Below are positions 1 to 64,000 of a stretch of DNA of 64,000 bases, one piece after another. The position numbers were made by a program, and so were the translations under genes. Every line of letters starts with the position of its first letter. The stretch's first letter is position 1. Origin of the DNA: Chloroflexota bacterium (GTDB taxonomy: Bacteria > Chloroflexota > UBA6077 > SHYK01); assembly GCA_035652535.1 (NCBI GenBank), contig DASRDP010000036.1, forward strand, positions 1 to 64,000. Direction: 5' to 3'. The notes beneath the pieces are model-generated. The model searched no databases. It worked only from the letters and a program-made list of their open reading frames with translations, and was not told where the DNA came from.

Positions 1-59
1 CGCGGTGGGAGAGGGCTGTGCCGACGCACCCGAACACAATCTCAACAACTGGAGCAACC

Positions 60-557
60 ATGTCGCAAGACCACCCAGCCGCTGACCGTCCACAGTTTCC
101 AGAGGGCTACGGTGTCGACCGAACACATCGGGCCGACATGCTGAGCTGGGATGACGCGGGGGAGCGTCTCGCCGCTGCGCGGAACTACTGGGTGTGCACC
201 GCCGACGCGGCCGGTCGTCCGCACGCCGCGCCCGTCTGGGGGCTGTGGTCGGACGGCGCGCTCTACTTCTCCACAGACCCGGCTTCGCGCAAGGGACGGA
301 ATCTGGCGGCGAGGCCGGAGGTCGTGGTCCACCTGGAGAGTGGGGATGACGTCGTCATCATCGAGGGGACGGCGGAGCGCGTGCGAGATGTGGCCCTCCT
401 GGAAGGCCTCGTCGATCCGTACGAGCGCAAATACGGCGTCCGCGTGGACTTCACCGACGAGAGCTTCGCCGTCTACGTGGCGCGGCCGCGGCGGGCGTTT
501 GCGTGGTTCGAGCGCACCTTTCCGACGACGGCGACGCGCTGGCGGTTCGACGCCTAA
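60..557 (+). CDS. Pyridoxamine 5'-phosphate oxidase-fold (PPOX) protein
   Basis: This is a 165-residue cytosolic protein of the split-barrel PPOX/F420- or FMN-binding family, whose members reduce or oxidise small substrates or bind flavin. The N-terminal half has the family pattern YWVCTADAAGRPHAAPVWG followed by LYFSTDPASRKGRNL, in which Arg/Lys normally contact the cofactor phosphate. The strand EVVVHLESGDDVVIIEGTAE follows. The ATG at 60 was chosen because GGAG lies five bases upstream; a GTG at 18 in frame would add 14 residues. The next gene starts 66 bases downstream on the same strand. Cofactor (FMN or F420) and substrate cannot be told from sequence alone. Confidence 0.8.
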   Translation: MSQDHPAADRPQFPEGYGVDRTHRADMLSWDDAGERLAAARNYWVCTADAAGRPHAAPVWGLWSDGALYFSTDPASRKGRNLAARPEVVVHLESGDDVVIIEGTAERVRDVALLEGLVDPYERKYGVRVDFTDESFAVYVARPRRAFAWFERTFPTTATRWRFDA

Positions 558-622
558 CGCCCTTTCGCGCCGGCTGGCGCCTCGACGATACTAAAGCTGC
601 CATTGGATGGAAGGAGAGATGC

Positions 623-1756
623 ATGGCCGCTGCGCCGGATAAACCGCGACCAGACCTCTTGAGCCGCACGCCCGCGTACCAGAACGGCGGGTTCACCTAC
701 GACCGGTGGATGGAAGCCCAGGGGCTGCCCATTCACCGGGGCTACTACATCGGAGACCTGCGCACTGCGCCGCTCGGTCGCTGGGACGAGCGGGAGTGCG
801 ACGCCGCCTTCATTCAGCTCATGGGGCAGGAGGGCGTGAGCGAGGCGCGGATCAGCGAGATCCGCCCTGGGGCCACGCTGCCGCCGCTGAAGCTGGCGGT
901 CGACGAGCTGATCTACGTCGTCGAGGGGCGCGGTCTCACCACCGTCTGGCCCTCCGAGGGGGCGGCGAAGACCACCTTCGAGTGGCAGACGCGGAGCATG
1001 TTCGTCGTACCGCACAACTTCACCCACCAGCTCTCCAACGCGCAGGGCGACCGCCCCGTGCGCCTGCTCCACTACAACTACCTTCCCGTCGCCATGTCGG
1101 CCGTCCAGGATCCGTCCATCTTCTTCAACAACCCGGTCGGGGTGGGAGAGTCCGTCGAGGACCAGCTCTACGCCGAGGCGCGCGGGATCACCGGAGAGAT
1201 CCAGGGGATGCCGGCGCCGGGCTCGTTCTGGTACGGCAACTTCTTCCCGGACATGGGCGCCTGGGACAAGCTGGTGCCATTTCGGGGCCGGGGCGCGGGC
1301 GGCACAACGGTCTTCGTCGGGTTCCCCGGCTCAGAGCTGTCCTGCCACATGTCGGTGTTCCCCGCCCGAACCTACAAGCGCGCGCACCGACACGGACCCG
1401 GGCGCGTCATCGTGATCCCGCGCGGCGAGGGCTTCTCGATCCTGTGGGAAGAGGGGAAGGAGAAGATCGTGGTCCCGTGGCACGAGGCGAGCCTCTTCGT
1501 CCCGCCGAACCGCTGGTTCCACCAGCACTTCAACCTGGGCGGCGAGCCGGCGCGCTACCTCGCCTTTCATCCGCTGCGCCAGTTCTCGGGCCATGCCGAG
1601 AGCGTGCAGGATCGAGCCCGCGACCAGATCGACTACACGGCCGAGGAGCCGTGGGTTCGGGAGAAATTCGAGGCGGAGCTGGCGCAGCGGGGGCTCAGCA
1701 CGGGGATGCCGCCGGAGGCGTACACGATTCCCAACTACGAGTGGGGGTACGACTGA
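623..1756 (+). CDS. Double-cupin protein, possible dioxygenase
   Basis: A 377-residue two-cupin protein resembling the gentisate-dioxygenase/bicupin group. The N-terminal cupin (about residues 60-150) contains DELIYVVEGRG and HNFTHQLSN but lacks a His-x-His at its first motif. The C-terminal cupin (about 230-330) carries AHRHGPGRVIVIPRGEG and later RWFHQHFN, giving a plausible metal site of two or three histidines. The start is the ATG at 623, preceded by AAGGAGAG at 611-618. Neighbouring Rieske, UbiD and LigB genes make a ring-cleaving or related role in aromatic catabolism likely, but that is inference. The usual cupin glutamate is not obvious, so a non-oxygenase role is possible. Confidence 0.75.
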   Translation: MAAAPDKPRPDLLSRTPAYQNGGFTYDRWMEAQGLPIHRGYYIGDLRTAPLGRWDERECDAAFIQLMGQEGVSEARISEIRPGATLPPLKLAVDELIYVVEGRGLTTVWPSEGAAKTTFEWQTRSMFVVPHNFTHQLSNAQGDRPVRLLHYNYLPVAMSAVQDPSIFFNNPVGVGESVEDQLYAEARGITGEIQGMPAPGSFWYGNFFPDMGAWDKLVPFRGRGAGGTTVFVGFPGSELSCHMSVFPARTYKRAHRHGPGRVIVIPRGEGFSILWEEGKEKIVVPWHEASLFVPPNRWFHQHFNLGGEPARYLAFHPLRQFSGHAESVQDRARDQIDYTAEEPWVREKFEAELAQRGLSTGMPPEAYTIPNYEWGYD

Positions 1757-1757
1757 C

Positions 1758-1969
1758 GACCGCTCCTTCCCCCCTTGCGGGGGAAGGCGGGGATGGGGGG
1801 GTCCCCCTCACCCTCACCCTCTCCCCCGACCGCGGGGGAGAGGGGATTGACCGCTCCTTCGCCCCTTGCGGGGGAAGGCGGGGATGGGGGGTGTCCCCCT
1901 CACCCTCCCCCTCTCCCCCGACCGCGGGGGAGAGGGGATTGACCGCTCCTTCCCCCCTTGCGGGGGAAG
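1758..1969. repeat. Tandem intergenic repeat, about 91-92 bp, 2.3 copies
   Basis: Two nearly complete copies (1758-1848 and 1849-1940) and a third partial copy (1941-1969) each begin GACCGCTCCTT and contain C-rich and G-rich blocks able to pair with each other (CCCCCTTGCGGGGG, CTCCCCCGACCGCGGGGGAG). Open frames through it are repeat artefacts. It fills most of the 319-base gap between the cupin gene and the converging Rieske gene and may act as a bidirectional transcription barrier. Confidence 0.8.
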
Positions 1970-1986
1970 AGTGTGGAACCCGGTAG

Positions 1987-2053
1987 GGCGGGGGTTTATC
2001 CCCCGCCGCGACGTCGAGCATTGCGTCGGGTCGGCTGGGGACAAGCCCCAGCC
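1987..2053. repeat. Pair of GC-rich hairpins between convergent genes
   Basis: The first hairpin is GGCGGGGG (1987-1994), loop TTTAT, CCCCCGCC (2000-2007). The second is GGCTGGGG (2033-2040), loop ACAAG, CCCCAGCC (2046-2053). Both stems are perfect 8-mers. They sit just before the 3' end of the minus-strand Rieske gene and just after the 92-bp repeats, so they may end transcription from either side. There is no U-tract. Confidence 0.55.
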
Positions 2054-2075
2054 CTACCAGACTAGCCCTACCAGA

Positions 2076-3365
2076 CTAGTGCACCGGCTCCAGGACGGCC
2101 TTCTCGCCCTGCAGCCGAATGGCCGCTTCCTTGAGCACCGGGCTGTACTTGCTCGCCTGCCCCGCGCGGCTGATCTGGTTGGGGTCGCCGCGGTTGAAGA
2201 GCACCTGCTCGGTGTGCAGCTCGTGACAGACGTTGGTGGCGGGGTCCCGGAAGATGTTCATCGGGTCCTCGCCCTTCTCCACCTTCAGGAGGTTCAGCTC
2301 GAGCAGCTTGCGGTACATCGCGACGCCCTTGTCCGACAGCCCCAGGTGCTCCTCGCGACGATCGGCAATGTCGCCCTGCGTGTACCACATCGCCATGTCC
2401 TGGCCGCTGTTGTTGTCCAGATACTGCCACTCCGGCTGGCCGTGCTCGTCGAGGCCGGGCACCGGGACGTCGTAGAGCGGGATCGTCTCCTGCGGGCGAA
2501 TCTCGAGGCCCGGCCGCGGCGGATGGGCCGAGTACCACCAGTACAGCGTGTGGGTGTCGTCGATGGGGACACGGATCTGGAAGGCATTGCCGGTCCGCAG
2601 GATGTTTGGGAAGACGACGGGGTGCCCCACGGACCAGCCGTCGTCGTCCTCCGTCATCCCCTCGAGGAGCCGCCGCTTGATGATGCCGTACTCGAAAACG
2701 TCGAAGCCGATCTTGGTGTGCTTCCAGGGCGTCTTGCCCAGATTGGCGTCGTAGCGCTTGAGGTCCGGGCGGCCGAGGCGCTGCAGGACGTAATTCGAGA
2801 AGTACGTGTGCAGCCACTCCACGTGGACCGGGTCCAGGGAGTTCTCCATGATCTGGAGCCAGTTGCAGGGAATGATCGCCGTCCCGATGTCGCGCATCAC
2901 GTTGTCCCACACGAAGAGGTCCCAGTTCGGGATCAACGGCGCCGGCTGCGGCCCCAGGTACGCGAAGATCATGCCCGCCTTTTCCTGCACGGGGTAGGCG
3001 GTGATGGTCACGCGGTCCCTGAACGTGCTGCCCGGGTCCTCGGTCTGCTCGTATGGCTGATCGAGGCAGCGACCCGTCGCGTCGAAGAGCCAGCCGTGAT
3101 ACGCGCAGCGGAGGCCGTCCTGCTCGGGGATGCCGAACACCATGCCAGCGCGGCGGTGGGGGCAGCGGTCGCCGACGAGACCGAGCTTCCCCTGGCGGTC
3201 GCGATAGAGCACGAGATCCTCGCCGAGCAGACGAACGGGACGGGTCCCGTGTTCCTTGAGCTGTGCGCTCGCGGCGATGGGGTGCCAGTAGCGCCGGAGC
3301 AGGGTGCCCATGGGCGTTCCGGGCCCTACTCGCGTCATGCGCTCATTCTCCTGCTCGGTCAGCAT
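2076..3365 (-). CDS. Rieske non-heme iron oxygenase, alpha subunit
   Basis: A 429-residue aromatic-ring-hydroxylating-type oxygenase of the phthalate 4,5-dioxygenase/vanillate demethylase branch. The [2Fe-2S] Rieske motif is CPHRRAG plus CAYHGW near residues 70-95. The mononuclear iron site is in NSLDPVHVEWLHTYF (Asp and two His). The ATG at 3365 is preceded by GGGAGGAG; the frame extends upstream without a good site. It is close to the oxygenase at 13884 (shared NWLQIMENSLDPVH) and more distant from that at 36749. No ferredoxin or reductase partner is encoded next to it. The substrate is unknown, perhaps an aromatic acid or aryl ether. Confidence 0.9.
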   Translation of the reverse strand: MLTEQENERMTRVGPGTPMGTLLRRYWHPIAASAQLKEHGTRPVRLLGEDLVLYRDRQGKLGLVGDRCPHRRAGMVFGIPEQDGLRCAYHGWLFDATGRCLDQPYEQTEDPGSTFRDRVTITAYPVQEKAGMIFAYLGPQPAPLIPNWDLFVWDNVMRDIGTAIIPCNWLQIMENSLDPVHVEWLHTYFSNYVLQRLGRPDLKRYDANLGKTPWKHTKIGFDVFEYGIIKRRLLEGMTEDDDGWSVGHPVVFPNILRTGNAFQIRVPIDDTHTLYWWYSAHPPRPGLEIRPQETIPLYDVPVPGLDEHGQPEWQYLDNNSGQDMAMWYTQGDIADRREEHLGLSDKGVAMYRKLLELNLLKVEKGEDPMNIFRDPATNVCHELHTEQVLFNRGDPNQISRAGQASKYSPVLKEAAIRLQGEKAVLEPVH

Positions 3366-3451
3366 CGCTCTCCTCCCGTGGCCAGGATCAAGTGGCTGGC
3401 GAATCTGTTGATTTTCGCGTGAAACTCGGGCAGTTTGGGTTCCCATCGTAT

Positions 3452-3470
3452 CACGAAGCGCGATTTCGTG
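3452..3470. promoter_or_regulatory. Palindrome between divergent genes, operator candidate
   Basis: CACGAA (3452-3457), a 7-base spacer and TTCGTG (3465-3470) form a perfect 6-base inverted repeat. It lies in the gap between the minus-strand Rieske gene and the plus-strand binding-protein operon. Its size and place fit a dimeric repressor or activator site, but no regulator gene is adjacent. Confidence 0.3.
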
Positions 3471-3528
3471 CGATTCCCGTGGCGACGAGCGGCGGCCGGC
3501 GCCCGACGCCGGTTAAAAGAGCCGCAGC

Positions 3529-3557
3529 TTGACACTTCCGGCGGGCACGCGTATCAC
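3529..3557 (+). promoter_or_regulatory. Sigma-70-type promoter for the 3633 transporter operon
   Basis: A perfect -35 TTGACA (3529-3534) is followed after exactly 17 bases by TATCAC (3552-3557). Predicted transcription start is near 3564, leaving about 70 bases of leader before the ATG at 3633. Confidence 0.6.
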
Positions 3558-3632
3558 TCTGGTAACATGGGCCCGCTTCTTGGGCGCCTTTCCGTCGCCG
3601 CTCGCCAACCCTGATTCGCATGGTGGATAAGA

Positions 3633-5276
3633 ATGCCGAAATTTCGCAGTCTGTATTGGCTCGCGAGCCTCTTGCTGCTGCTGGCGTCCTGCACGTCAGC
3701 CGCGTCGCCGACGCAGAACCCGGGCGGGGCCTCGCGTAAGGGCGGGGTGCTGCGGGTGGCGACGCTCGGCGGGGCGCCGAAGGTGCTGCATCCCTATCCC
3801 GAGCCCCAGTACAACACGACGCCGCTGGCGGACGCCCTCACCCTGATGGAATCCGGACTCATCGACCTGAACTACGACACCCTCGACTACTGGGTCAATC
3901 CGGACTATTGCCTTGCCAAGGACATGCCCGTCATCTCACCCGATGGACGCACCTTCACCTTTACCCTCCGCGACGACATCAAGTGGAGCGATGGTCAGCC
4001 CATCACGTCCGCGGACTTCCAGTTCGCGTGGGACAACGCAAGCAAGCCCGAAAACGACTTCGTCGGCCTCGACGACCTGGAGCGCATCGCGTCCTTTACG
4101 ACGCCGGACCCGAAAACGATCGTCGTGACCCTGAAGGAACCCCTTGCACGGTTCCTCGCCATGGGGATCGCGGCCGGCATCGGGCCCGTTCCCAAGCACG
4201 TCTGGGAAGGGAAACCGTGGCTGGACCCCAACGGCAACCCGGAGATCTTGAAGCCGACGGTGGTTAGCGGCCCGTTCATACCCAAGGAGATCAGCGCCGA
4301 GCGCACCACCTTCGTGCGGAACCCCAACTACTGGGGCAAGGCGCCCCAGCTCGACGAAATCGACTTCATCGCCGCTTCGCCCCAGACGGCGCTGGAGCTG
4401 GCGAAGACCCAGCAGGCGGAGTGGGTCGAGCAATTCCCGCCCTCGCAGTTCACCGAGGCGAAGCAGATCAGCACCCTCAATGTTATCGACTGGTCTGGCG
4501 CCTCTGGGAGCTATCGAAGCATCGAGTTCAACCTGCGGCGTCCGCTGCTCGCCGACAAGCGCGTTCGGGAGGCGCTCGTCCGCGCCATCAATCGCGCGGA
4601 CCTCATCCAGTTCGAGGACAATCTCGCGGTTCCCCAGTACGGCCTCTACACTGAGGGCAACACGAAGTGGGTGAACCACAACGTCGAGCACTACGACTAC
4701 GACATGAACAAGGCGAAGAGCCTGCTGAAGGACGCGGGCTACACCCTCGACGGTACGGTGCTGAAGGACCGGAGCGGACAGCCGGTCAAGGTGGAGATCC
4801 TGTTCCCGACCACGAGCCAGCCGCGGCAGAAGATGGCCGCGTACCTGCAGCAGCAATGGAAGCAGCTCGGGATCGACGCCACGGTGACGGGACTCGAATT
4901 CAACACGTTCGTCGACCGCGCCCAGCGTCAGAAAGACTTCGACATCACGATGGGAAGCTGGACCGCCGGGCTGGACCCCGACGGGATCCGCAGCCAGATC
5001 AAGAGCGACGGGACGCAGAATGCCACGGGCTATTCGAATCCCCGCGTCGACCAGCTCATGGACCAGGGTGCCGTGGAGCAGGACGAGGGACGACGGAAGT
5101 CGATCTACGACGAGGTCCAGAAGACCGTCATGGACGACCTTCCCATGTTCCCGACCGTCACCCTGAAGAACTTCACCGCTTTCGACAAGAAGGTCCAGGG
5201 CGTATCGCCATCCAAGGGCGGCGACATCCTGACGGCGAACAACATGCAGGTCCTCTCGTGGTCGCTGGCGCAGTAG
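3633..5276 (+). CDS. ABC transporter substrate-binding lipoprotein, family 5
   Basis: A 547-residue extracellular binding protein (SBP_bac_5 family: peptides, nickel, opines or other solutes). The signal peptide has a lipobox ending LLASC, with Cys20 as the lipid anchor. The body has the family hallmarks FTFTLRDDIKWSDGQPITSADFQFAWD and, near residue 310, RVREALVRAINRADL. The permease genes follow 13 and then -4 bases downstream, so this is the binding component of that uptake system. A good promoter lies upstream at 3529. No ATPase gene is in the operon, so a shared ATPase elsewhere is required. The ligand is not predictable. Confidence 0.93.
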   Translation: MPKFRSLYWLASLLLLLASCTSAASPTQNPGGASRKGGVLRVATLGGAPKVLHPYPEPQYNTTPLADALTLMESGLIDLNYDTLDYWVNPDYCLAKDMPVISPDGRTFTFTLRDDIKWSDGQPITSADFQFAWDNASKPENDFVGLDDLERIASFTTPDPKTIVVTLKEPLARFLAMGIAAGIGPVPKHVWEGKPWLDPNGNPEILKPTVVSGPFIPKEISAERTTFVRNPNYWGKAPQLDEIDFIAASPQTALELAKTQQAEWVEQFPPSQFTEAKQISTLNVIDWSGASGSYRSIEFNLRRPLLADKRVREALVRAINRADLIQFEDNLAVPQYGLYTEGNTKWVNHNVEHYDYDMNKAKSLLKDAGYTLDGTVLKDRSGQPVKVEILFPTTSQPRQKMAAYLQQQWKQLGIDATVTGLEFNTFVDRAQRQKDFDITMGSWTAGLDPDGIRSQIKSDGTQNATGYSNPRVDQLMDQGAVEQDEGRRKSIYDEVQKTVMDDLPMFPTVTLKNFTAFDKKVQGVSPSKGGDILTANNMQVLSWSLAQ

Positions 5277-5289
5277 CTCTCACCTTCTG

Positions 5290-6228
5290 ATGCACCAATT
5301 CCTCATCCGGCGGCTCATTCAGTCAGCGCTGCTGCTCTGGCTGCTGATGACGTTCACCTTCGCGCTGACGCGGCTCACGCCCGGCGGGCCGGAGGCCGCA
5401 TTCCTCGAGAACCCCAAGATCACGCAGGAGGACATCGCGCGGATGCGCGCGCGGTTCGGCCTGGACGACCCGATGCCCCTTGCGTACGCGAAGTGGCTCA
5501 CGAGCGCCGTGACCCTGGACTTCGGGCGCTCGTACTTCTACCTGCGTCCGCCTCTGGACGTGATGAAGGATCGAGTGTGGCCGACGGTTCAGCTCGGGCT
5601 CCTCGCCTATTGCTTCGCGGTGCTCGGCATCCCCCTTGGGATCGTGGCGGCGTTTCACCGAGGGCGCCCACCAGACGTCATCATTCGGATCTTCACCGTC
5701 CTGTGGGACGCCGTGCCCACCTGGTGGATGGCGCTGGTCATCATCGTCGTCCTGAGCGCGACCATCGGCTGGTTTCCCCAGGGCCAGGGGCGAGACGGTC
5801 CCGTCGACTGGTTCACCCACATCATCTTTCCGTCCATGATTCTGGGAATGGGTGGGATGGTGGCCTTCACCCGGTACGTGCGCAGCCAGGTGCTGGAGGT
5901 CCTGGGGCAGGACTACGTGCGCGTCGCGCGCGCGAAGGGACTGCCCGAATACATCGTCACCGGGCGCCACATCCTGCGCAACTCGCTGCTCCCGGTCGTC
6001 ACGCTGCTGGGCGGATTTCTCCCCTCGCTGCTCTCGGGCGCCGCCATCACCGAGGGGATCTTCAACTGGCCGGGGATGGGCCGCCTCTATCTGGAGGCGG
6101 CCTCCACGCGCGATTACCCGCTCCTGCTGTGCATCATCACGGTCCTGACGCTGGCGACCCTGATCGGCATGCTCTGTGCCGACCTGCTGTATGGATTCGT
6201 CGACCCGCGCATTCGGTACACGCGATGA
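5290..6228 (+). CDS. Dpp/Opp-type ABC transporter permease, DppB class
   Basis: A 312-residue inner-membrane permease with about six helices, beginning with a long N-terminal hydrophobic segment (LIQSALLLWLLMTFTFALTRLTPGGP), typical of DppB-class subunits. The cytoplasmic EAA coupling loop is in QVLEVLGQDYVRVARAKGLPE (about residues 200-220), where the ATPase docks. C-terminal GIFNWPGMGRLYLEAASTRDYPLL is also characteristic. It follows the binding protein by 13 bases and its TGA overlaps the next ATG. Confidence 0.95.
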   Translation: MHQFLIRRLIQSALLLWLLMTFTFALTRLTPGGPEAAFLENPKITQEDIARMRARFGLDDPMPLAYAKWLTSAVTLDFGRSYFYLRPPLDVMKDRVWPTVQLGLLAYCFAVLGIPLGIVAAFHRGRPPDVIIRIFTVLWDAVPTWWMALVIIVVLSATIGWFPQGQGRDGPVDWFTHIIFPSMILGMGGMVAFTRYVRSQVLEVLGQDYVRVARAKGLPEYIVTGRHILRNSLLPVVTLLGGFLPSLLSGAAITEGIFNWPGMGRLYLEAASTRDYPLLLCIITVLTLATLIGMLCADLLYGFVDPRIRYTR

Positions 6229-7199
6229 CGCAGGTCACGGGCCAGCCGCAGTTCTCGCGCACGACCGGCCGCGATGGCGCGCGCGACCGCGAGGCACGCC
6301 CGCCGAAGGACGCCCAGGTCGAGGAGATCGTTCCGTCCAAGGGGCTGTATCGGCGCGCATGGGAGAAGTTCCGGCATGACCCGGTCAGCGTGGCGGCGGC
6401 CTGCGGTCTCAGCCTCATCGTCCTCATCACCCTGCTCGGGCCGGTGTTCGCGGACCAGGTCCTTCACACCACACCGGAGACCATCATGCGCCTGCCGGAC
6501 CAGCGGGTCGCCATCTTGCAGCCGCCGGATTCGCGGTTCCTGCTCGGGACCGACGACCTCGGCCGTGACGTCCTCACGCGACTGCTGTACGCCGGTCGTG
6601 TTTCCCTCTCCATCGGCTTCATGGTCGCGTTCATCTCCATCGTCGTCGGCACGGCCGCTGGGCTGGCTGCGGGCTATTGGGGCGGATGGGTCGACGACGT
6701 CATCAACGCCGTCATTCAGTTCGTCTTCAACATCCCCGGGCTCTTTGTCCTCATCATTCTCTCCGTCATGTTCCGCCCCGGCGTCGTGGCGCTGGCCATC
6801 ATCTTCGGCTTCTTCTTCTGGCCTGGCACGGCGCGGCAGGTGCGCGGGGTCGCGCAGTCGGTCCGAAACCTCGACTACGTGGTTGCCGCGCAGTCACTGG
6901 GGGCCAGCAGCGTGCGGGTGATGGTCCGCCACATCCTGCCGAACGTGGCCAACATCATCATGGTAGTGGCCGGGTTCGACGTCGCCGGCGCGATTCTGGG
7001 CGAGTCGGCTCTCAGCTACCTTGGGTTTGGGGTCCAAGTTCCCCTCTCGAGCTGGGGCAACATGCTGAGCGGGTCCATCGATATGTTCCACAAGGCCCCG
7101 TGGCTCGTCTATCCGCCCGGCGCCATGATCTTCGTCACCGTCCTCTGCGTGGTGCTGCTTGCCGACGGGCTGCGGGATGCCCTCGACCCTCGGGTATAG
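6225..7199 (+). CDS. Dpp/Opp-type ABC transporter permease, DppC class
   Basis: A 324-residue inner-membrane partner of the preceding permease. The ATG at 6225 overlaps the upstream stop (ATGA), showing translational coupling. It has a hydrophilic N-terminus, the family motif FLLGTDDLGRDVLTRLLYAGR (about residues 105-125), five or six helices and an EAA loop at NLDYVVAAQSLGASSVRVM. C-terminal ESALSYLGFGVQVPLSSWGNML is typical of DppC. The operon ends here without ATPase genes. Confidence 0.95.
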   Translation: MTQVTGQPQFSRTTGRDGARDREARPPKDAQVEEIVPSKGLYRRAWEKFRHDPVSVAAACGLSLIVLITLLGPVFADQVLHTTPETIMRLPDQRVAILQPPDSRFLLGTDDLGRDVLTRLLYAGRVSLSIGFMVAFISIVVGTAAGLAAGYWGGWVDDVINAVIQFVFNIPGLFVLIILSVMFRPGVVALAIIFGFFFWPGTARQVRGVAQSVRNLDYVVAAQSLGASSVRVMVRHILPNVANIIMVVAGFDVAGAILGESALSYLGFGVQVPLSSWGNMLSGSIDMFHKAPWLVYPPGAMIFVTVLCVVLLADGLRDALDPRV

Positions 7200-7374
7200 C
7201 GCGGACTACGCGAAACAACCCAACCAAAACCGTCATGCCAGCTAGACATCAAGGGGCCCGGTATTCGTCCGGCGCGCTCGGTGGCGTTTGTTAACATGCT
7301 GATCACGATCCCGATCCCCGAGCTTTCCACTATTCGTACCCTGGGTTTCGTGACTTCACCATCCAGGACGGGCG

Positions 7375-8748
7375 ATGGCCATCGACACCCATCGGATCTG
7401 GCAGAGCGCGCTCGGCGAGCTGCAGATCCAGATGCGCCCCGAAGACTTCCGGACCTGGTTCCGCGATACGGACTTGCTCTCCTTCGACGGCTCGAAGTGC
7501 GTCGTGGGAGTCGAGAACCCGTTCAACCTCGAGTGGCTATCCACGAAATGCAACGGGCTCGTGAGCCGGACGCTGCAGACGCTCATCGGCCAGCCAGTCG
7601 GCGTAGAGTTCGTGATCGGCCGCGGTGAGGACAAGGCGACCGCCGAGCCGCTGCAGCTCTCCCCCCCACCGCGCCGCGCGAGCCTGCGCGCGCGCCGCTC
7701 GCGAGCACGGGACGATTTGCAGGCAGCCATCTCGCCACGGTACGTGTTTGAGACCTTCGTCGTGGGCACGAACAACCGCCTGGCCCACGCGGCGTGCATT
7801 GCCGTGGCGGAGCGACCGGGCCAGGTCCACAATCCGCTCTTCATTTACGGCGGCGTCGGCCTGGGGAAGACACACCTGCTGCACGCGATCGGCCACGCGG
7901 CGATCGACCGCGGGCTGCAGGTGGTGTACGTGTCGTCGGAGACGTTCACGAACCAGTTCATCGAATCCATCAGTCGGGGCCGAATGGAGGAGTTTCGGTC
8001 CAAGTATCGCCAGCCCCACATCCTCCTCATCGACGACATCCAGTTCATCGCCGGGAAAGAGGGCACGCAGGAAGAGTTCTTCCACACCTTCAACGCCGTG
8101 TACGAGGCGAGTGGTCAGATCGTGATCACCAGCGACCGGCACCCGAAAGCGATTACGACGCTGGAGGACCGCCTTCGCTCGCGCTTCGTGTGGGGACTGA
8201 TGGCGGACATCCAGCAGCCCGATCTGGAGACTCGGATCGCCATCCTCCGCGCGAAGACCGCCGAGACGGGGCGGTCCGGCAGGCCCGTGGCCCCGCCCGA
8301 GGTGCTGGACTTCATCGCCGCCAAGGTGCCGAGCAACATCCGCGAGCTGGAGGGAGCCCTCAATCGCGTCCTAGCCTATGCGGAACTGGCGTCGACGCCC
8401 GTTACGCTGGAACTCGCCGCGGCGGCGCTGGAAGACGTCATCGCACCCGCCGGGAAGCGCGCCATCGCGCCTGCCGCGGTGATTGATGCCGTCTGCTCCG
8501 CGATGGGCGTGGCGCGGAGCGACGTGGAAGGGAAACAACGCGATCGACGCGTCCTCCTGCCCCGCCAGATCGCCATGTACCTGTTGCGGGAGGCGACCGA
8601 GCTCTCCCTGTCGGAGATCGGCGCGCTGTTCGGCGGGCGGGACCACTCGACCGTGCTCCACAGCTGCGAAAAGATCGCCAACGGCCTGCAGCACAACGGC
8701 CACCTGCGGAACACGGTGCGCGCGATTCAGGAAGCGCTCGGCCATTAA
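7375..8748 (+). CDS. dnaA: Chromosomal replication initiator DnaA
   Basis: A 457-residue AAA+ initiator that binds DnaA boxes and melts the replication origin. Domain I (about 1-85) is followed by a short Arg-rich linker. The AAA+ domain has Walker A GGVGLGKTH (about residues 159-167), Walker B LLIDDIQFIAGKEGTQEEFFHTFN and arginine-finger/sensor regions. Domain IV ends with the DnaA signature GGRDHSTVLHSCEKI. The ATG at 7375 has AGGA six bases upstream. The setting is odd: peptide-permease genes on one side and a secreted-protein gene on the other, with no dnaN or recF and no recognisable DnaA boxes in the 175-base upstream gap. Confidence 0.97.
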   Translation: MAIDTHRIWQSALGELQIQMRPEDFRTWFRDTDLLSFDGSKCVVGVENPFNLEWLSTKCNGLVSRTLQTLIGQPVGVEFVIGRGEDKATAEPLQLSPPPRRASLRARRSRARDDLQAAISPRYVFETFVVGTNNRLAHAACIAVAERPGQVHNPLFIYGGVGLGKTHLLHAIGHAAIDRGLQVVYVSSETFTNQFIESISRGRMEEFRSKYRQPHILLIDDIQFIAGKEGTQEEFFHTFNAVYEASGQIVITSDRHPKAITTLEDRLRSRFVWGLMADIQQPDLETRIAILRAKTAETGRSGRPVAPPEVLDFIAAKVPSNIRELEGALNRVLAYAELASTPVTLELAAAALEDVIAPAGKRAIAPAAVIDAVCSAMGVARSDVEGKQRDRRVLLPRQIAMYLLREATELSLSEIGALFGGRDHSTVLHSCEKIANGLQHNGHLRNTVRAIQEALGH

Positions 8749-8806
8749 TCGTTGCGCCGACGAGCGCGCGCTCTGGTATTCGTCCGAGTCGCGCTCGGCC
8801 GCAGCC

Positions 8807-9748
8807 CTACAGGGTCGGCGGCTCCACCCGTATCGCGGGATTGTTGAAGTCCGTGACGGTGAAGTTGAGATGGATGGTCATCGAACCGGCGGAACCTGCA
8901 GACATCTCCGTGTCCGGCATGACCATCGTCATCGTCATTTCCATGGAATCCACATACTGCGTGGCCTTATTGACGCTCAAATTGAGATGCACGGTCATGC
9001 TGCTGAGATCGAACATGTCCATGCCCGTCATGTCTGTGCCCATCATGGACGCGGCGGACGAACCCTCGGCAATCGCCTGCGCCATGTCGACGTCAGTCGA
9101 AACCCGATAGGAGGCGCCCTCATCAGATACCGTCGGGTTGATCAAGAAGCGTGAGAGGTCCGTGTTGCCGGGGCGCGCCATCATTGTCGGGTTGACCGGC
9201 GCGCTCAAGTCAGAAGAGCTCATGGTTTCCCATGATCCATCGCCGGAGCGCGTCCAGAGCTGGGACCCCACCATGAGAATCTCGCCCGAGAATCCGAGCG
9301 CGCCCGAGCTGATGGTCATGTGCATGCGATCCGGAGCGACGAACTCGGCGGTGATGGGCATGTTCATCGAAAAGGACATGTCCGTTGCGTCCATCTGGAA
9401 ATCCATGGCCCCGCGCATTCGCATGCTGGTCACGCCGTTCATCGCGGCATTGCTCGCGTCGAGGAGCGCGCGCGCGTCGGGGAGCGCTGCGGTCGTTGGC
9501 GCCGAAATAGCCGTTGGCGTCGCGGCGGTCACCGCGGTGGGCGTCGCCGTGGCGGGCACGCTCGTTCCGCGCGGAGTCGCCGTGGCGGCGCCCGAGGTGG
9601 ACGGCTTCGTCGTGGGCACGGCGGCGGGCGTGGCAACGCTGGTCGCCGTCCGCTGAGACTGGGCGAACGCCGCGGGCGCGCCCGCAGCCTGAATGCCGAC
9701 CGCGGCTATGAGGAGGATCGCGAGCACGCAGGATCGGAGCTCGGACAT
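8807..9748 (-). CDS. Secreted Met-rich LppX/LolA-like protein
   Basis: A 313-residue exported protein. The signal peptide (LAILLIAAVGIQAAGAPAAFA) is followed by a Thr/Ala/Pro-rich low-complexity linker (about residues 30-90). The C-terminal domain begins ARALLDASNAAMNGVTSMRMRG, the pattern of LppX/LprG-type or DUF6612 lipid-carrier folds (alternating strands with GSQLWTRSGDGSWE). About 28 methionines occur after the start, often as alternating M-x-M runs, which is unusual. The start is the ATG at 9748, with GGAGAG upstream; the in-frame extension upstream is rejected. A cell-surface lipid- or metal-binding role is possible but unproven. Confidence 0.7.
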   Translation of the reverse strand: MSELRSCVLAILLIAAVGIQAAGAPAAFAQSQRTATSVATPAAVPTTKPSTSGAATATPRGTSVPATATPTAVTAATPTAISAPTTAALPDARALLDASNAAMNGVTSMRMRGAMDFQMDATDMSFSMNMPITAEFVAPDRMHMTISSGALGFSGEILMVGSQLWTRSGDGSWETMSSSDLSAPVNPTMMARPGNTDLSRFLINPTVSDEGASYRVSTDVDMAQAIAEGSSAASMMGTDMTGMDMFDLSSMTVHLNLSVNKATQYVDSMEMTMTMVMPDTEMSAGSAGSMTIHLNFTVTDFNNPAIRVEPPTL

Positions 9749-9788
9749 CAGGCTCTCCACATGTGCGATTTCGGGCAACGGCTGGGGA

Positions 9789-9794
9789 AGTATA
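9789..9794 (-). promoter_or_regulatory. TATACT -10 element upstream of the Met-rich protein gene
   Basis: Read on the minus strand the hexamer is TATACT, 40 bases upstream of the ATG at 9748. No good -35 is seen at 16-18 bases. The same hexamer recurs upstream of other genes in the window. Confidence 0.3.
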
Positions 9795-9833
9795 GCGATC
9801 TCACGACGCAAAAACCCGCGAGGTTGGAGACGG

Positions 9834-10502
9834 ATGGACCACGACGAGCTATTCGACCTCTGCGATCGAGATGGGCGGCGATTGGGGCAGACCAAGGTCC
9901 GACGCGACGTCCACCGCGACGGCGATTGGCATCGGTCCTTTCACTGCTGGGTGGTTGCAACCGGACCCCCGGTTCCGGGGATCGTTCTCCAGCGCCGCGC
10001 CGCGAACAAGGAGACCTGGCCGAGCCTGTGGGACGTCAGTGTCGCTGGGCACTACAGCGCGGGGGAGGGGATCGAGGGGGGCCTGCGCGAGGTCCGCGAG
10101 GAGCTCGGCCTGGACGCCGCTGCGAGTGACCTGATCCACGTCGGCTGGCGGCGCGAGGAGGTGGCATTCGACAACGGAATCATCGAACGGGAGGTGCAGG
10201 ACGTTTACGTTTTGCTGCGGTCTCTCTCGCTCACTGATGTGCGCCCGACAGCGCCGTGGGAGGTGAGTGGCGTCGCGATCGTCCCCGCCCCGACGCTTCG
10301 CATGCTGGCGCGCTCGGGCAGCGCAAGCGCCGTGGTGCCCGGTGGGCCGCTGGGCCCCGACGGAATCGTCCGGGTGGGCACGATGGAAATCCGCCACGAT
10401 ACGCTGGTGCCGAGGGCCGGCAACTATTACGGCAAGGCCACCCGGCTTTGCGAGGCGCTGGCTTCCGGCGCTGCGACCGTTCGACGACGCCGCTGGTGGT
10501 AG
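9834..10502 (+). CDS. Nudix hydrolase, isopentenyl-diphosphate-isomerase-like branch
   Basis: A 222-residue protein of the IDI-like Nudix subgroup, which hydrolyses nucleoside-diphosphate-linked or isoprenoid-like substrates. N-terminal DELFDLCDRDGRRLGQTKVRRDVHRDGDWHR is typical. The Nudix box is GHYSAGEGIEGG then LREVREELGL (about residues 66-87), with metal-binding glutamates in REVREE. The box is one residue shorter than the canonical G-x5-E-x7-REUXEE. ATG 9834 follows GGAGA. It stands alone between the divergent secreted-protein gene and ubiD. Confidence 0.85.
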   Translation: MDHDELFDLCDRDGRRLGQTKVRRDVHRDGDWHRSFHCWVVATGPPVPGIVLQRRAANKETWPSLWDVSVAGHYSAGEGIEGGLREVREELGLDAAASDLIHVGWRREEVAFDNGIIEREVQDVYVLLRSLSLTDVRPTAPWEVSGVAIVPAPTLRMLARSGSASAVVPGGPLGPDGIVRVGTMEIRHDTLVPRAGNYYGKATRLCEALASGAATVRRRRWW

Positions 10503-10528
10503 CCCTCGTGTCGGCGGACGAGAGTCGC

Positions 10529-10534
10529 TATGAT
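10529..10534 (+). promoter_or_regulatory. TATGAT -10 element upstream of ubiD-like gene
   Basis: TATGAT (5 of 6 to consensus) lies 30 bases before the ATG at 10564. No convincing -35 is present. Confidence 0.3.
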
Positions 10535-10563
10535 TGGCCAGCGAATCCTTCAAGGAGTGCGGC

Positions 10564-12015
10564 ATGCCAGGGATGATCTTCGACGACCTCCAGACATACA
10601 TCGACGCGGCGATGGAAGTGGACGAGTGGCGCGTCATCGAAGACGCAGACTGGAATGAGGAGATCGGAGCGCTAACGGAAGCGGTGGCCGAGCTGATTCC
10701 TGAGCCGCCGCTCCTCCTTTTCGATCGGATCAAGGGGTACCCGCCCGGCTATCGGGTCGTGAGCCTGCCGATGGCGTCCGCGAAGCGCGCCGCCCTCGCC
10801 ATGGGCCTCGACATCGACGGCAAGGGCATCGGGCAGCTCCGCGAGATGGCCGCCGAGAAAATGAAGAACGTGAAGCCGATTCCGCCAGTCTTCGTTCCCA
10901 CCGGGCCCGTGATGGAGAACATCCTCACTGGCGACGCGGTCGACATCTTTAAATTCCCGGTGCCGCGCTACCACGCGTCCGACGGCGGGCGCTACATCGG
11001 TACGGGCGACACCGTGATCAACAAGGATCCGGACAGCGAGTTCGTCAATGCTGGCACCTATCGCATCGAGGCTCACGAGAAGGACCTCCTCGGCCTCTGG
11101 ATGAGCCCTGGACAGCACGGGCGCCAGATCTGCCAGCGGTACTGGGATCGTGGCGAGGCCTGCCCCATCGTCGCTATCTTCGGTGGCGACCTGCTGACTT
11201 TCATGGTCTCTTCGCGTCCGCTCCCCTGGGGGCGGTCCGAGCTGGACCACGTGGGCGGGCTGCGCGGGCGCCCACTGGAGGTTGTGAAGGGCCCGATCAC
11301 CGGCCTTCCCATCCCCGCCCACGCGGAGATCGCGATCGAGGGAGAGGTGCCGCCCCCCTCGGTCGAGTCTCGCAACGAGGGTCCCTTCGGCGAATGGCCC
11401 GGCTACTACTCCGGCGGCTCGCTCGGAACCGGTGAGCCCCAGCCCGTGATTCGCATCAAGGCGATCTATCACCGAACGCACCCGGTCATCAACAACTCCG
11501 CGCCACTGTGGCCGGGCGCCCAGAAGTTCGGCCTGAACTACGGTCGAGCGAAGGACCGCTTGGAGGCCGCGGGCATTCAGGACGTGGTGGCCGTCGGCAG
11601 CCCCATGCCCTACATCGACGTCGTTTCCATCAAGCAGCGCTACGCCGGTCATGCCAAACAGGCTGCCCTCGCGATGACGTCGGGGATGCGCAACGGTCGG
11701 TGGGTCGTCGTCGTCGACGAGGACATCGATCCACACAACCTGAAGGAGGTGCTGTGGGCCATGACGACGCGATGCGACCCGGTCCGGGACATCGAGATCG
11801 TCGACGGGTGCTGGAGCACGCCGTTAGATCCGCTCGTCTCTTCCAATCCGGAGAAGCGTGCCTCTGGCGACCACACCAACAGCATCGCGATCTACTATGC
11901 GACGCGGCCGTTCCACCTGCGCGACGCGTTCCCGAAGGTGAGCCGAAGCCCGCGCGAGCTACGCGAGCAGGTCGTGGAGAAATACCGGTCGATCCTGCCG
12001 TTCCCTGCGTTGTAG
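10564..12015 (+). CDS. UbiD-family prenylated-FMN decarboxylase
   Basis: A 483-residue cytosolic decarboxylase of the UbiD/ferulate/phenolic-acid (de)carboxylase family, which uses prenylated FMN made by UbiX. Characteristic segments are VPRYHASDGGRYIGTGDTVI (about residue 140), NAGTYRIEAHEKDLLGLWMSPGQH, which normally binds the cofactor and metal, and GPFGEWPGYYSGG (about residue 275). ATG 10564 was chosen because AAGGAG lies seven bases upstream; a TTG at 10534 is in frame without one. No ubiX is present in the window. Position among Rieske and LigB genes suggests decarboxylation of an aromatic acid (inference). Confidence 0.92.
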   Translation: MPGMIFDDLQTYIDAAMEVDEWRVIEDADWNEEIGALTEAVAELIPEPPLLLFDRIKGYPPGYRVVSLPMASAKRAALAMGLDIDGKGIGQLREMAAEKMKNVKPIPPVFVPTGPVMENILTGDAVDIFKFPVPRYHASDGGRYIGTGDTVINKDPDSEFVNAGTYRIEAHEKDLLGLWMSPGQHGRQICQRYWDRGEACPIVAIFGGDLLTFMVSSRPLPWGRSELDHVGGLRGRPLEVVKGPITGLPIPAHAEIAIEGEVPPPSVESRNEGPFGEWPGYYSGGSLGTGEPQPVIRIKAIYHRTHPVINNSAPLWPGAQKFGLNYGRAKDRLEAAGIQDVVAVGSPMPYIDVVSIKQRYAGHAKQAALAMTSGMRNGRWVVVVDEDIDPHNLKEVLWAMTTRCDPVRDIEIVDGCWSTPLDPLVSSNPEKRASGDHTNSIAIYYATRPFHLRDAFPKVSRSPRELREQVVEKYRSILPFPAL

Positions 12016-12049
12016 CGTCGCGGGCGCCGGAGGTCCTGGCGGCGAGCGG

Positions 12050-12718
12050 CTACCAGCGCACGCCTTCGAACACCATCGCGTCGAGCGCGTCGAAGTAGCG
12101 CTTGCGGAGGGTCAGGCCGATGACTACGCCCCGCCGCACCAGGCGCTGGGCCTCCGCGGTCGTGGCGTACCGCACGAGCAGCGCCGCGGGCGCTGAGCCG
12201 TGCTCGTCCTCGTCCTCGACGATGTGACGATACGGCTGCTTGATCCACTCGGGTACCGCGTCGCTCTCGATTGCCCGCTTGATGAGGTGCGTGGCGACTG
12301 CCTCACCGGCGAGCTGGAAGGCGGCGAGGCGCTCGACCGTGGTCTCCAGGTTCCGCATCGTGTGGAACAAGGCGACCTGCTCAGGCGGCGGCCCGTACGT
12401 GAAGGGGTTGGTCCCCTTCGCTTTGATCCGGTCGATGAGCAGCCGAGCATGGCCAAGCTCCTCGTGGCACGCCTCGCCGAGCAGGTACTTCACGTCGAGC
12501 TCCGGTGTCGTGCCCAGCCATGCTCCGAACACCTCCGCGGCGCGAAGCTCGTTGAAGAGGCGACTCTGCATGACCAGCACGCGCTGCTCGTCGCCTGTAA
12601 GAGGCACGTAGCTGTAGCTGGGCAGCTTGGCGTCCAGCTCGTTGCAGAAGGCGCGAACCACGGCGAGCTGACCCGCCACGAACGTGCGTGCGTCCATCTC
12701 AGCGTCCCCTGCGCTCAT
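12050..12718 (-). CDS. Ferritin-like di-iron protein
   Basis: A four-helix-bundle protein of up to 222 residues with repeated carboxylate/His motifs of a di-iron site: NELRAAEVF, EACHEELGHARLL, FQLAGEAVATHL and IVEDEDEHGS. This matches ferritin-like oxygenase/oxidase families such as the PaaA/PaaC type. The ATG at 12697 has AGGGGA seven bases upstream and may be the true start rather than 12718. It converges with ubiD and lies 30 bases downstream of ligB on the same strand, so it may be co-transcribed with it. Its substrate is unknown. Confidence 0.75.
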   Translation of the reverse strand: MSAGDAEMDARTFVAGQLAVVRAFCNELDAKLPSYSYVPLTGDEQRVLVMQSRLFNELRAAEVFGAWLGTTPELDVKYLLGEACHEELGHARLLIDRIKAKGTNPFTYGPPPEQVALFHTMRNLETTVERLAAFQLAGEAVATHLIKRAIESDAVPEWIKQPYRHIVEDEDEHGSAPAALLVRYATTAEAQRLVRRGVVIGLTLRKRYFDALDAMVFEGVRW

Positions 12719-12748
12719 CCGACGCAGCGTGTCCCCGCGCCGCGCGCG

Positions 12749-13771
12749 TCACGGATTGAAAATGGCGACACATTTCTCCGAATTGAAGATGTAGCACTCG
12801 GCAAACGCCAGCACATCGGCACTTCGCCCCTCCATCGCCCCCGCGAGGCAGACCCAGTTGAGAATTTCATGCTGGCCGGCATCGCGGATCTCCTCGGGAG
12901 TGAGGTCGCGCCACTTCCAGAACCGGCCGGACGTGAGCTCGTCGAGGCGGCGGTGGTCGGCCTCGACGTCCGGCCAGAGGAAGTGATTCTTGCCGGTTAG
13001 CGAGGCGTGGGACCAACTCGACGTGCCGATGATCACCGCCCGCCACGGGCTGTCCTGGATGATGCGCCCCACCGCCTTGCCGAGATCGTAGCACCGCCAG
13101 GCCATCGGCGCCGGTGGCGGCGGCTCCTTCTTGTCCTCGATGAGCCGTCCGCGCACTGGCTCCGCCCCGTATCCCGGGATGCGCATATCGGCTCCATAAC
13201 AGTTGATCGAGATGGGCACGAGCGGGTGAGGGAACCCACGCTTGTCCATATCGAGGTACTGCACCGTCGTCGTGAACGCGTGTCCATAGTCCTGGCGATT
13301 GCTCAGCTTCCACGAGCAGGCGACGTCGAACCCCTGGCGGATCAGCTCGCGGGTGATGTGATTCCCCGCATCCCGGTGGCCCAGCAGGGTGATCGGCGCG
13401 CCTCCCCGCGCCCCCCCGCACTCAACGCGATCGATGGCAAAGACCGCGAATGGAGGGAGCACGTCCTCGCGAAACACCTCGTACTGATCGTCCCCGAACA
13501 TGACGACGAAATCGGGGCGGAAAGCGTCGATCGCCTCTCGCGCCTTCCGGTACGCGGGCTGGAGCTTGGCCTGATACGCCCGGGCGAATGCCATCCCCTC
13601 GTCATCCGCCCACTCTTCGCGCATCTTGGCGGGCCAATTCGCCGGATCCTTCATGTGAGCGGGCGTGAGCTCGCTCTTGAGATTCAGCTTCAGATAGATG
13701 TCGGTGAGCACTTCCGGGGGCCCGACGATCCCCGGCCCATGGCTGCATCCAATCCCGAGAATCTCGCCCAT
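12749..13771 (-). CDS. LigB-type extradiol dioxygenase subunit
   Basis: A 340-residue class III extradiol dioxygenase catalytic subunit (protocatechuate 4,5-/homoprotocatechuate-type, LigB superfamily), which opens catecholic rings using Fe(II). The N-terminal CSHGP (His11 region) and DFVVMFGDDQYE supply the expected metal and substrate groups. Later elements are ITLLGHRDAGNHITRELIRQGFDVA, GFPHPLVPISINCY and VIIGTSSWSHASL. The ATG at 13771 is preceded by AAGGAG. It is divergent from the Rieske gene at 13884 with 112 bases between, so the two may share regulation. LigA-type partner not seen. Confidence 0.88.
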   Translation of the reverse strand: MGEILGIGCSHGPGIVGPPEVLTDIYLKLNLKSELTPAHMKDPANWPAKMREEWADDEGMAFARAYQAKLQPAYRKAREAIDAFRPDFVVMFGDDQYEVFREDVLPPFAVFAIDRVECGGARGGAPITLLGHRDAGNHITRELIRQGFDVACSWKLSNRQDYGHAFTTTVQYLDMDKRGFPHPLVPISINCYGADMRIPGYGAEPVRGRLIEDKKEPPPPAPMAWRCYDLGKAVGRIIQDSPWRAVIIGTSSWSHASLTGKNHFLWPDVEADHRRLDELTSGRFWKWRDLTPEEIRDAGQHEILNWVCLAGAMEGRSADVLAFAECYIFNSEKCVAIFNP

Positions 13772-13801
13772 GGCGCTAACTCCTTCCTGCCGATTGCCGG
13801 C

Positions 13802-13840
13802 ATTCTACGCATGATGCGCGGCATCGACGCAAGGTATGAT
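13802..13840. promoter_or_regulatory. Divergent promoter region of ligB-like and Rieske genes
   Basis: On the minus strand TAGAAT (13807-13802) could serve ligB; TTGCGT lies 19 bases upstream of it. On the plus strand TATGAT (13835-13840) could serve the Rieske gene at 13884. Spacings to the starts are about 30 and 43 bases. The -35 boxes are weak. Confidence 0.35.
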
Positions 13841-13883
13841 GGCGGCGAACTGAGGCGTGAGCTTTGCATCGGAAGGACGAGTC

Positions 13884-15227
13884 ATGCTGACGAAGGAACA
13901 GAACAAGCGATTCACCGAGGTGGGCCGCGGCACGCCGATGGGCGAGCTGCTTCGCCGCTACTGGCTGCCATTCGCCACGGTCAAGCAGCTCCACGATCAC
14001 CCCACGCGCGCCGTCACGCTGCTGGGGGAGCACCTGGTCGCCTTTCGCGATCGAAGCGGTCGCTACGGATTGATCCAGGAATTCTGCCCGCACCGGAACG
14101 TGAACCTCCTGTGGGGAATTCCCGAGGCGGAGGGGCTGCGCTGTCCCTATCATGGGTGGCTCTTCGACAACGAGGGTCGCTGCCTCGAGCAGCCGGCCGA
14201 ATCGCCGGACAGCACCTTCAAGGACCGGATCGAGGTCCAGACCTATCCCGTCGAGGAGCTGGGCGGAATGCTCTGGGCCTGGCTGGGACCGGAGCCGCGC
14301 CCGCTGGTTCCCCGATGGGAGTCGTTCGTGCAGGATGGCGTGCGGGACATCGGCTGGGCGGTGCTGCCCTGCAACTGGCTCCAGATCATGGAGAACAGTC
14401 TCGACCCCGTGCATACGGAGTGGCTCCACCGATACTTCACGAACTACGTGTTGGAACGCCTGAACGCGGAAGATCCTACAGCGCGATCGTTCTGGCGGTC
14501 GCACGCCGACGTGCGGCGCCATAAGAAGATCGGGTTCGACATCTTCGAGCACGGCATCGTGAAGCGCCGCGTGCTGGAGGGAACGGACGAAAATGACGCG
14601 CTGTGGCGAATCGGCCACTGCGTCGTTTTCCCCTTCATGCTCCAGCAACAGCAGATCCGTATTCCGATGGACGATACCCACACGTTGTATTGGTGGTACA
14701 ACGTGCACCGCCGCGAGCCCGGCGATCCGGACCAGCGGCCCGAGGAGATCCCGCTGTACCAGGTGCCCCTGCCTGGCGTCGACGCTGAGGGCCTGCCGGT
14801 CTGGGAGCTGGCGGACAACAACAGCGGCCAGGACAACTTCGCCTGGGCCAGCCAGGGGGCCATCACGCCGCGCTGGACCGAGCATCTCGGCGAGTCCGAT
14901 AAGGGGATCATCCTCTACCGTCGCCTCCTGCGCGAACAAATGAAGCTGGTCGCGGATGGGAAGGACCCCATGAACACGTTCCGCGACCCGGCGACGAACG
15001 TCTCCATCCACGTGCCCACCGAGACCGATGACCCCACCTTCGTCGGACTGACTGGCGCGCGGAACGGAAAGCTCATTGCTCAGGGCGCGATCAGCACAGG
15101 GTCGGCCGGGAAGTACAGCCCCATCAATCAAGAGCGGGCGCGACGCAAAGGGTTCGCCGTGCCCGAAGGTACCCGGGACGCCGCGAGCCGGGTCGTCTCC
15201 TTCGGGCAGATCCACCCACGCGATTGA
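13884..15227 (+). CDS. Rieske non-heme iron oxygenase, alpha subunit
   Basis: A 447-residue oxygenase, the closest relative in this window of the 2076-3365 gene. The Rieske cluster motif is CPHRNVN plus CPYHGW (about residues 73-97). The catalytic iron site is NSLDPVHTEWLHRYF (about 172-186). The ATG at 13884 is preceded by GGAAGGA; a GTG at 13857 is less likely. Its stop TGA overlaps the putative TTG start of the next binding-protein gene, which links oxygenation with uptake. It is probably a monooxygenase or dioxygenase for an aromatic compound. Reductase components are not adjacent. Confidence 0.92.
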   Translation: MLTKEQNKRFTEVGRGTPMGELLRRYWLPFATVKQLHDHPTRAVTLLGEHLVAFRDRSGRYGLIQEFCPHRNVNLLWGIPEAEGLRCPYHGWLFDNEGRCLEQPAESPDSTFKDRIEVQTYPVEELGGMLWAWLGPEPRPLVPRWESFVQDGVRDIGWAVLPCNWLQIMENSLDPVHTEWLHRYFTNYVLERLNAEDPTARSFWRSHADVRRHKKIGFDIFEHGIVKRRVLEGTDENDALWRIGHCVVFPFMLQQQQIRIPMDDTHTLYWWYNVHRREPGDPDQRPEEIPLYQVPLPGVDAEGLPVWELADNNSGQDNFAWASQGAITPRWTEHLGESDKGIILYRRLLREQMKLVADGKDPMNTFRDPATNVSIHVPTETDDPTFVGLTGARNGKLIAQGAISTGSAGKYSPINQERARRKGFAVPEGTRDAASRVVSFGQIHPRD

Positions 15228-17026
15228 AGCAGTCCGATCCGCCCGCGGGGGAATCGCGCCGCGCGCAGCGGCGGTTCGGTTTGGCGGGCCGCCGAGGAGA
15301 GCGGAGGGCCACGACGAGCGTCGCGCTCATCAGCGCGGTCCTGATGGTGTCCGCGTGCGCCAGCGTCCCGCAACGTCCATCGGTGGTCGGTTCCGATGGC
15401 GCTGCGGCTGGGCCTGCGCCGGGCCGGGCGCATACCGTGGTCTTTCTGACCCACGTCGAGCCGAACACGCTGTCACAGCATCGCGCGTTCACCGGCACGG
15501 GTGCGACCGCGGCCGACGCCATCAGCCTGTTCAACGCGGCCCTCTTCCTCGACGATTCGGCGGGCGTGGCCCATCCGGCCCTCGCCGCCCGGGCCCCCAC
15601 GCTCGGCGACGACTCGTGGGTCGTCAACGCCGACGGGACGATGGACACGACCTACGCGCTGCGCCCCGGCCTGGTCTGGCACGACGGCGCGTCATTCACC
15701 GCGCGGGACATGGTTCTCTCTTGGCAGGTCGCCCGCAATCCGGATTTCGGGGTGGCGAATCTCCTCCCCACGAAGCTGATGCGCGAGGTCGAGGCGCTCG
15801 ACGACCAGACGGTCCGCGTTCATTGGAGCGAAACGTACCCCCAGGCGGACGCCCTCAAAGGGCGTGACTGGGCCCCGCTGCCGGACCACCTGCTCGGGCA
15901 GGCGTTCGCGAGCCAGTCCAGCCAGGCGTTCGCCGCCAATGCATACTGGACGCAAGCCTACGTGGGGCTGGGGCCATTTCGCCTCGATCGGTGGGATCCG
16001 GGCTCGGCCCTCGACGGAAGCGCCTTCGACGGCTACGCTCTCGGGCGGCCCAAGATCCAGCGGATCCAGGTTCGGTTCGCGCCGGATCCCAACACGGCGC
16101 TCGCCAGTCTCCTGAGCGGCGACGCGGACATGGCAATCGACTTCGCTCTCGGCTTCGATCAGGGGGAGCTGCTGCGCAAGCGTTGGGCGGCAACCAGCGG
16201 CGGCCGGATCTTGCTCGATCCGGCCAAGCTCCGCTATCTGCAGATCCAGCTGCGGCCGGCCTACGCCAACCCACCGCAGCTCCTCGACCTGCGCGTGCGA
16301 CAAGCGCTCACGCACGCCCTTGACCGGCAGTCCCTCATCGACGCGCTCCTGGATGGCCAGGGCCAGCCCGCGGAAGCCATGGCCCCGCCGCTGACAGACT
16401 ACGCCGCGGAAGTCGATCGGGCGATCACCAGGTACCCGTACGACGTCTCCCGCGCGGATCAATTGCTCCGTGACGCCGGACTCATACGGGCGAGCACAGG
16501 GCCGTACGTGACGGCGACCGGGGCCACCTTTGCCCTCGAGCTGCAGGCGGCAGCGGGCGGCCAAGAGCAGCAGGAGCACGCGATCGTTTCCGACTCCTGG
16601 CGGCGCGCCGGCATCGACGTCCAGTCACACATGCTTTCCACAACCGAAGAGGCCGATCGCCAGGCGCGGTCAACATTCCCGGCCGTCGGCAGTGCCAATA
16701 CAGGGCTTGAGGAACAGACGCTGTTCCTCAAGCTCTTTGGGCCCAACATCGCGACGGCGGACCGACAATGGGCAGGGAGCAATCGCGGCGGTTGGTCGAA
16801 CCCGGTGTACGATCGGTTCTACGAGCGGATGACCAGCAGCCTCGACCGGTCGGAGCGCGTCGACGCGATCGTCCAGGCGGCACGGATCGTGAGCGAGGAA
16901 GTGCCGGTGATCCCCATGTACAACAACTTCGTGGTGGAAGCGCATACTGCGGCGCTCCACGGTCCCCAGGCGTACGCACCGGGTGGATCCGCCACGTGGG
17001 ACGTTCAGAACTGGGAGTACCGCTGA
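15224..17026 (+). CDS. Orphan family-5 solute-binding lipoprotein
   Basis: A peptide/solute-binding lipoprotein of up to 600 residues. The hydrophobic signal VALISAVLMVSAC ends in a lipobox (Cys45 if translation starts at the TTG overlapping the upstream stop; a TTG at 15281 would give a more normal signal peptide). Family signs include LRPGLVWHDGASFTARDMVLSWQVA and DLRVRQALTHALDRQSL. Near the C-terminus GSNRGGWSNPVYDRFYERM matches the paralogues at 17816 and 46066. No permease or ATPase is adjacent. Coupling to the Rieske gene suggests capture of its substrate, which is inference. Confidence 0.88.
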   Translation: MKQSDPPAGESRRAQRRFGLAGRRGERRATTSVALISAVLMVSACASVPQRPSVVGSDGAAAGPAPGRAHTVVFLTHVEPNTLSQHRAFTGTGATAADAISLFNAALFLDDSAGVAHPALAARAPTLGDDSWVVNADGTMDTTYALRPGLVWHDGASFTARDMVLSWQVARNPDFGVANLLPTKLMREVEALDDQTVRVHWSETYPQADALKGRDWAPLPDHLLGQAFASQSSQAFAANAYWTQAYVGLGPFRLDRWDPGSALDGSAFDGYALGRPKIQRIQVRFAPDPNTALASLLSGDADMAIDFALGFDQGELLRKRWAATSGGRILLDPAKLRYLQIQLRPAYANPPQLLDLRVRQALTHALDRQSLIDALLDGQGQPAEAMAPPLTDYAAEVDRAITRYPYDVSRADQLLRDAGLIRASTGPYVTATGATFALELQAAAGGQEQQEHAIVSDSWRRAGIDVQSHMLSTTEEADRQARSTFPAVGSANTGLEEQTLFLKLFGPNIATADRQWAGSNRGGWSNPVYDRFYERMTSSLDRSERVDAIVQAARIVSEEVPVIPMYNNFVVEAHTAALHGPQAYAPGGSATWDVQNWEYR

Positions 17027-17187
17027 GCGCGCTCCCTCACCCCCGGAGGTAGGCGCCGCCCCCTCCCCTCGTCGCCGCAGCGAACCACCCCGCCGCGCGG
17101 CCCACACCTGCCTGCGACCTACCTACGATCATCACGGGCGCGCTGGGCGTAGCGCCGTGTTTCACCATCCGATTCGGGGGAATTCGC

Positions 17188-17703
17188 GTGAGGATCGCGG
17201 CCGGACGGGCGCATCGCATCGACGGGCGGAGTCTCTTCGTCACGCGGCCACTGCAGTCGCTGGTTGAAACGATCATCATTCTCCCCGTGATCGCGGTGGT
17301 GCTCATCGGCACGATGGAGGCTGGACGCCTGCTCTACGCCGCGATCGCCGTCCAGGAGGCGGCCCAGGCGGGCGCCCTCGCTGCTGCACAGGTTGCCATG
17401 TCCGGCGAGGGCTGCGCCGGCTGTCGGATGCGCGAGGTGTGCGACACGATTGTCAGATCGGCGATCATGCCGAACGGCAAGCGGCTCGCCATCGATCGCG
17501 ACCGCGACATCTGGTTCACGACACAGTCGCCCGGCATTCGGAAGAGCGCCACGTGCGCCACTCCTGTCACGCTCGACAGCTGGACCCCGGGCGCCCCCCT
17601 CACCATCACGGTTACGCATCGCTATGCGTTCATCACCCCGTTGCCGACTCGCCTGAAGACCGTCGACCTGCGGGCGACCATGACGGGTGGCAAGGCGTGG
17701 TAG
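17188..17703 (+). CDS. TadE-like pilus/secretion protein
   Basis: A 171-residue protein with a single N-terminal transmembrane helix in the TadE arrangement: SLVETIIILPVIAVVLIGTMEAGRL, then YAAIAVQEAAQAGALAAAQ, with the glutamate before the hydrophobic stretch that prepilin-like proteins share. Two Cys pairs follow (CAGC at about 75, later single Cys), suggesting an extracytoplasmic disulfide. The GTG at 17188 follows a G-rich stretch. No other tad genes are nearby, so this is an isolated member. Confidence 0.7.
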   Translation: MRIAAGRAHRIDGRSLFVTRPLQSLVETIIILPVIAVVLIGTMEAGRLLYAAIAVQEAAQAGALAAAQVAMSGEGCAGCRMREVCDTIVRSAIMPNGKRLAIDRDRDIWFTTQSPGIRKSATCATPVTLDSWTPGAPLTITVTHRYAFITPLPTRLKTVDLRATMTGGKAW

Positions 17704-17769
17704 ATTTCTGGGCGCGCAACGCTCCCGCTCGGGGTGTATAGGATCTGTCGGTCCCCGCACAAGGCCCGA

Positions 17770-17798
17770 TTGACCCTCACGGCGCGTGGCAGTATTTT
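17770..17798 (+). promoter_or_regulatory. Promoter for the 17816 binding-protein gene
   Basis: TTGACC (17770-17775), a 17-base spacer and TATTTT (17793-17798). The start would be near 17805, giving a leader of about 11 bases that just holds the AGGA ribosome-binding site. Confidence 0.5.
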
Positions 17799-17815
17799 GA
17801 GAACACGGAGCAGGA

Positions 17816-19561
17816 ATGATCGACCCCTGGTTCGCGCGCCCGGCCGATCCGCGAAACGGGCGGGCCTGCGCAATCCTCCTAACCCTCGCTTGTCTCGCCT
17901 GTGCCGGGCCAGCCCCCGGAGGCTCGGGGCCAGGTGCCGCGGCGACGAGCGGAGCGACCGCCGCCAAGAGTCGGGTGACTATCGCCATCGGCGCAGAACT
18001 GAACAACCTTGCAACGAAGCTCGAGGGCGGAAACACCTTCGCTTCGGAATTCGACTTTCTCAGCAACAGTCCCCTCACGGTGAAGGACGCCCACGGGTCC
18101 ACCAGCCCATTGCTCGCCGCCGATCGCCCCTCCCGGGATGCGGGCACGTGGACCGTGAACCCTGACGGAACGATGACCACGGTGTGGAAGATTCGCGACA
18201 ATGCCCGTTGGCATGACGGCGTGGCAGTCACGTCGAGCGACTTCATCTTCGCGTTCCGCGTCTACACGGATAACGCCATTCCCGTGCGAGATCGTGATCC
18301 TGAGCGCTTCATCGACCACCTCGACGCGCAAGACGACCATACGTTCACGGTCTACTGGAAGCAATCCTACCCGTGGGCGAACGAGCTGGGCGCAGGGCAG
18401 CTCGAGCCGCTGCCGGACCATATCCTCGGCAGCCTCTATACGGCCGGAGACCCTGACGCCTTTATGAACAACGCCTTCTGGTCGAGCACCGCGTACGTCG
18501 GAGAGGGACCGTACGTCCTTCACGAATGGAACCCTGGCGCGCAGCTCGTCTACCAGGCGTTCGACGATTACTTCATGGGTCGTCCAAAGATCGACGAGGT
18601 CGTCTTTCGCATCATCTCAGACAGCAACACCGTGGTTGCCAACGTGATGGGCGGCACTGTGGACGCAACGGTGGGCATCACGCTTGGACAGAAGGCCGGC
18701 GTGACGGTGAAGAGCCAGTGGGCGTCCACCGGCGCCGGTCAGGTGATCGTTACGCCCGTGCGGTTCCGCTATGTACAGTTCCAGCTCGACCCGGCCCGGA
18801 CCGAGCAGCCGGCCCTTCTCGATCGCCGCGTGCGCCAGGCGATGGCGTACGGAATCGATCGTGCAACGCTTGCGGAGACCGTGACAGAAGGGACGTCCGG
18901 CGTTGCCGACGTGCCCGTCTCTCCGAACGATACGCTCTTTCCGTCCGTTGACCGCGCCATCGCGAAGTATCCGTACGATCCGAACCGAGCCCAGACGTTA
19001 CTGCAGCAGGCGGGGTGGACCCGTCGTGGCGATACGCTCTCCGACGAAACGGGCCAATCGTTTGCCGTCGACATTCGGACGACGGCAGGCGCCGACAACG
19101 AGACCGAGGCCAGTATCATGGCGTCGGACCTCGTCAAGCTCGGCATGCAAGCGACGCAAACGGTCGCGGCGCAATCACGCATCCGGGACCTGGAGTACCG
19201 GGTCACCTTCCCTGGGCTGAACACCACCGCCATGTCCATCGACGTGCCAGGCACCTTCGTGATCGCCCTGTCGGACCAGTGTCCCACCGCCGACAAGCGA
19301 TTCGTCGGATCCAACCGCGGCTGCTGGAAGAATCCCGAGTTCGACCGGCTGTATACGGTCGCGTCAACGTCCCTCGATCCGGCAGAGCGCGGGCAAGCCG
19401 TCGTCGACGCGCTCAAGATATTGACCGAGGACGTCGGAGTCCTCGGGCTGAGCTACAACTCTGAGAACATCGCGGTGCGAAAAGGACTGGCGGGGCCGGG
19501 GCCGCGCTGGCCTGCGCAGCAGGGTGACACCTGGAACATCCAGGACTGGCACTGGGAGTAG
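17816..19561 (+). CDS. Orphan family-5 solute-binding lipoprotein
   Basis: A 581-residue extracellular binding lipoprotein with signal AILLTLACLACAG (lipid Cys26 or Cys29). Family motifs are WKIRDNARWHDGVAVTSSDFIFAF and DRRVRQAMAYGIDRATL. The C-terminal GSNRGCWKNPEFDRLYTVASTSLDP and GPGPRWPAQQGDTWNIQDWHW are nearly repeated in the 46066 protein, so the two are recent paralogues. AGGA precedes the ATG. No transporter core genes flank it. It converges with the 19625 gene. Confidence 0.9.
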   Translation: MIDPWFARPADPRNGRACAILLTLACLACAGPAPGGSGPGAAATSGATAAKSRVTIAIGAELNNLATKLEGGNTFASEFDFLSNSPLTVKDAHGSTSPLLAADRPSRDAGTWTVNPDGTMTTVWKIRDNARWHDGVAVTSSDFIFAFRVYTDNAIPVRDRDPERFIDHLDAQDDHTFTVYWKQSYPWANELGAGQLEPLPDHILGSLYTAGDPDAFMNNAFWSSTAYVGEGPYVLHEWNPGAQLVYQAFDDYFMGRPKIDEVVFRIISDSNTVVANVMGGTVDATVGITLGQKAGVTVKSQWASTGAGQVIVTPVRFRYVQFQLDPARTEQPALLDRRVRQAMAYGIDRATLAETVTEGTSGVADVPVSPNDTLFPSVDRAIAKYPYDPNRAQTLLQQAGWTRRGDTLSDETGQSFAVDIRTTAGADNETEASIMASDLVKLGMQATQTVAAQSRIRDLEYRVTFPGLNTTAMSIDVPGTFVIALSDQCPTADKRFVGSNRGCWKNPEFDRLYTVASTSLDPAERGQAVVDALKILTEDVGVLGLSYNSENIAVRKGLAGPGPRWPAQQGDTWNIQDWHWE

Positions 19562-19564
19562 AAG

Positions 19565-19593
19565 GCCCGGCTATCCTGAGGGCGAAGCCGGGC
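19565..19593. terminator. Hairpin between convergent binding-protein genes
   Basis: GCCCGGCT (19565-19572), 13-base loop, AGCCGGGC (19586-19593): a perfect 8-base stem placed 4 bases after one stop and 32 before the other. It could terminate both genes. No U-tract. Confidence 0.5.
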
Positions 19594-19624
19594 GATCTTG
19601 CCCATCAGGCATGCAACGCCGGGC

Positions 19625-21337
19625 TTATCTCACGTCCCACTCATTCGCGTTCCAGGCATGACTCGACCGCGGATACCTGCCTCGGACGTTCTGCACGCGG
19701 TTGCTCACGAGGATCGGCTCGATGGTGTAGAAGAGCCCCAGCAGCAGCACCTCGTCGGTCATCTTGTGCATGATCTGCCCAACGATCTCGGTGCGCTCCT
19801 GCTTGGGGATCGTCACGTAGTAGCGGTCGATGAGCGCGTCGAACTCGGGGTTCATGTAGCGGGAGATGTTGGCGCCCGTATAGTTGTTCTCCTTCGTCGT
19901 GGCCTGGCTGCTGTGCATGTTGTTCAGCGCGCGAAGCTGGTTCGGGCGCTGCGTGATCTGGAACGTCGGGTAGTTCGTGTAGTACTCCAGGTCTCGCGTT
20001 CGCTGGATCGGGACGATGACCGGATCCACGGCAATGCCCACCTTGGGCAGCTCGTCGGCGATGTCGAGCAGGAGCTTGCGGCGCAGCTCGTCGCCCGCGT
20101 TTGCGCGGATCTCCAGCGAGAGCTTCTTGTTGGCTGCATCGACGAAGATCCCGTCTGGACCGCGTCGGTAGCCGAGGCTTTCAACCGTGGCGATCGCCTT
20201 CGCTGGATCGAAGTCGTACTTCACGATCTGGGGCTCGATCTCCCGGTACTCGGCCTCCGCGGGATTGAGGTAGCTGTGGGCGACCGTCGTGAGGCCGCGC
20301 ATAAAGGTCTCGACCATCTGCTGCCGGTCGAGACCGTAGAGCACCGCCCGACGGAAGGTGGCGTCGGTGACCACTGGCGGGTCGGGCGTCAGGAATTGAG
20401 GCCACATCTGGATCCAGGTATAGGGCGCGGTCTCCAGACGGCCGTCTGACCAACGGCCGCGCACGTCGTCCGCCTCCTCGAGGTTGAGACCGCGCCCCAT
20501 GTTGAAGTCCACGGCGCCCGAGAGGATGTTGGCGATCATCGTCGCCGGATCGGTGATGAAGCGGACCTCGATCTCGTCGAGCTTCGGCCGGCCCAGCACA
20601 TACCCATTGTTGGCCGTCACGGTCAGATACGCGCCCCGCTCCCAGGACTGGAGCCTGAAGGGACCCAACCCGACGAAGTCGTCGGTCCAGTAGGGAAGAT
20701 CGACGAACCCCGCTTTGTTCTCGTGGAATGGCTGTTCGAGTAGGTGCTTGGGGAGGGGGATGGCGAACTGGGGCGTGAACATACTATCGGCGTAGATGTA
20801 GGGCTGCTTCCACCGGACGGTAATCGTGCGCGCGTCGGGCGCCGCCGCGCTCTCGATGTTGTCCCACGCGCGGTCGCGGAAGACGCCGATCTCCTCATCG
20901 CGCACAACGTCAACGGTGAAAACGAGATCGTCCGCGGTGAACGGCACGCCATCGTGCCACGCTACGTTGCTTTTCAGTCGCCAGGTTGTCTCCATGCGAC
21001 CGTCGGGAAACGTTTTCCACAGCCCGTTCTGCGTCGTGGGCAACTCCTCCGCAAGCCGCGGCGCAAAGCCCCCGCTCACGTCGAGGGTCGCGAGGCCGGT
21101 GTTCACCAGCTCTTCCAACGCTTCTGAGCCAGGGGGCGTGTACGACCCGGCCGAGCTCATCTGGTAGTTCAGCGTGAATGGGTCCCCTTGTACGGCCGCA
21201 ACCACACGCTTGACGGGAGCGACGCTCCCGACCTCCCCAGTCGTGCGGGCCTGGCTACCCGACTCGCTCTTGGGACTCGCACACGCGCTCAGAACACCGA
21301 GCGCGACGATCGCGAGACACACATCGAACCTTCGCAC
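19625..21337 (-). CDS. Family-5 solute-binding lipoprotein
   Basis: A 570-residue binding lipoprotein with signal CLAIVALGVLSAC (Cys19). WRLKSNVAWHDGVPFTADDLVF and TFRRAVLYGLDRQQM are the family signatures. It pairs closely with the 22581 protein: AVQGDPFTLNYQ resembles GILGNPYTLSYE, and LPYWTDDFVGLGPF resembles LPYWTVDYVGLGPF. This subgroup differs from the 17816/46066 subgroup. The GTG at 21337 has GGAGGAGC upstream. It lies 26 bases behind the amidohydrolase gene on the same strand, suggesting an operon. No permease genes are nearby. Confidence 0.9.
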   Translation of the reverse strand: MRRFDVCLAIVALGVLSACASPKSESGSQARTTGEVGSVAPVKRVVAAVQGDPFTLNYQMSSAGSYTPPGSEALEELVNTGLATLDVSGGFAPRLAEELPTTQNGLWKTFPDGRMETTWRLKSNVAWHDGVPFTADDLVFTVDVVRDEEIGVFRDRAWDNIESAAAPDARTITVRWKQPYIYADSMFTPQFAIPLPKHLLEQPFHENKAGFVDLPYWTDDFVGLGPFRLQSWERGAYLTVTANNGYVLGRPKLDEIEVRFITDPATMIANILSGAVDFNMGRGLNLEEADDVRGRWSDGRLETAPYTWIQMWPQFLTPDPPVVTDATFRRAVLYGLDRQQMVETFMRGLTTVAHSYLNPAEAEYREIEPQIVKYDFDPAKAIATVESLGYRRGPDGIFVDAANKKLSLEIRANAGDELRRKLLLDIADELPKVGIAVDPVIVPIQRTRDLEYYTNYPTFQITQRPNQLRALNNMHSSQATTKENNYTGANISRYMNPEFDALIDRYYVTIPKQERTEIVGQIMHKMTDEVLLLGLFYTIEPILVSNRVQNVRGRYPRSSHAWNANEWDVR

Positions 21338-21363
21338 AGCTCCTCCGAGAACACGATCGAGAT

Positions 21364-22473
21364 TCAGGCGCCGACCGTCGCCGACCGTCCCCGCGCCTGG
21401 GTCTTGGTGACGGGGTCGATCCCGAACAGCTCGGCGGCGTTGAGGCCGAGGATGCGATCCTTCTGCGCATCGGTGAGCCGTGGGTTGGCCACCACGTCAT
21501 CGACACACGCTTCGCCGGCGCCTCCCAGCCCATGGGGGAAGTCGATGGCCATCATCAGCCGGTCAGCCCCATACCGCTCGACGACGTACGCCATCGTCTC
21601 TTTCTCGGTTGTCACGTTGGCCGCCAGCCAGAAGTGCCGGAGGTATTCTGGCGGCCGGTGCTTGATCAGCTCGTCCACGCCCTCTTGATCGTAGACCTCA
21701 TTCAACCGGTCCATCAGGTACGGCAGATAGCCGCACCCCGTCTCCATGAGGGCAATGCGGAGCGTGGGGAAGAGGTCCAGAACGCCACCCGTGATGAACG
21801 ACGTGATGGCGAGCGAACCCTCATAGAGGAACCCGAGAGCGTTGTCGAGATGGTACTTGGTCAGCCGTTCCAGCCCGAGGAGCTTGCCGCTTCGGCTGGG
21901 GTGAAGAATGATAGGCACGTCCAGCTCCTCTGCCTTCGCGTAGACCGGCCAGAACTCCGGCTCGTCGAGGTTTCGTCCGTTGACGTTTGTGAAGAGCGTG
22001 GGCGCGTGGATCCCCAGCTCTCGAACGGCACGCTCCAGCTCGCGAACCGCGGCCGTTGGCGCCTGCATGGGGAGATGCGCGAGACCGATGAATCGACCGG
22101 GATATCGATCGAGGACGCGCGCGATGGCGTTGTTGTACGACTGGCAGACGCTGGTCGCGAGGTCCGCATCGACGTCGTAATGGAACGACTCGTTCGACGG
22201 CACGAGAACCTGCATGTCGACGCCCACTCGGTCAAGGAACTCGATCCGCACCTCCGGATCCCAGAAGCCCGGCCGCTGCCGGGAAAAGCGCAGCAGGTTC
22301 GGCAGGGCCCGCTGATGGGGCGACATATTGGCTTCGCGCTCGGGATACGTGATCCGGGACCGGCCCACGGCATCGAACCACACGCGCGGCCGACGGTCAC
22401 CAAAGCGCGGATCGACGTCGTCGAACACGTCCTTCGGGAAGAAGTGCGAGTCGACATCGATGCGGATAGCCAT
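21364..22473 (-). CDS. Amidohydrolase family 2, ACMSD-like
   Basis: A 369-residue TIM-barrel metal-dependent hydrolase/decarboxylase of the ACMSD-related amidohydrolase_2 family, which acts on aromatic ring-fission products or on orsellinate/resorcylate-type acids. N-terminal DVDSHFFP replaces the usual HxH. VPIILHPSRSG (about residue 195), METGCGYLPYLMDRL and MAIDFPHGLGG supply candidate metal or catalytic His/Asp. The ATG follows GAGGAGGT. It sits between two paralogous binding proteins on the same strand, which suggests uptake and breakdown of a common substrate. Confidence 0.88.
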   Translation of the reverse strand: MAIRIDVDSHFFPKDVFDDVDPRFGDRRPRVWFDAVGRSRITYPEREANMSPHQRALPNLLRFSRQRPGFWDPEVRIEFLDRVGVDMQVLVPSNESFHYDVDADLATSVCQSYNNAIARVLDRYPGRFIGLAHLPMQAPTAAVRELERAVRELGIHAPTLFTNVNGRNLDEPEFWPVYAKAEELDVPIILHPSRSGKLLGLERLTKYHLDNALGFLYEGSLAITSFITGGVLDLFPTLRIALMETGCGYLPYLMDRLNEVYDQEGVDELIKHRPPEYLRHFWLAANVTTEKETMAYVVERYGADRLMMAIDFPHGLGGAGEACVDDVVANPRLTDAQKDRILGLNAAELFGIDPVTKTQARGRSATVGA

Positions 22474-22580
22474 GGAAGCACCTCCTCAGCCGTCCCGGTT
22501 ACGCCCACACGGATGGCCAAGGCAGAACGTACCGGCTTCGCCGTCTGGTGTCAATTACGCGCTGGCTCGGACTGCCGCCG

Positions 22581-24284
22581 CTAGCGCAGCTCCCACTGAT
22601 TGACGTTCCACGTCTCGTCAGCGGCGGGCGCGTGGGCGGCGTGCACATTGGGCAGGCGGTTCGAGATGAGCTTGGGCTCCGGCGCGTAGAAAATGCCGAG
22701 CGCCACCACCTGGTCGGTCATCAGGTGCATCATCTGACCCAGCGCCTGTATGCGCTCTGCCAGGGGAATCGTCGTCAGGTACTTCTCGACGTATCCGTCC
22801 AACTCTGCATTCATGTAGCGGGTGCGGTTCTTTCCGCTGAATTTGTTCGTCGGCAGCGCCGCTTGCGAGCTGACGATGCGTTCCGGCTCGAACGGCTGGC
22901 GGACCAGGTCCAAACCGGGGAACGTCGCGCGATATTCGCGATCGGACGCCTGCTGGCGCGGGACGATGACCGTGTCGACGCCGACGCCGACGTGCTGCCA
23001 GTAGTCGGCGCTCGAAAATACGATCTTCTCCTTTACGTCGTCGCCAGCGTTCGTCCGACTCTCGATCGTGAGCTTCTTCCCCGACGAATCGTGGTAGAAG
23101 CCGTCAGCGCCCTTCGCGTATCCAAGGCCTTCGATGAGGCTCGCCGCCTGACGGGGGTCGAACGGGTACTTCACAATGAACGGCTCCACCTGGGCGTAGT
23201 TCGGGTCGCCGACCTCCAGCCAGGCGTGGGCGACGGGCGCCTGCCCGTTCTGTAGGCTGTCCGACATGGCTTGCCGGTCCAGCGACATCAACAGCGCCCT
23301 GCGGAAGGCAACCTCTCCGAGAACTGGCGGATTCGGGGTGAGCGCCTGCGGATAGTGGGCGATCCAGTTGGAGGAAGAGGTCTCCATGCGCCCCTCAGGC
23401 CACTGACCCGCCACCTGGACGATCTGGTCGAGGTTGAACCCCCGTCCCACCGTGACCTGCACCTCGCCGGCCAGGACGTTCGCGATGAGCGCGTTCGGGT
23501 CCTGGATGAAGCGAACCTCGATGGTGTCAAGCTTGGGCCTCCCCAGGACGTACTGATCGAACGCGTCGACCACCATGTGACTATCGCGCACGAACTCCCG
23601 CAGCTTGAAGGGGCCGAGCCCCACGTAGTCGACGGTCCAGTACGGAAGATCCAGGTACGACGCCTTGTCGTTCAGATAGGCCTGCTCCAGCAGGTGCTTC
23701 GGCCTGGGCATGAGGAACTCCGACGAGAAGAGCGTGTCGGCGTCGATGAAGGGCTGAATCCACCGGACTGTGACGGTGCGATCGTCCGCCGCGTCGATGC
23801 CGTCGATCGACTTGTAGCCAGGGTAGCCGGGAAGCGCCAGATCCTTGTCCTGCCCCTCGGTCAACGTAAACACGAGGTCGCCGGCCGTGAAGGGCGTGCC
23901 GTCGTGCCAGACGGCGCCCTGGCGGATGACCCACGTCGTTTCCATCCGTCCATCCGGTGAAATGCGCCATTTGCCATTCTCAAGGGTGGGCACGGCCTCC
24001 GCCAGTTGTGGCTGCAGGCGACCATCGCCGTCGCGGATGACGAGGCCCGAATGAATGATCTTCTCCACCTCGCCCACGCCGCGCACGGATCCGGTCCCGG
24101 CCGTGTTGATCTCGTAGCTCAGGGTGTAGGGATTGCCCAGGATTCCAGCCGTGATTCGCTTCGCTCCACCTGCGGAGGACGGCGCGCTGGACCCGACCGG
24201 GCCCGTCCCGGATGGAGAGCCGGCGCACGCTGAAGCGAAGGTCGCAACGATCAAGACAAGAGCGCCCAGTCGAACGATGGTCAA
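22581..24284 (-). CDS. Family-5 solute-binding lipoprotein
   Basis: A 567-residue binding lipoprotein starting at TTG 24284 behind GAGGAGGAGAGG. The signal VLIVATFASAC gives lipid Cys20. It has WVIRQGAVWHDGTPFTAGDLVF and AFRRALLMSLDRQAM. It is the first gene of a probable three-gene minus-strand unit (binding protein, amidohydrolase, binding protein). A promoter and a 130-base leader with a hairpin lie upstream. It is the closest paralogue of the 19625 product. Confidence 0.9.
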   Translation of the reverse strand: MTIVRLGALVLIVATFASACAGSPSGTGPVGSSAPSSAGGAKRITAGILGNPYTLSYEINTAGTGSVRGVGEVEKIIHSGLVIRDGDGRLQPQLAEAVPTLENGKWRISPDGRMETTWVIRQGAVWHDGTPFTAGDLVFTLTEGQDKDLALPGYPGYKSIDGIDAADDRTVTVRWIQPFIDADTLFSSEFLMPRPKHLLEQAYLNDKASYLDLPYWTVDYVGLGPFKLREFVRDSHMVVDAFDQYVLGRPKLDTIEVRFIQDPNALIANVLAGEVQVTVGRGFNLDQIVQVAGQWPEGRMETSSSNWIAHYPQALTPNPPVLGEVAFRRALLMSLDRQAMSDSLQNGQAPVAHAWLEVGDPNYAQVEPFIVKYPFDPRQAASLIEGLGYAKGADGFYHDSSGKKLTIESRTNAGDDVKEKIVFSSADYWQHVGVGVDTVIVPRQQASDREYRATFPGLDLVRQPFEPERIVSSQAALPTNKFSGKNRTRYMNAELDGYVEKYLTTIPLAERIQALGQMMHLMTDQVVALGIFYAPEPKLISNRLPNVHAAHAPAADETWNVNQWELR

Positions 24285-24340
24285 CCTCTCCTCCTCGTTG
24301 AGGCCCGGAGCATCTCGAACGCTCCAGGGTGTCAGCGAAG

Positions 24341-24364
24341 CTCGCCGATCCCAATGTCGGCGAG
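24341..24364 (-). promoter_or_regulatory. Hairpin in the leader of the 22581 gene
   Basis: CTCGCCGA (24341-24348), an 8-base loop and TCGGCGAG (24357-24364) form a perfect stem in the untranslated leader between the predicted start at about 24416 and the TTG at 24284. It could be an operator or an RNA structure. Confidence 0.3.
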
Positions 24365-24422
24365 TGCAACTTCCATCTTAGCGCGTAGCGACTCGGTAAT
24401 CTGCTCGAAAGTATCGAAAACA

Positions 24423-24451
24423 AGATTAGGAAATGTCGGGCGCAATGTCAA
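24423..24451 (-). promoter_or_regulatory. Promoter for the 24284-19625 unit
   Basis: Read on the minus strand: TTGACA (24451-24446), a 17-base spacer and TAATCT (24428-24423). The -35 is perfect and the -10 is weak. Confidence 0.45.
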
Positions 24452-24585
24452 AAGATGCATCGTCGCAAATCGCACGCCCGCGAGATGCTTCGCCGGGCTC
24501 CGGATGACATTGGCTATTCGCCTGGCATGACCTTCACGCCCGCGGTTAGCGTGGCACTCGCGTCCGCGCTCGGCGCGGCCTTCAC

Positions 24586-24618
24586 GTCATCCCGAGGGCG
24601 CAGCCGGAGGGATCTCCC
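24586..24618. repeat. Half copy of a dispersed short intergenic repeat
   Basis: GTCATCCCGAG (24586-24596) followed by GGCGCAGCCGGAGGGATCT resembles the left half of the element at 39829-39893 (GTCATGCCGAG, GCGCAGCGAAG, CATCT). Apart from this, the hairpin and the promoter, nothing recognisable lies in the 380-base gap 24285-24664. Confidence 0.45.
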
Positions 24619-24664
24619 AGCGCCACGCCGGTTGTGTTCACCCGCCGCGACAGGGCTCCGGGCG

Positions 24665-25153
24665 TCATGAAGAAGGCGTCTTCGATTCCCCCCCGGCCTG
24701 CTCGAGCCGCTCGGAGAACGACAGCCGACGAGCGCCGCCCCTCCCGAACCGGCGCTCGTCGCTGAGCTTCCGCAGCTCCGCCTCGCGAAAAAGGCGTTGA
24801 AAGTACTTCCCCTGGGACACGCCGGCCACCCGGAAGCCGCCGTCCTCCTCGACGATGCTCGAGGCTTCCACTGCACCCTTGCTCAGCTCCTCGCCGAGGG
24901 TTCGGAGCTGCTCGGCGAACTTCCCCTCCATGGCGAGGTCCGTGGGCTTGCGCCGAAGGGCGACGCCCTCGCGGTGCAGTGCTTGCAGCTCCCATTCCTG
25001 GAAGCTCCGCTGCTGCGGGCCGACGTGGTGCTTGTCCCACGAGGCAGTCAGGAACGTCTCGTAAAAGGTGATCTCGACCTTCGACGCGCGCTCGTCATCC
25101 AGGAGCTTCCCGAGAGCACGTAGCAGATCTGGCTGCTCACTCAGACTCGGCAC
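24665..25153 (-). CDS. Hypothetical protein, unknown function
   Basis: A 162-residue soluble, charged protein with predicted mixed helices (LLRALGKLLDDERASKVEITFYETF, then FQEWELQALHREGVALRRKPTDLAMEG). It has no signal peptide or membrane segment and no motif I recognise. GTG 25153 has GGAGAG five bases upstream. It follows cobQ by 19 bases on the same strand, so it may be the last gene of the cobalamin unit. The Arg-rich C-terminal third may be disordered. Confidence 0.55.
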   Translation of the reverse strand: MPSLSEQPDLLRALGKLLDDERASKVEITFYETFLTASWDKHHVGPQQRSFQEWELQALHREGVALRRKPTDLAMEGKFAEQLRTLGEELSKGAVEASSIVEEDGGFRVAGVSQGKYFQRLFREAELRKLSDERRFGRGGARRLSFSERLEQAGGESKTPSS

Positions 25154-25172
25154 ATTGGCTCTCCACCCTCGT

Positions 25173-26693
25173 TCACGCCGACCCGACAGGTCCGGTGACG
25201 CCGGCGATCATGCGCAGCCGGCCCACATCTAGGGTACCACTCAGCGTGTCGGCCAGGCGGTCATACGCGTCGACCTCTGGTGGGGTTTCCGGCGGATCGA
25301 ACCCCTTCCGTCCGCTAAACCAGTCGACAAGAGCCGCAACGACGGACGGATTGTGAAACAGCCCATGGAGGTACGTTCCCACCACGAGCCCGTCTGGGGA
25401 CACTGCGCCGTCGAACCGCGCTCCGTCAGCCGTCACGATGCGCGCAAACGGCGCGCAAGACCCTGCTGTTCGCCCCATGTGGATCTCATAGGCCGCGATC
25501 TCGCGGCGATGCGCCGCGAGCGGGCCACGGTCCGCCACGAGGCTGCCACGGACCTGGCGTGTCTCTTTCTCCCGCGCATAACGGGAATCGACGGGTAGCA
25601 GGCCGAGCCCGTCCTCCCCGCCCGGGGCGTCCTCAACGCCGTCCGGGTCGTCGATGCGCCGCCCCAGCATCTGGTAGCCACCGCAAATGCCGAGCACGGC
25701 TCCGCCGCGCCGGACGTGAGCGATGACCGCGAGGTCCAGTGACCGCTCTCGCATGAAGGCGAGATCTGCCCTGGTCGTCTTGGTCCCAGGCAGGATCGCC
25801 AGGTCCGGTCTGCCGAAGTCCTCGAGGCGTTCGACGTACCGGACGCGCACCCCTGGCCGGCGCTGGAGCGGCTCCAAGTCGTCGAAGTTGGCGATGCGGG
25901 GGAAGCGGATGACCGCGACGTCCACCGACGCTCCCGGGGCGCCAGGAGCGTCAGGATCGGACCCCGATCGGGGCAGCCCGAGCGAATCCTCCTGCGCGAT
26001 CGCCAGATCGGGGATCCACGGGACCACGCCCAGCACCGGGCGGCGCAGCCGCTCCTGGAGGTAGGTGATGCCGCCGGCGAACAGCGCCGGGTCGCCACGG
26101 AACTTGTTGACGACAAACCCCGCGATCAGCTCACGCAGCTCGGGCTCGAGCAGCTCCATGGTGCCGACGAGCGCCGCGAAGACGCCTCCCCGCTCGATGT
26201 CGGCGACGAGCAACACCGGTGCCCCGACCGCCCGGGCAACGCGCATGTTGACGATGTCCGATTCCAGGAGGTTCATCTCGACGGGACTGCCCGCTCCCTC
26301 GATTACCACGAGGTCGAAGGTCTCCACCAGTTGGTTCAGGCTCGCCTCGACCACCGGCCAGAGTTCTGGAACGCGTCGGTGGTATTCGGCGGCGTCCATG
26401 CTGGTGAGCACACGGCCCTTCACGACCACCTGCGACCGCGAATTTCCCTCGGGCTTGAGAAGAATAGGATTCATCTCCACGGCGGGGGCAACGCGCGCGG
26501 CCTCGGCCTGGGCAGCTTGCGCCCGGCCGATCTCGCCGCCGTCGGGTGTGACAAATGAATTGAGAGCCATGTTCTGCGCTTTGAACGGCGCGACCCGCAG
26601 GCCCTCGCGCTGGAACCAACGGCACAGCCCTGCCACGAGCACGCTCTTCCCCACGTGCGAGGCCGTGCCCTGGACCATGATCGCGCGTCCCAT
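25173..26693 (-). CDS. cobQ: Cobyric acid synthase CobQ
   Basis: A 506-residue amidotransferase that amidates side chains of adenosylcobyrinic acid a,c-diamide in cobalamin synthesis. The N-terminal BioD-like domain has P-loop GTASHVGKS (about residues 9-17) and PFKAQNMALNSFV. The C-terminal class I glutamine amidotransferase domain has nucleophile Cys in GICGGYQMLG and the His in GTYLHGLFHN. The ATG at 26693 overlaps by one base the stop of the upstream cobD-like gene. Longer in-frame starts run into that gene and are rejected. Confidence 0.95.
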   Translation of the reverse strand: MGRAIMVQGTASHVGKSVLVAGLCRWFQREGLRVAPFKAQNMALNSFVTPDGGEIGRAQAAQAEAARVAPAVEMNPILLKPEGNSRSQVVVKGRVLTSMDAAEYHRRVPELWPVVEASLNQLVETFDLVVIEGAGSPVEMNLLESDIVNMRVARAVGAPVLLVADIERGGVFAALVGTMELLEPELRELIAGFVVNKFRGDPALFAGGITYLQERLRRPVLGVVPWIPDLAIAQEDSLGLPRSGSDPDAPGAPGASVDVAVIRFPRIANFDDLEPLQRRPGVRVRYVERLEDFGRPDLAILPGTKTTRADLAFMRERSLDLAVIAHVRRGGAVLGICGGYQMLGRRIDDPDGVEDAPGGEDGLGLLPVDSRYAREKETRQVRGSLVADRGPLAAHRREIAAYEIHMGRTAGSCAPFARIVTADGARFDGAVSPDGLVVGTYLHGLFHNPSVVAALVDWFSGRKGFDPPETPPEVDAYDRLADTLSGTLDVGRLRMIAGVTGPVGSA

Positions 26694-27931
26694 CAGGCCT
26701 GTCCGGAGCGAAGGTGAATGGGGTCCCCGGTACGGGCGAGCGCATCCGGCAGCGCGGCCAGCAATCGCTCCTGGTCGGGGATCGAACGAACGCCGATGCG
26801 AACGTGCGCTGGCAATCCGAAGGACGCGCAATCGCGCACCGCCAGCCCGCGCTCCAGCAGGCGCTCGGCAACAAGGCGTCCGTTCCCCACCTCGACGAGG
26901 ACGAAGTTCGCGACGGAGGGTCTCGGCGCGAGGCCACGGCGGCGCAGGCCATCGACGAGGTGGTCACGCGAGGCAGCCACCGCGGCCCGCGCGCGCCGCA
27001 GGTGCGCGACGTCGGCGACGGCGTGGCATCCAGCCGCCTGGGCGACGCTGCTAACACTCCATGGCGGAACGACGCGCCGGACTATCTCGACTACCTCTGG
27101 CGCGGCGAGGAGCGCGCCCACGCGAATTCCCGCCAGCGCCGCGTCCTTGGTCATCGACCGCAGAACGGCGAGGCGGCCTGACTCGATCCCCGTGAGCGCC
27201 GATGGCAGGCCATCGGTCAGCAAGAGGTACGCTTCGTCGACGACGATCAGCGCCTCTGGCGCCGCGCGCATCACCTCGCCCAGTCGGCGCACGGGCAGCG
27301 CTTCCCCCGTTGGGTTGTTGGGATGACAGAGCCAGATCATGCGCGCGTCGGACTCGTGGGCGCATCGCGCGAGACCGGCCGCGAACTCCGCCGGGTCCCG
27401 CGCCTCGCCCCTCCCGTCCGGCCAGAGCAGCGGGGCGATCTGGACGCTCGCGCCGGTTGCCGCGGATGCCACCGCGTACTCCCCATAGGTCGGGCCGCAG
27501 ACGAGCGCGGTGCGGCCTGGGCCCAGATACGCGCGGGCAACGGCCCAGATCAGCTCAGTCGAGCCGTTTCCGGCCACGACGCAGTCCGCGGGAATCCCTT
27601 CGCGCGTGGCGATCGCCGCGCGCAAATCGTGCGCAGTCGGGTCCGGATAGCGGGTCACGTCGACGCCCGCGATTGCATCCGCCGTTCCAGGTGGCGGCCC
27701 GATGACGTTGCCGTTGGCGCTGAAGTCCAGCACGCCGTCCGGGCGGTCCCGGGGCGAATGGTACGCGCCGTGCGTGGCCGGCGTCAGCGACGCGAGCCAC
27801 GGCACTGGTTCGGGCCGCGCCGCGCTTCCCTCGACCGCCGTACCGCTCGGACCAAGCGCAGCGCGGCCGGGGCTCGCCGCCGGCGCCGCCTGATGCAGCG
27901 CAGTCGCTGGGTCGCCGCGATCAAACGTCAC
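26693..27931 (-). CDS. cobD: CobD/HisC-like aminotransferase-fold decarboxylase
   Basis: A 412-residue PLP enzyme, most likely L-threonine-O-3-phosphate decarboxylase supplying the aminopropanol arm of cobalamin, or a histidinol-phosphate aminotransferase homologue. HGAYHS and VLDFSANGNVIGPPP (after a disordered N-terminal 60 residues) match CobD. The PLP-binding site is in LRSMTKDAALAGIRVG, and HPNNPTGEALP is also conserved. The GTG at 27931 overlaps the cbiB stop (GTGA). Context with cbiB and cobQ favours CobD over HisC. Confidence 0.88.
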   Translation of the reverse strand: MTFDRGDPATALHQAAPAASPGRAALGPSGTAVEGSAARPEPVPWLASLTPATHGAYHSPRDRPDGVLDFSANGNVIGPPPGTADAIAGVDVTRYPDPTAHDLRAAIATREGIPADCVVAGNGSTELIWAVARAYLGPGRTALVCGPTYGEYAVASAATGASVQIAPLLWPDGRGEARDPAEFAAGLARCAHESDARMIWLCHPNNPTGEALPVRRLGEVMRAAPEALIVVDEAYLLLTDGLPSALTGIESGRLAVLRSMTKDAALAGIRVGALLAAPEVVEIVRRVVPPWSVSSVAQAAGCHAVADVAHLRRARAAVAASRDHLVDGLRRRGLAPRPSVANFVLVEVGNGRLVAERLLERGLAVRDCASFGLPAHVRIGVRSIPDQERLLAALPDALARTGDPIHLRSGQA

Positions 27932-28857
27932 GTGCGCGCCCCCATTGATCGCGCGAACGCCATCGCGACGACGGCGGACAGAATGGCGACCAGGCGCGCC
28001 AAGCGGACCGCGCGACGGACGTCCGCTGGTTCGCACGCGCGGTATTCCGCTCCCAGTCGATAGTGCCCGCACTTCGCAAGTCGTCGCTGAAGGGCGCCGG
28101 CCATCGCAGCCATCGGCCAGCCCGCGTTGGGGCTCTCCGTTCGTCCGCTCTCCGACCGGGCTCGGGCAATTGCACCACGCCAGTCGGCACCCGCAATCGC
28201 CGCCACCGCGATCATGCCCGCCGTCATGCGCGCAGGCAGGTAGTTGGCCAGGTCATCCAATCTCGCAGCGGCCTTCCCCAGAAATTCGTACTCGCCATGG
28301 TAGCCGACCATGGCGTCCCATGTGTTGACCGCCCGATACACGATGGCGCCCGGTACGCCGGCCAGGAGAAACGCGTAGATCGGCGCGACCAGCGAGTCGC
28401 AGAGATTCTCCGCCACCGATTCGATGGCGGCTGAGCAGGCGCCTGCCGCCGAGAGACGGCTAGTATCCCGGCTCACCAGCGCCCGGAGCGACTCCCGCGC
28501 CGCATCCAGGCGCCCGCCCTCGACGTGGTCGGCCACCACGAGCGCCTCGCGCTCGAGCTGCCGGTACGACAGACACACCTTGAGGATCGCCCCGCCCGCC
28601 AGCACAGCCGCGACCCGGGATCGAGCTTCGATAGCCCGGAGCCCGAAGGCGGCCGCAAGACCCGCCGCCAGCGCGCTCCCCATAACTGCCGCGGCGCCAT
28701 ACACGAGGCGCGCGATGGCTCCGGAGCGCGGGGCTCGACCGGCCAGCGCGCCGACCCCGCGACCAAAGAGCGCCACCGGGTGCCATCGGGTTCTCGGGTC
28801 CCCGATCGTCAGCTCCAGAAGAGCGGCGACCAGCAGAATTCGCGCACGGTCATTCAT
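27928..28857 (-). CDS. cbiB: Adenosylcobinamide-phosphate synthase CbiB
   Basis: A 309-residue membrane protein that joins aminopropanol (phosphate) to cobyric acid. N-terminal LLELTIGDPRTRWHPVALFGRGV is the family signature. AIESVAENLCDSLVAPI and YRAVNTWDAMVGYHGEYEFLGKAAARLDDLANYLPAR follow (about residues 140-215), with several hydrophobic helices. It is the first gene of the minus-strand cobalamin unit. Its upstream side is the 28-bp repeat array, and no cobalamin riboswitch is visible there. Confidence 0.95.
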   Translation of the reverse strand: MNDRARILLVAALLELTIGDPRTRWHPVALFGRGVGALAGRAPRSGAIARLVYGAAAVMGSALAAGLAAAFGLRAIEARSRVAAVLAGGAILKVCLSYRQLEREALVVADHVEGGRLDAARESLRALVSRDTSRLSAAGACSAAIESVAENLCDSLVAPIYAFLLAGVPGAIVYRAVNTWDAMVGYHGEYEFLGKAAARLDDLANYLPARMTAGMIAVAAIAGADWRGAIARARSESGRTESPNAGWPMAAMAGALQRRLAKCGHYRLGAEYRACEPADVRRAVRLARLVAILSAVVAMAFARSMGART

Positions 28858-28870
28858 GGTTCAAATTCCG

Positions 28871-29172
28871 CCGCCGCCCTGAAGGGCGGGCCCACAAACC
28901 GCCGCCCTGAAGGGCGGGCCCACAAACCGCCGCCCTGAAGGGCGGGCCCACAAACCGCCGCCCCGAAGGGCGGGCCCACAAACCGCCGCCCCGAAGGGCG
29001 GGCCCACAAACCGCCGCCCTGAAGGGCGGGCCCACAAACCGCCGCCCTGAAGGGCGGGCCCACAAACCGCCGCCCCGAAGGGCGGGCCCACAAACCGCCG
29101 CCCTGAAGGGCGGGCCCAGAAACCGCCGCCCTGAAGGGCGGGCCCAGAAACCGCCGCCCTGAAGGGCGGGCC
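28871..29172. repeat. REP-type tandem array, 28-bp unit, 10 full copies plus a partial
   Basis: Ten contiguous 28-base units (28871-29150) and a 22-base partial (29151-29172). Each contains the hairpin CCGCCC-TGAA-GGGCGG followed by GCCCACAAA. Units 4, 5 and 8 have CGAA as the loop; units 9 and 10 have CAGAAA in place of CACAAA. No unique spacers separate the units, so this is not a CRISPR array. The same hairpin, inverted, makes up the array at 29695-29942 on the other side of the transposase gene. Confidence 0.9.
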
Positions 29173-29198
29173 GACGGCCGTGAACGCGCGACCAAGCT

Positions 29199-29226
29199 AG
29201 CCGGCTCGCTTGTTCGCGAGCCGGCT
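29199..29226. terminator. 11-bp perfect hairpin after the RAYT gene
   Basis: AGCCGGCTCGC (29199-29209), loop TTGTTC, GCGAGCCGGCT (29216-29226). It starts 11 bases after the transposase stop codon on the minus strand. It could be a terminator or a subterminal transposon-end hairpin. There is no U-tract. Confidence 0.5.
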
Positions 29227-29237
29227 CGAGTGGCGCC

Positions 29238-29699
29238 CTAGGCATGCCCGAGGTCTCGCCCGCGAGTCTCTGCCACGTAGGGAGCCAATCCGATTCGGCC
29301 GAGCCACGCATACTGTTGCTCTGGCAGGCCGAACTTACCGGGGTTTGCGCAGACGTACCGGCAGGCGCTATCCACTGCCGCGTCTGTCGTGAGTTGAGCC
29401 GCCTGGTACTCATCGGCCCACAGATGCTCGCTCCGCAAGTCGAGCTTGAGATCCTGGCACGCCAAGAACACCCGTCGCGACGACACTCCTTTCAGGTTAT
29501 TGAGGACCTTTGATCTTTCGTGTCCACTCGTTCCTGCGTTCAACACGATGTGGACATGATCTGGCATCACTGCCAGCGCCAATGCGCAATAACCATTGCG
29601 CTCTGTCACCTCGCGAATCGCTTCCGCGCAGACGAGAAGCAAATCCGGATCGGCGAACACCGGTCGCCTTCGATACGTTGAGAAGGTGATCAACCACAT
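29238..29699 (-). CDS. REP-associated tyrosine transposase (RAYT, Y1 HUH family)
   Basis: A 153-residue single-strand DNA transposase/nuclease of the IS200/IS605-related TnpA_REP family. The HUH motif is MPDHVHIVL (His48 and His50). The likely nucleophile Tyr115 is in RYVCANPGKFGL, the RAYT signature usually written YxxxNPxKxGL. LNNLKGVSSRRVF and HLWADEYQA are also typical. The ATG at 29699 lies inside the first 62-bp repeat unit, with AGGGA seven bases before it; longer frames into the array are artefacts. No tnpB or accessory gene is present. The gene is flanked by inverted REP arrays that it may cleave or mobilise. Confidence 0.88.
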   Translation of the reverse strand: MWLITFSTYRRRPVFADPDLLLVCAEAIREVTERNGYCALALAVMPDHVHIVLNAGTSGHERSKVLNNLKGVSSRRVFLACQDLKLDLRSEHLWADEYQAAQLTTDAAVDSACRYVCANPGKFGLPEQQYAWLGRIGLAPYVAETRGRDLGHA

Positions 29700-29942
29700 T
29701 TCGCCATCCCTGGCCCGCCCTTCAGGGCGGCTTCCTCCTCCCGCCGCGGCGTCACCCACATTTCGCCATCCCTGGCCCGCCCTTCAGGGCGGCTCCCCGC
29801 TCCCGCCGCGGCGTTACCCACATTTCGCCATCCCTGGCCCGCCCTTCAGGGCGGCTCCCTCCTCCCGCCGCGCCGTCACCCACATTTCGCCATCCCTGGC
29901 CCGCCCTGAAGGGCGGCTTCCTCCTCCCGCCCGCGCGTTGAC
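29695..29942. repeat. REP-type tandem array, 62-bp unit, 4 copies
   Basis: Copies at 29695-29756, 29757-29818, 29819-29880 and 29881-29942. On the plus strand each reads CACATTTCGCCATCCCTGGC, then the hairpin CCGCCC-TTCA-GGGCGG, then a C-rich tail. The loop TTCA is the complement of TGAA in the 28-bp array, so the hairpins face the opposite way. Copy 4 instead has TGAA. Each unit carries an SD-like AGGGA and an ATG on the minus strand; copy 1 provides the start of the transposase. Confidence 0.9.
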
Positions 29943-29966
29943 GCCAATTTTGCGCATTCGTATAGT
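29938..29966 (+). promoter_or_regulatory. Promoter at the array edge for the racemase-like gene
   Basis: TTGACG (29938-29943), a 17-base spacer and TATAGT (29961-29966). The -35 straddles the end of the last 62-bp repeat. The predicted start near 29973 gives a 20-base leader with GGAGGAGG. Confidence 0.6.
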
Positions 29967-29992
29967 GCGCCCAGTGGAGGAGGTGCCGCGCC

Positions 29993-30802
29993 ATGCGAAT
30001 TATGGTCCTGAACCAGACGCCGGAAGACCCAACAAATGGCGAATACGCGGAGCGCGTCATCCCGATCCTCCGCAGCTACGCGTCGCCCGGAACCGAAGTG
30101 GACCTCTGTTTCCCCGACGACTACCCGGGCGCCGCGCTCTCGCAGGTCATGAACAGCCAGGGAATCCGATCCGAGCTGGACTACCACGTCTCGACCCCGG
30201 CCCTGATCAAGAAGATCGTTTGGGCCCAGCAGAACGGCTACGACGCCGTCGTGCAGAGCAACAATTTCGACCCTGGCGTCGAGGCCGCGCGGTTCGCCGT
30301 TCGCATCCCGGTCATCGGGATCTGCCGCACCAGCGTGCATGTGGCGGCGAGCCTCGCCGATCGGATCGGCATCACCGTTCCGTTCGATCACTACGCGCTC
30401 CTCACGCGGCGGCTCCTGCAGAGCTACGGCCTCCTCCACCACGTGATCGACATCCGCTCCATGGCGCTGGGCGGCGTGCCGCGCGGCGAACAGGTGGCCG
30501 TTCAGAGGCCCATCATTTTCGAGCGAGCGGTGGAGCAGATGCGAGCCCTGGCGCGCGAGACGGGCGCGGAGTGCATCGTGCCCCTCGGGGGCGCCGTCAT
30601 CCCTTACATCGTGTCGCCCGTCGATCTGGAGCGGGAGGTGGGCGTGCCGGTGCTGAACCCGAAGGCGATCGGCATCTACGTCGCCGAGATGTGCGTGCGC
30701 GGCGGTATGTCGCAGAGCCCGATCGCATATCCGGCTCCTCGGCTCGTGGCGGAGGACTTCGAGGCCTTCGCACATGCGCCAGCCGGGGCAGGGCGCGCAT
30801 GA
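29993..30802 (+). CDS. Asp/Glu/hydantoin racemase superfamily protein lacking both catalytic Cys
   Basis: A 269-residue cytosolic protein with the overall pattern of hydantoin/aspartate racemases: MRIMVLNQTPED at the N-terminus, DAVVQSNNFDPGVEAARF, then PVIGICRTSVHVAASLADRIGI. Where the family has its two catalytic cysteines (CFGDPG and LGCAG) this protein has NNFDPG (about residue 88) and LGGAV (about residue 201). The usual two-base racemisation is therefore unlikely. A decarboxylase, isomerase or binding role is possible. GGAGGAGG precedes the ATG. The next gene overlaps by four bases (ATGA), so the two act together. Confidence 0.8.
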   Translation: MRIMVLNQTPEDPTNGEYAERVIPILRSYASPGTEVDLCFPDDYPGAALSQVMNSQGIRSELDYHVSTPALIKKIVWAQQNGYDAVVQSNNFDPGVEAARFAVRIPVIGICRTSVHVAASLADRIGITVPFDHYALLTRRLLQSYGLLHHVIDIRSMALGGVPRGEQVAVQRPIIFERAVEQMRALARETGAECIVPLGGAVIPYIVSPVDLEREVGVPVLNPKAIGIYVAEMCVRGGMSQSPIAYPAPRLVAEDFEAFAHAPAGAGRA

Positions 30803-31272
30803 CCGACGCGCACGAACCCCCGGGCCTGTCCCACATCGGGCTTCGCACCGCGGACCTCGACCGCGCCGCGCGCTTCTACACGCGAGCGCTTCCGGGCGCT
30901 GTCCTACGGCGACGCGACGAGCCCGACCGCAGAGTCTGGGTGCGCGTGCTTGGCGTGACCCTGGAGATCGCAGAAGTGGCGGGCTGGAAGCCGCTGGACG
31001 AGGCGCAGCGCCGTGCGCTCCCACAGATTGGGCTGCTCGTCGGCCCACGGGAGCTGGACCAGATCGTCAACCGCCTCGACGCCGCCGGCGTTCCCCACCA
31101 CGGACCTACCCTCAAAATGGCCGGTCAGGCGGTGGGCGTCTACTTTTCCGACTGCGACGGGAACCCGTTCTCCCTCTCGTGTCCGGAGGGGTACCCGAGC
31201 GCCGGGTTGCCGCGAAACGCCCGGATGTGGTTCCCATCTCCGTGGACATGGGCGGAGCCGGTCGGCGACTGA
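30799..31272 (+). CDS. VOC (glyoxalase/dioxygenase-fold) protein
   Basis: A 157-residue vicinal-oxygen-chelate protein. The first module LSHIGLRTADLDRAARFYTRAL holds the expected first His ligand. VWVRVLGVTLEIAE and the C-terminal VGVYFSDCDGNPFSLSCPEG complete the fold. The family includes glyoxalases, extradiol dioxygenases, epimerases and resistance proteins; the metal set here is incomplete by eye. It is translationally coupled to the racemase-like gene, suggesting a shared carbonyl or hydroxy-acid pathway. Confidence 0.82.
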   Translation: MTDAHEPPGLSHIGLRTADLDRAARFYTRALPGAVLRRRDEPDRRVWVRVLGVTLEIAEVAGWKPLDEAQRRALPQIGLLVGPRELDQIVNRLDAAGVPHHGPTLKMAGQAVGVYFSDCDGNPFSLSCPEGYPSAGLPRNARMWFPSPWTWAEPVGD

Positions 31273-31322
31273 CCAGCGGGTCACGCTTGGGTCTCACGGC
31301 GGCCGCGGGCCCGGTGCTCGTG

Positions 31323-31328
31323 TATACT
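31323..31328 (+). promoter_or_regulatory. TATACT -10 element before the PP2C-like gene
   Basis: TATACT lies 21 bases before the ATG at 31349, so the transcript would start only about 14 bases upstream of it. No clear -35. Confidence 0.3.
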
Positions 31329-31348
31329 CCGGGCGCCTTCAGGAGACC

Positions 31349-33388
31349 ATGGTGGCCCACCTGCCACTTCGGATTGCCACTGTTTCGCCCGCCAACGGCA
31401 GCGGCGCTGACCATCCACCTGCCATCGTCTCGGGTGCCGTCCGCGCATGGCTCCGGGAGCGCCGGTCCGAGCCTTTCGCGGCGTGCGCCAGCATCCAGGG
31501 CGCCCCGGGCTACACGGAGGAGCTCCTCGCCGACGTCGAATCGGAGTTCCGCGCCTCTCCGCGCCTCTCCATCACCACGAGCCTGGGGCGCGCGATCCGC
31601 GTGGCCCACGCCCATCTCGTCGAGGAGAATCGGCTGACCCTTCCCGACCAGCGGCGCTCGGCGTCGGCGGTGCTGGTCGCGGCGCGGCCCAACGGGGTGT
31701 ACATCTCACGCACCGGCACAGCAGTCGTCGGATCGATCCGGGCACGCGGCGTGTGGGCGCGCTCGGGCGATCCATCGCCCGTGCGCGCGGGCGTCGACGC
31801 ACCCGGCATTGGCCGCGCGGTTACCCCGAACGTGACCAGCGAGTTTTGCCCCCTCGAGCCGGGCGACGCCGTGCTGCTGCTCCCCGGTGTTTCGGTCACC
31901 GAAATCCCGGATGCGGACCTCGCCGCGGCGCTCCACGACCCTCTGGATCTGGACCGCGTCGCGGCCCTGCTCAAGACCGCACGCGGCGAGACCTGCGGCC
32001 TGGTGATCTGGTGTCCGAAGGAGGAGGACGAGATCAGCCCAGGCGGCGACTGGATCGACTGGATGCGCGCGACGCGCTCGCCGGACCGCCGGACTCAGAA
32101 GTCCGAGAGCCCCATCGCCGAGCGGCCGACCCCACCGTCGCCTCCGCCCGCGATTCACCGCTCGGCGACGTCTGTACCGCCGCCCCGACTTCGGTTCGGC
32201 AATCGGCCCCGGGACGTGCTCGACGCGCTGGAACGAATCCGCACGGTGGCATCGGCGGCGCCGATGCTCGCGCGCTGGGTTCAACTGCCGCAGCTGGCCA
32301 TGCTGCTGGCCGCGCTCGTGGTGGCGTTCTTCGTGGTGCGGACCGTGGCCGGCATCGCGGGAATCGGAGTGGACCACACCGTCGCCGACGCCCGCAGCAT
32401 CGTGAAAGAGGCTGAGGCGAATCCGGACCCCACGGTCGCTTCGGCCCTGTTGGCGGACGCCATCGCGATCCTGGAACCGCGGGCGGCGCACGACGAAGAC
32501 GCGCGGGCGGTGCTCCAGGAGGCGCGCGATGATCTCGACCGCATCCGCAACATCGTGCGCGTCACCCGGGTCACGACGTACAGCTTCGAGGTCGACCCTG
32601 CATTCCGACCGGTCGGTCTGTGGAATACGGACTCGGGCACGTACATTCTGGACCTGGGCGGACAGCTCCTGTACCGCTTTGACCAGAGTGCGGCGAGCCT
32701 CAAGATGGCGCTTCGACCCAACGACATGCTGGCCGGGCAGCCCCTTGGACAGTTCGTCACTGCCGCATGGTCGCCGGCGCGCGGCGTGGAGAGCCAGGGT
32801 CAGCTCGTGCTCATGGATACGCTGCGCAGCTTCGTCACCCTGGACGCGACGGGATCGACCGCCCAGCGCTGGTGGCCAGCGGACAACGCCGCATGGAAGC
32901 GCCCCGGCCCCTCCGCGGCGACGTACGACGACTTCTACTTTCTCGACACGGACCGCGCCGAGGTCTGGCGCTATCCGGCTCGGCTCCCCGGCGCCGCGGG
33001 CACCGTCGTCGCGACGGCCGCGGATGAGCCGCAGCTCGGCTCGGCGCTGGACTTGGCGACGGACGGAAATCTCTACGTGCTGCTTCCGGACGCCACCATC
33101 GCCAAGCTCGCTCCATCCGGGGGCGTCTTGCCGTTCGATGCCACCGTCCCCGACCAGCCCCTCACGGCGCCCGTCGCGCTCTTCGCACACCCGGATCTGG
33201 ACGGCGTGTGGGCACTGGAGCCATCCGCGTCGCGCGTCGTCGAGTTCACGAGCGCGGGGGCATACGTGAGGCAGTACGTCTTCCCTCCCGACATGCTGCG
33301 GAATGCCATAGCGCTGAACGTCGACGCGGACTCTCAGGAGCTGCGCATCTTGACTCCGCAACAGATGGTGCTGGTACAACTAAGCTAG
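31349..33388 (+). CDS. Membrane protein: degenerate PP2C-like domain, one TM helix, beta-propeller
   Basis: A 679-residue protein with three parts. Residues 1-240 resemble the second half of PP2C phosphatases (SASAVLVAARPNGVYISRTGTAVVGSI, then LEPGDAVLLLPGVSVTEI), but the DGxGG and terminal Asp metal ligands are absent, so catalysis is doubtful. A Pro/Ser-rich linker precedes one membrane helix at about 314-338 (LAMLLAALVVAFFVVRTVAGI). The outer part (about 390-679) has repeated blades such as GSALDLATDGNLYVLLPDATIAKL and DLDGVWALEPSASRVVEF, like NHL-type propellers. AGGAGA precedes the ATG. It may be a sensor linking envelope to cytoplasm. Confidence 0.7.
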   Translation: MVAHLPLRIATVSPANGSGADHPPAIVSGAVRAWLRERRSEPFAACASIQGAPGYTEELLADVESEFRASPRLSITTSLGRAIRVAHAHLVEENRLTLPDQRRSASAVLVAARPNGVYISRTGTAVVGSIRARGVWARSGDPSPVRAGVDAPGIGRAVTPNVTSEFCPLEPGDAVLLLPGVSVTEIPDADLAAALHDPLDLDRVAALLKTARGETCGLVIWCPKEEDEISPGGDWIDWMRATRSPDRRTQKSESPIAERPTPPSPPPAIHRSATSVPPPRLRFGNRPRDVLDALERIRTVASAAPMLARWVQLPQLAMLLAALVVAFFVVRTVAGIAGIGVDHTVADARSIVKEAEANPDPTVASALLADAIAILEPRAAHDEDARAVLQEARDDLDRIRNIVRVTRVTTYSFEVDPAFRPVGLWNTDSGTYILDLGGQLLYRFDQSAASLKMALRPNDMLAGQPLGQFVTAAWSPARGVESQGQLVLMDTLRSFVTLDATGSTAQRWWPADNAAWKRPGPSAATYDDFYFLDTDRAEVWRYPARLPGAAGTVVATAADEPQLGSALDLATDGNLYVLLPDATIAKLAPSGGVLPFDATVPDQPLTAPVALFAHPDLDGVWALEPSASRVVEFTSAGAYVRQYVFPPDMLRNAIALNVDADSQELRILTPQQMVLVQLS

Positions 33389-33456
33389 CGAACCACCACC
33401 CCTCAATGGCGAGAAGACGCCCTCCCCCTTCGTGCGGAGGGAAGCGGGATCTCCAG

Positions 33457-34479
33457 ATGACGCGCGTGCTGGCAATCGAAAGCTCCTGCGACGAGACTGC
33501 CGCCGCCGTCGTGCGCGACGGCCGGTGGATCGAGGGGGACGCGGTCGCGAGCCAAATCGCGTTGCACCGTCCGTACGGCGGCGTCGTCCCGGAAGTAGCA
33601 TCGCGCGCCCACGTGCAGGCATTGCTCCCGGTCATCCACGATGCGATGGAGCAGGCGGAGGTCGGCTGGAGCGACATCGACGTCATCGCCGCCACCCGCG
33701 GGCCTGGGCTCGCCGGGTCCCTGCTCATTGGGTTCAACTGTGCCAAGGCCCTCGCCTTCGGCAGAGAGCTGCCCTTCGTCGCCGTCAACCACCTCGAGGG
33801 GCACATCTACGCGAACTGGCTGGCGCCGTCCACGGCCGAAGCTACACCGCCGCCCGCGCCGGAGTTTCCCCTGCTCTGCCTCGTCGTCTCCGGCGGCCAC
33901 AGCGATATGGTTCTGATGCGGAGTCACGGCGACCTCACGCGACTCGGCCACACGCGGGACGACGCCGCGGGTGAGGCGTTCGATAAAGTCGCGCGGATCC
34001 TCGGCCTCGGGTTTCCCGGCGGACCTGCCATCCAGGCGGCTGCCGAGCTTGGAGACCCGTCTCGATATCCCCTTGCCCGGGCCTGGCTGAAGGGGAGCCA
34101 CGACTTTAGCTTCAGCGGTGTCAAGACCGCGGTGCTGCGCCTGACGCAGTCCTTCGGGGACGGGCCCATTCCCGTTGCGGACATCGCGGCGGCGTTCCAG
34201 GAGTCGGTCGCCGATGTCCTCTCCGCGAAGACGGCCCAGGCGGCGGAGGAGTTCGGCGCGCGGCAGGTCGCGGTCGCGGGCGGTGTCGCGGCCAACTCGC
34301 GCCTGCGGGCGATGGTGGCCGAGCGCTCAGCAGTTCCGGTATTGCTGCCGTCGCTGCGCTATTGCACCGACAACGCCGCCATGATCGCGAGCGCGGGCTA
34401 TTTTCGATACCGCGACGGCGCCCGCGCCGATCTCGACACGGACGTGTCGGCGAACTTGCCCATCGCCACCTCTGGTTAG
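33457..34479 (+). CDS. tsaD: tRNA N6-threonylcarbamoyladenosine synthase TsaD
   Basis: A 340-residue ASKHA-fold enzyme that transfers threonylcarbamoyl to A37 of ANN-reading tRNAs, with TsaB and TsaE (not in this window). It has AIESSCDETAAAVV (residues 5-18), VPEVASRAHVQ, the metal-binding VNHLEGH, LLCLVVSGGHSD and DDAAGEAFDKVAR. The ATG at 33457 starts at the family N-terminus; the long in-frame extension upstream overlaps the previous gene and is rejected. Shine-Dalgarno weak. Confidence 0.96.
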   Translation: MTRVLAIESSCDETAAAVVRDGRWIEGDAVASQIALHRPYGGVVPEVASRAHVQALLPVIHDAMEQAEVGWSDIDVIAATRGPGLAGSLLIGFNCAKALAFGRELPFVAVNHLEGHIYANWLAPSTAEATPPPAPEFPLLCLVVSGGHSDMVLMRSHGDLTRLGHTRDDAAGEAFDKVARILGLGFPGGPAIQAAAELGDPSRYPLARAWLKGSHDFSFSGVKTAVLRLTQSFGDGPIPVADIAAAFQESVADVLSAKTAQAAEEFGARQVAVAGGVAANSRLRAMVAERSAVPVLLPSLRYCTDNAAMIASAGYFRYRDGARADLDTDVSANLPIATSG

Positions 34480-34529
34480 CGCCGTCACCACGGCGCAGGG
34501 CGCCACGCATGCGTTCCGACCAGCGGTTC

Positions 34530-34555
34530 CTTCCGACCTGCGCACGCGTCGGAAG
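34530..34555 (+). terminator. Hairpin after tsaD
   Basis: CTTCCGAC (34530-34537), 10-base loop, GTCGGAAG (34548-34555), about 50 bases after the tsaD stop and 30 before the groES promoter. No U-tract. Confidence 0.4.
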
Positions 34556-34584
34556 CCCGTGTCCGTGGAAGTCGCCTCGGCTCC

Positions 34585-34613
34585 TTGCGCGCATCCGGGC
34601 CTTTCGCTAACAT
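34585..34613 (+). promoter_or_regulatory. groESL promoter
   Basis: TTGCGC (34585-34590), a 17-base spacer and TAACAT (34608-34613). The start would fall near 34620, immediately before the CIRCE operator, which is the arrangement expected for HrcA control. Confidence 0.55.
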
Positions 34614-34624
34614 ATCGGTTGGCG

Positions 34625-34651
34625 TTAGCACTCTGTGCAGTGGAGTGCTAA
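34625..34651 (+). promoter_or_regulatory. CIRCE operator (HrcA binding site)
   Basis: A perfect match to the CIRCE element: TTAGCACTC (34625-34633), nine-base spacer, GAGTGCTAA (34643-34651). HrcA binds it and represses groESL in the absence of heat or misfolded protein. No hrcA gene lies in the window. Confidence 0.97.
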
Positions 34652-34717
34652 ACCCGTGGCCGGCCCGGTGCCGGACCGTGGCTCCCCAGATTATGTCGCG
34701 TAGGAGGATGACGCGTT

Positions 34718-35008
34718 ATGGCCAAATTGCAGCCGCTCGGCGACCGGGTTGTCATCAAGCCGATGTCCCGCGAGGAAGTGACCAAGAGCGGCATTGTGCT
34801 GCCTGACACAGCCCAGGAAAAGCCGCAGGAGGGCGAAGTCATCGCCGTTGGCCCGGGACGAACCCTCGAAAACGGTCAGCGCCAACCGATCGAGATGAAG
34901 GAGGGCGATCGCGTCCTGTTCTCCAAGTATGCCGGCACGGAGTTCAAGCTCGACGAGGACGAGCTCCTCGTGCTCTCCGAGCGGGACGTGCTGGCCCTCG
35001 TTCAATAA
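34718..35008 (+). CDS. groES: Co-chaperonin GroES
   Basis: A 96-residue 10-kDa chaperonin that caps Gro[40 protein letters not shown] contains the mobile loop that binds Gro[27 protein letters not shown] is the family C-terminus. AGGAGG at 34702-34707 precedes the ATG. It forms an operon with groEL, 57 bases downstream, under the CIRCE element. Confidence 0.98.
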
Positions 35009-35056
35009 CGCGTGTGGGAATCGAAGTTTCGGGCGCCCGAGCCCGAGAAGCAGTGA

Positions 35057-36691
<1,635 letters not shown>

Positions 36692-36701
36692 CGTGATCGG
36701 T

Positions 36702-36731
36702 GGGCGCTCCCGCCCGTTGGCGGGAGCGCCC
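36702..36731 (+). terminator. groESL terminator hairpin
   Basis: A perfect 13-base stem: GGGCGCTCCCGCC (36702-36714), loop CGTT, GGCGGGAGCGCCC (36719-36731), 10 bases after the groEL stop. No T-run follows, so termination may be partial and permit reading into the Rieske gene at 36749. Confidence 0.7.
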
Positions 36732-36748
36732 AAGATTGGGGTGAACGA

Positions 36749-38014
36749 ATGCTCTCCACGGAAGAGAACGCGCTGCTGACCCGCACCGGCCCGGGCACGC
36801 CGATGGGAGAGCTGTTTCGGCGGTTTTGGCTCCCCGCCCTCCTCTCCGAGGAGCTACCCAATTCGGACTGTCCTCCGATCCGGCTGCGCCTGCTCTGCGA
36901 GGACCTCGTTGCCTTTCGCGACTCAACAGGGCGCGTGGGAATCCTCGGGGCCCACTGCCCGCACCGAGGCGCGTCGCTCTTCTTCGGCCGCAACGAAGAG
37001 CGCGGGCTGCGTTGCGTCTACCATGGCTGGAAGTTCGACGCGGACGGCCATTGCGTCGACATGCCCAACGAGCCACCGGAGAGCAATTTCAAGGACAAAG
37101 TTCACGCTCCCTCCTACCCCACCCGCGAGCGTGCCGGCCTCATCTGGATCTACATGGGCCCCGCCGACCGGCGTCCATCGCTACCGGAGCTGGAGTGGGC
37201 GCGCGTGCCCGACGACCATCGGCTCGTCGCCAAGTGGCTCCAGGAAACCAATTACCTCCAGGGCTTCGAGGGCGACATTGACACGTCTCACGCATCGTTC
37301 CTGCACACCTATCTCGACCCCAGCCAATCGCCGGGCGACCGGACCATTCGCCCCGACCTCAAGGCCGCCGACCGAGCGCCCAAAATCATCGTGGATCAGA
37401 CGGACTACGGCTTTCGCTATGGGGCAAAGCGGCGCGTGGGCGACGGGACCTTCAACTGGCGGATCACCCAGTGGCTCATGCCAACGTACAGTCTGATCGG
37501 CTTTATCGACTTCCCCGCCAACGGTCGCTGCTGGATCCCCATCGACGACGAACACACCTGGACATTCTTTTTCCACTTCCACCCCGAGCGGCCACTCACT
37601 GAGAAGGAGCGGGCAAGCTTCGCCTCGGGGCGCGCCTTCCCACCGCACCTCATCCCGGGCACCTATCGTCCGCTGCGCAACCGGGAGAACGAGTACATGC
37701 TGGACCGCGAGCTGCAGCGCACCTCGACGTACACGGGCATCTACGGGGTCAACGATCAGGACCGGGCCATCCAGGAGAGCATGGGCGCCATCTACGACCG
37801 AACACAGGAGCACCTGGCGACCGCCGACACCGCCGTGATTGCCGCACGCCGGCGGCTCATCCAGGCGGTGCGCGACCTTCAGCGCGGCATCGAGCCGTAT
37901 CCCGCATCCCACGGCGACCTGTACCACGTGCGGGCGCTGGACGCGGTCACCAACCACGATGACATGCGCGCGCTGCTCGCCGACTTCGGGGACCGCGTCG
38001 TCGCGAGCGTTTGA
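36749..38014 (+). CDS. Rieske non-heme iron oxygenase, alpha subunit
   Basis: A 421-residue oxygenase, the most divergent of the three in the window. The Rieske motif is CPHRGAS plus CVYHGW (about residues 70-92). The catalytic iron site is EGDIDTSHASFLHTYL (Asp, His, His at about 180-195). It has the phthalate-dioxygenase-type N-terminus TRTGPGTPMGELFRRFWLPA, also seen in the other two. It lies directly behind the groESL terminator, and its promoter is not obvious. Electron-transfer partners are absent nearby. Confidence 0.9.
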   Translation: MLSTEENALLTRTGPGTPMGELFRRFWLPALLSEELPNSDCPPIRLRLLCEDLVAFRDSTGRVGILGAHCPHRGASLFFGRNEERGLRCVYHGWKFDADGHCVDMPNEPPESNFKDKVHAPSYPTRERAGLIWIYMGPADRRPSLPELEWARVPDDHRLVAKWLQETNYLQGFEGDIDTSHASFLHTYLDPSQSPGDRTIRPDLKAADRAPKIIVDQTDYGFRYGAKRRVGDGTFNWRITQWLMPTYSLIGFIDFPANGRCWIPIDDEHTWTFFFHFHPERPLTEKERASFASGRAFPPHLIPGTYRPLRNRENEYMLDRELQRTSTYTGIYGVNDQDRAIQESMGAIYDRTQEHLATADTAVIAARRRLIQAVRDLQRGIEPYPASHGDLYHVRALDAVTNHDDMRALLADFGDRVVASV

Positions 38015-38031
38015 CGATGTGTGGAGCGGTG

Positions 38032-38079
38032 CTCTCTGGCGCCACGTCTCTCTGGCGCCACGTCTCTCTGGCGCCGCGT
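38032..38079. repeat. 16-bp tandem repeat, 3 copies
   Basis: CTCTCTGGCGCCACGT at 38032-38047 and 38048-38063, with a third copy (one change) at 38064-38079. It starts 17 bases after the Rieske stop and precedes the histidine-kinase promoter region. Confidence 0.8.
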
Positions 38080-38122
38080 GACGTCGCGGGTCCGTGCGTG
38101 CGGGGATTCACAGAGCCTTATG

Positions 38123-38128
38123 TATACT
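38123..38128 (+). promoter_or_regulatory. TATACT -10 element for the two-component genes
   Basis: TATACT lies 51 bases before the kinase ATG at 38179. No recognisable -35 at the right distance. Confidence 0.35.
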
Positions 38129-38178
38129 GACTAAAGAGCCGTTCGCATAGCCTCATCCGTACCCCTTTTGGCGGATGC

Positions 38179-38970
38179 ATGAGCGCGCAAAGCTTGAGCT
38201 CCCACTCCATCGACTCCCCCGATCGAAGCGATGGGCTCACATCGCTCGTTTCCGGTGGGGAGGAGTTTATCTCGCGCATCGCCCATGACTTGCGCACGCC
38301 CTTGGCGGCTATCAAGGCGGCGATCGGCGTCGTGATTGCCAACGAGCCGCCGGGCACGACGGACCCCATTCGACGCATGCTCCACAACATCGACCACGCC
38401 GCGGACCAGATGAACAGCCTTATCGCAAATGCGTCCGAGCTGTCGCGCCTCACCACGGGACGCGACGAAATCCATCTCGGGCCCACCAACCTCGGGGACG
38501 TGGCGATTCGGGCGGCGAAGGCGGCGGAGGCGAGCGCCCGACGGCTGGACCAGCACGTCGACGTGCACGTGCCGTCCGCGCCAAGACCGATCATGGCGGA
38601 CGCGCGCCGCGTGGAACGCGCGGTGTTGAACATGATCGAGAATGCCCAGCGATTTGGCCCCCGAGGCGGCGCGATCTCCGTGTCGGTCGATCAACGCCAC
38701 GACGAGACGGTGATTTCGATCGAGGACCAGGGGCCAGGAGTAGCGGCCGCGGACCGCGACCGCGTCTTCTCCGGCCAGGCCGACGGTTCGAGTCGTGTCG
38801 GACTCGGCCTGCCCGTCGCGCGCGTAATCGCCGAGCTTCACGGCGGCCGAGTCTGGGTGGACGACGCGCCCGGGGCGGGCGCAGCCTTCCACTTCGCGGT
38901 CCCAAACCGCGTGGCCGCACAATCCGATCTCTCTGGACCAGCGCGCGGCTTCAAGGATGGTGACTCATGA
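38179..38970 (+). CDS. Soluble sensor histidine kinase
   Basis: A 263-residue kinase with only the transmitter part. The H-box FISRIAHDLRTPL (His36) is in a HisKA dimerisation domain. The HATPase has N-box NMIENAQRFGP (about residue 155), G1 EDQGPGV and G2 VGLGLPVARVIAELHGG. There is no membrane segment and no PAS, GAF or other sensor domain, so the signal must come through a partner or the cytosol. Its stop overlaps the next gene (ATGA), giving a coupled kinase-regulator pair. Confidence 0.92.
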   Translation: MSAQSLSSHSIDSPDRSDGLTSLVSGGEEFISRIAHDLRTPLAAIKAAIGVVIANEPPGTTDPIRRMLHNIDHAADQMNSLIANASELSRLTTGRDEIHLGPTNLGDVAIRAAKAAEASARRLDQHVDVHVPSAPRPIMADARRVERAVLNMIENAQRFGPRGGAISVSVDQRHDETVISIEDQGPGVAAADRDRVFSGQADGSSRVGLGLPVARVIAELHGGRVWVDDAPGAGAAFHFAVPNRVAAQSDLSGPARGFKDGDS

Positions 38971-39707
38971 AAATTCTCATCGTGGATGACGACGAGCAGA
39001 TCCTCGACGCCGTATCGGTCGGATTCCAAATGCAATGGCAGGATTGCTCCGTGTCCTCGGCCACGGACGGCGAGGCCGGCCTGCAGCGCTTCTACGAAGA
39101 GGACCCGGACGTGGTGGTCCTCGACGTCGCCATGCCCGGCAAGAACGGCTTCGAGGTTCTCCAGGAGATCCGGCGAATCTCCGACGTGCCGGTGATCATG
39201 CTGACCGCTCACGGCGAAGAGATGCAGCAGGTGCGCGGCCTGGAGCTGGGGGCGGACGACTACGTGGTCAAGCCCTTTAGCCATCTGGCGCTCCTGGCGC
39301 GCGTCAAGGCCGTGCTTCGCCGCGCGGAGCTGCCTCCGCCTGCCCGCGCTCTCCCGGACTTCGTGGCCGGGCCGCTGGCCATTAACTTCCAGAACCATCA
39401 GGTGGCGATCAAGGGCGAGCAGGTGAAGCTGACACCCGTCGAGTACAAGCTCCTGTATCACCTCGTGCGCAACGCCGGGCGCCTGATGCCCCACCAGGCC
39501 CTGCTCGACCGCGTCTGGGGTCCCGACTATGGCGCCACGCCAGACTACCTGAAGGTGTTCATCAGTCGGCTGCGCGCCAAGATCGAGCCCGACGCCGACG
39601 GGCCGAAGTACATCGAGAACGAGCGCGGGCTGGGTTACCGATTCGTTCGGCCGAAGGACGCCGCGCCAGCCCCCGCCTCAACGGCAGCGAACGGCGAGCA
39701 GCACTGA
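38967..39707 (+). CDS. OmpR/PhoB-family response regulator
   Basis: A 246-residue regulator. The receiver domain has acidic pocket DDD (residues 7-9), phospho-acceptor Asp53 (VVVLDVAMPGKNG) and Lys in VKPFSH. The C-terminal winged helix is TPVEYKLLYHLVRNAGRLMPHQALLDRVWG then VFISRLRAKIEP and GLGYRF. It is translationally coupled to the histidine kinase. It is clearly paralogous to the 40061 product, with the same spacing of Asp53 and the same wHTH. Confidence 0.95.
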   Translation: MKILIVDDDEQILDAVSVGFQMQWQDCSVSSATDGEAGLQRFYEEDPDVVVLDVAMPGKNGFEVLQEIRRISDVPVIMLTAHGEEMQQVRGLELGADDYVVKPFSHLALLARVKAVLRRAELPPPARALPDFVAGPLAINFQNHQVAIKGEQVKLTPVEYKLLYHLVRNAGRLMPHQALLDRVWGPDYGATPDYLKVFISRLRAKIEPDADGPKYIENERGLGYRFVRPKDAAPAPASTAANGEQH

Positions 39708-39828
39708 GCCTCCGGCCATTGGCCCTGAGACCTTCGGCTTCGCTCAGGACGGGCCTGTCGAAGGCGCACGGGATGGAATGGTCGAAGGAAGCGCGTCGGC
39801 CGCTCACCGCGCGCGGCTTGGCGCTCCG

Positions 39829-39893
39829 GTCATGCCGAGCGCAGCGAAGCATCTCTGGACATCCAGATCCTTCGGGCCCGCCCTCAGGATGAC
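39829..39893. repeat. Miniature inverted-repeat-like intergenic element, 65 bp
   Basis: GTCATGCCGAG (39829-39839) and CTCAGGATGAC (39883-39893) are imperfect terminal inverted repeats (9 of 11). The right end is duplicated just downstream (CCTCAGGATGACAGCGGGG again at about 39908). The rest of the 353-base gap 39708-40060 holds low-complexity repeat (CTTCGGCTTCGCTCAGGAC) and a weak promoter. No gene is seen there. Confidence 0.5.
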
Positions 39894-39951
39894 AGCGGGG
39901 CGCGGCCCTCAGGATGACAGCGGGGCGCCGCCCGGACAGCTCAGGAAAATG

Positions 39952-39980
39952 TTTACGCTGCTGTAACTGGCTGCTACGGT
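39952..39980 (+). promoter_or_regulatory. Weak promoter for the second response regulator
   Basis: TTTACG (39952-39957), a 17-base spacer and TACGGT (39975-39980), about 80 bases before the ATG at 40061. Confidence 0.3.
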
Positions 39981-40060
39981 CGCGTTTCCTCTGTATCACC
40001 ATACTGAGGCCAATTTGAGCGTCACGATTCGGCATCTCTATTACCTGGGTGGTGGCACAT

Positions 40061-40888
40061 ATGAAACTTCTCGTCATCGACGACGACCCCGCCGTGTGCG
40101 ACGCGCTTCGCGTCTCGTTCACCTTCCAACGGCACGACTGTCGGGTCGGCGCCGCTGAGGATGGGCGCGCCGGGCTCCAGGCGTTCTTCGAGCAGCAGCC
40201 AGACGTTGTCGTGCTGGACATCGGCCTGCCCAAGATGAACGGGCTCGAGGTACTCGCGCGAATTCGAGAAGCGGCGCATACCCCTGTCATCATCCTGTCG
40301 GCTCGCGATGGCGAGCTGGACATCGTACGCGCGCTCGAGATGGGAGCGGACGACTACGTGACCAAGCCCTTCAGCTGCCTCGAGCTCATGGCTCGGATCC
40401 GCGCTCAGGCGCGGCGGGTGGACGCGGGCGCGCGCATCAGCACCGATCCGGAGACGTTCAGCGCCGACGGGCTCACCATCCACTTCCCGAGCCAGGAGGT
40501 GCGGGTCAACGGCGTTCGCGTTCCCCTGACGAACACCGAGTATCGGCTCCTCTATCACTTGGTTCGCAATGCTGGCCGCGTCATGCCGCACCGAACCCTG
40601 CTCCAGCTCGCCTGGGGTTCGGAAAGCTACGGCACAGATGTGGTTCGCGTGTACGTCAGCCGGCTTCGATCCAAGCTAGAGCCCAACTGCGAAAATCCGC
40701 GGTACATCTTCACCAAGGCAGGGCTCGGATACCTGTTCATGGGGCCCCAGAGCGACGGCGACGACAGCGACGTGACCGACGAGCTGGACGAGGTACCCGA
40801 CATCCGGCGTGCGATTACCCTCGCTCGCCCAGCGCGAGATACGGACGAGCGCGAGGCGGTCGCGAGAACGTCACTGGCCGCCAGCTAA
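40061..40888 (+). CDS. OmpR/PhoB-family response regulator (orphan paralogue)
   Basis: A 275-residue regulator. The receiver has DDD at residues 7-9, Asp53 in VVVLDIGLPKMNG and the Lys of VTKPFSC. The winged helix has TNTEYRLLYHLVRNAGRVMPHRTLLQLAWG, VYVSRLRSKLEP and GLGYLF. About 45 extra C-terminal residues, acidic then basic, extend beyond the DNA-binding domain. The ATG at 40061 was preferred to the GTG at 40049, because it matches the paralogue's MKILIVDDD start. It has no kinase of its own, so it may be served by the 38179 kinase. Confidence 0.93.
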   Translation: MKLLVIDDDPAVCDALRVSFTFQRHDCRVGAAEDGRAGLQAFFEQQPDVVVLDIGLPKMNGLEVLARIREAAHTPVIILSARDGELDIVRALEMGADDYVTKPFSCLELMARIRAQARRVDAGARISTDPETFSADGLTIHFPSQEVRVNGVRVPLTNTEYRLLYHLVRNAGRVMPHRTLLQLAWGSESYGTDVVRVYVSRLRSKLEPNCENPRYIFTKAGLGYLFMGPQSDGDDSDVTDELDEVPDIRRAITLARPARDTDEREAVARTSLAAS

Positions 40889-41034
40889 CCCGGCGACGGC
40901 CGCCTCCGCGATGGCCCAACGGGTCGATGAAAAGCTCGTCTTGACCCTTTCGCCGGGCGGAGCGTGCTCGGCCTGGCTCAGCACGAACCATTCCGCCAGC
41001 TAGGTCCGTATCCTGCCGAGCGCGTCCCTCCCCG

Positions 41035-41040
41035 TATACT
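41035..41040 (+). promoter_or_regulatory. TATACT -10 element before the MFS gene
   Basis: TATACT ends 12 bases before the GTG at 41052, so the transcript would be almost leaderless if both calls are right. Confidence 0.25.
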
Positions 41041-41051
41041 GGTGACAAGAG

Positions 41052-42440
41052 GTGTCGCCCACGAGCTGCTCGCGCCGTGCGCGGACTGGCGGGGGCGGCG
41101 CCATCCTTCCGCCAGGCATCTCCTTGGATTCAACGCTCACCTCAGAATCCGGGCCTGCGCCATCCGCCGGCCCTCAGGATTCGCGCTTATTGCCCTCCCC
41201 AGCCACGGGCCTGCTCGGGCTGCTGCTGCGCGTGCCCGCGTTTGGAGGGCTTCAATATCGGGAGTTTCGGCTCTTGCTCGCCGCGCAGTTCGGCAACAGC
41301 ATGGGCATCTGGATGGACCAGGTGGCCCGAGGCTGGCTCTTGTACGACCTGACGGGTTCGACGGTGGACCTCGGGCTTGTGAGCGCGGTCAAGGTCCTCC
41401 CCCTCCTCCTGCTCTCGCCCGTGGCGGGAACGATGGCCGACCGCTACGGGCGGAAGACGCAGCTCATCGTAGCGCAGACTCTGAACGCCCTGGCCAATCT
41501 CATCCTGGGCACCCTCGTGATCAGCCGTCGGATCGAGCCGTGGCACGTGTTCGCCACGGGGTTCGTGGTCGCCGTTGTGCAGGTGTTCGAAGTGCCCGCC
41601 CGGCAGGCGATGATCTCGGAGACCGTCGATCGCGCCCATCTCACCAACGCCATCGGCCTCATGTCGATGGTCTTCAACGTCAGTCGCAGCCTGGGCCCAG
41701 CCGTCGCGGGCGGCCTCATCGCCGTCATGGGACCGGGCGGCTCCTACCTCGTGCAGGCGCTCATCTACGCCGCCTCAACCCAGTGGACAGTCCAGCTCCG
41801 CGTCCCGGACCGACCGCCCGTCACGTCGGAGGCGGGGCGATCCTTCGCGGCGACCACGTTCGCCGGGTGGAGCTACGTCGTGCACCACGCGTCCATTCGC
41901 AGTGTTCTTCTGGTGCTCGCGCTCGTCGGGACGTTCGGGATGTCGTTCGGGACACTGCTGCCGGTGTTTGCGCGCGACATTCTGCAGGTCGGATCGGCGG
42001 GCCAGGGGTTCATGCTCACGGCGATGGGAATCGGCGCGATCGTTGCGTCTTTCCTCGTCGCCTCCTTCGGCGAAACGCTCCCCAAAGGCGCACTGATCGT
42101 GTCCGCGGCCGCAGTCTATGGGCTCGGCGTTATGCTCTTCGCCCATTCGACGGCATTCCCGCTCTCGATGCTCCTCATGATCGGCATCGGATCCGCCAAC
42201 GTGACCTCCGCGACCCTCACGCAGACCGTCGTCCAGGGCCATTCCAGCAAAGAGATGCGCGGCCGGGTCATGGGCGTCTTCCAACAAAACCAGATCCTCA
42301 TCACCCTGGGGAGCGTCCTAGCAGGCGCGCTGGCCGCCACCTGGACATCGCAAACGGCGCTCACCATCATGGGTGCAATCCTGTCCGCGTCGGCGCTCGG
42401 CATCCTTTTCGCGAACCCCCAGATTCGGCGCATTCGGTAG
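41052..42440 (+). CDS. MFS exporter, EntS/MFS_3-like
   Basis: A membrane transporter of up to 462 residues with about 12 helices. YREFRLLLAAQFGNSMGIWMDQVARGWLLYDLTGS opens the transporter domain. LSPVAGTMADRYGRKTQLI is the MFS motif A between helices 2 and 3. It resembles the siderophore/drug exporter group (MFS_3). The first 60 residues are hydrophilic and Pro/Ser-rich with a GTG start, and a shorter start is possible. It lies 30 bases upstream of the flavin reductase gene on the same strand. The exported substrate is unknown. Confidence 0.85.
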   Translation: MSPTSCSRRARTGGGGAILPPGISLDSTLTSESGPAPSAGPQDSRLLPSPATGLLGLLLRVPAFGGLQYREFRLLLAAQFGNSMGIWMDQVARGWLLYDLTGSTVDLGLVSAVKVLPLLLLSPVAGTMADRYGRKTQLIVAQTLNALANLILGTLVISRRIEPWHVFATGFVVAVVQVFEVPARQAMISETVDRAHLTNAIGLMSMVFNVSRSLGPAVAGGLIAVMGPGGSYLVQALIYAASTQWTVQLRVPDRPPVTSEAGRSFAATTFAGWSYVVHHASIRSVLLVLALVGTFGMSFGTLLPVFARDILQVGSAGQGFMLTAMGIGAIVASFLVASFGETLPKGALIVSAAAVYGLGVMLFAHSTAFPLSMLLMIGIGSANVTSATLTQTVVQGHSSKEMRGRVMGVFQQNQILITLGSVLAGALAATWTSQTALTIMGAILSASALGILFANPQIRRIR

Positions 42441-42470
42441 TCCCGCCGATCTACACGTCGGAGGAAGTGC

Positions 42471-43868
42471 ATGAGCCAGGCAAACGGCGAAGCCTATGAC
42501 GCCATCGTCATCGGATCCGGCCAAGGGGGCGGCCCGCTCGCCACCGCGCTGGCCCGCGGCGGGCGAAAGACGGCGCTCGTCGAACGGAAGTGGGTTGGCG
42601 GAAGCTGTATTAACTACGGATGCACGCCCACGAAGACGATGATCGCCAGCGCGCGCGTCGCCTATCTGGCTCGGCGCGGAGCCGACTTTGGGGTCGCGAC
42701 CGGTCCCGTCCGCGTCGATCTTGCGCGCGTTCGCCAGCGGAAGCGCGACATCGTCGAGAGCTTCCGGACCGGAAGCGAGCGCCGAATCGTGCAGACGCCG
42801 GGCGTCGACCTGATCTTTGGCGAAGCCAGCTTCGCAGGACCCCACACCGTCCAGGTCGCGCCGACCGATGGAGAGCCGCGGCGCCTCGCCGCGCCCATCA
42901 TCTGCATCAACACAGGACTTCGACCGGTCGAGCCGCGAATCGAAGGCATCGATCGCGTGCCAACGCTCGATTCGACGGCCATACAGGAGCTGGACGAGGT
43001 TCCGGAGCATTTGGTCGTCCTGGGCGGCGGATACATCGGTGTGGAGTTCGGCCAGATGTTCCGCCGCTTCGGAGCGCGGGTCACCATTATCCAACACGGG
43101 GCGCATCTGCTCGATCGTGAGGACTCAGACGTCTCAGACGAGGTGGCCAAAATCCTGAGAGAGGACGGCATAGATGTGCTGCTCTCCAGTGAGGCCCAGC
43201 GGGCGGAGGTAGGCGCTGGTGGGCGCGTCCTCCTCTCTGTGCGGACCCCCGATGGAGAGCGCCGCCTCGACGGCTCGCACGTCCTGAAGGCGACGGGCCG
43301 CGCACCGGACGTGGCAGCCCTGAACCTCTCGGCGGCGGGGATTGCGACCACCGATCGGGGCGCCATTCGCGTGAACGATCGCCTCGAGACGAGCGTCCCC
43401 GGCGTGTACGCCATGGGCGACGTGAAAGGCGGGCCGGCATTTACCCACATCTCGTACGACGACTTCCGCGTGCTGCGGACGAACCTGGTCGACGGCGGCA
43501 GCGCGTCGATCGCGGGTCGGATCGTGCCGTATACCGTATTCATGGACCCGCAGCTCGGCCGCGTCGGCGCGACCGAGACCGAGGCCCGGAACGCCGGCCG
43601 CCCGATTCGCGTCGCGAAGATGCCCATGAGCTGGATCGCGCGGGCCCTCGAAGTCGACGAGTCCCGTGGCTTCATCAAAGTCGTCGTGGACGGGGAGAGC
43701 GATCAGATTCTCGGCTGCGCCGCGCTGGGTCTCGAGGGTGGCGAGCTGATGGCGATGATCGAGATCGCCATGATGGGACACCTCCCCTTCACCGCGCTTC
43801 GGGACGGGATCTTCGCCCACCCGACGTTGGCCGAGGCCTGGAACAACGTCTTCTCCGAGTTCCAATGA
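42471..43868 (+). CDS. FAD-dependent pyridine nucleotide-disulfide oxidoreductase
   Basis: A 465-residue class I flavoprotein related to mercuric reductase and dihydrolipoamide dehydrogenase. FAD-binding AIVIGSGQGGGPLA is at the N-terminus. The redox disulfide is GGSCINYGCTPTK (Cys48 and Cys53 approximately). NAD(P)-binding is LVVLGGGYIGVEFGQ (about residue 180). The interface motif HPTLAEAW at the C-terminus gives the catalytic His-Glu pair. The N-terminal metal-binding domain and C-terminal CC pair of MerA are absent, so Hg reduction is unlikely. GGAGGA precedes the ATG, and the next gene overlaps by four bases. Confidence 0.92.
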   Translation: MSQANGEAYDAIVIGSGQGGGPLATALARGGRKTALVERKWVGGSCINYGCTPTKTMIASARVAYLARRGADFGVATGPVRVDLARVRQRKRDIVESFRTGSERRIVQTPGVDLIFGEASFAGPHTVQVAPTDGEPRRLAAPIICINTGLRPVEPRIEGIDRVPTLDSTAIQELDEVPEHLVVLGGGYIGVEFGQMFRRFGARVTIIQHGAHLLDREDSDVSDEVAKILREDGIDVLLSSEAQRAEVGAGGRVLLSVRTPDGERRLDGSHVLKATGRAPDVAALNLSAAGIATTDRGAIRVNDRLETSVPGVYAMGDVKGGPAFTHISYDDFRVLRTNLVDGGSASIAGRIVPYTVFMDPQLGRVGATETEARNAGRPIRVAKMPMSWIARALEVDESRGFIKVVVDGESDQILGCAALGLEGGELMAMIEIAMMGHLPFTALRDGIFAHPTLAEAWNNVFSEFQ

Positions 43869-44722
43869 GGCGTGGTCCCGGCCGCTGGGTCGCGCCGTCG
43901 CTGGCGCTCGCATCCATCGCCCTCGGTTCACTGGGCGTCGTGTGCCGGGCAGCGATGAACGAAACGCGAAAGCTGGAGATTCGCCGACGGGTGGTCCGCT
44001 TGCCGCGTCTGTCAGACGCGTTCCACGGATATCGGATCCTGCACATCAGCGATCTCCACGTGGGCGGTTGGGCCCCGGGTCTCGATCACGTTCGCACCGC
44101 ACAGTCGATCGGTGCGGACCTCATCGTCGTGACCGGCGATTTGATCGACCATGATCGGGACCGTGAGTCGTGCGCCGCGGCGTTGGGAGCGCTGCATGCG
44201 CCGGATGGCGTCTGGTGCGTTCTGGGCAACCACGACCACGCCGCCACGCGGTGTGTTGGCGGTGTCCATCGGTTCACGAACGACCTCGCGCGCCGCGGCG
44301 TTCGAACGCTGCGGAACGGGGCTTCGCCGATCTGTCGGGGCCGCGAGCGCCTCTGGCTGGTGGGCGTCGACGATCCGTACGAGTGGCGCGTTGATCTGGT
44401 CCAAGCCTACAATGGCATTCCCGAAGGTGCCCCGTCGATCCTTCTCGCCCACTCGCCGGACGTGCTGGCTTTCCTCCCGCCCGGTCGCGCGGACCTGGTT
44501 CTCGCGGGCCACTGCCATGGGGGCCAGATCCGCACACCCCTCGGCGCGGTCGTGACGCGCACGCGCAGGCGCTATCCGGACGTGCTCGGGCTCCAGCGCA
44601 TCGACGGCACCCTCACGCACCTCTCCGGAGGCGTGGGCTCGACCATTCCATTGCGACTCCTCTGTCCACCGGAGGTCACCGTGCTCCACATCGTCGCGGG
44701 GGCTCACGCCCAGACCCGGTGA
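43865..44722 (+). CDS. Membrane-anchored metallophosphoesterase, YkuE/YaeI-like
   Basis: A 285-residue calcineurin-type phosphoesterase. One N-terminal hydrophobic segment (VAPSLALASIALGSLGVV) anchors or exports it. The dinuclear metal motifs are complete: ISDLHVG, VTGDLIDHD, LGNHDHAA, LAHSPD and GHCHGGQ. Relatives act on phosphodiesters in or near the membrane. It is translationally coupled (ATGA) to the disulfide reductase gene and followed 27 bases later by a carboxypeptidase gene. Confidence 0.9.
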   Translation: MRRGPGRWVAPSLALASIALGSLGVVCRAAMNETRKLEIRRRVVRLPRLSDAFHGYRILHISDLHVGGWAPGLDHVRTAQSIGADLIVVTGDLIDHDRDRESCAAALGALHAPDGVWCVLGNHDHAATRCVGGVHRFTNDLARRGVRTLRNGASPICRGRERLWLVGVDDPYEWRVDLVQAYNGIPEGAPSILLAHSPDVLAFLPPGRADLVLAGHCHGGQIRTPLGAVVTRTRRRYPDVLGLQRIDGTLTHLSGGVGSTIPLRLLCPPEVTVLHIVAGAHAQTR

Positions 44723-44749
44723 ACACTCCAGACCAATTTGGGGGTTTCG

Positions 44750-45997
44750 GTGCGCGTCAAAATCCTCGCAGGCCTCGCGGTACTCCTTGCCCTCATCGCC
44801 GCAGGCGGGGTCTACGGCTGGGTGCAGCTGTCTCAGCCGATACCGCCGATCGTCGCCGCGACCTCCTTTCCCACAAGCCTCACCGTCGAGGGGGAGCCAC
44901 CGGCGCTGCCCTGGCCGAGCCAGGGAGCAGCCGCGGTCGCCGTTCCGGAGATCGGCATCGTGGGGACGTCAGGGCCGAAGACGCCACGGCCGATCGCCAG
45001 CATCGCCAAGGTCATGACCGCCTACCTCGTGCTCACGGACCACCCGCTGGCGCCGCGTGAGCCGGGGCCGACCGTTGGCGTGACCGCCGAGGACGTGCGG
45101 ATCTTCGAGGCCGATCTGGCCGATGGCCAGTCCGTTGTTCCCGTCGTCGCGGGCGAGCAGCTCACCGAGTACCAGCTCCTTCAGGCGCTCCTGCTTCCAT
45201 CCGGAAACAACATCGCGGACCTTCTTGCGAAGTGGGACGCCGGCTCACGTGAGGCGTTCGTCGCGAAGATGAACGCGAAGGCGGGAGAGATGGGCATGTC
45301 GTCGACACGCTTCGCCGACGCCAGTGGCTACTCGCCGCAGACCGTGAGCACCGCGACGGATCTCATCATCCTGGGACAGGCCGCGATGCGGGAGCCGGTC
45401 TTTGCCGAAATCGTGGCCCAGCAGGAAGCCGCGATCCCCGTGGCGGAGCGCATCTTCAACGTCAACACCGACCTCGGTCGGGGCGGCAACATTGGGATCA
45501 AGACCGGCTCGACGCCCGAAGCGGGCGCCTGCTTCATGTTCGCCGCGCGCCGCACGGTGAACGACCGGGAGATGGTCCTCGTCGGCGCGGTTCTGGATCA
45601 ACCCCAGCTTTCCGACGCCTTTGCTCGCTCCAGCGATATCGCGGCGGCAGCGGCCCGCGGCGTTCGAATGAGCCGCGTGCTGGACACCTCCACCGTCGTG
45701 GGGACCTACGCGGCGCCGTGGGGACCCAAGGTCGACGCGATGCCCGCTGAAAACGTGGACTTCCTGGCGTGGCCCGGTATGGCTGTGAGCGTCGAAGCGC
45801 AGCTCGATCCGATAGAAGCGCCCCTCCAATCAGGCGACCGCGTCGGGCTGTTGTCCTTGAAGCTGGGCGACCAGAGCAAGACGGTAGAGCTGGTCGCCAG
45901 CGGGTCGATTCCATCGCCCGGACGCACCTGGCGGCTGCTTCGCCCGCTTCGCGAGCTGGGGGTCGTGAGCAGCACCGCGGGAGCGGCGAATCGGTAG
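44750..45997 (+). CDS. D-alanyl-D-alanine carboxypeptidase, DacA-like (peptidase S11)
   Basis: A 415-residue penicillin-binding-protein-type carboxypeptidase that trims peptidoglycan stem peptides. The N-terminal helix (ILAGLAVLLALIAAGGVYGW) exports or anchors it. The catalytic motifs are SxxK in IASIAKVM, SxN in PSGNN and KTG in GIKTGSTPEAG. A C-terminal beta-rich tail follows the catalytic domain. The GTG at 44750 after a G-rich site is preferred to the TTG at 44738. It probably works in the cell envelope. Confidence 0.92.
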   Translation: MRVKILAGLAVLLALIAAGGVYGWVQLSQPIPPIVAATSFPTSLTVEGEPPALPWPSQGAAAVAVPEIGIVGTSGPKTPRPIASIAKVMTAYLVLTDHPLAPREPGPTVGVTAEDVRIFEADLADGQSVVPVVAGEQLTEYQLLQALLLPSGNNIADLLAKWDAGSREAFVAKMNAKAGEMGMSSTRFADASGYSPQTVSTATDLIILGQAAMREPVFAEIVAQQEAAIPVAERIFNVNTDLGRGGNIGIKTGSTPEAGACFMFAARRTVNDREMVLVGAVLDQPQLSDAFARSSDIAAAAARGVRMSRVLDTSTVVGTYAAPWGPKVDAMPAENVDFLAWPGMAVSVEAQLDPIEAPLQSGDRVGLLSLKLGDQSKTVELVASGSIPSPGRTWRLLRPLRELGVVSSTAGAANR

Positions 45998-46065
45998 CCG
46001 CGCGCTTCGACCGGCTCCGTCCGAACGAGCCGACTCCTGCGCGCCCATCGACCCTGTGCTACGCT

Positions 46066-47793
46066 ATGCGCGTGCACCGCTTTGGATCGATCGCCGCGGC
46101 CCTCGCCATCGCCGCCATCGCCGCCTGCGGCGCGCCGGCGCCGAGCCAGACGCCGAGCGCCGATCAGCGGTCCGCCCCCGCTCGCGCGCTTCCCCGCACG
46201 GTCCGCGTCGCAGTCGGGTCTGAGACCGATAATCTCTCCACCAAGCTGGGGGGTGGGACGAACGCCGCCGAGTACAACTTTTTGAACAACAGCCCCCTCG
46301 TGCTCCTCGACGAGCGGGGCGTCCCAAGCCCGCTGCTGGCCTCGGAGCAGCCCTCGCGCGACAACGGGACGTGGGTGGTCAATGCCGACGGCACCATGGA
46401 GACGACCTGGCGAATCCGATCCAACGCCCGATGGCACGACGGCGAGCCCGTCGTCGCCCGCGATTTCCAGTTCGCCCTGCGCGTGTATCTCGACGACGCG
46501 ATGCCCATCTCCGATCGCATGCCCGAAATGCTGATGACGTCGGTCACCCCTGTGGACGACAAGACATTCGTGATCGCCTGGAAGCAGCCGTATCCAAAGG
46601 CCAACCTATTGATCCAGCGTGATCTCGAGCCCCTCCCGGTGCACATCGTCGGGTCGCTCTACGCGGCTGGCGACCCCGACGCGTTTCTCAACAACCGATT
46701 CTGGTCCTCTCCCGACTACGTTGGGACCGGCCCATATCGCCTGGTGGAGTGGGACCCTGGCGCCCAGCTCGTATACCAAGCATTCGACGGTTACTTCATG
46801 GGCCCACCCCCCATCGAGCAGATCGTGGTCCGAATCATTCCGGACACCAATACGGTCGTCGCGAATCTGCTGTCGGGCGACCTCGACACCGCTGTGGGGG
46901 CGACGGTCCTGGGCCAACAGGGCGGCGCGACGGTGCGCGAACGGTGGAATCAAACCGGCGAGGGCACCGTGATCGGTACGCCGGTGCGCTTCCGGTACAG
47001 CCAGATTCAGTTCGACGCCGCGTACCTGCTGCAGCCCGCGCTGCTCGACCTGCGCGTCCGACGCGCCATCGCCACCGGCGTGGACCGGCAGACGCTCGCT
47101 CAGGTGGTCACCCTCGGAGAGTCGGACGTGGCAGAGATTTACCTCATCCCGACCGATCCGCTCTTCGCCAAAGCGGATAGCGTCATCACCAAGTATCCGT
47201 ACGATCCCGCGCGGGCGGCGTCGCTGCTCGCAGACGCCGGCTGGACGCGCCGTGGAGACACGCTCGTCAACAGCGCCGGCGAACCCTTCACCCTCGATAT
47301 CCGCACCACACAGAATGAAGACAATTTGACCGAGATGCACATCATGGCGGCCGACTTGACCAAGCTTGGGATGGACATCACCGAGACCGTCGTCCCACAG
47401 TCCCGCATCAGAGACTCCGAATACCGCATCAAGTTCCCCGGCGTGAACAACACCGCCATGTCCATTGGCGTGCCCGACACGCTTCGGGTCGCGCTCAGCG
47501 CGGAATGCCCAGATCCTGCCCGTCGGTATTCGGGTAGCAATCGCGGCTGCTGGTCGAATCCTCAGTACGATCGGTTCTACGAGATCGCCAGCACCTCCCT
47601 CGATCCGAGCGACCGCGACGACGCCGTCGTTCAGGCTCTGCGCGTTCTGACCGAGAACCTCGGCGTCATTGGCCTGGGGCGCAACGCGGAGATGGTGCCC
47701 GTCCGCAAGGGCCTGGTCGGGCCCGGTCCGCGATGGCCAGGGCAGATCGGCGACACGTGGAACGTGCACCTCTGGCACTGGACCGATTCCTGA
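46066..47793 (+). CDS. Orphan family-5 solute-binding lipoprotein
   Basis: A 575-residue binding lipoprotein with signal AAALAIAAIAAC (Cys21). It has WRIRSNARWHDGEPVVARDFQFAL and DLRVRRAIATGVDRQTL. GSNRGCWSNPQYDRFYEIASTSLDP and GPGPRWPGQIGDTWNVHLWHW show it to be a close paralogue of the 17816 protein, 28 kb away. It is followed 29 bases later by an NMT1-like binding protein. No permease genes for it are nearby. Confidence 0.9.
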   Translation: MRVHRFGSIAAALAIAAIAACGAPAPSQTPSADQRSAPARALPRTVRVAVGSETDNLSTKLGGGTNAAEYNFLNNSPLVLLDERGVPSPLLASEQPSRDNGTWVVNADGTMETTWRIRSNARWHDGEPVVARDFQFALRVYLDDAMPISDRMPEMLMTSVTPVDDKTFVIAWKQPYPKANLLIQRDLEPLPVHIVGSLYAAGDPDAFLNNRFWSSPDYVGTGPYRLVEWDPGAQLVYQAFDGYFMGPPPIEQIVVRIIPDTNTVVANLLSGDLDTAVGATVLGQQGGATVRERWNQTGEGTVIGTPVRFRYSQIQFDAAYLLQPALLDLRVRRAIATGVDRQTLAQVVTLGESDVAEIYLIPTDPLFAKADSVITKYPYDPARAASLLADAGWTRRGDTLVNSAGEPFTLDIRTTQNEDNLTEMHIMAADLTKLGMDITETVVPQSRIRDSEYRIKFPGVNNTAMSIGVPDTLRVALSAECPDPARRYSGSNRGCWSNPQYDRFYEIASTSLDPSDRDDAVVQALRVLTENLGVIGLGRNAEMVPVRKGLVGPGPRWPGQIGDTWNVHLWHWTDS

Positions 47794-47822
47794 CGTATCG
47801 AAGACGCGTTGCGGGTGGGCTC

Positions 47823-48746
47823 GTGCGTATTGCGGTTCCGGACCTGATCTCCAACTCGTATTTTCCCGCCATCGCCGCCGTCGAACTGGGCTTCTTTCGA
47901 TCCGAGGGAATCGACGCGACGCTGGACCTGGTGTTCCCCGTGACGCGGGCGATGGAGTCGCTCCGCGATGGAGAGCTCGATCTCGTCGCGGGAGCCGCGC
48001 ACGCCACCCTCGCGGCATTTCCGGACTGGCAGGGAGCCCGCCTCCTCGCCGCTCTCGCACAACACATGTACTGGTTTCTCGTCCTCCGATCCGATCTCCG
48101 AGTGCGCCGGGGCGATCTGACAGCGCTGGCCGGGTTGCGGATCGGCGCGGCGCCGGGCCCGGACGAGGGATTGCGGCAGCTCCTGATCGAGGCGGGCATC
48201 GACCCGGCATCGAACCGGATCGAGATCGGTCCAATCCCGACCGCGAACGCCGCCGGCGTTTCCTTCGGCGTGACCGCCGCCCGCGCCCTGGAGGAGGGCA
48301 CCCTCGACGGGTTCTGGGCCAACGGGATGGGCGCGGAGGTGGCGGTCCGACGCGGAGTTGGATCGGTGGTGCTCGACGTTCGCCGAGGAGACGGGCCGCC
48401 CCCTGCACGCGGCTTTACGTTTCCCGCGCTGGTCGCCACGACGGACCTCATCGACCGCGAACCGACGCTGGTCGCGAGCGCCGTGCGCGCCGTCGTGCGC
48501 GCACAGCAGGCCCTGAAAGCGGAGCCGAGTTGCGCTACCCGGGTTGGGGAGCGGCTGTTTCCGCCACTCGAGGCGAGCCTGATCGCGGAGCTGATCCGCC
48601 GCGACACGCCCTACTACGACCCACGAATCGAGCAGGACACCGTCGAGCGCCTGAACCGCTTCGCCACGGCCCGCGGCCTGCTGTCGCACGCGGTGCCCTA
48701 CTCGGGCGTGGTTGCCGCGGCGTTTCGCGATTGTTGGAGCGCCTAG
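47823..48746 (+). CDS. NMT1/THI5-like (SsuA/TauA-class) binding protein without signal peptide
   Basis: A 307-residue protein of the periplasmic-binding fold used for nitrate, sulfonates or thiamine precursors. MRIAVPDLISNSYFPAIAAVELGFFRSEGIDATLDLVFP is the family N-terminus. DLTALAGLRIGAAPGPDEGLRQLL follows. No signal peptide is seen with the GTG at 47823; the in-frame extension upstream overlaps the previous gene and is not hydrophobic either. A cytosolic ligand-binding or enzymatic (THI5-like) role is possible. It ends three bases from the converging next gene. Confidence 0.78.
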   Translation: MRIAVPDLISNSYFPAIAAVELGFFRSEGIDATLDLVFPVTRAMESLRDGELDLVAGAAHATLAAFPDWQGARLLAALAQHMYWFLVLRSDLRVRRGDLTALAGLRIGAAPGPDEGLRQLLIEAGIDPASNRIEIGPIPTANAAGVSFGVTAARALEEGTLDGFWANGMGAEVAVRRGVGSVVLDVRRGDGPPPARGFTFPALVATTDLIDREPTLVASAVRAVVRAQQALKAEPSCATRVGERLFPPLEASLIAELIRRDTPYYDPRIEQDTVERLNRFATARGLLSHAVPYSGVVAAAFRDCWSA

Positions 48747-48749
48747 CCA

Positions 48750-50192
48750 CTACGGCGGGGCGCCGAACGCCAGCACGCTGTGGCCTGCCGGGACGAACAG
48801 CGCGTCGCCAACGGCCGACGGGGTGGTGAAGTGCGCGCGGATCGGCCCGTCCAACGACGTTCGCGATCGAATCGAGCCATCGGTCGGATCGATCTGGAGC
48901 AGCGCTGCATTTCGCTGATCGATCGACCAGACCGACCCGTAGGCGATGATGGGCGAGTTGAGCTGGCCCTCGCCCGCGCGCCACGCGATGCGAAACGCGC
49001 CGTCATCCACCTCGATCGCGGCGAGGCCGTCGACACACGGCACGATCAACGTCGGCGGCTCATAGGCTGCTCCTCCGTAGGCTCCGCGGCACACGCGCGC
49101 CGAGAATAGCTCGCCGCCAATCCCGCCCAATGCGCTTGCGCGCAGGAGATAGCCCATTCCGTTCTTGCCCGATTGCAGGACCTGGCCGGCGCCCACCAGC
49201 ATCGGCCCGATCGAGCCGACGTCGGTATCGGTGGCGCTCAAGCTCGCCCAATTCGCGGGGGCCCAGTAGTCGAGGAGCTCCAGGTCCGGAGACAGTCGGA
49301 CCACGGCATTCGCGTAGTCGAACGCGTCTTCCGACTCCCCGTTCCCGGTCGCGACCAGCAGCGAGCCGTCGCCATCGACCGCCGGACCGGGCGGCGCCCA
49401 GATCCCGGCCTCCCGCGGAGTTGGAACCTGGTAGGTGACCAGGTCGCCGGAGCCGTCGGCATTCACGCCGACCACCCAGCCGTGATAGGGCCCGCAATCG
49501 CCGAAGTTCCCCCCGAAGGCGACGTACACGCGACCGTTCGCCAGCGCGAGGGCGCCGCGCTGCTGGAGGAAACGCGGATCATCCCCCGGCGGGTCCACCG
49601 AGCGGTGGAAGAGCACCGAACCGGATTCGACGTTGAAGGCGTACAGCTCATGGTGGGTCGGTTGAACGCGGCCGACAGCGTACACGATGTTCGACGTCGA
49701 ATCGATCACGGGGGTTGAGGTGAATCCGCTTGGATCGATGTTGCCGCACGGAAGGCTCGAAAGCGGCACTGGGTCCGCGACGTGCTGCTCCCAGATGATC
49801 TCGCCACTGGAGGCGTCCAAGGCGTATGCCGTGTCGTTTTCCGTGACGACGATCAGTCGCCCATTGATCGCGAGGGGCTCGGCATAGATTTCCGCGTCGA
49901 GATCGGCCCGCCATCGAAGGACCGGGTCGCCAAAGGTCGGCGTGCTCGGGCCCACGCCAGCCCGCTCGTTATTCCCGTGGTAGGTCGCCCAGCTCGCGCG
50001 CCCGTCGGCCGTCGGCGCGGCGACCTCGGCGACGGCTGGGCCCGCAGGCGGTGGCTGGCGCCTCGGGAGCGAGCCCGTGGACGGCGCGGCGCTACACGCG
50101 ACGAGCCCGAAGGCGACGAGGCCGAGCGGCGCGGACGGGATGGGACGGAAGAGATCGCGCAATTCGGAATACCGTAGCCCAACTCCAGCCAC
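48750..50192 (-). CDS. PQQ-type beta-propeller lipoprotein
   Basis: A 480-residue exported lipoprotein. The signal ends in FGLVAC (Cys33). About eight repeats of the outer-membrane BamB/PQQ-dehydrogenase type follow, for example GRLIVVTENDTAYALDASSGEIIWEQHV and YAFNVESGSVLFHR, ending with LLQIDPTDGSIRSR. It lacks PQQ/metal catalytic residues that I can recognise, so binding or scaffolding is more likely than dehydrogenase activity. The GTG at 50192 is 34 bases behind the SsuA-like gene on the same strand. Confidence 0.82.
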   Translation of the reverse strand: MAGVGLRYSELRDLFRPIPSAPLGLVAFGLVACSAAPSTGSLPRRQPPPAGPAVAEVAAPTADGRASWATYHGNNERAGVGPSTPTFGDPVLRWRADLDAEIYAEPLAINGRLIVVTENDTAYALDASSGEIIWEQHVADPVPLSSLPCGNIDPSGFTSTPVIDSTSNIVYAVGRVQPTHHELYAFNVESGSVLFHRSVDPPGDDPRFLQQRGALALANGRVYVAFGGNFGDCGPYHGWVVGVNADGSGDLVTYQVPTPREAGIWAPPGPAVDGDGSLLVATGNGESEDAFDYANAVVRLSPDLELLDYWAPANWASLSATDTDVGSIGPMLVGAGQVLQSGKNGMGYLLRASALGGIGGELFSARVCRGAYGGAAYEPPTLIVPCVDGLAAIEVDDGAFRIAWRAGEGQLNSPIIAYGSVWSIDQRNAALLQIDPTDGSIRSRTSLDGPIRAHFTTPSAVGDALFVPAGHSVLAFGAPP

Positions 50193-50226
50193 CGCGGCTG
50201 GAGCGCCAGGAGCCGATCTGTCAAGA

Positions 50227-51300
50227 TCAGCTCACGTTGGCGCCGACCTTTCGGTCCACGGCGTTTTGCACGAAGCTGGTGGTGATCATCTTGGTCACGT
50301 CCGCCTCGGTTGCCGGTTGGCCCTTGGCCTGGAGCTGATCGAGCACGTCCTTGAACTGATCGGTCGACGGGAATGGCTGGTCGGGCATCGTCTCGAGGAG
50401 AAAGTCGTACGTCGCGTTCATCGCCGCATCGTCGTCCGACTGGTAGTACTGCTTGAGGATCTGCACCGCGTACGCTCGATCGTTCCGCACCTTGGCCATG
50501 GCCTGCATGATGGAGTCCACGTATCGCTGCACCGCGTCCTTGTTGCCGTCCACGAACGAGCGCTGCATGACGATCGTGTTGTTGGACGCCGGCAGCTTCT
50601 GTGCCGCGAGATCGATGAGGGCGTGGAGTCCCTGCGCCTCCTGCTTGATCGAGCCGGGCGGATTATCGAGGCCGGCATCGATTGCACCGCTCAGCAGGGC
50701 CGCCGTCCGGTTCGCCAACGACCCGACGGGGACGATGGTAACGTCCTTGTCGGGATCGATCCCGTTGGCTTTCAAGGCCGTCCGGGTCGCGATGTCCGAG
50801 GACGAGCCCGGCTGACTCACCCCGATCTTCTTGCCGCGCAGATCGTCGATGGTCTTGATGCTGGGCTGGGCCATCAAATAGTAGGGGTAGACGCCTCCGA
50901 CAACCCCGACGATCTCGAGGTCGGCGCCGCTGAGGTTTGCGCTCAGCGCCTCGGATCCGCCCGCGTGGGCTGCTTGGACCTGGCCGGAGAGGAGCGCCGC
51001 GATGGCGTTCGAGCTACTGATCTGCTGCAGGTCGACATCCAGCGAGTTCTTTTCAAAGATGCCGGACTCTTTCGCCACCCAGAGCGGGAGGTTACTGAAG
51101 ACGATCTCGCTGTAGGCGATGGACATCTTGACGACGGGCGCGGCGCCTGTCGCCGGCGCCGTGGCGGCCGGACCCACCGGCTTCGCGCAGGAAGAAAGCG
51201 CCACAGCCGCCGCAATGATCGCCGCGACCCAACTGACCAGCCAACCCGTTTTCCGTGCCACACGCGCCTCCGTCATCTCGTTTGCCAGCTCAAGCCTCAC
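50227..51300 (-). CDS. ABC substrate-binding lipoprotein, SsuA/NMT1-like
   Basis: A 357-residue lipoprotein with signal WVAAIIAAAVALSSC (Cys38). MSIAYSEIVFSNLPLWVAKESGIFEKNSLDV and IDDLRGKKIGVSQPGSSSDIATRTAL are typical of nitrate/sulfonate/taurine-type binding proteins. It lies four bases behind the permease gene, so it is the third gene of an ABC operon (ATPase, permease, binding protein). A start at ATG 51276 is also possible. The ligand is probably an organosulfonate or other small anion (inference from family). Confidence 0.9.
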   Translation of the reverse strand: MRLELANEMTEARVARKTGWLVSWVAAIIAAAVALSSCAKPVGPAATAPATGAAPVVKMSIAYSEIVFSNLPLWVAKESGIFEKNSLDVDLQQISSSNAIAALLSGQVQAAHAGGSEALSANLSGADLEIVGVVGGVYPYYLMAQPSIKTIDDLRGKKIGVSQPGSSSDIATRTALKANGIDPDKDVTIVPVGSLANRTAALLSGAIDAGLDNPPGSIKQEAQGLHALIDLAAQKLPASNNTIVMQRSFVDGNKDAVQRYVDSIMQAMAKVRNDRAYAVQILKQYYQSDDDAAMNATYDFLLETMPDQPFPSTDQFKDVLDQLQAKGQPATEADVTKMITTSFVQNAVDRKVGANVS

Positions 51301-51304
51301 ACCG

Positions 51305-52171
51305 CTAGTCTGGCCGCCATGCCTGGTAGCGGCGCTCGATGGACTGCAGGAGATACGTCATTCCGAGGCCGGCCGACGAGAGAAGGATGAGCCCCGCAAA
51401 CACCTTCGGCGTCTGGAACGTCGAGCCCGCCGTGGCCATCATGAGGCCGATACCGGCCTGGGCCGCGACCAGCTCGCCGACCACGACCCCAACGAGCGCA
51501 TGACCGATCCCGAGCCGCAAGCCCGTGAGGATGAAGGGCACCGATCCGGGCAGCGCCACCGTTCGGAAGATCTGCGAGTCCGATGCGCCGAAGGAGCGGG
51601 CCGCCTTCACCCAGTTCGCGTCCAAGTTCCGAACGCCCGCCATCGTATTGATCACGATCGGGAAGATGGCGCCCAAAAAGACCACCGCCACCTTCGAATA
51701 GATCCCGATCCCGAACCAGATGATGAGCAGGGGAATGAGGGCGACCCGGGGCATGCTGTAGAAGAACGCGACGAAGGGATCGAGCGCGAAGGAGAGCCGC
51801 CGATACCAGCCCATCAGGAGCCCAAGCGGCATGCCGATGACGATGGCAAGGACGTACCCGTAGATCATCTCCTGTCCGCTGACCCACAGGTCGTTCCACA
51901 ACGACCCGCCCTTTACCAGACCGACAAACGCGTTGAGCGTGTCGAAGGGGCCGGGCAGGAACAGGGCCGGTACCAGGCGCGCCGCGGTCACCGTATGCCA
52001 GACCACGAGAAACGCCACCACGGAAAGAATCCCGATGAGCGTCGACTCGTAGCGCTGCAGGCGGCTTGGCTGTCCGGGGATGCGCACCGGCTCGACGGCC
52101 ACCGATGGGCCGGCGGTCAGCGCGCCATTTGCGCCGTGGAGCTTTTCCGATTGGGTTGCTGGCGCCGCCAT
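51305..52171 (-). CDS. ABC transporter permease, SsuC/TauC-like
   Basis: A 288-residue inner-membrane permease with six helices. The ATPase-docking loop is LDANWVKAARSFGASDSQIFRTVALPGSVPFILTGLRL (EAA motif at about residues 190-225). The N-terminal 40 residues are hydrophilic. It lies three bases behind the ATPase gene. With its neighbours it forms a complete importer, unlike the family-5 system at 3633. Confidence 0.94.
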   Translation of the reverse strand: MAAPATQSEKLHGANGALTAGPSVAVEPVRIPGQPSRLQRYESTLIGILSVVAFLVVWHTVTAARLVPALFLPGPFDTLNAFVGLVKGGSLWNDLWVSGQEMIYGYVLAIVIGMPLGLLMGWYRRLSFALDPFVAFFYSMPRVALIPLLIIWFGIGIYSKVAVVFLGAIFPIVINTMAGVRNLDANWVKAARSFGASDSQIFRTVALPGSVPFILTGLRLGIGHALVGVVVGELVAAQAGIGLMMATAGSTFQTPKVFAGLILLSSAGLGMTYLLQSIERRYQAWRPD

Positions 52172-52174
52172 GGA

Positions 52175-53032
52175 TTACCTCCCCGCCTCTCGGCTCATCA
52201 TCGCCATCGACTCCTCCTCAATGCTCGTCCAGATGGCGTCGGTGTACTGCAAGAACTCCTGCGCGCGCTTGATGCGCAACGGCCTCGGCCGCGGGAGTCC
52301 GACCTCGACGGTCTGCTTCAACTTTGCCGGCCGAGCTGTAAATACTACGACCCGGTCCGCCAAATAGACTGCCTCGTCGATGTCGTGGGTGATAAACAGC
52401 GCCGTCTTTCGGGATTGGGCCCAAATTTTCAGCAGCTCAGCCTGCATGAACTCGCGCGTCTGGGCATCCAGCCCACCGAACGGCTCGTCCAGGAGCAGCA
52501 TCTGCGGATCAGTGGCGAACGCGCGCGCCAGGTTGACGCGCTGCTGCATGCCGCCCGACAGCTCGGACGGGTAGTGGTTCTCGAAACCGTGAAGCCCGAC
52601 GAGGTCGATGCACGACTGCACGCGATCCCGCGCCTCAGCGCCGGAGACGCGACCCTGGATCTCGACGCCGTACATCACGTTGCTCCACACCGTCCGCCAG
52701 GGCAGAAGGCTCGGCTGCTGGAACACCATGGCCCGGTCGCTGCCCGGGGCCTTGATCGGCGCCCCGTTCAAGGTGAGGGAGCCACTGGTGATGGGGAGCA
52801 GCCCGTCGACGGCGTTGAGGAAGGTCGTCTTGCCACATCCCGAGGGGCCGACGATGGCGACGAACTCGCCTTCCGCCACGTCCAGGCTGACGTGGTCCAC
52901 GGCGAGAAACGCCGAGTTGACCCGTTCCAGCCAGTAGTGGATCGTGACGTCGCGCGCCTGAAGCGCCGCCGACCTGCCCCACCCGGCGCTTCCGTTCGTC
53001 CCAGAGATCTTGAACTGCATATTGTTCGACAC
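52175..53032 (-). CDS. ABC transporter ATPase, SsuB/TauB-like
   Basis: A 285-residue ATPase. Walker A is GPSGCGKTT, the Q-loop is FQQPSLLPW, the signature is LSGGMQQR, Walker B is MLLLDEPFGGLD and the H-loop is ITHDIDEA. It is in the nitrate/sulfonate/taurine subfamily. The GTG at 53032 or the ATG four codons later is the start. A good promoter lies upstream. It energises the adjacent permease. Confidence 0.95.
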   Translation of the reverse strand: MSNNMQFKISGTNGSAGWGRSAALQARDVTIHYWLERVNSAFLAVDHVSLDVAEGEFVAIVGPSGCGKTTFLNAVDGLLPITSGSLTLNGAPIKAPGSDRAMVFQQPSLLPWRTVWSNVMYGVEIQGRVSGAEARDRVQSCIDLVGLHGFENHYPSELSGGMQQRVNLARAFATDPQMLLLDEPFGGLDAQTREFMQAELLKIWAQSRKTALFITHDIDEAVYLADRVVVFTARPAKLKQTVEVGLPRPRPLRIKRAQEFLQYTDAIWTSIEEESMAMMSREAGR

Positions 53033-53116
53033 GTACGCCCCTCGTGCGTATACGTGCGCACTCTGGGCGTGCCTGGATTCTGTTCGTCAAAAAGGTTCGC
53101 TACGCCCAGTATCGAA

Positions 53117-53146
53117 ATCATAAGCTGCGCAAAAAGACAGCGTCAA
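53117..53146 (-). promoter_or_regulatory. Promoter for the SsuBCA-like operon
   Basis: On the minus strand: TTGACG (53146-53141), an 18-base spacer and TATGAT (53122-53117). The start would be near 53110, leaving about 78 bases of leader. Confidence 0.5.
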
Positions 53147-53161
53147 TTGAGCCGATACCGG

Positions 53162-53983
53162 CTATTCCTGAACCTGGAACGCACGCACGGCCGGAACCAG
53201 CATCGCGGCGCCGAAGAGGGCAAGCACCGCGACTTCTTCCCCGATGGTCAACCCGTGCCCGAGCCACTCGATCCCCGAGGCTGCCTGTGCCGAGGCGCTC
53301 AGCGTCGCGCCCACGACTCGGCGCAGGGGGTCGACGCCGTATGCCACGGGATCGATGTGGGTGAGAACGGACAACCACGCGGGCGCCTGTTGCAGGGGAA
53401 AGAGCGCCCCGCTCAAGAAGAACATCGGCATGACGAGAAAGTTCATGACGACCTGGAAGCCCTCCATCGTCTTCATCCGTGCTGCGATGACGATGCCGAG
53501 GCTGGTCAGCGCGAAGGCGAGGAGCGCCATGATGGGGACCATCCGCAGCACCAAGTCCCAGGAGAGCGGAACCCCGGCCAGGGGGGCCAGGATGAGCAAG
53601 ATGCTTCCCTGCATCACCGCCTGGCTCGCGCCGCCGAGCGCCTTGCCCACGGCCACGGACCAGCGGCTGACCGGCGCCACGAGCACCTCTTTCAGGAACC
53701 CGAACTCCCGGTCCCACACGATGCTCATCGCCGAGAAGACCGACGTGAAGAGGACCGACATGGCGATCACACCGGGGAACAGGAACGCCACGTAGGTGCC
53801 ACCCTGCCCCAGCTGCGCGGCGCCGCCAACCGAACGGGAAAGGCCGGTCCCGAAAATGAACAGGTACAGCATCGGCTGCGCCAGCGCCGCCACAATTCGC
53901 ATCCGGTCCCGCGTGAATCGCCGGACGTCGCGAAGCCAGATCACGTACACGCCGCGCAGGTCCGCGCGAATCTGCCGTGTCAT
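53162..53983 (-). CDS. ABC-2 type exporter permease, DrrB-like
   Basis: A 273-residue permease with six helices. The N-terminal RDVRRFTRDRMRIVAALAQPMLYLFIFGTGLS and the conserved VWDREFGFLKEVLVAPVSRW, then MKTMEGFQVVMNFLVMPMFFLSGALFP, mark the ABC-2/DrrB family. The ATG at 53983 overlaps the ATPase stop. It exports drugs, lipids or polysaccharide precursors; the substrate is unknown. Confidence 0.92.
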   Translation of the reverse strand: MTRQIRADLRGVYVIWLRDVRRFTRDRMRIVAALAQPMLYLFIFGTGLSRSVGGAAQLGQGGTYVAFLFPGVIAMSVLFTSVFSAMSIVWDREFGFLKEVLVAPVSRWSVAVGKALGGASQAVMQGSILLILAPLAGVPLSWDLVLRMVPIMALLAFALTSLGIVIAARMKTMEGFQVVMNFLVMPMFFLSGALFPLQQAPAWLSVLTHIDPVAYGVDPLRRVVGATLSASAQAASGIEWLGHGLTIGEEVAVLALFGAAMLVPAVRAFQVQE

Positions 53984-54951
53984 CGCTGCATCCTCCCTGC
54001 CCACGCGCGCATCGCTTCCATGCCGGTCGCTTCCTGCTCCCGGATCGCGCGGCCGGTCAGCTTCATGAATACGTCGTCGAGGGTCGGGCGGCTCAGGCTG
54101 ACCGCGCGGACCTTTCCGCCGAGCGCCCGAATGAGCCGCGGGATGAACTCTTCTCCGTGCACGACCTCCAGGCGAAGCTCTTCGCCGCGAGGCACAGCCT
54201 CGAGCTCGAACTGTTGCTGAATCTCCCGAATCGCTTGCTCATTGTCCGTCGTCGTTATGGTGATGATGTCCCCGCCCACCATCGCCTTCAGATTGTCCGG
54301 CGTGTCGAGCGCCACCAGGCTCCCATGGTCGATGACGCCGATGCGATCGCAGTACTCCGCTTCGTCCATGTAGTGGGTCGTGAGAAAGATCGTGAGGTCC
54401 TCGCGGTCGCGGAGGTCCAGGATGTACTCCCAGATGTGGCGGCGCGTCTGCGGATCGAGGCCGATCGTCGGCTCGTCGAGGAAGAGCACCCGCGGACGGT
54501 GGAGCAGGCCGCGGGCTATCTCCAGGCGGCGCCGCATACCACCCGAAAAGCTCCGCACGAGATCGTCCCGGCGGTCCCACAGCTCCACCATGCGCATCAA
54601 TTGTTCCGCGCGCTCGCGGGCCTCCCGCCGTGGCACGTCATAGATGTAGGCGTGAAAGTCGAGATTCTCCAGGGCGGTGAGCTGAACGTCGAGCGTGGGG
54701 TCCTGGAAGATGAGACCGATGGACCGCCGAACCAGAGATGGCTGACGAACGACGTCGTACCCGTTGACGGTCACGGTTCCCCGCGTGGGTCGGAGGAGCG
54801 TGCACAGGATGCTGATGGTCGTCGTCTTCCCCGCGCCGTTGGGGCCGAGAAAGCCAAATACTTCGCCCGACCGGACCTGAAAGCTGACGTGGTCCACAGC
54901 GGTCAGCTCGCCAAACCGCTTGACGAGGTCCTCGACAGCGATCGCGTTCAT
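53980..54951 (-). CDS. ABC-2 type exporter ATPase, DrrA-like
   Basis: A 323-residue ATPase. Walker A is GPNGAGKTT, the Q-loop is IFQDPTLD, the signature is FSGGMRRR, Walker B is VLFLDEPTIGLD and the H-loop is TTHYMDEAEYCD. A C-terminal DrrA-type domain of about 80 residues ends LSRPTLDDVFMKLTG. The ATG at 54951, behind GAGGATCAA, fits the family start; the longer frame is rejected. It forms a coupled pair with the permease. Confidence 0.95.
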   Translation of the reverse strand: MNAIAVEDLVKRFGELTAVDHVSFQVRSGEVFGFLGPNGAGKTTTISILCTLLRPTRGTVTVNGYDVVRQPSLVRRSIGLIFQDPTLDVQLTALENLDFHAYIYDVPRREARERAEQLMRMVELWDRRDDLVRSFSGGMRRRLEIARGLLHRPRVLFLDEPTIGLDPQTRRHIWEYILDLRDREDLTIFLTTHYMDEAEYCDRIGVIDHGSLVALDTPDNLKAMVGGDIITITTTDNEQAIREIQQQFELEAVPRGEELRLEVVHGEEFIPRLIRALGGKVRAVSLSRPTLDDVFMKLTGRAIREQEATGMEAMRAWAGRMQR

Positions 54952-54998
54952 TTGATCCTCAACCGCGACAGCCCAGGCCGGCGGTTGAGGGCTCCTCG

Positions 54999-55259
54999 CT
55001 AAACCGCTTTTCGAGCCTCGGCGATGAGCTGGTGGCCGCAGGAGCCGCAGAACCGGTCGCCCGGCTGCACCGGCGCGTGACACTGTGGGCAACCAGACGC
55101 CGGCGCGGCGGCGGGCGCTTCGTCTTCGTGCACGGCGCGGCGAAACTCGCGGATGCCCTGGCCAAGGGACTTGCCCGCGTCGGCGAGCTTCCCAGCGCCG
55201 AATAAGATCAGCGCGAGAAAGAGGACGATGATGAGCTCGGGCGCTCCGAGACTTGGCAT
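54999..55259 (-). CDS. tatA: TatA/TatE-like Tat translocase subunit with C-terminal zinc ribbon
   Basis: An 86-residue protein. The N-terminus ELIIVLFLALILFGAGKLADAGKSLGQGIREFRRAV has the TatA membrane helix, the FGAGKL hinge and the amphipathic helix. The rest is unusual: CPQC and CGSC separated by 11 residues form a four-Cys zinc ribbon. Most TatA proteins end in an acidic disordered tail. No tatC is in the window. It lies between pckG and the ABC exporter on the same strand. Confidence 0.9.
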   Translation of the reverse strand: MPSLGAPELIIVLFLALILFGAGKLADAGKSLGQGIREFRRAVHEDEAPAAAPASGCPQCHAPVQPGDRFCGSCGHQLIAEARKAV

Positions 55260-55312
55260 TCCATGCCTCCCTGATTGGGTGCTTAAGTGTAGTTCCGCGA
55301 CGGCAAACGGCG

Positions 55313-57079
55313 CTACTTCACGAGTGACGCCGTCAGGCCGAGGCGCGTGCTGAGCGCCCGGTGCTGCTCGCGAAGCTCCGCGGGAAGCTGTTCGCCAAAC
55401 TGGGCCAGGAACGCCGCGTGGTCTTCAACCTCCGGCTCCCACGCGTCACGGTCCACCTCCAGGAGCGCGCGGACGCGGTCTGCCGGCAGCTCGAGCTCGT
55501 CGGCTCCGATGTCCGCCCCGTCCGGTACGAGCCCGACGGGTGTTTCCCGGGCGGCGCTCGTTCCGCGGCCGGTTACGCGCTCATAGATCCATCGTAGGAC
55601 GCGCATGTTCTCGCCGAAGCCGGGCCAGACGAACTTGCCGTGCTCGTCGCGGCGGAACCAGTTGACCTGGAATATCTTGGGCGGATGGCTGGCGCGTTGG
55701 CCCATCTCGAGCCAGTGGCCCCAGTAATCGGCCATGTTGTAGCCGCAGAACGGAAGCATCGCCATGGGATCGTGCCGCAGGACGCCGACAGCGCCGGTCG
55801 CCGCCGCCGTCGTCTCGGATCCCATCGTGGCGCCCACGTAGACGCCGTGCTCCCATCCCAAGCTCTCAAAGACCAGCGGCACGGTCGTCGCTCGCCGTCC
55901 TCCGAACAGGATCGCCGAGATGGGCACGCCTTCGGCGTCTTCCCAGTGGGACGAGAGCACCGGATTCTGGGCAGCGGGGGCCGTGAACCGCGAGTTGGGA
56001 TGGGCCGCCGGCGCGCCCGCCTGCGGCGTCCAGGGGTTGCCTTGCCAGTCGGTCAGGCGCTCGGGTACCGGTCCATCGATTCCCTCCCACCACACGCGAC
56101 GGTCGTCAGTCATGGCGACGTTGGTGAAGATCGTGTTCGCGCGCACCGTCGCCATCGCGTTCGGGTTCGTCTGGAAGTTCGTGCCCGGGGCCACGCCGAA
56201 GTAGCCGCTCTCGGGATTGATCGCCCACAGCCGTCCGTCGGGGCCGACGTTGAGCCAGCAGATGTCCTCGCCGATCGTACGGACGGTCCATCCGTCGGCC
56301 TCAAAGGGCGAGCGCAGCATCGCCAGGTTGGTCTTGCCGCACGCGCTCGGGAACGCGCCGGCGACGTAGATCGGGTCCGAGTCCGGTGCGCGCAGCTCGA
56401 GAATCAGCATGTGCTCCGCCATCCATGCGCTGTCCCGGCCCATGACCGAAGCGATCCGGAGCGCGAAGCATTTCTTCCCAAGCAGCGCGTTGCCCCCATA
56501 CCCGGAGCCGACACTCCAGATGGTGCGGTCTGCCGGGAAGTGGAGGATGAACCGACGATCCGGGGAGAGGTCACCGACCGAGTGAATGCCGGGCACCCAT
56601 TCCTCATTTCCGTTCAGACGCTCCATGGCCGGCTGCCCCATCCGCGTCATGATTCGCATGTTGGCGACCACGTAGGGGCTATCGGTCACTTCGACCCCAA
56701 CCTTGCTGTACGGTGAATCCACGGGGCCCATGATGTAGGGCACGACGTACATGGTGCGACCACGCATGGCGCCGTTGAAAAGCGGCCAAACGCGCTCGCG
56801 CGCCTCGCTTGGCGACATCCAATTGTTCGTTGGGCCGGCGTCCTCCTCGCGCTCGGAGCATATAAAGGTGAGGTGCTCCGTCCGGGCCACGTCGGTGGGA
56901 TTGCTGCGATGCAGATAGCAGCCGGGATACGCCTGCTGGTTCAGCTGGATGAGCGTGCCGCTCTCCAGCATCTCCCCCACGAGCCGCTCATACTCGGCGT
57001 CGCTGCCATCGCACCACGCGATTCGATCCGGACGCGTCGTTTGGGCTACGCCATCTACCCACTGTTCGACGGATGACAT
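55313..57079 (-). CDS. pckG: Phosphoenolpyruvate carboxykinase (GTP)
   Basis: A 588-residue gluconeogenic enzyme interconverting oxaloacetate and PEP with GTP. FPSACGKTNLAM is the kinase-1 loop with the active-site Cys. The PEP/oxaloacetate and metal site regions are IGEDICWLNVG and GVAPGTNFQTNPNAM. The guanine site is in FPGFGENMRVLRWI. The ATG at 57079 with AGAGG eight bases upstream was preferred to the GTG at 57088. Isolated gene, normal length. Confidence 0.97.
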   Translation of the reverse strand: MSSVEQWVDGVAQTTRPDRIAWCDGSDAEYERLVGEMLESGTLIQLNQQAYPGCYLHRSNPTDVARTEHLTFICSEREEDAGPTNNWMSPSEARERVWPLFNGAMRGRTMYVVPYIMGPVDSPYSKVGVEVTDSPYVVANMRIMTRMGQPAMERLNGNEEWVPGIHSVGDLSPDRRFILHFPADRTIWSVGSGYGGNALLGKKCFALRIASVMGRDSAWMAEHMLILELRAPDSDPIYVAGAFPSACGKTNLAMLRSPFEADGWTVRTIGEDICWLNVGPDGRLWAINPESGYFGVAPGTNFQTNPNAMATVRANTIFTNVAMTDDRRVWWEGIDGPVPERLTDWQGNPWTPQAGAPAAHPNSRFTAPAAQNPVLSSHWEDAEGVPISAILFGGRRATTVPLVFESLGWEHGVYVGATMGSETTAAATGAVGVLRHDPMAMLPFCGYNMADYWGHWLEMGQRASHPPKIFQVNWFRRDEHGKFVWPGFGENMRVLRWIYERVTGRGTSAARETPVGLVPDGADIGADELELPADRVRALLEVDRDAWEPEVEDHAAFLAQFGEQLPAELREQHRALSTRLGLTASLVK

Positions 57080-57108
57080 CGTCGTCACCTCTCCCGCTCA
57101 TCTTTGTC

Positions 57109-57114
57109 AGTATA
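57109..57114 (-). promoter_or_regulatory. TATACT -10 element for pckG
   Basis: On the minus strand TATACT lies 30 bases before the ATG at 57079. The context CGCTATACT is identical to that at 9789. No good -35. Confidence 0.35.
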
Positions 57115-57177
57115 GCGACGGCGGCGCACTCGCCCGACCCGAGCGCCGGATCTCGCATGCTACGGACGCCGGAGCGG

Positions 57178-58764
57178 CTACTCCCCGCGCTCTCGCGCCG
57201 CGTCGATGAGCACTTCCCGGAGCCCGGCCCAGTTCTTGGCCAGCACCGTGAAGTCGTCGCGCCCGAGCGTCAGGACGTTGACCGGGGACACTGCGCGCAC
57301 GGTTGCGTTTCGCGTGCCCGCGTGAAGCAGGGCCAGCTCGCCGAAGTAGTCGCCCTGGCGCAGGTGGGTGATGGGGTGCTCGCTCCCGTCTTGAGCATAG
57401 CGCACAACTTCCACCTCGCCGGTCGTGATCACGTAGAACAGATCGCCGATATCTCCCTGTTGCACGATCACGTCGCCTGGCTCGTAGTGAGCGCGGCCCA
57501 CGCGCTCTCCGCGGGCCAGGGGGAGCTGCGTGATGTCGCGCCCAAACAGGAGATCGAGAGTCCAGTCGAGCGCCACGCGCGCCTTCCGCGAGAGGCCGGG
57601 CAGCTTCGCGAGATAGACGGTGCGCCACATGAACCACGCGATGAAGCCCGCGATCCGGAACCGGAGGATCTCGGCGACCGCCGAACGGTGGCCCAGGGAC
57701 ACGAACTGGCCCAGCCCAGGAAAATCGAAGGAGCGTGGCGCATCACCCCGCAGGCGCGCCACGATGTTGCGCGCGACGAGCTTGCCTTCCCGCTGAGCGA
57801 ACTGGGCCGTCGGCGGGGCGAGGGCTCCGGTCGCCTGGTTCGGGACCGCGGCGCAGTCTCCCAGCGCCCACACGTCCGGCCAACCCTCCACCTCGAGCGA
57901 CGAGGACACGACGATGCGGCCGCGCTCGTCCTTGGAACATGGGAGCTTCCCGATGAGGGGATTCGTCGCGGTACCGATCGTGCATACGAGGGTGCGAGTC
58001 GCGATCGGGTCGGCGTCTTTGATGAGCGCCTCGTCCTCGGTCGCGCCGCCGAGCATGGTCTCGAGCCGCACCTCGATCCCGCGGCGCTCGAGATGCTTCA
58101 GAGCAAAGGCTGCCAGGTTCTCGTTCAGCTCCGGGAGGATGCGGTTTCCGGCATGGAGCAGAACGACGCGAATGTCGTCGGCCCGTACGCGGTGGTAATA
58201 GCGCCTCGTCTGGTGGACAAAGTCGTTCAGCTCCGCGACCATCTCGACGCCCGAGAAACCGCCCCCGGCGACGACAAAGGTCAGGAGCTCGCGGCGCCGC
58301 GCCGGGTCCGTTTCGACGTCCGCCTCTTCCAGCATGTTAATGATGTGATTCCGAAGGTAAAGCGCATCGCCGATGGTCTTCAGCCCGAGGGCGTGCTGGG
58401 CCATCCCCGTGAGCTCAGAGAAATTGGTGACGGCGCCAACAGCGACCACGAGCGTGTCGTAGAAGATCGGCGTGACCGCGCCGTGCGGTCCGTGGGACAC
58501 GAAGACGGTCTTCTTGTCCAGATCGATCTGATCGACCAGTCCGAGGGTCACAGTCGCCCGCGGGCAGAGCTGGCGAATCGGGCTGAGGATGTGATGCGCC
58601 TCGATGCTGCCACCCGCCACTTCCGGCAGCATCGGGTGAAAAAGAAGAAAGTTGTCCCGGCTGACCATCGTCACATCCGCGTCGCGCACGGGGAGTCGGC
58701 GCTGCAGCTCCTGCGCGACTGCCACGCCCGCAAACCCGCCGCCGACGATGACGATGCGCGTCAT
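57178..58764 (-). CDS. Type II NADH dehydrogenase fused to a cyclic-nucleotide-binding domain
   Basis: A 528-residue protein. Residues 1-400 form an NDH-2 flavoprotein that passes electrons from NADH to quinone: FAD site IVIVGGGFAGVAVAQ, NADH site VVAGGGFSGVEM, and the FAD contact LGDCAAVP with TAQFAQREG. A hydrophobic hairpin (AGFIAWFMWRTVYL) fits membrane attachment. From about 410 on there is a Crp/PKA-type cyclic-nucleotide-binding domain: YEPGDVIVQQGDIGDLFYVITTGEVEVV, then FGELALLHAGTRNATVRA, the phosphate-binding cassette with Glu and Arg. The fusion suggests control by cAMP or a related signal. Confidence 0.93.
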   Translation of the reverse strand: MTRIVIVGGGFAGVAVAQELQRRLPVRDADVTMVSRDNFLLFHPMLPEVAGGSIEAHHILSPIRQLCPRATVTLGLVDQIDLDKKTVFVSHGPHGAVTPIFYDTLVVAVGAVTNFSELTGMAQHALGLKTIGDALYLRNHIINMLEEADVETDPARRRELLTFVVAGGGFSGVEMVAELNDFVHQTRRYYHRVRADDIRVVLLHAGNRILPELNENLAAFALKHLERRGIEVRLETMLGGATEDEALIKDADPIATRTLVCTIGTATNPLIGKLPCSKDERGRIVVSSSLEVEGWPDVWALGDCAAVPNQATGALAPPTAQFAQREGKLVARNIVARLRGDAPRSFDFPGLGQFVSLGHRSAVAEILRFRIAGFIAWFMWRTVYLAKLPGLSRKARVALDWTLDLLFGRDITQLPLARGERVGRAHYEPGDVIVQQGDIGDLFYVITTGEVEVVRYAQDGSEHPITHLRQGDYFGELALLHAGTRNATVRAVSPVNVLTLGRDDFTVLAKNWAGLREVLIDAARERGE

Positions 58765-58987
58765 GACGGTGCAGGATACGCCCCCGGAACGGCGAGTGCA
58801 ACGGACGCTGGCAGAGCCGCCGAGACGGTGGGTTCAGGTCCCCTTGGATGCCACGAACGATTCGGTCCTGGCGACCGGTCAACCACAGCGGTTGGAGCTC
58901 CTTCTCTCGACGGCGCTGCCGCTGATCCCGCACTATTACACGCCGATCCTCACCGCACGTGTCGCGGACGTTCGACCAGGGGCGTGA
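58763..58987 (+). CDS. Small hypothetical protein, doubtful
   Basis: A 74-codon frame starting at an ATG that overlaps, divergently, the NDH-2 start. The product includes RRWVQVPLDATNDSVLATGQ and LSTALPLIPHYYTPILTARVADV. No motif and no clear ribosome-binding site. It fills most of the gap between NDH-2 and the SDR gene. It may be a real small protein or chance coding. Confidence 0.3.
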   Translation: MTVQDTPPERRVQRTLAEPPRRWVQVPLDATNDSVLATGQPQRLELLLSTALPLIPHYYTPILTARVADVRPGA

Positions 58988-59017
58988 CAACTGAGCAGAG
59001 GCGTGGGAGGGGAAGCC

Positions 59018-59779
59018 ATGGAGCTGGCATATCGGCGCGGTGACGAGCTTGAAGGGAAGGTCGCGCTCGTCGTCGGCGGGTCGCGAAACATCGGACGAGG
59101 CGTCGCCCGTGCCCTCGCCGCGGCCGGAGCCGGCGTGATGGTCAACGCCCGCACGTCAGAGGATGAGGCGCGGGCGACGGTCGATCTCATCCGGAGCGAG
59201 GACGGGCGGGCCGCATATCACCTGGCGGATGTGACCGATCCCGCAGCCGTCGAAGTCCTCATCGCGGACACTGTCCGTCACTTCGGCCGACTGGACATCC
59301 TCTCGATCAATCAGACGCTGCGCGCGAGCGCGCCCATCGAGCGCATCTCCTACGAGGAGTTCCGCCGGGTCGTCGCGGTGACCCTCGACGGCTCGTGGCT
59401 GTGCTGCAAGGCGGCCGTGCCCCACCTGACCGCGGCTGGCGGCGGAGCGATCGTCATGATGGGCGGGCAGGCGGCGATCACGGGCTCGCGCGCAGGCTCG
59501 CACGTCTCCGCCGCGAAGCACGGGCTCCTCGGTCTCACTCGGTCGCTGGCGAAGGAGCTGGCGTCCCGGCACATCACCGTGAACCTGATCCACCCCTATG
59601 CGATCGACACCCAGCGGGTGGCCGCGTCCGATCACCCCCACGAAAGCACCACCACGCCCATTGGCCGCATGGGCCGCGTCGAGGAGGTGGCCGCCCTCGT
59701 CCGCCACCTGTGCGGGCCGGCAGGCGGCTACATCACGGGCCAGAGCATCTTCGTCAACGGCGGCGCGTTCATCCCCTAA
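59018..59779 (+). CDS. SDR-fold protein with altered active site
   Basis: A 253-residue Rossmann-fold protein of the short-chain dehydrogenase/reductase family. The nucleotide site is VVGGSRNIGRGVARAL in place of TGxxxGIG. The NNAG motif reads SINQT. The catalytic YxxxK is VSAAK (about residues 161-165): the Tyr is Val, although the Lys remains. The catalytic Ser is replaced in VMMGGQAAI. C-terminal GGYITGQSIFVNGGAFIP is normal. GGAGGGG precedes the ATG at 59018. It may bind cofactor without classical reductase chemistry. Confidence 0.88.
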   Translation: MELAYRRGDELEGKVALVVGGSRNIGRGVARALAAAGAGVMVNARTSEDEARATVDLIRSEDGRAAYHLADVTDPAAVEVLIADTVRHFGRLDILSINQTLRASAPIERISYEEFRRVVAVTLDGSWLCCKAAVPHLTAAGGGAIVMMGGQAAITGSRAGSHVSAAKHGLLGLTRSLAKELASRHITVNLIHPYAIDTQRVAASDHPHESTTTPIGRMGRVEEVAALVRHLCGPAGGYITGQSIFVNGGAFIP

Positions 59780-59869
59780 TCAGGATCTCGATCCACTCCT
59801 GGGCGTAGGCACAGGGCAAAGAGCGGCGGGAGCTTGCGGGATCGTGACGGAAGGGCGCGAAGGCGGGAA

Positions 59870-59875
59870 TATAAT
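59870..59875 (+). promoter_or_regulatory. Consensus -10 TATAAT before the LysR gene
   Basis: A perfect TATAAT 40 bases before the ATG at 59915. A GTGACG 20 bases upstream is too distant to be a good -35, so an activator may be needed. Confidence 0.4.
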
Positions 59876-59914
59876 GAGCACACCCCGCCATCCCCCTGAG
59901 GTTGTGCACTGGCT

Positions 59915-60835
59915 ATGACGGAGCTGAACTTTCACCAGCTCCGCATCTTTTACATGGTCGCGCAGCTCCGCAGCTTCTCGCGCGCTGCCCGCCAGCTGGC
60001 CATCTCGCAACCGGCCGTTTCCGCACAGGTCCGCCAGTTCGAAGAAGATCTCGGGCTGGTCCTCGTCGACCGCACCAAGCATCGGGTCGGGCTCACGGAC
60101 GCGGGACGCTCGGTCGCCGCCTACGCCCAGCGGATCTTTGGCATGTCAGACGAGCTGGCCGCGACCATCGACCGGCTCCATCGGAACCTCGAGGGCCACC
60201 TCACCATTGGGGCCAGCCCCACCATTGGGGAATACCTTCTCCCGCAGTTCCTGGCGCAATACCGGAGACACTATCCGTCCGTCACCATTCGCGTCGATAT
60301 CGCACCGACACGGGTCATCGGCGACCGCCTGCGCGCCCGCGAGCTGCAGCTCGGATTTGCTGTCAACCCCGAGCCATCCGACGAGTTCGAGGCTCGTCCA
60401 TTTGCGTCAGACGAGCTTCTGCTCGTCGGCCCCCCGGGGCACCCGCTCCTCGGTGCGCAATCGGCCGGGCGGGCCGACCTGGCGGCCATGGAATTCGTGA
60501 TGGGTCCCTCGACGTCGTCGCTTCGCCGGGCTGCCGAGGCGCGCCTCGCAGAGCTGAACGTCGCGCCGCGCGTCGTGCTCGAAGTCGGGTCGAGCCAGGC
60601 CATAAAGCAGGCGGTGATGGCCAACATCGGCGTCGGGGTGCTGTCCGAGGCGGCAGTCCGCCTCGAGCTGGAGATGGGGAGGCTCGGCAGCATTGGCCGG
60701 GGCGGTTTCAATTGCCAGCGTCAGCTGTGCGTGCTGGTCCCGAAAGCCGAAGAGATCGGCGAGACCGCGCGCGGCCTCCTGGAGATCGTGCTGCCGCAGC
60801 GCGCGGACGAGCGGGAGACTGGCGGCGATCTGTAA
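59915..60835 (+). CDS. LysR-family transcriptional regulator
   Basis: A 306-residue regulator. The N-terminal winged helix-turn-helix is FHQLRIFYMVAQLRSFSRAARQLAISQPAVSAQVRQFEEDLGLVLVDR. The rest is a two-lobed effector-binding domain (LTIGASPTIGEYLLPQFLAQY, then LLLVGPPGHPL and SSQAIKQAVMANIGVGVLSE), of the CysB/CbbR-like type. It lies 135 bases behind the SDR-fold gene on the same strand with its own -10 element. The target and effector are unknown. Confidence 0.95.
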   Translation: MTELNFHQLRIFYMVAQLRSFSRAARQLAISQPAVSAQVRQFEEDLGLVLVDRTKHRVGLTDAGRSVAAYAQRIFGMSDELAATIDRLHRNLEGHLTIGASPTIGEYLLPQFLAQYRRHYPSVTIRVDIAPTRVIGDRLRARELQLGFAVNPEPSDEFEARPFASDELLLVGPPGHPLLGAQSAGRADLAAMEFVMGPSTSSLRRAAEARLAELNVAPRVVLEVGSSQAIKQAVMANIGVGVLSEAAVRLELEMGRLGSIGRGGFNCQRQLCVLVPKAEEIGETARGLLEIVLPQRADERETGGDL

Positions 60836-60844
60836 CCGGGCGCA

Positions 60845-60870
60845 ATCTTGGTAATAAATCTTGGTAATAA
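60845..60870. repeat. 13-bp tandem duplication
   Basis: ATCTTGGTAATAA occurs twice in direct contact (60845-60857 and 60858-60870), 9 bases after the LysR stop and 48 before the next start. It makes an AT-rich patch that could hold the promoter of the membrane-protein gene. Confidence 0.7.
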
Positions 60871-60918
60871 TGGAGACGGCAATCGTCGGTCGCGGGCGAC
60901 GCGCGGTGCGGAGGACCA

Positions 60919-61674
60919 GTGCAGCGACGGGTCATAGGCGATCCCAAGGCCGGGCTCACCCTCCGCATCTCCGAAACTCCGACGACGATGACCCTCGAGG
61001 CGCGGCCCGATCCCGTCATGCTGTACATCGTCCTCGCGGCAGCGGGCGCGGCCGGCCTCATCGGCACCCTGGCGTCATCACCGCCGGCTGGCGTGTTGAG
61101 CTTTCTCGCGCTCGTCTTCCTGTTCCTGCCATTAATCAGCGTGCTCGCCTTCAACGCGGTGCGGATTCGATGCGTCTCGGTCATCGACCGGGAGCGCGAC
61201 ACCCTGGAGATTCAGGAGCAATCGTATACGCGCCGCTCCCGGGACGTTCACCCGCTCGAGGATGTCGAGGGGGTCCAGGTGCGGAAGATGCCGCCGGGCC
61301 CGCTCTCAGGTGGCGCGTGGGCCTTCGGGCTCTTCCTGGTGCTGCGGGACGCGGATTACCTGGCCGCCTGGAGTAACAATGAGGTCACTATCGGTCAGGA
61401 CGCGGCCCGCATCGCGCGCTTTCTCGACGTCCCGCTGGAGACGCCGGCGGACATCGCGGAGGCAGGCCGCAACAGAACGCGCGTCGTCCTGACAACCGGC
61501 ATCCTGTACCTGATTCCGATCCTGCTTGCGATCTCGGCGCTCGCTTTCATCTCCCAGGACATGCCGGGCATCCAGCCTTCGCTCGCGGGCTTCCTCGGGG
61601 CGGTCATGATCTCCCAGGTTGGCGCGCTGCTCGCGTTCGGTTATTACCGCATGCGTCGGCCATACGAGACATAA
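60919..61674 (+). CDS. Membrane protein of unknown function
   Basis: A 251-residue integral membrane protein with four predicted helices: two near the N-terminus (VMLYIVLAAAGAAGLIGTLA, LSFLALVFLFLPLISVLAF) and two near the C-terminus (VVLTTGILYLIPILLAISAL, FLGAVMISQVGALLAFGYY). Between them is a soluble segment with PH-like beta pattern (VSVIDRERDTLEIQEQSY, VQVRKMPPGPLSG, ALFLVLRDADYL-like). GTG 60919 is preceded by GGAGGA. I do not recognise a characterised family. Confidence 0.7.
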   Translation: MQRRVIGDPKAGLTLRISETPTTMTLEARPDPVMLYIVLAAAGAAGLIGTLASSPPAGVLSFLALVFLFLPLISVLAFNAVRIRCVSVIDRERDTLEIQEQSYTRRSRDVHPLEDVEGVQVRKMPPGPLSGGAWAFGLFLVLRDADYLAAWSNNEVTIGQDAARIARFLDVPLETPADIAEAGRNRTRVVLTTGILYLIPILLAISALAFISQDMPGIQPSLAGFLGAVMISQVGALLAFGYYRMRRPYET

Positions 61675-61779
61675 CGCATCCAGCGTCCATTCATTAGTCT
61701 TCACCGTCTGCAACCACTCCGGTAACCCTCACTGGTCATAACGATCGCCAAGCAGTCGCGTGAAGCAGTTCACGGCAAG

Positions 61780-61808
61780 TTGACACACGCGAAAAAGAGT
61801 GCAATACT
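61780..61808 (+). promoter_or_regulatory. Strong promoter for the Gly/Tyr-rich secreted protein
   Basis: TTGACA (61780-61785), exactly 17 bases, AATACT (61803-61808). It is the best sigma-70-type promoter in the window. Predicted start near 61815, leaving a leader of about 130 bases. Confidence 0.65.
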
Positions 61809-61814
61809 CGTCTC

Positions 61815-61945
61815 AGGTCACTATTGCGGCGACCGCTCGGCCATGTGCCGGACCGTGCACGCTCTGATCCGAGGAGACGGTCCGATCGTTCCTCGGCACA
61901 GGCTAGTAGCCCGAGGAACCACCAAACAGGTGGAGGAATCACGCG
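61815..61945 (+). promoter_or_regulatory. Structured 5' leader with three hairpins
   Basis: Three successive perfect stems: CGGACCG/CGGTCCG (61849-61855 with 61878-61884), GTTCCTCGG/CCGAGGAAC (61888-61896 with 61911-61919) and CCACC/GGTGG (61919-61923 with 61929-61933). The last one pairs with the GGTGGAGG ribosome-binding region of the gene at 61946. It does not match a riboswitch class I know. It may control translation. Confidence 0.4.
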
Positions 61946-63310
61946 ATGGGTCTGAAATCCGCGTTTACCCCGCGTCTTATACCCGCAATCGCAGCAATCC
62001 TCGCACTCGCGCTCCCCGTCGCGCCGGCGATGGCGCAGTCGACCACCCTGATCTCCATCGATGCCCCGGCGGACGGCGCAAACGTCTCGAACGGGACACA
62101 GATCGATATCGGCGGGTGGGCAGTCGATACGGCCGGCCCGGGAACCGGCGTCGACATGGTGCGAATCTATCTCGACAACCGGATGGACAACAACGGCACG
62201 TTGCTCGGCAACGCAAACTACGGCGGAGCCCGAGCAGACGTTGCTGCTGCTCTCGGAAACACGGCCTACACCGACAGCGGGTTCGACTATCTTTGGACGC
62301 CGTCCGGCGTCAGCGGCGGCAGTCATACCATTTATGTCTACGCGCACTCGATCGCGAACGGCTGGGCCTACAAGACCGTCGCCATCAACGTCCAGGGACC
62401 GACGGCAGCGCCGGCCCGGACCGGTGGCGGTGGACCGGCCTACGGCGGCCAGTACGGCCCTGGTGGTCCGATGACTCCGTACGGCGGAAGCTATCTCAAC
62501 ACGAACTACGGCTACCCAGGATACGGCGGCTACGGCGGGTACGGTGGTGGCTACGGCTGCGCGCCGTACTATGACTACTACAGCCCCGTCTGCACCGGCT
62601 ACGGCGCCTACGCGCCGCCGCCCCCCTACTATGGCGGCGGAATCCCGCCCTACGGAGGGTACGGCGCCGGAATCGGTTACCAGCAGACGGTCGTAGTCGT
62701 CGCCCCGCCCAGTGGAACGGTACTCCTTTCGTGGATCGCCAACCCGAGCGCGCAGTCGTACCGGATCTACCAGGCGACCGCTGCGCAGCCCGCGAACTTC
62801 ACGGTCGCGATTACGGTGCCGCAGACCAGCGGGATCCTGGCGACGAACGGGACGGTAACGGGCCTCACGCCGGGCCAGACGTATTACCTTCAGGTTCGCG
62901 CGGTTGACCCGAACGGACTCGAGACCGTCGTGCCCGCCTACTCGAACACGGGATACGGGCTGGGGTACCCCGGTTATCCGGGCTACCCTGGTTACCCAGG
63001 CTATCCAGTTCCTGGCTACGGGACACTCCCCGCACCCACGGGCGTGACGGTAACTGGCATCACCGGCACCACAGCGACCCTGAGCTGGAACCCGGTGCCC
63101 GGCGCCATCAGCTACCGCGTTCTCCAGGCGCTCGGGACGAGCGGCGCATTCGTCCCCTCCGTCGTGAGCAACACGACCGCGACCAGCGCGGTCGTATCCG
63201 GCCTCTCCGTGAGCACCCAGTACAGCTTCGAGGTCATCGCGCTCGACGCCTTCGGGAACCAGAGCCCGCCATCGGCGCCGGTCACGGCGACGACGACCGC
63301 CGGTCCGTAA
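61946..63310 (+). CDS. Secreted Gly/Tyr/Pro-rich protein with Ig-like and two fibronectin III domains
   Basis: A 454-residue exported protein. The signal peptide ends LPVAPAMA. An Ig-like domain follows (about residues 35-150) with VSNGTQIDIGGWAVDTAG and HTIYVYAHS. Then comes a disordered Gly/Tyr-rich segment (GYGGYGGYGGGYG, CAPYYDYYSPVC). Two fibronectin type III domains (TVLLSWIANPSAQSYRIYQAT and ATLSWNPVPGAISYRVLQA) are separated by a run of GYP repeats (about residues 335-355). It is probably a cell-surface or matrix protein. GGTGGAGG precedes the ATG. The Ig-like domain recurs in the next gene. Confidence 0.85.
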   Translation: MGLKSAFTPRLIPAIAAILALALPVAPAMAQSTTLISIDAPADGANVSNGTQIDIGGWAVDTAGPGTGVDMVRIYLDNRMDNNGTLLGNANYGGARADVAAALGNTAYTDSGFDYLWTPSGVSGGSHTIYVYAHSIANGWAYKTVAINVQGPTAAPARTGGGGPAYGGQYGPGGPMTPYGGSYLNTNYGYPGYGGYGGYGGGYGCAPYYDYYSPVCTGYGAYAPPPPYYGGGIPPYGGYGAGIGYQQTVVVVAPPSGTVLLSWIANPSAQSYRIYQATAAQPANFTVAITVPQTSGILATNGTVTGLTPGQTYYLQVRAVDPNGLETVVPAYSNTGYGLGYPGYPGYPGYPGYPVPGYGTLPAPTGVTVTGITGTTATLSWNPVPGAISYRVLQALGTSGAFVPSVVSNTTATSAVVSGLSVSTQYSFEVIALDAFGNQSPPSAPVTATTTAGP

Positions 63311-63332
63311 CCGGCCGCAAGACGCAACGTCA

Positions 63333-63373
63333 CAGAAGGAGAGGGAGCGGAGTTACCGCTCCCTCTCCTTCTG
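63333..63373 (+). terminator. Strong hairpin terminator
   Basis: A perfect 18-base stem: CAGAAGGAGAGGGAGCGG (63333-63350), loop AGTTA, CCGCTCCCTCTCCTTCTG (63356-63373), starting 22 bases after the stop of the 61946 gene. No long T-run. Confidence 0.8.
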
Positions 63374-63562
63374 TATCACAAATTGTGCCATTCCCTTGAT
63401 TTCCTGCAATAATGTCCCTCATGCGCTGCGCGCACCTTCGAGCGGAGGCTGCGCCGACGCTGTGGCGATCGGCAAATTTGATACGGCCGGTCACCCCGCG
63501 CGCGAGCCGCTCATTTGGGGAACGGCTCCGGGACCTGGAACCAATCCGTGGAGGGACTGTCC

Positions 63563-64000
63563 ATGACCGCGCACTCGTTTCTCACTCGATGGAGCGTTTC
63601 GGCCGCTCTGCTCGCCGTCGCCGCCGTGCTGGCGCAGTCGGCATCGTTCGGGCTCCCGAGTGATATTGCCGTCGTTTCCGCCCAGGGGTGTTCGCCCCAA
63701 ATTGGGATCGACTCGCCGGCCACCGGCGACACCGTGTCTGGCGTGACGACGTTCAGCGGCTGGGCAGTCGACCTTTCCAGCCCGGCTGGCAGCAGCGGCG
63801 TCGATTCGGTGCGCCTCTATCAGGACGCACCCCCGGAGGAGGGCGGGACGGGCCTCGCCGTCGCAACCATCGGCATCCCGCGGCCGGACATCGACGCGGC
63901 CAACGGCCTCACGAACTCCATGTCCGGATGGAGCGCCGACGTTGACTTCTCGAACTCACCGAGCGAAGACGCGACGATCTACGTCTACGCGCACACGCTG
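63563..64000 (+). CDS. Secreted protein with the same Ig-like domain, 3' end outside the window
   Basis: The first 146 codons of a gene truncated by the window edge. The signal peptide is long (FLTRWSVSAALLAVAAVLAQ, possibly to SAQG at about 42). The mature part CSPQIGIDSPATGDTVSGVTTFSGWAVDLSS, then SGVDSVRLYQD and ATIYVYAHTL, aligns with the first domain of the 61946 protein. GGAGGG lies seven bases before the ATG at 63563. It is separated from its paralogue by the terminator, so it has its own promoter in the 190-base gap, where a hairpin GAGCCG/CGGCTC (63504-63509 with 63523-63528) is seen. Confidence 0.85.
   Translation, partial: MTAHSFLTRWSVSAALLAVAAVLAQSASFGLPSDIAVVSAQGCSPQIGIDSPATGDTVSGVTTFSGWAVDLSSPAGSSGVDSVRLYQDAPPEEGGTGLAVATIGIPRPDIDAANGLTNSMSGWSADVDFSNSPSEDATIYVYAHTL

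Follow-up and report, generated by a model that had tools for sequence, protein, structure and literature searches.

A probable REPtron-like locus in a Chloroflexota genome, with one Y1 transposase gene between two tandem arrays of a shared hairpin

A transposase gene between two facing arrays

We describe a locus that is probably REPtron-like, with one resident, non-multiplying Y1 HUH transposase, its cognate single-strand hairpin inverted on both sides of the gene, and two arrays that represent two of several local tandem amplifications of that hairpin. Several of the features by which RAYTs and REPtrons are recognized occur here together: a PF01797 HUH-Y1 protein with an intact HUH motif and tyrosine, inverted flanking REPs, a single-copy gene, and dispersed intergenic palindromes that are partly arranged as doublets. 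The locus lies in a 64,000-nucleotide stretch of a Chloroflexota draft genome (G000), hereafter the window.

The transposase gene occupies 29238-29759 on the minus strand. Tandem Repeats Finder bears out the original prediction that it sits between a 28-bp array of 10.8 copies and a 62-bp array of about four. The first, on the minus strand and 3' of the gene, spans 28871-29172 (period 28, 98% matches; 11 units), and the second, on the plus strand, was detected at 29690-29931 (period 62, 3.9 copies, 93% matches), its four units reaching 29937. In the direction of the gene, the 28-bp unit reads TTT-GTGG-GCCCGCCCTTCAGGGCGGC-GG. The 62-bp unit is built as TCACCCACATTTCGCCATCCCTG-GCCCGCCCTTCAGGGCGGC-TCCCTCCTCCCGCCGCGGCG, and in the direction of the gene its units present a purine run (GGGAGGAGG or near it), then the hairpin, then ATGGCGAAATG. 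A 16-bp core, CCGCCCTGAAGGGCGG, allowing up to two mismatches, matches 27 times in the window versus 0.24 times expected from shuffling, in a count that scores this near-palindrome on both strands. The two arrays are oppositely oriented and face each other, the loop on the plus strand being TGAA in the 28-bp array and TTCA in three of the four 62-bp units. The prediction of one core in opposite orientations within otherwise unrelated units therefore stands, except that the block common to both unit types is exactly 20 bp (GCCGCCCTGAAGGGCGGGCC) rather than 16, and that the fourth 62-bp unit carries its loop the other way round (29901-29916, plus strand; CTGAAG versus CTTCAG elsewhere), the centre of its palindrome looking flipped relative to the three neighbouring units. 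Both sides of the gene are flanked, as had been proposed, but the 62-bp array also extends into the gene at its 5' end, where the first unit covers the likely start codon and the first codons.

Point differences are scattered among the units of each array in irregular order, which argues against an assembly artefact in which repeats were collapsed or expanded. The draft state of the assembly (168 contigs) leaves some room for such an error, but several contigs of this genome, as well as a second genome, carry arrays in which the same core has other flanks, and we regard an artefact as highly improbable. The exact copy number of the arrays could still be wrong.

The region upstream of cbiB/cobD (adenosylcobinamide-phosphate synthase; 27928-28857, minus strand; TIGR00380, 228.5 bits against a cut-off of 165.9; PF03186) consists of the 28-bp array, which stops 13 bp short of the cbiB ATG. 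Directly behind this array, cobalamin genes (cobQ-like, aminotransferase, cbiB) fill 25173-28857 on the minus strand, and no Rfam riboswitch was found in the window. On the other side, the divergent neighbour is an Asp/Glu/hydantoin racemase-family gene (29993-30802, plus strand; PF01177, 71.5 bits), and a promoter scan placed a promoter-like TTGACG-17-TATAGT at 29938-29966 on the plus strand, starting at the end of the 62-bp array and upstream of this gene. The order of purine run, hairpin and ATG in the 62-bp units raised the idea of leader-hairpin control of transposase translation. This remains a guess: the hairpin does form in RNA folding, yet many shuffled sequences fold at least as well as the 58-nt leader (z -1.0).

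The hairpin and its distribution

The element reads GCC[C]GCCN-TTCA-NGGCGGC on the strand that carries TTCA. Pairing with a bulged C is possible, and DNA folding favours the plain six-pair stem CCGCCN/NGGCGG. In a set of 107 elements taken from three genomes, the individual stem pairs are conserved at 88-94%, a figure that the search pattern itself biases toward kept pairs. The loop-closing pair, which the pattern leaves free, is C-G in 65 elements and G-C in 27; counting outward from the loop, the third and fourth pairs are likewise reversed in a few elements. Hairpin pairing is thus kept with compensatory change.

Canonical REPs start with GTAG or GTGG (PMC2817692, PMC6006769). At the corresponding position of the stem, the 28-bp array has GTGG in 8 of 11 units, CTGG in two and GTCG in one; the 62-bp array has CCTG, with GTRG lost; and the dispersed copies of this genome share no foot consensus beyond the final G. 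Among related genomes, several copies in G002, of the same family, have GTAG, and copies in G008, of the same order, mostly end in AG. A GT[AG]G foot is accordingly not a family consensus across the 28-bp units, the 62-bp units and the dispersed G000 copies. The REP foot is essential in E. coli, while other groups tolerate changes in it (PMC8266576). The element works like a REP of a REPtron, yet it is outside the canonical GTAG REP family.

The exact pattern CCGCCNTGAANGGCGGGC occurs 29 times in this genome, and its reversed control not once. Outside the locus, the hairpin is found as single copies, as inverted doublets of two loop subtypes, and as tandem arrays whose flanks are specific to each site. 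The arrays lie on C86 (38 bp, three units), C22 (67 bp, three units) and C113 (66 bp, two units), with a 65/79-bp composite array on C4 and a further array with other flanks on C104. Since these are all away from the gene, amplification is not peculiar to its two sides. Inverted doublets make up 12 of 30 close pairs. The hairpin was not covered by the top-ranked coding frame at any of twelve sampled sites, and the elements were intergenic at the five sampled sites with identified neighbouring genes.

Hairpins that are GC-rich, intergenic at the checked sites and capable of stable folding might be transcription terminators or other regulatory RNA hairpins that act independently of the transposase. 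We give this explanation very little credence: no terminator-like T run was found at the 28-bp or 62-bp arrays and no Rfam family in the window, the hairpins form inverted doublets at preferred spacings as well as whole tandem arrays, and bases are conserved beyond the simple stem on one side only.

A search of the genome and its relatives for the core, which had been proposed as a check, showed that the element is not randomly distributed. The exact pattern has 13 copies in G002 and 100 in G008, with none for the reversed control in either; any exact copy is present in 15 of 301 genomes of the phylum and, besides the three genomes already named, none has more than four. Close pairs are inverted doublets in 5 of 5 cases in G002 and in 33 of 50 in G008 ('-+' pairs, spacings mainly 29 and 39, from 40 sampled stretches), and G008 also has arrays that combine the same core with other flanks. 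In that genome, too, L281 (G008:C489, 491-675 and 658-796) holds a perfect 92-bp duplication adjoining a REP array of three 47-bp units.

Each of the three genomes rich in the core has a RAYT match above cut-off, compared with 5 among the 29 genomes of the class (simple counting gives about 0.003, uncorrected for kinship). We do not rely on this co-occurrence because the hairpins flanking the above-cut-off Y1 genes of G002 and G008 are of another, GTAG-footed kind, which leaves the CTTCAG element without a visible cognate gene in these two genomes (83% and 74% complete, respectively). The genes concerned, L171 (G008:C59) and L172 (G002:C293), are canonical RAYT genes, and their GTAG-footed hairpins (GTAGGGGGCGACGGCTCTGTCGCCCC and GTAGGGCGGGGGCTTGTCCCCCGCC) constitute a second REP type in those genomes. 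In G009 and G001, with four and two core copies, no RAYT was found.

A protein with an IS200-like core and RAYT-like features

The transposase comprises 173 amino acids when read from the GTG at 29759, or 153 from an alternative in-frame ATG at 29699. Its true start is uncertain because this ATG and the codons preceding it fall in the first 62-bp unit. The protein matches Pfam PF01797 (Y1_Tnp, 62.7 bits) and NCBIfam NF047646 (REP_Tyr_transpos, REP-associated tyrosine transposase; 83.3 bits, cut-off 80), with a match to NF033573 (IS200) below its cut-off (50.5 versus 55 bits), and its gene is the sole Y1 gene found in the genome (4.45 Mb). An alignment of 23 sequences shows H68 and H70 of the HUH motif and Y135 to be invariant. 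In the same alignment, the segment between its HUH and tyrosine motifs is of the longer IS200 type (LKGVSSRRVFLACQDLKLDLRSEHLW), a segment that is shortened in RAYTs, and the protein has a RAYT-like tyrosine motif (YVCANP) and tail. An AlphaFold model (pLDDT 81.7) has its best PDB fold matches in ISDra2 TnpA, the REP transposase 4er8 ranking lower, and in the tree the protein occupies a long end branch (1.68) that falls between the RAYTs and the IS200 clade and close to the base of that clade, without firm support (87/84). We read the protein as an intermediate with an IS200-like core and a RAYT-like tyrosine motif rather than as a clear RAYT. The identity first assigned to it is upheld in part, by the NF047646 match and the RAYT/REP-type locus, and weakened by the IS200-like core and the long branch. 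Class 3 TnpA-Y1 (PMC6006769) was considered as a home for the protein and rejected, given YVCANP rather than Y----Q and feet of GTGG and CCTG rather than CnGA.

Like the IS200/IS605 TnpA proteins ISDra2 and IS608, which are its best fold matches, the transposase has a long segment between the two motifs; unlike them, it has YVCANP rather than a Y..xQ-type motif (e.g. YIENQ), is present in one copy rather than many, and resides in a genome without TnpB. These likenesses, and the TTCA-loop hairpins that lie near IS200 genes in G038, would fit a decaying IS200-type insertion sequence that retains its end hairpins, as opposed to a domesticated REP system. We consider such decay unlikely, since the gene is single-copy, the dispersed item is the hairpin, often in inverted doublets, and not the gene, and the tyrosine motif and tail are RAYT-like. 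No TnpB was found in this genome or in six relatives, compared with 15 matches in G038, which makes it unlikely that the hairpins are remnants of IS605 elements that carried TnpB. The G038 genes in question (L039, L045 and L047) encode IS200 TnpA, and the hairpins near them suggest that the TTCA loop is also present at IS200/IS605 ends.

Within the class, the nearest relative of the protein is L036 of G006 (39% identity by BLAST, 32% in the full alignment). Its gene is flanked on both sides by a stem-shifted hairpin, TAGCCCGGCC(N)TTCA(N)GGCCG (TAGCCCGGCCNTTCANGGCCG), which has 31 copies in G006 versus 0-4 in nine other genomes, and none for the reversed control in G006. This is the strongest of the comparisons among relatives. 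As judged from this single pair, protein and hairpin appear to shift together; a joint shift of protein and REP is known for other RAYTs (PMC2817692). A bolder reading, which we find possible but doubtful, is that the transposase and its G006 relative represent a lineage intermediate between IS200/IS605 TnpA and RAYTs that was domesticated, and formed its REPs, separately from the known RAYT groups, and whose TTCA-loop REPs track the protein by a stem shift and are now actively amplifying in tandem around the gene.

Relation to known systems and origin of the arrays

The locus resembles described REPtrons, that is, RAYT (TnpA-REP) genes with flanking REPs (PMC2817692, PMC6006769), in its single-copy PF01797 HUH gene, its inverted flanking palindromes, its dispersed cognate palindromes in inverted doublets, and its bulge-capable stem. 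It differs from them in the IS200-like core of the protein, in a GTRG foot confined to part of one array, and in flanking REPs that form two different tandem arrays, one of which overlaps the start of the gene. Tandem REPIN clusters in Pseudomonas fluorescens SBW25 (PMC3116915) are likewise ordered repeats that include flanking sequence beside a RAYT gene, but their unit is a doublet (the REPIN), whereas in the present locus every unit contains a single REP and the gene lies between two unit types. A REP of Thioalkalivibrio, GTAGGTCGGCCTTCAGGCCGAC (PMC2817692, Table 1), shares the TTCA loop, a GC-rich stem and a foot at its base; it differs in keeping GTAG, in its stem, and in its gammaproteobacterial host. 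Since publications already describe inverted REPs around RAYT genes (PMC2817692), tandem REPIN clusters that include flanking DNA next to such genes (PMC3116915) and, in Chloroflexi, GTAG repeats (PMC3733652), the arrangement is a variant of what is known rather than something new in kind, and the original prediction that the locus looks new was overstated. As far as the literature was searched, we found no report of this protein type with this hairpin, of two different single-REP arrays bracketing one gene, or of such an array overlapping a gene start.

If it acts like E. coli TnpA-REP and the IS200/IS605 enzymes, the protein would bind the strand folded into a TTCA loop on a GCC[C]GCCN stem with a bulged C, and its tyrosine would cleave beside this hairpin. 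TnpA of IS200/IS605 is known to recognize a T in the loop and an unpaired base of the stem (PMC8266576). REPs or REP doublets could then be relocated to new sites while the strand is single-stranded. Each array has probably copied its own stretch of adjacent DNA along with the hairpin. The builder of the arrays may be either the transposase or ordinary slippage or recombination at the hairpin.

The second of these options, in which the transposase spread the hairpins and the arrays arose independently of it by replication slippage or unequal recombination, competes with the last step of the proposed mechanism only, and we judge it just slightly less probable than its converse. Arrays with unrelated flanks at several loci distant from the gene favour it, as do the scattered point differences among units, which stepwise duplication predicts, and the window also contains arrays that lack the REP core. 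Against it, the transposase gene is the site both of the longest of the arrays found, with 11 units, and of a second one, a hint of a link and no proof, and published REPIN arrays likewise cluster at RAYT genes (PMC3116915).

Several observations count against the REPtron-like reading as a whole, which we nevertheless prefer: the GTRG foot is lacking in the 62-bp array and in the dispersed G000 copies, the protein is on a long branch of the tree, the G006 evidence is one relative, CTTCAG elements in G002 and G008 are without a partner, and the core is present in G009 and G001 without a RAYT. The origin of REPs from transposon ends and the way in which REPs multiply are unsettled questions. In this respect, the genome provides several tandem arrays in which one core is joined to different captured flanks, two of these arrays lying at the transposase gene, and a relative adds a shifted version of the core with dispersed copies of its own. 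This allows a direct in vitro test both of protein-hairpin matching, using the transposase's own core and that of G006, and of the enzyme as array builder.

Other repeats were seen in the window. A hairpin-rich array at 1758-1969 (92-bp unit, 2.3 copies) contains the palindromes CCCTCTCCCCC/GGGGGAGAGGG and CCTTCCCCC/GGGGGAAGG, and pyrimidine-rich strings like those of this array lie beside some dispersed REPs (L069, L077). Shorter tandem arrays are located at 38032-38079 (16 bp, three copies; CTCTCTGGCGCCACGT) and 39874-39933 (25 bp, 2.4 copies; GGGCGCCGCCCTCAGGATGACAGCG).
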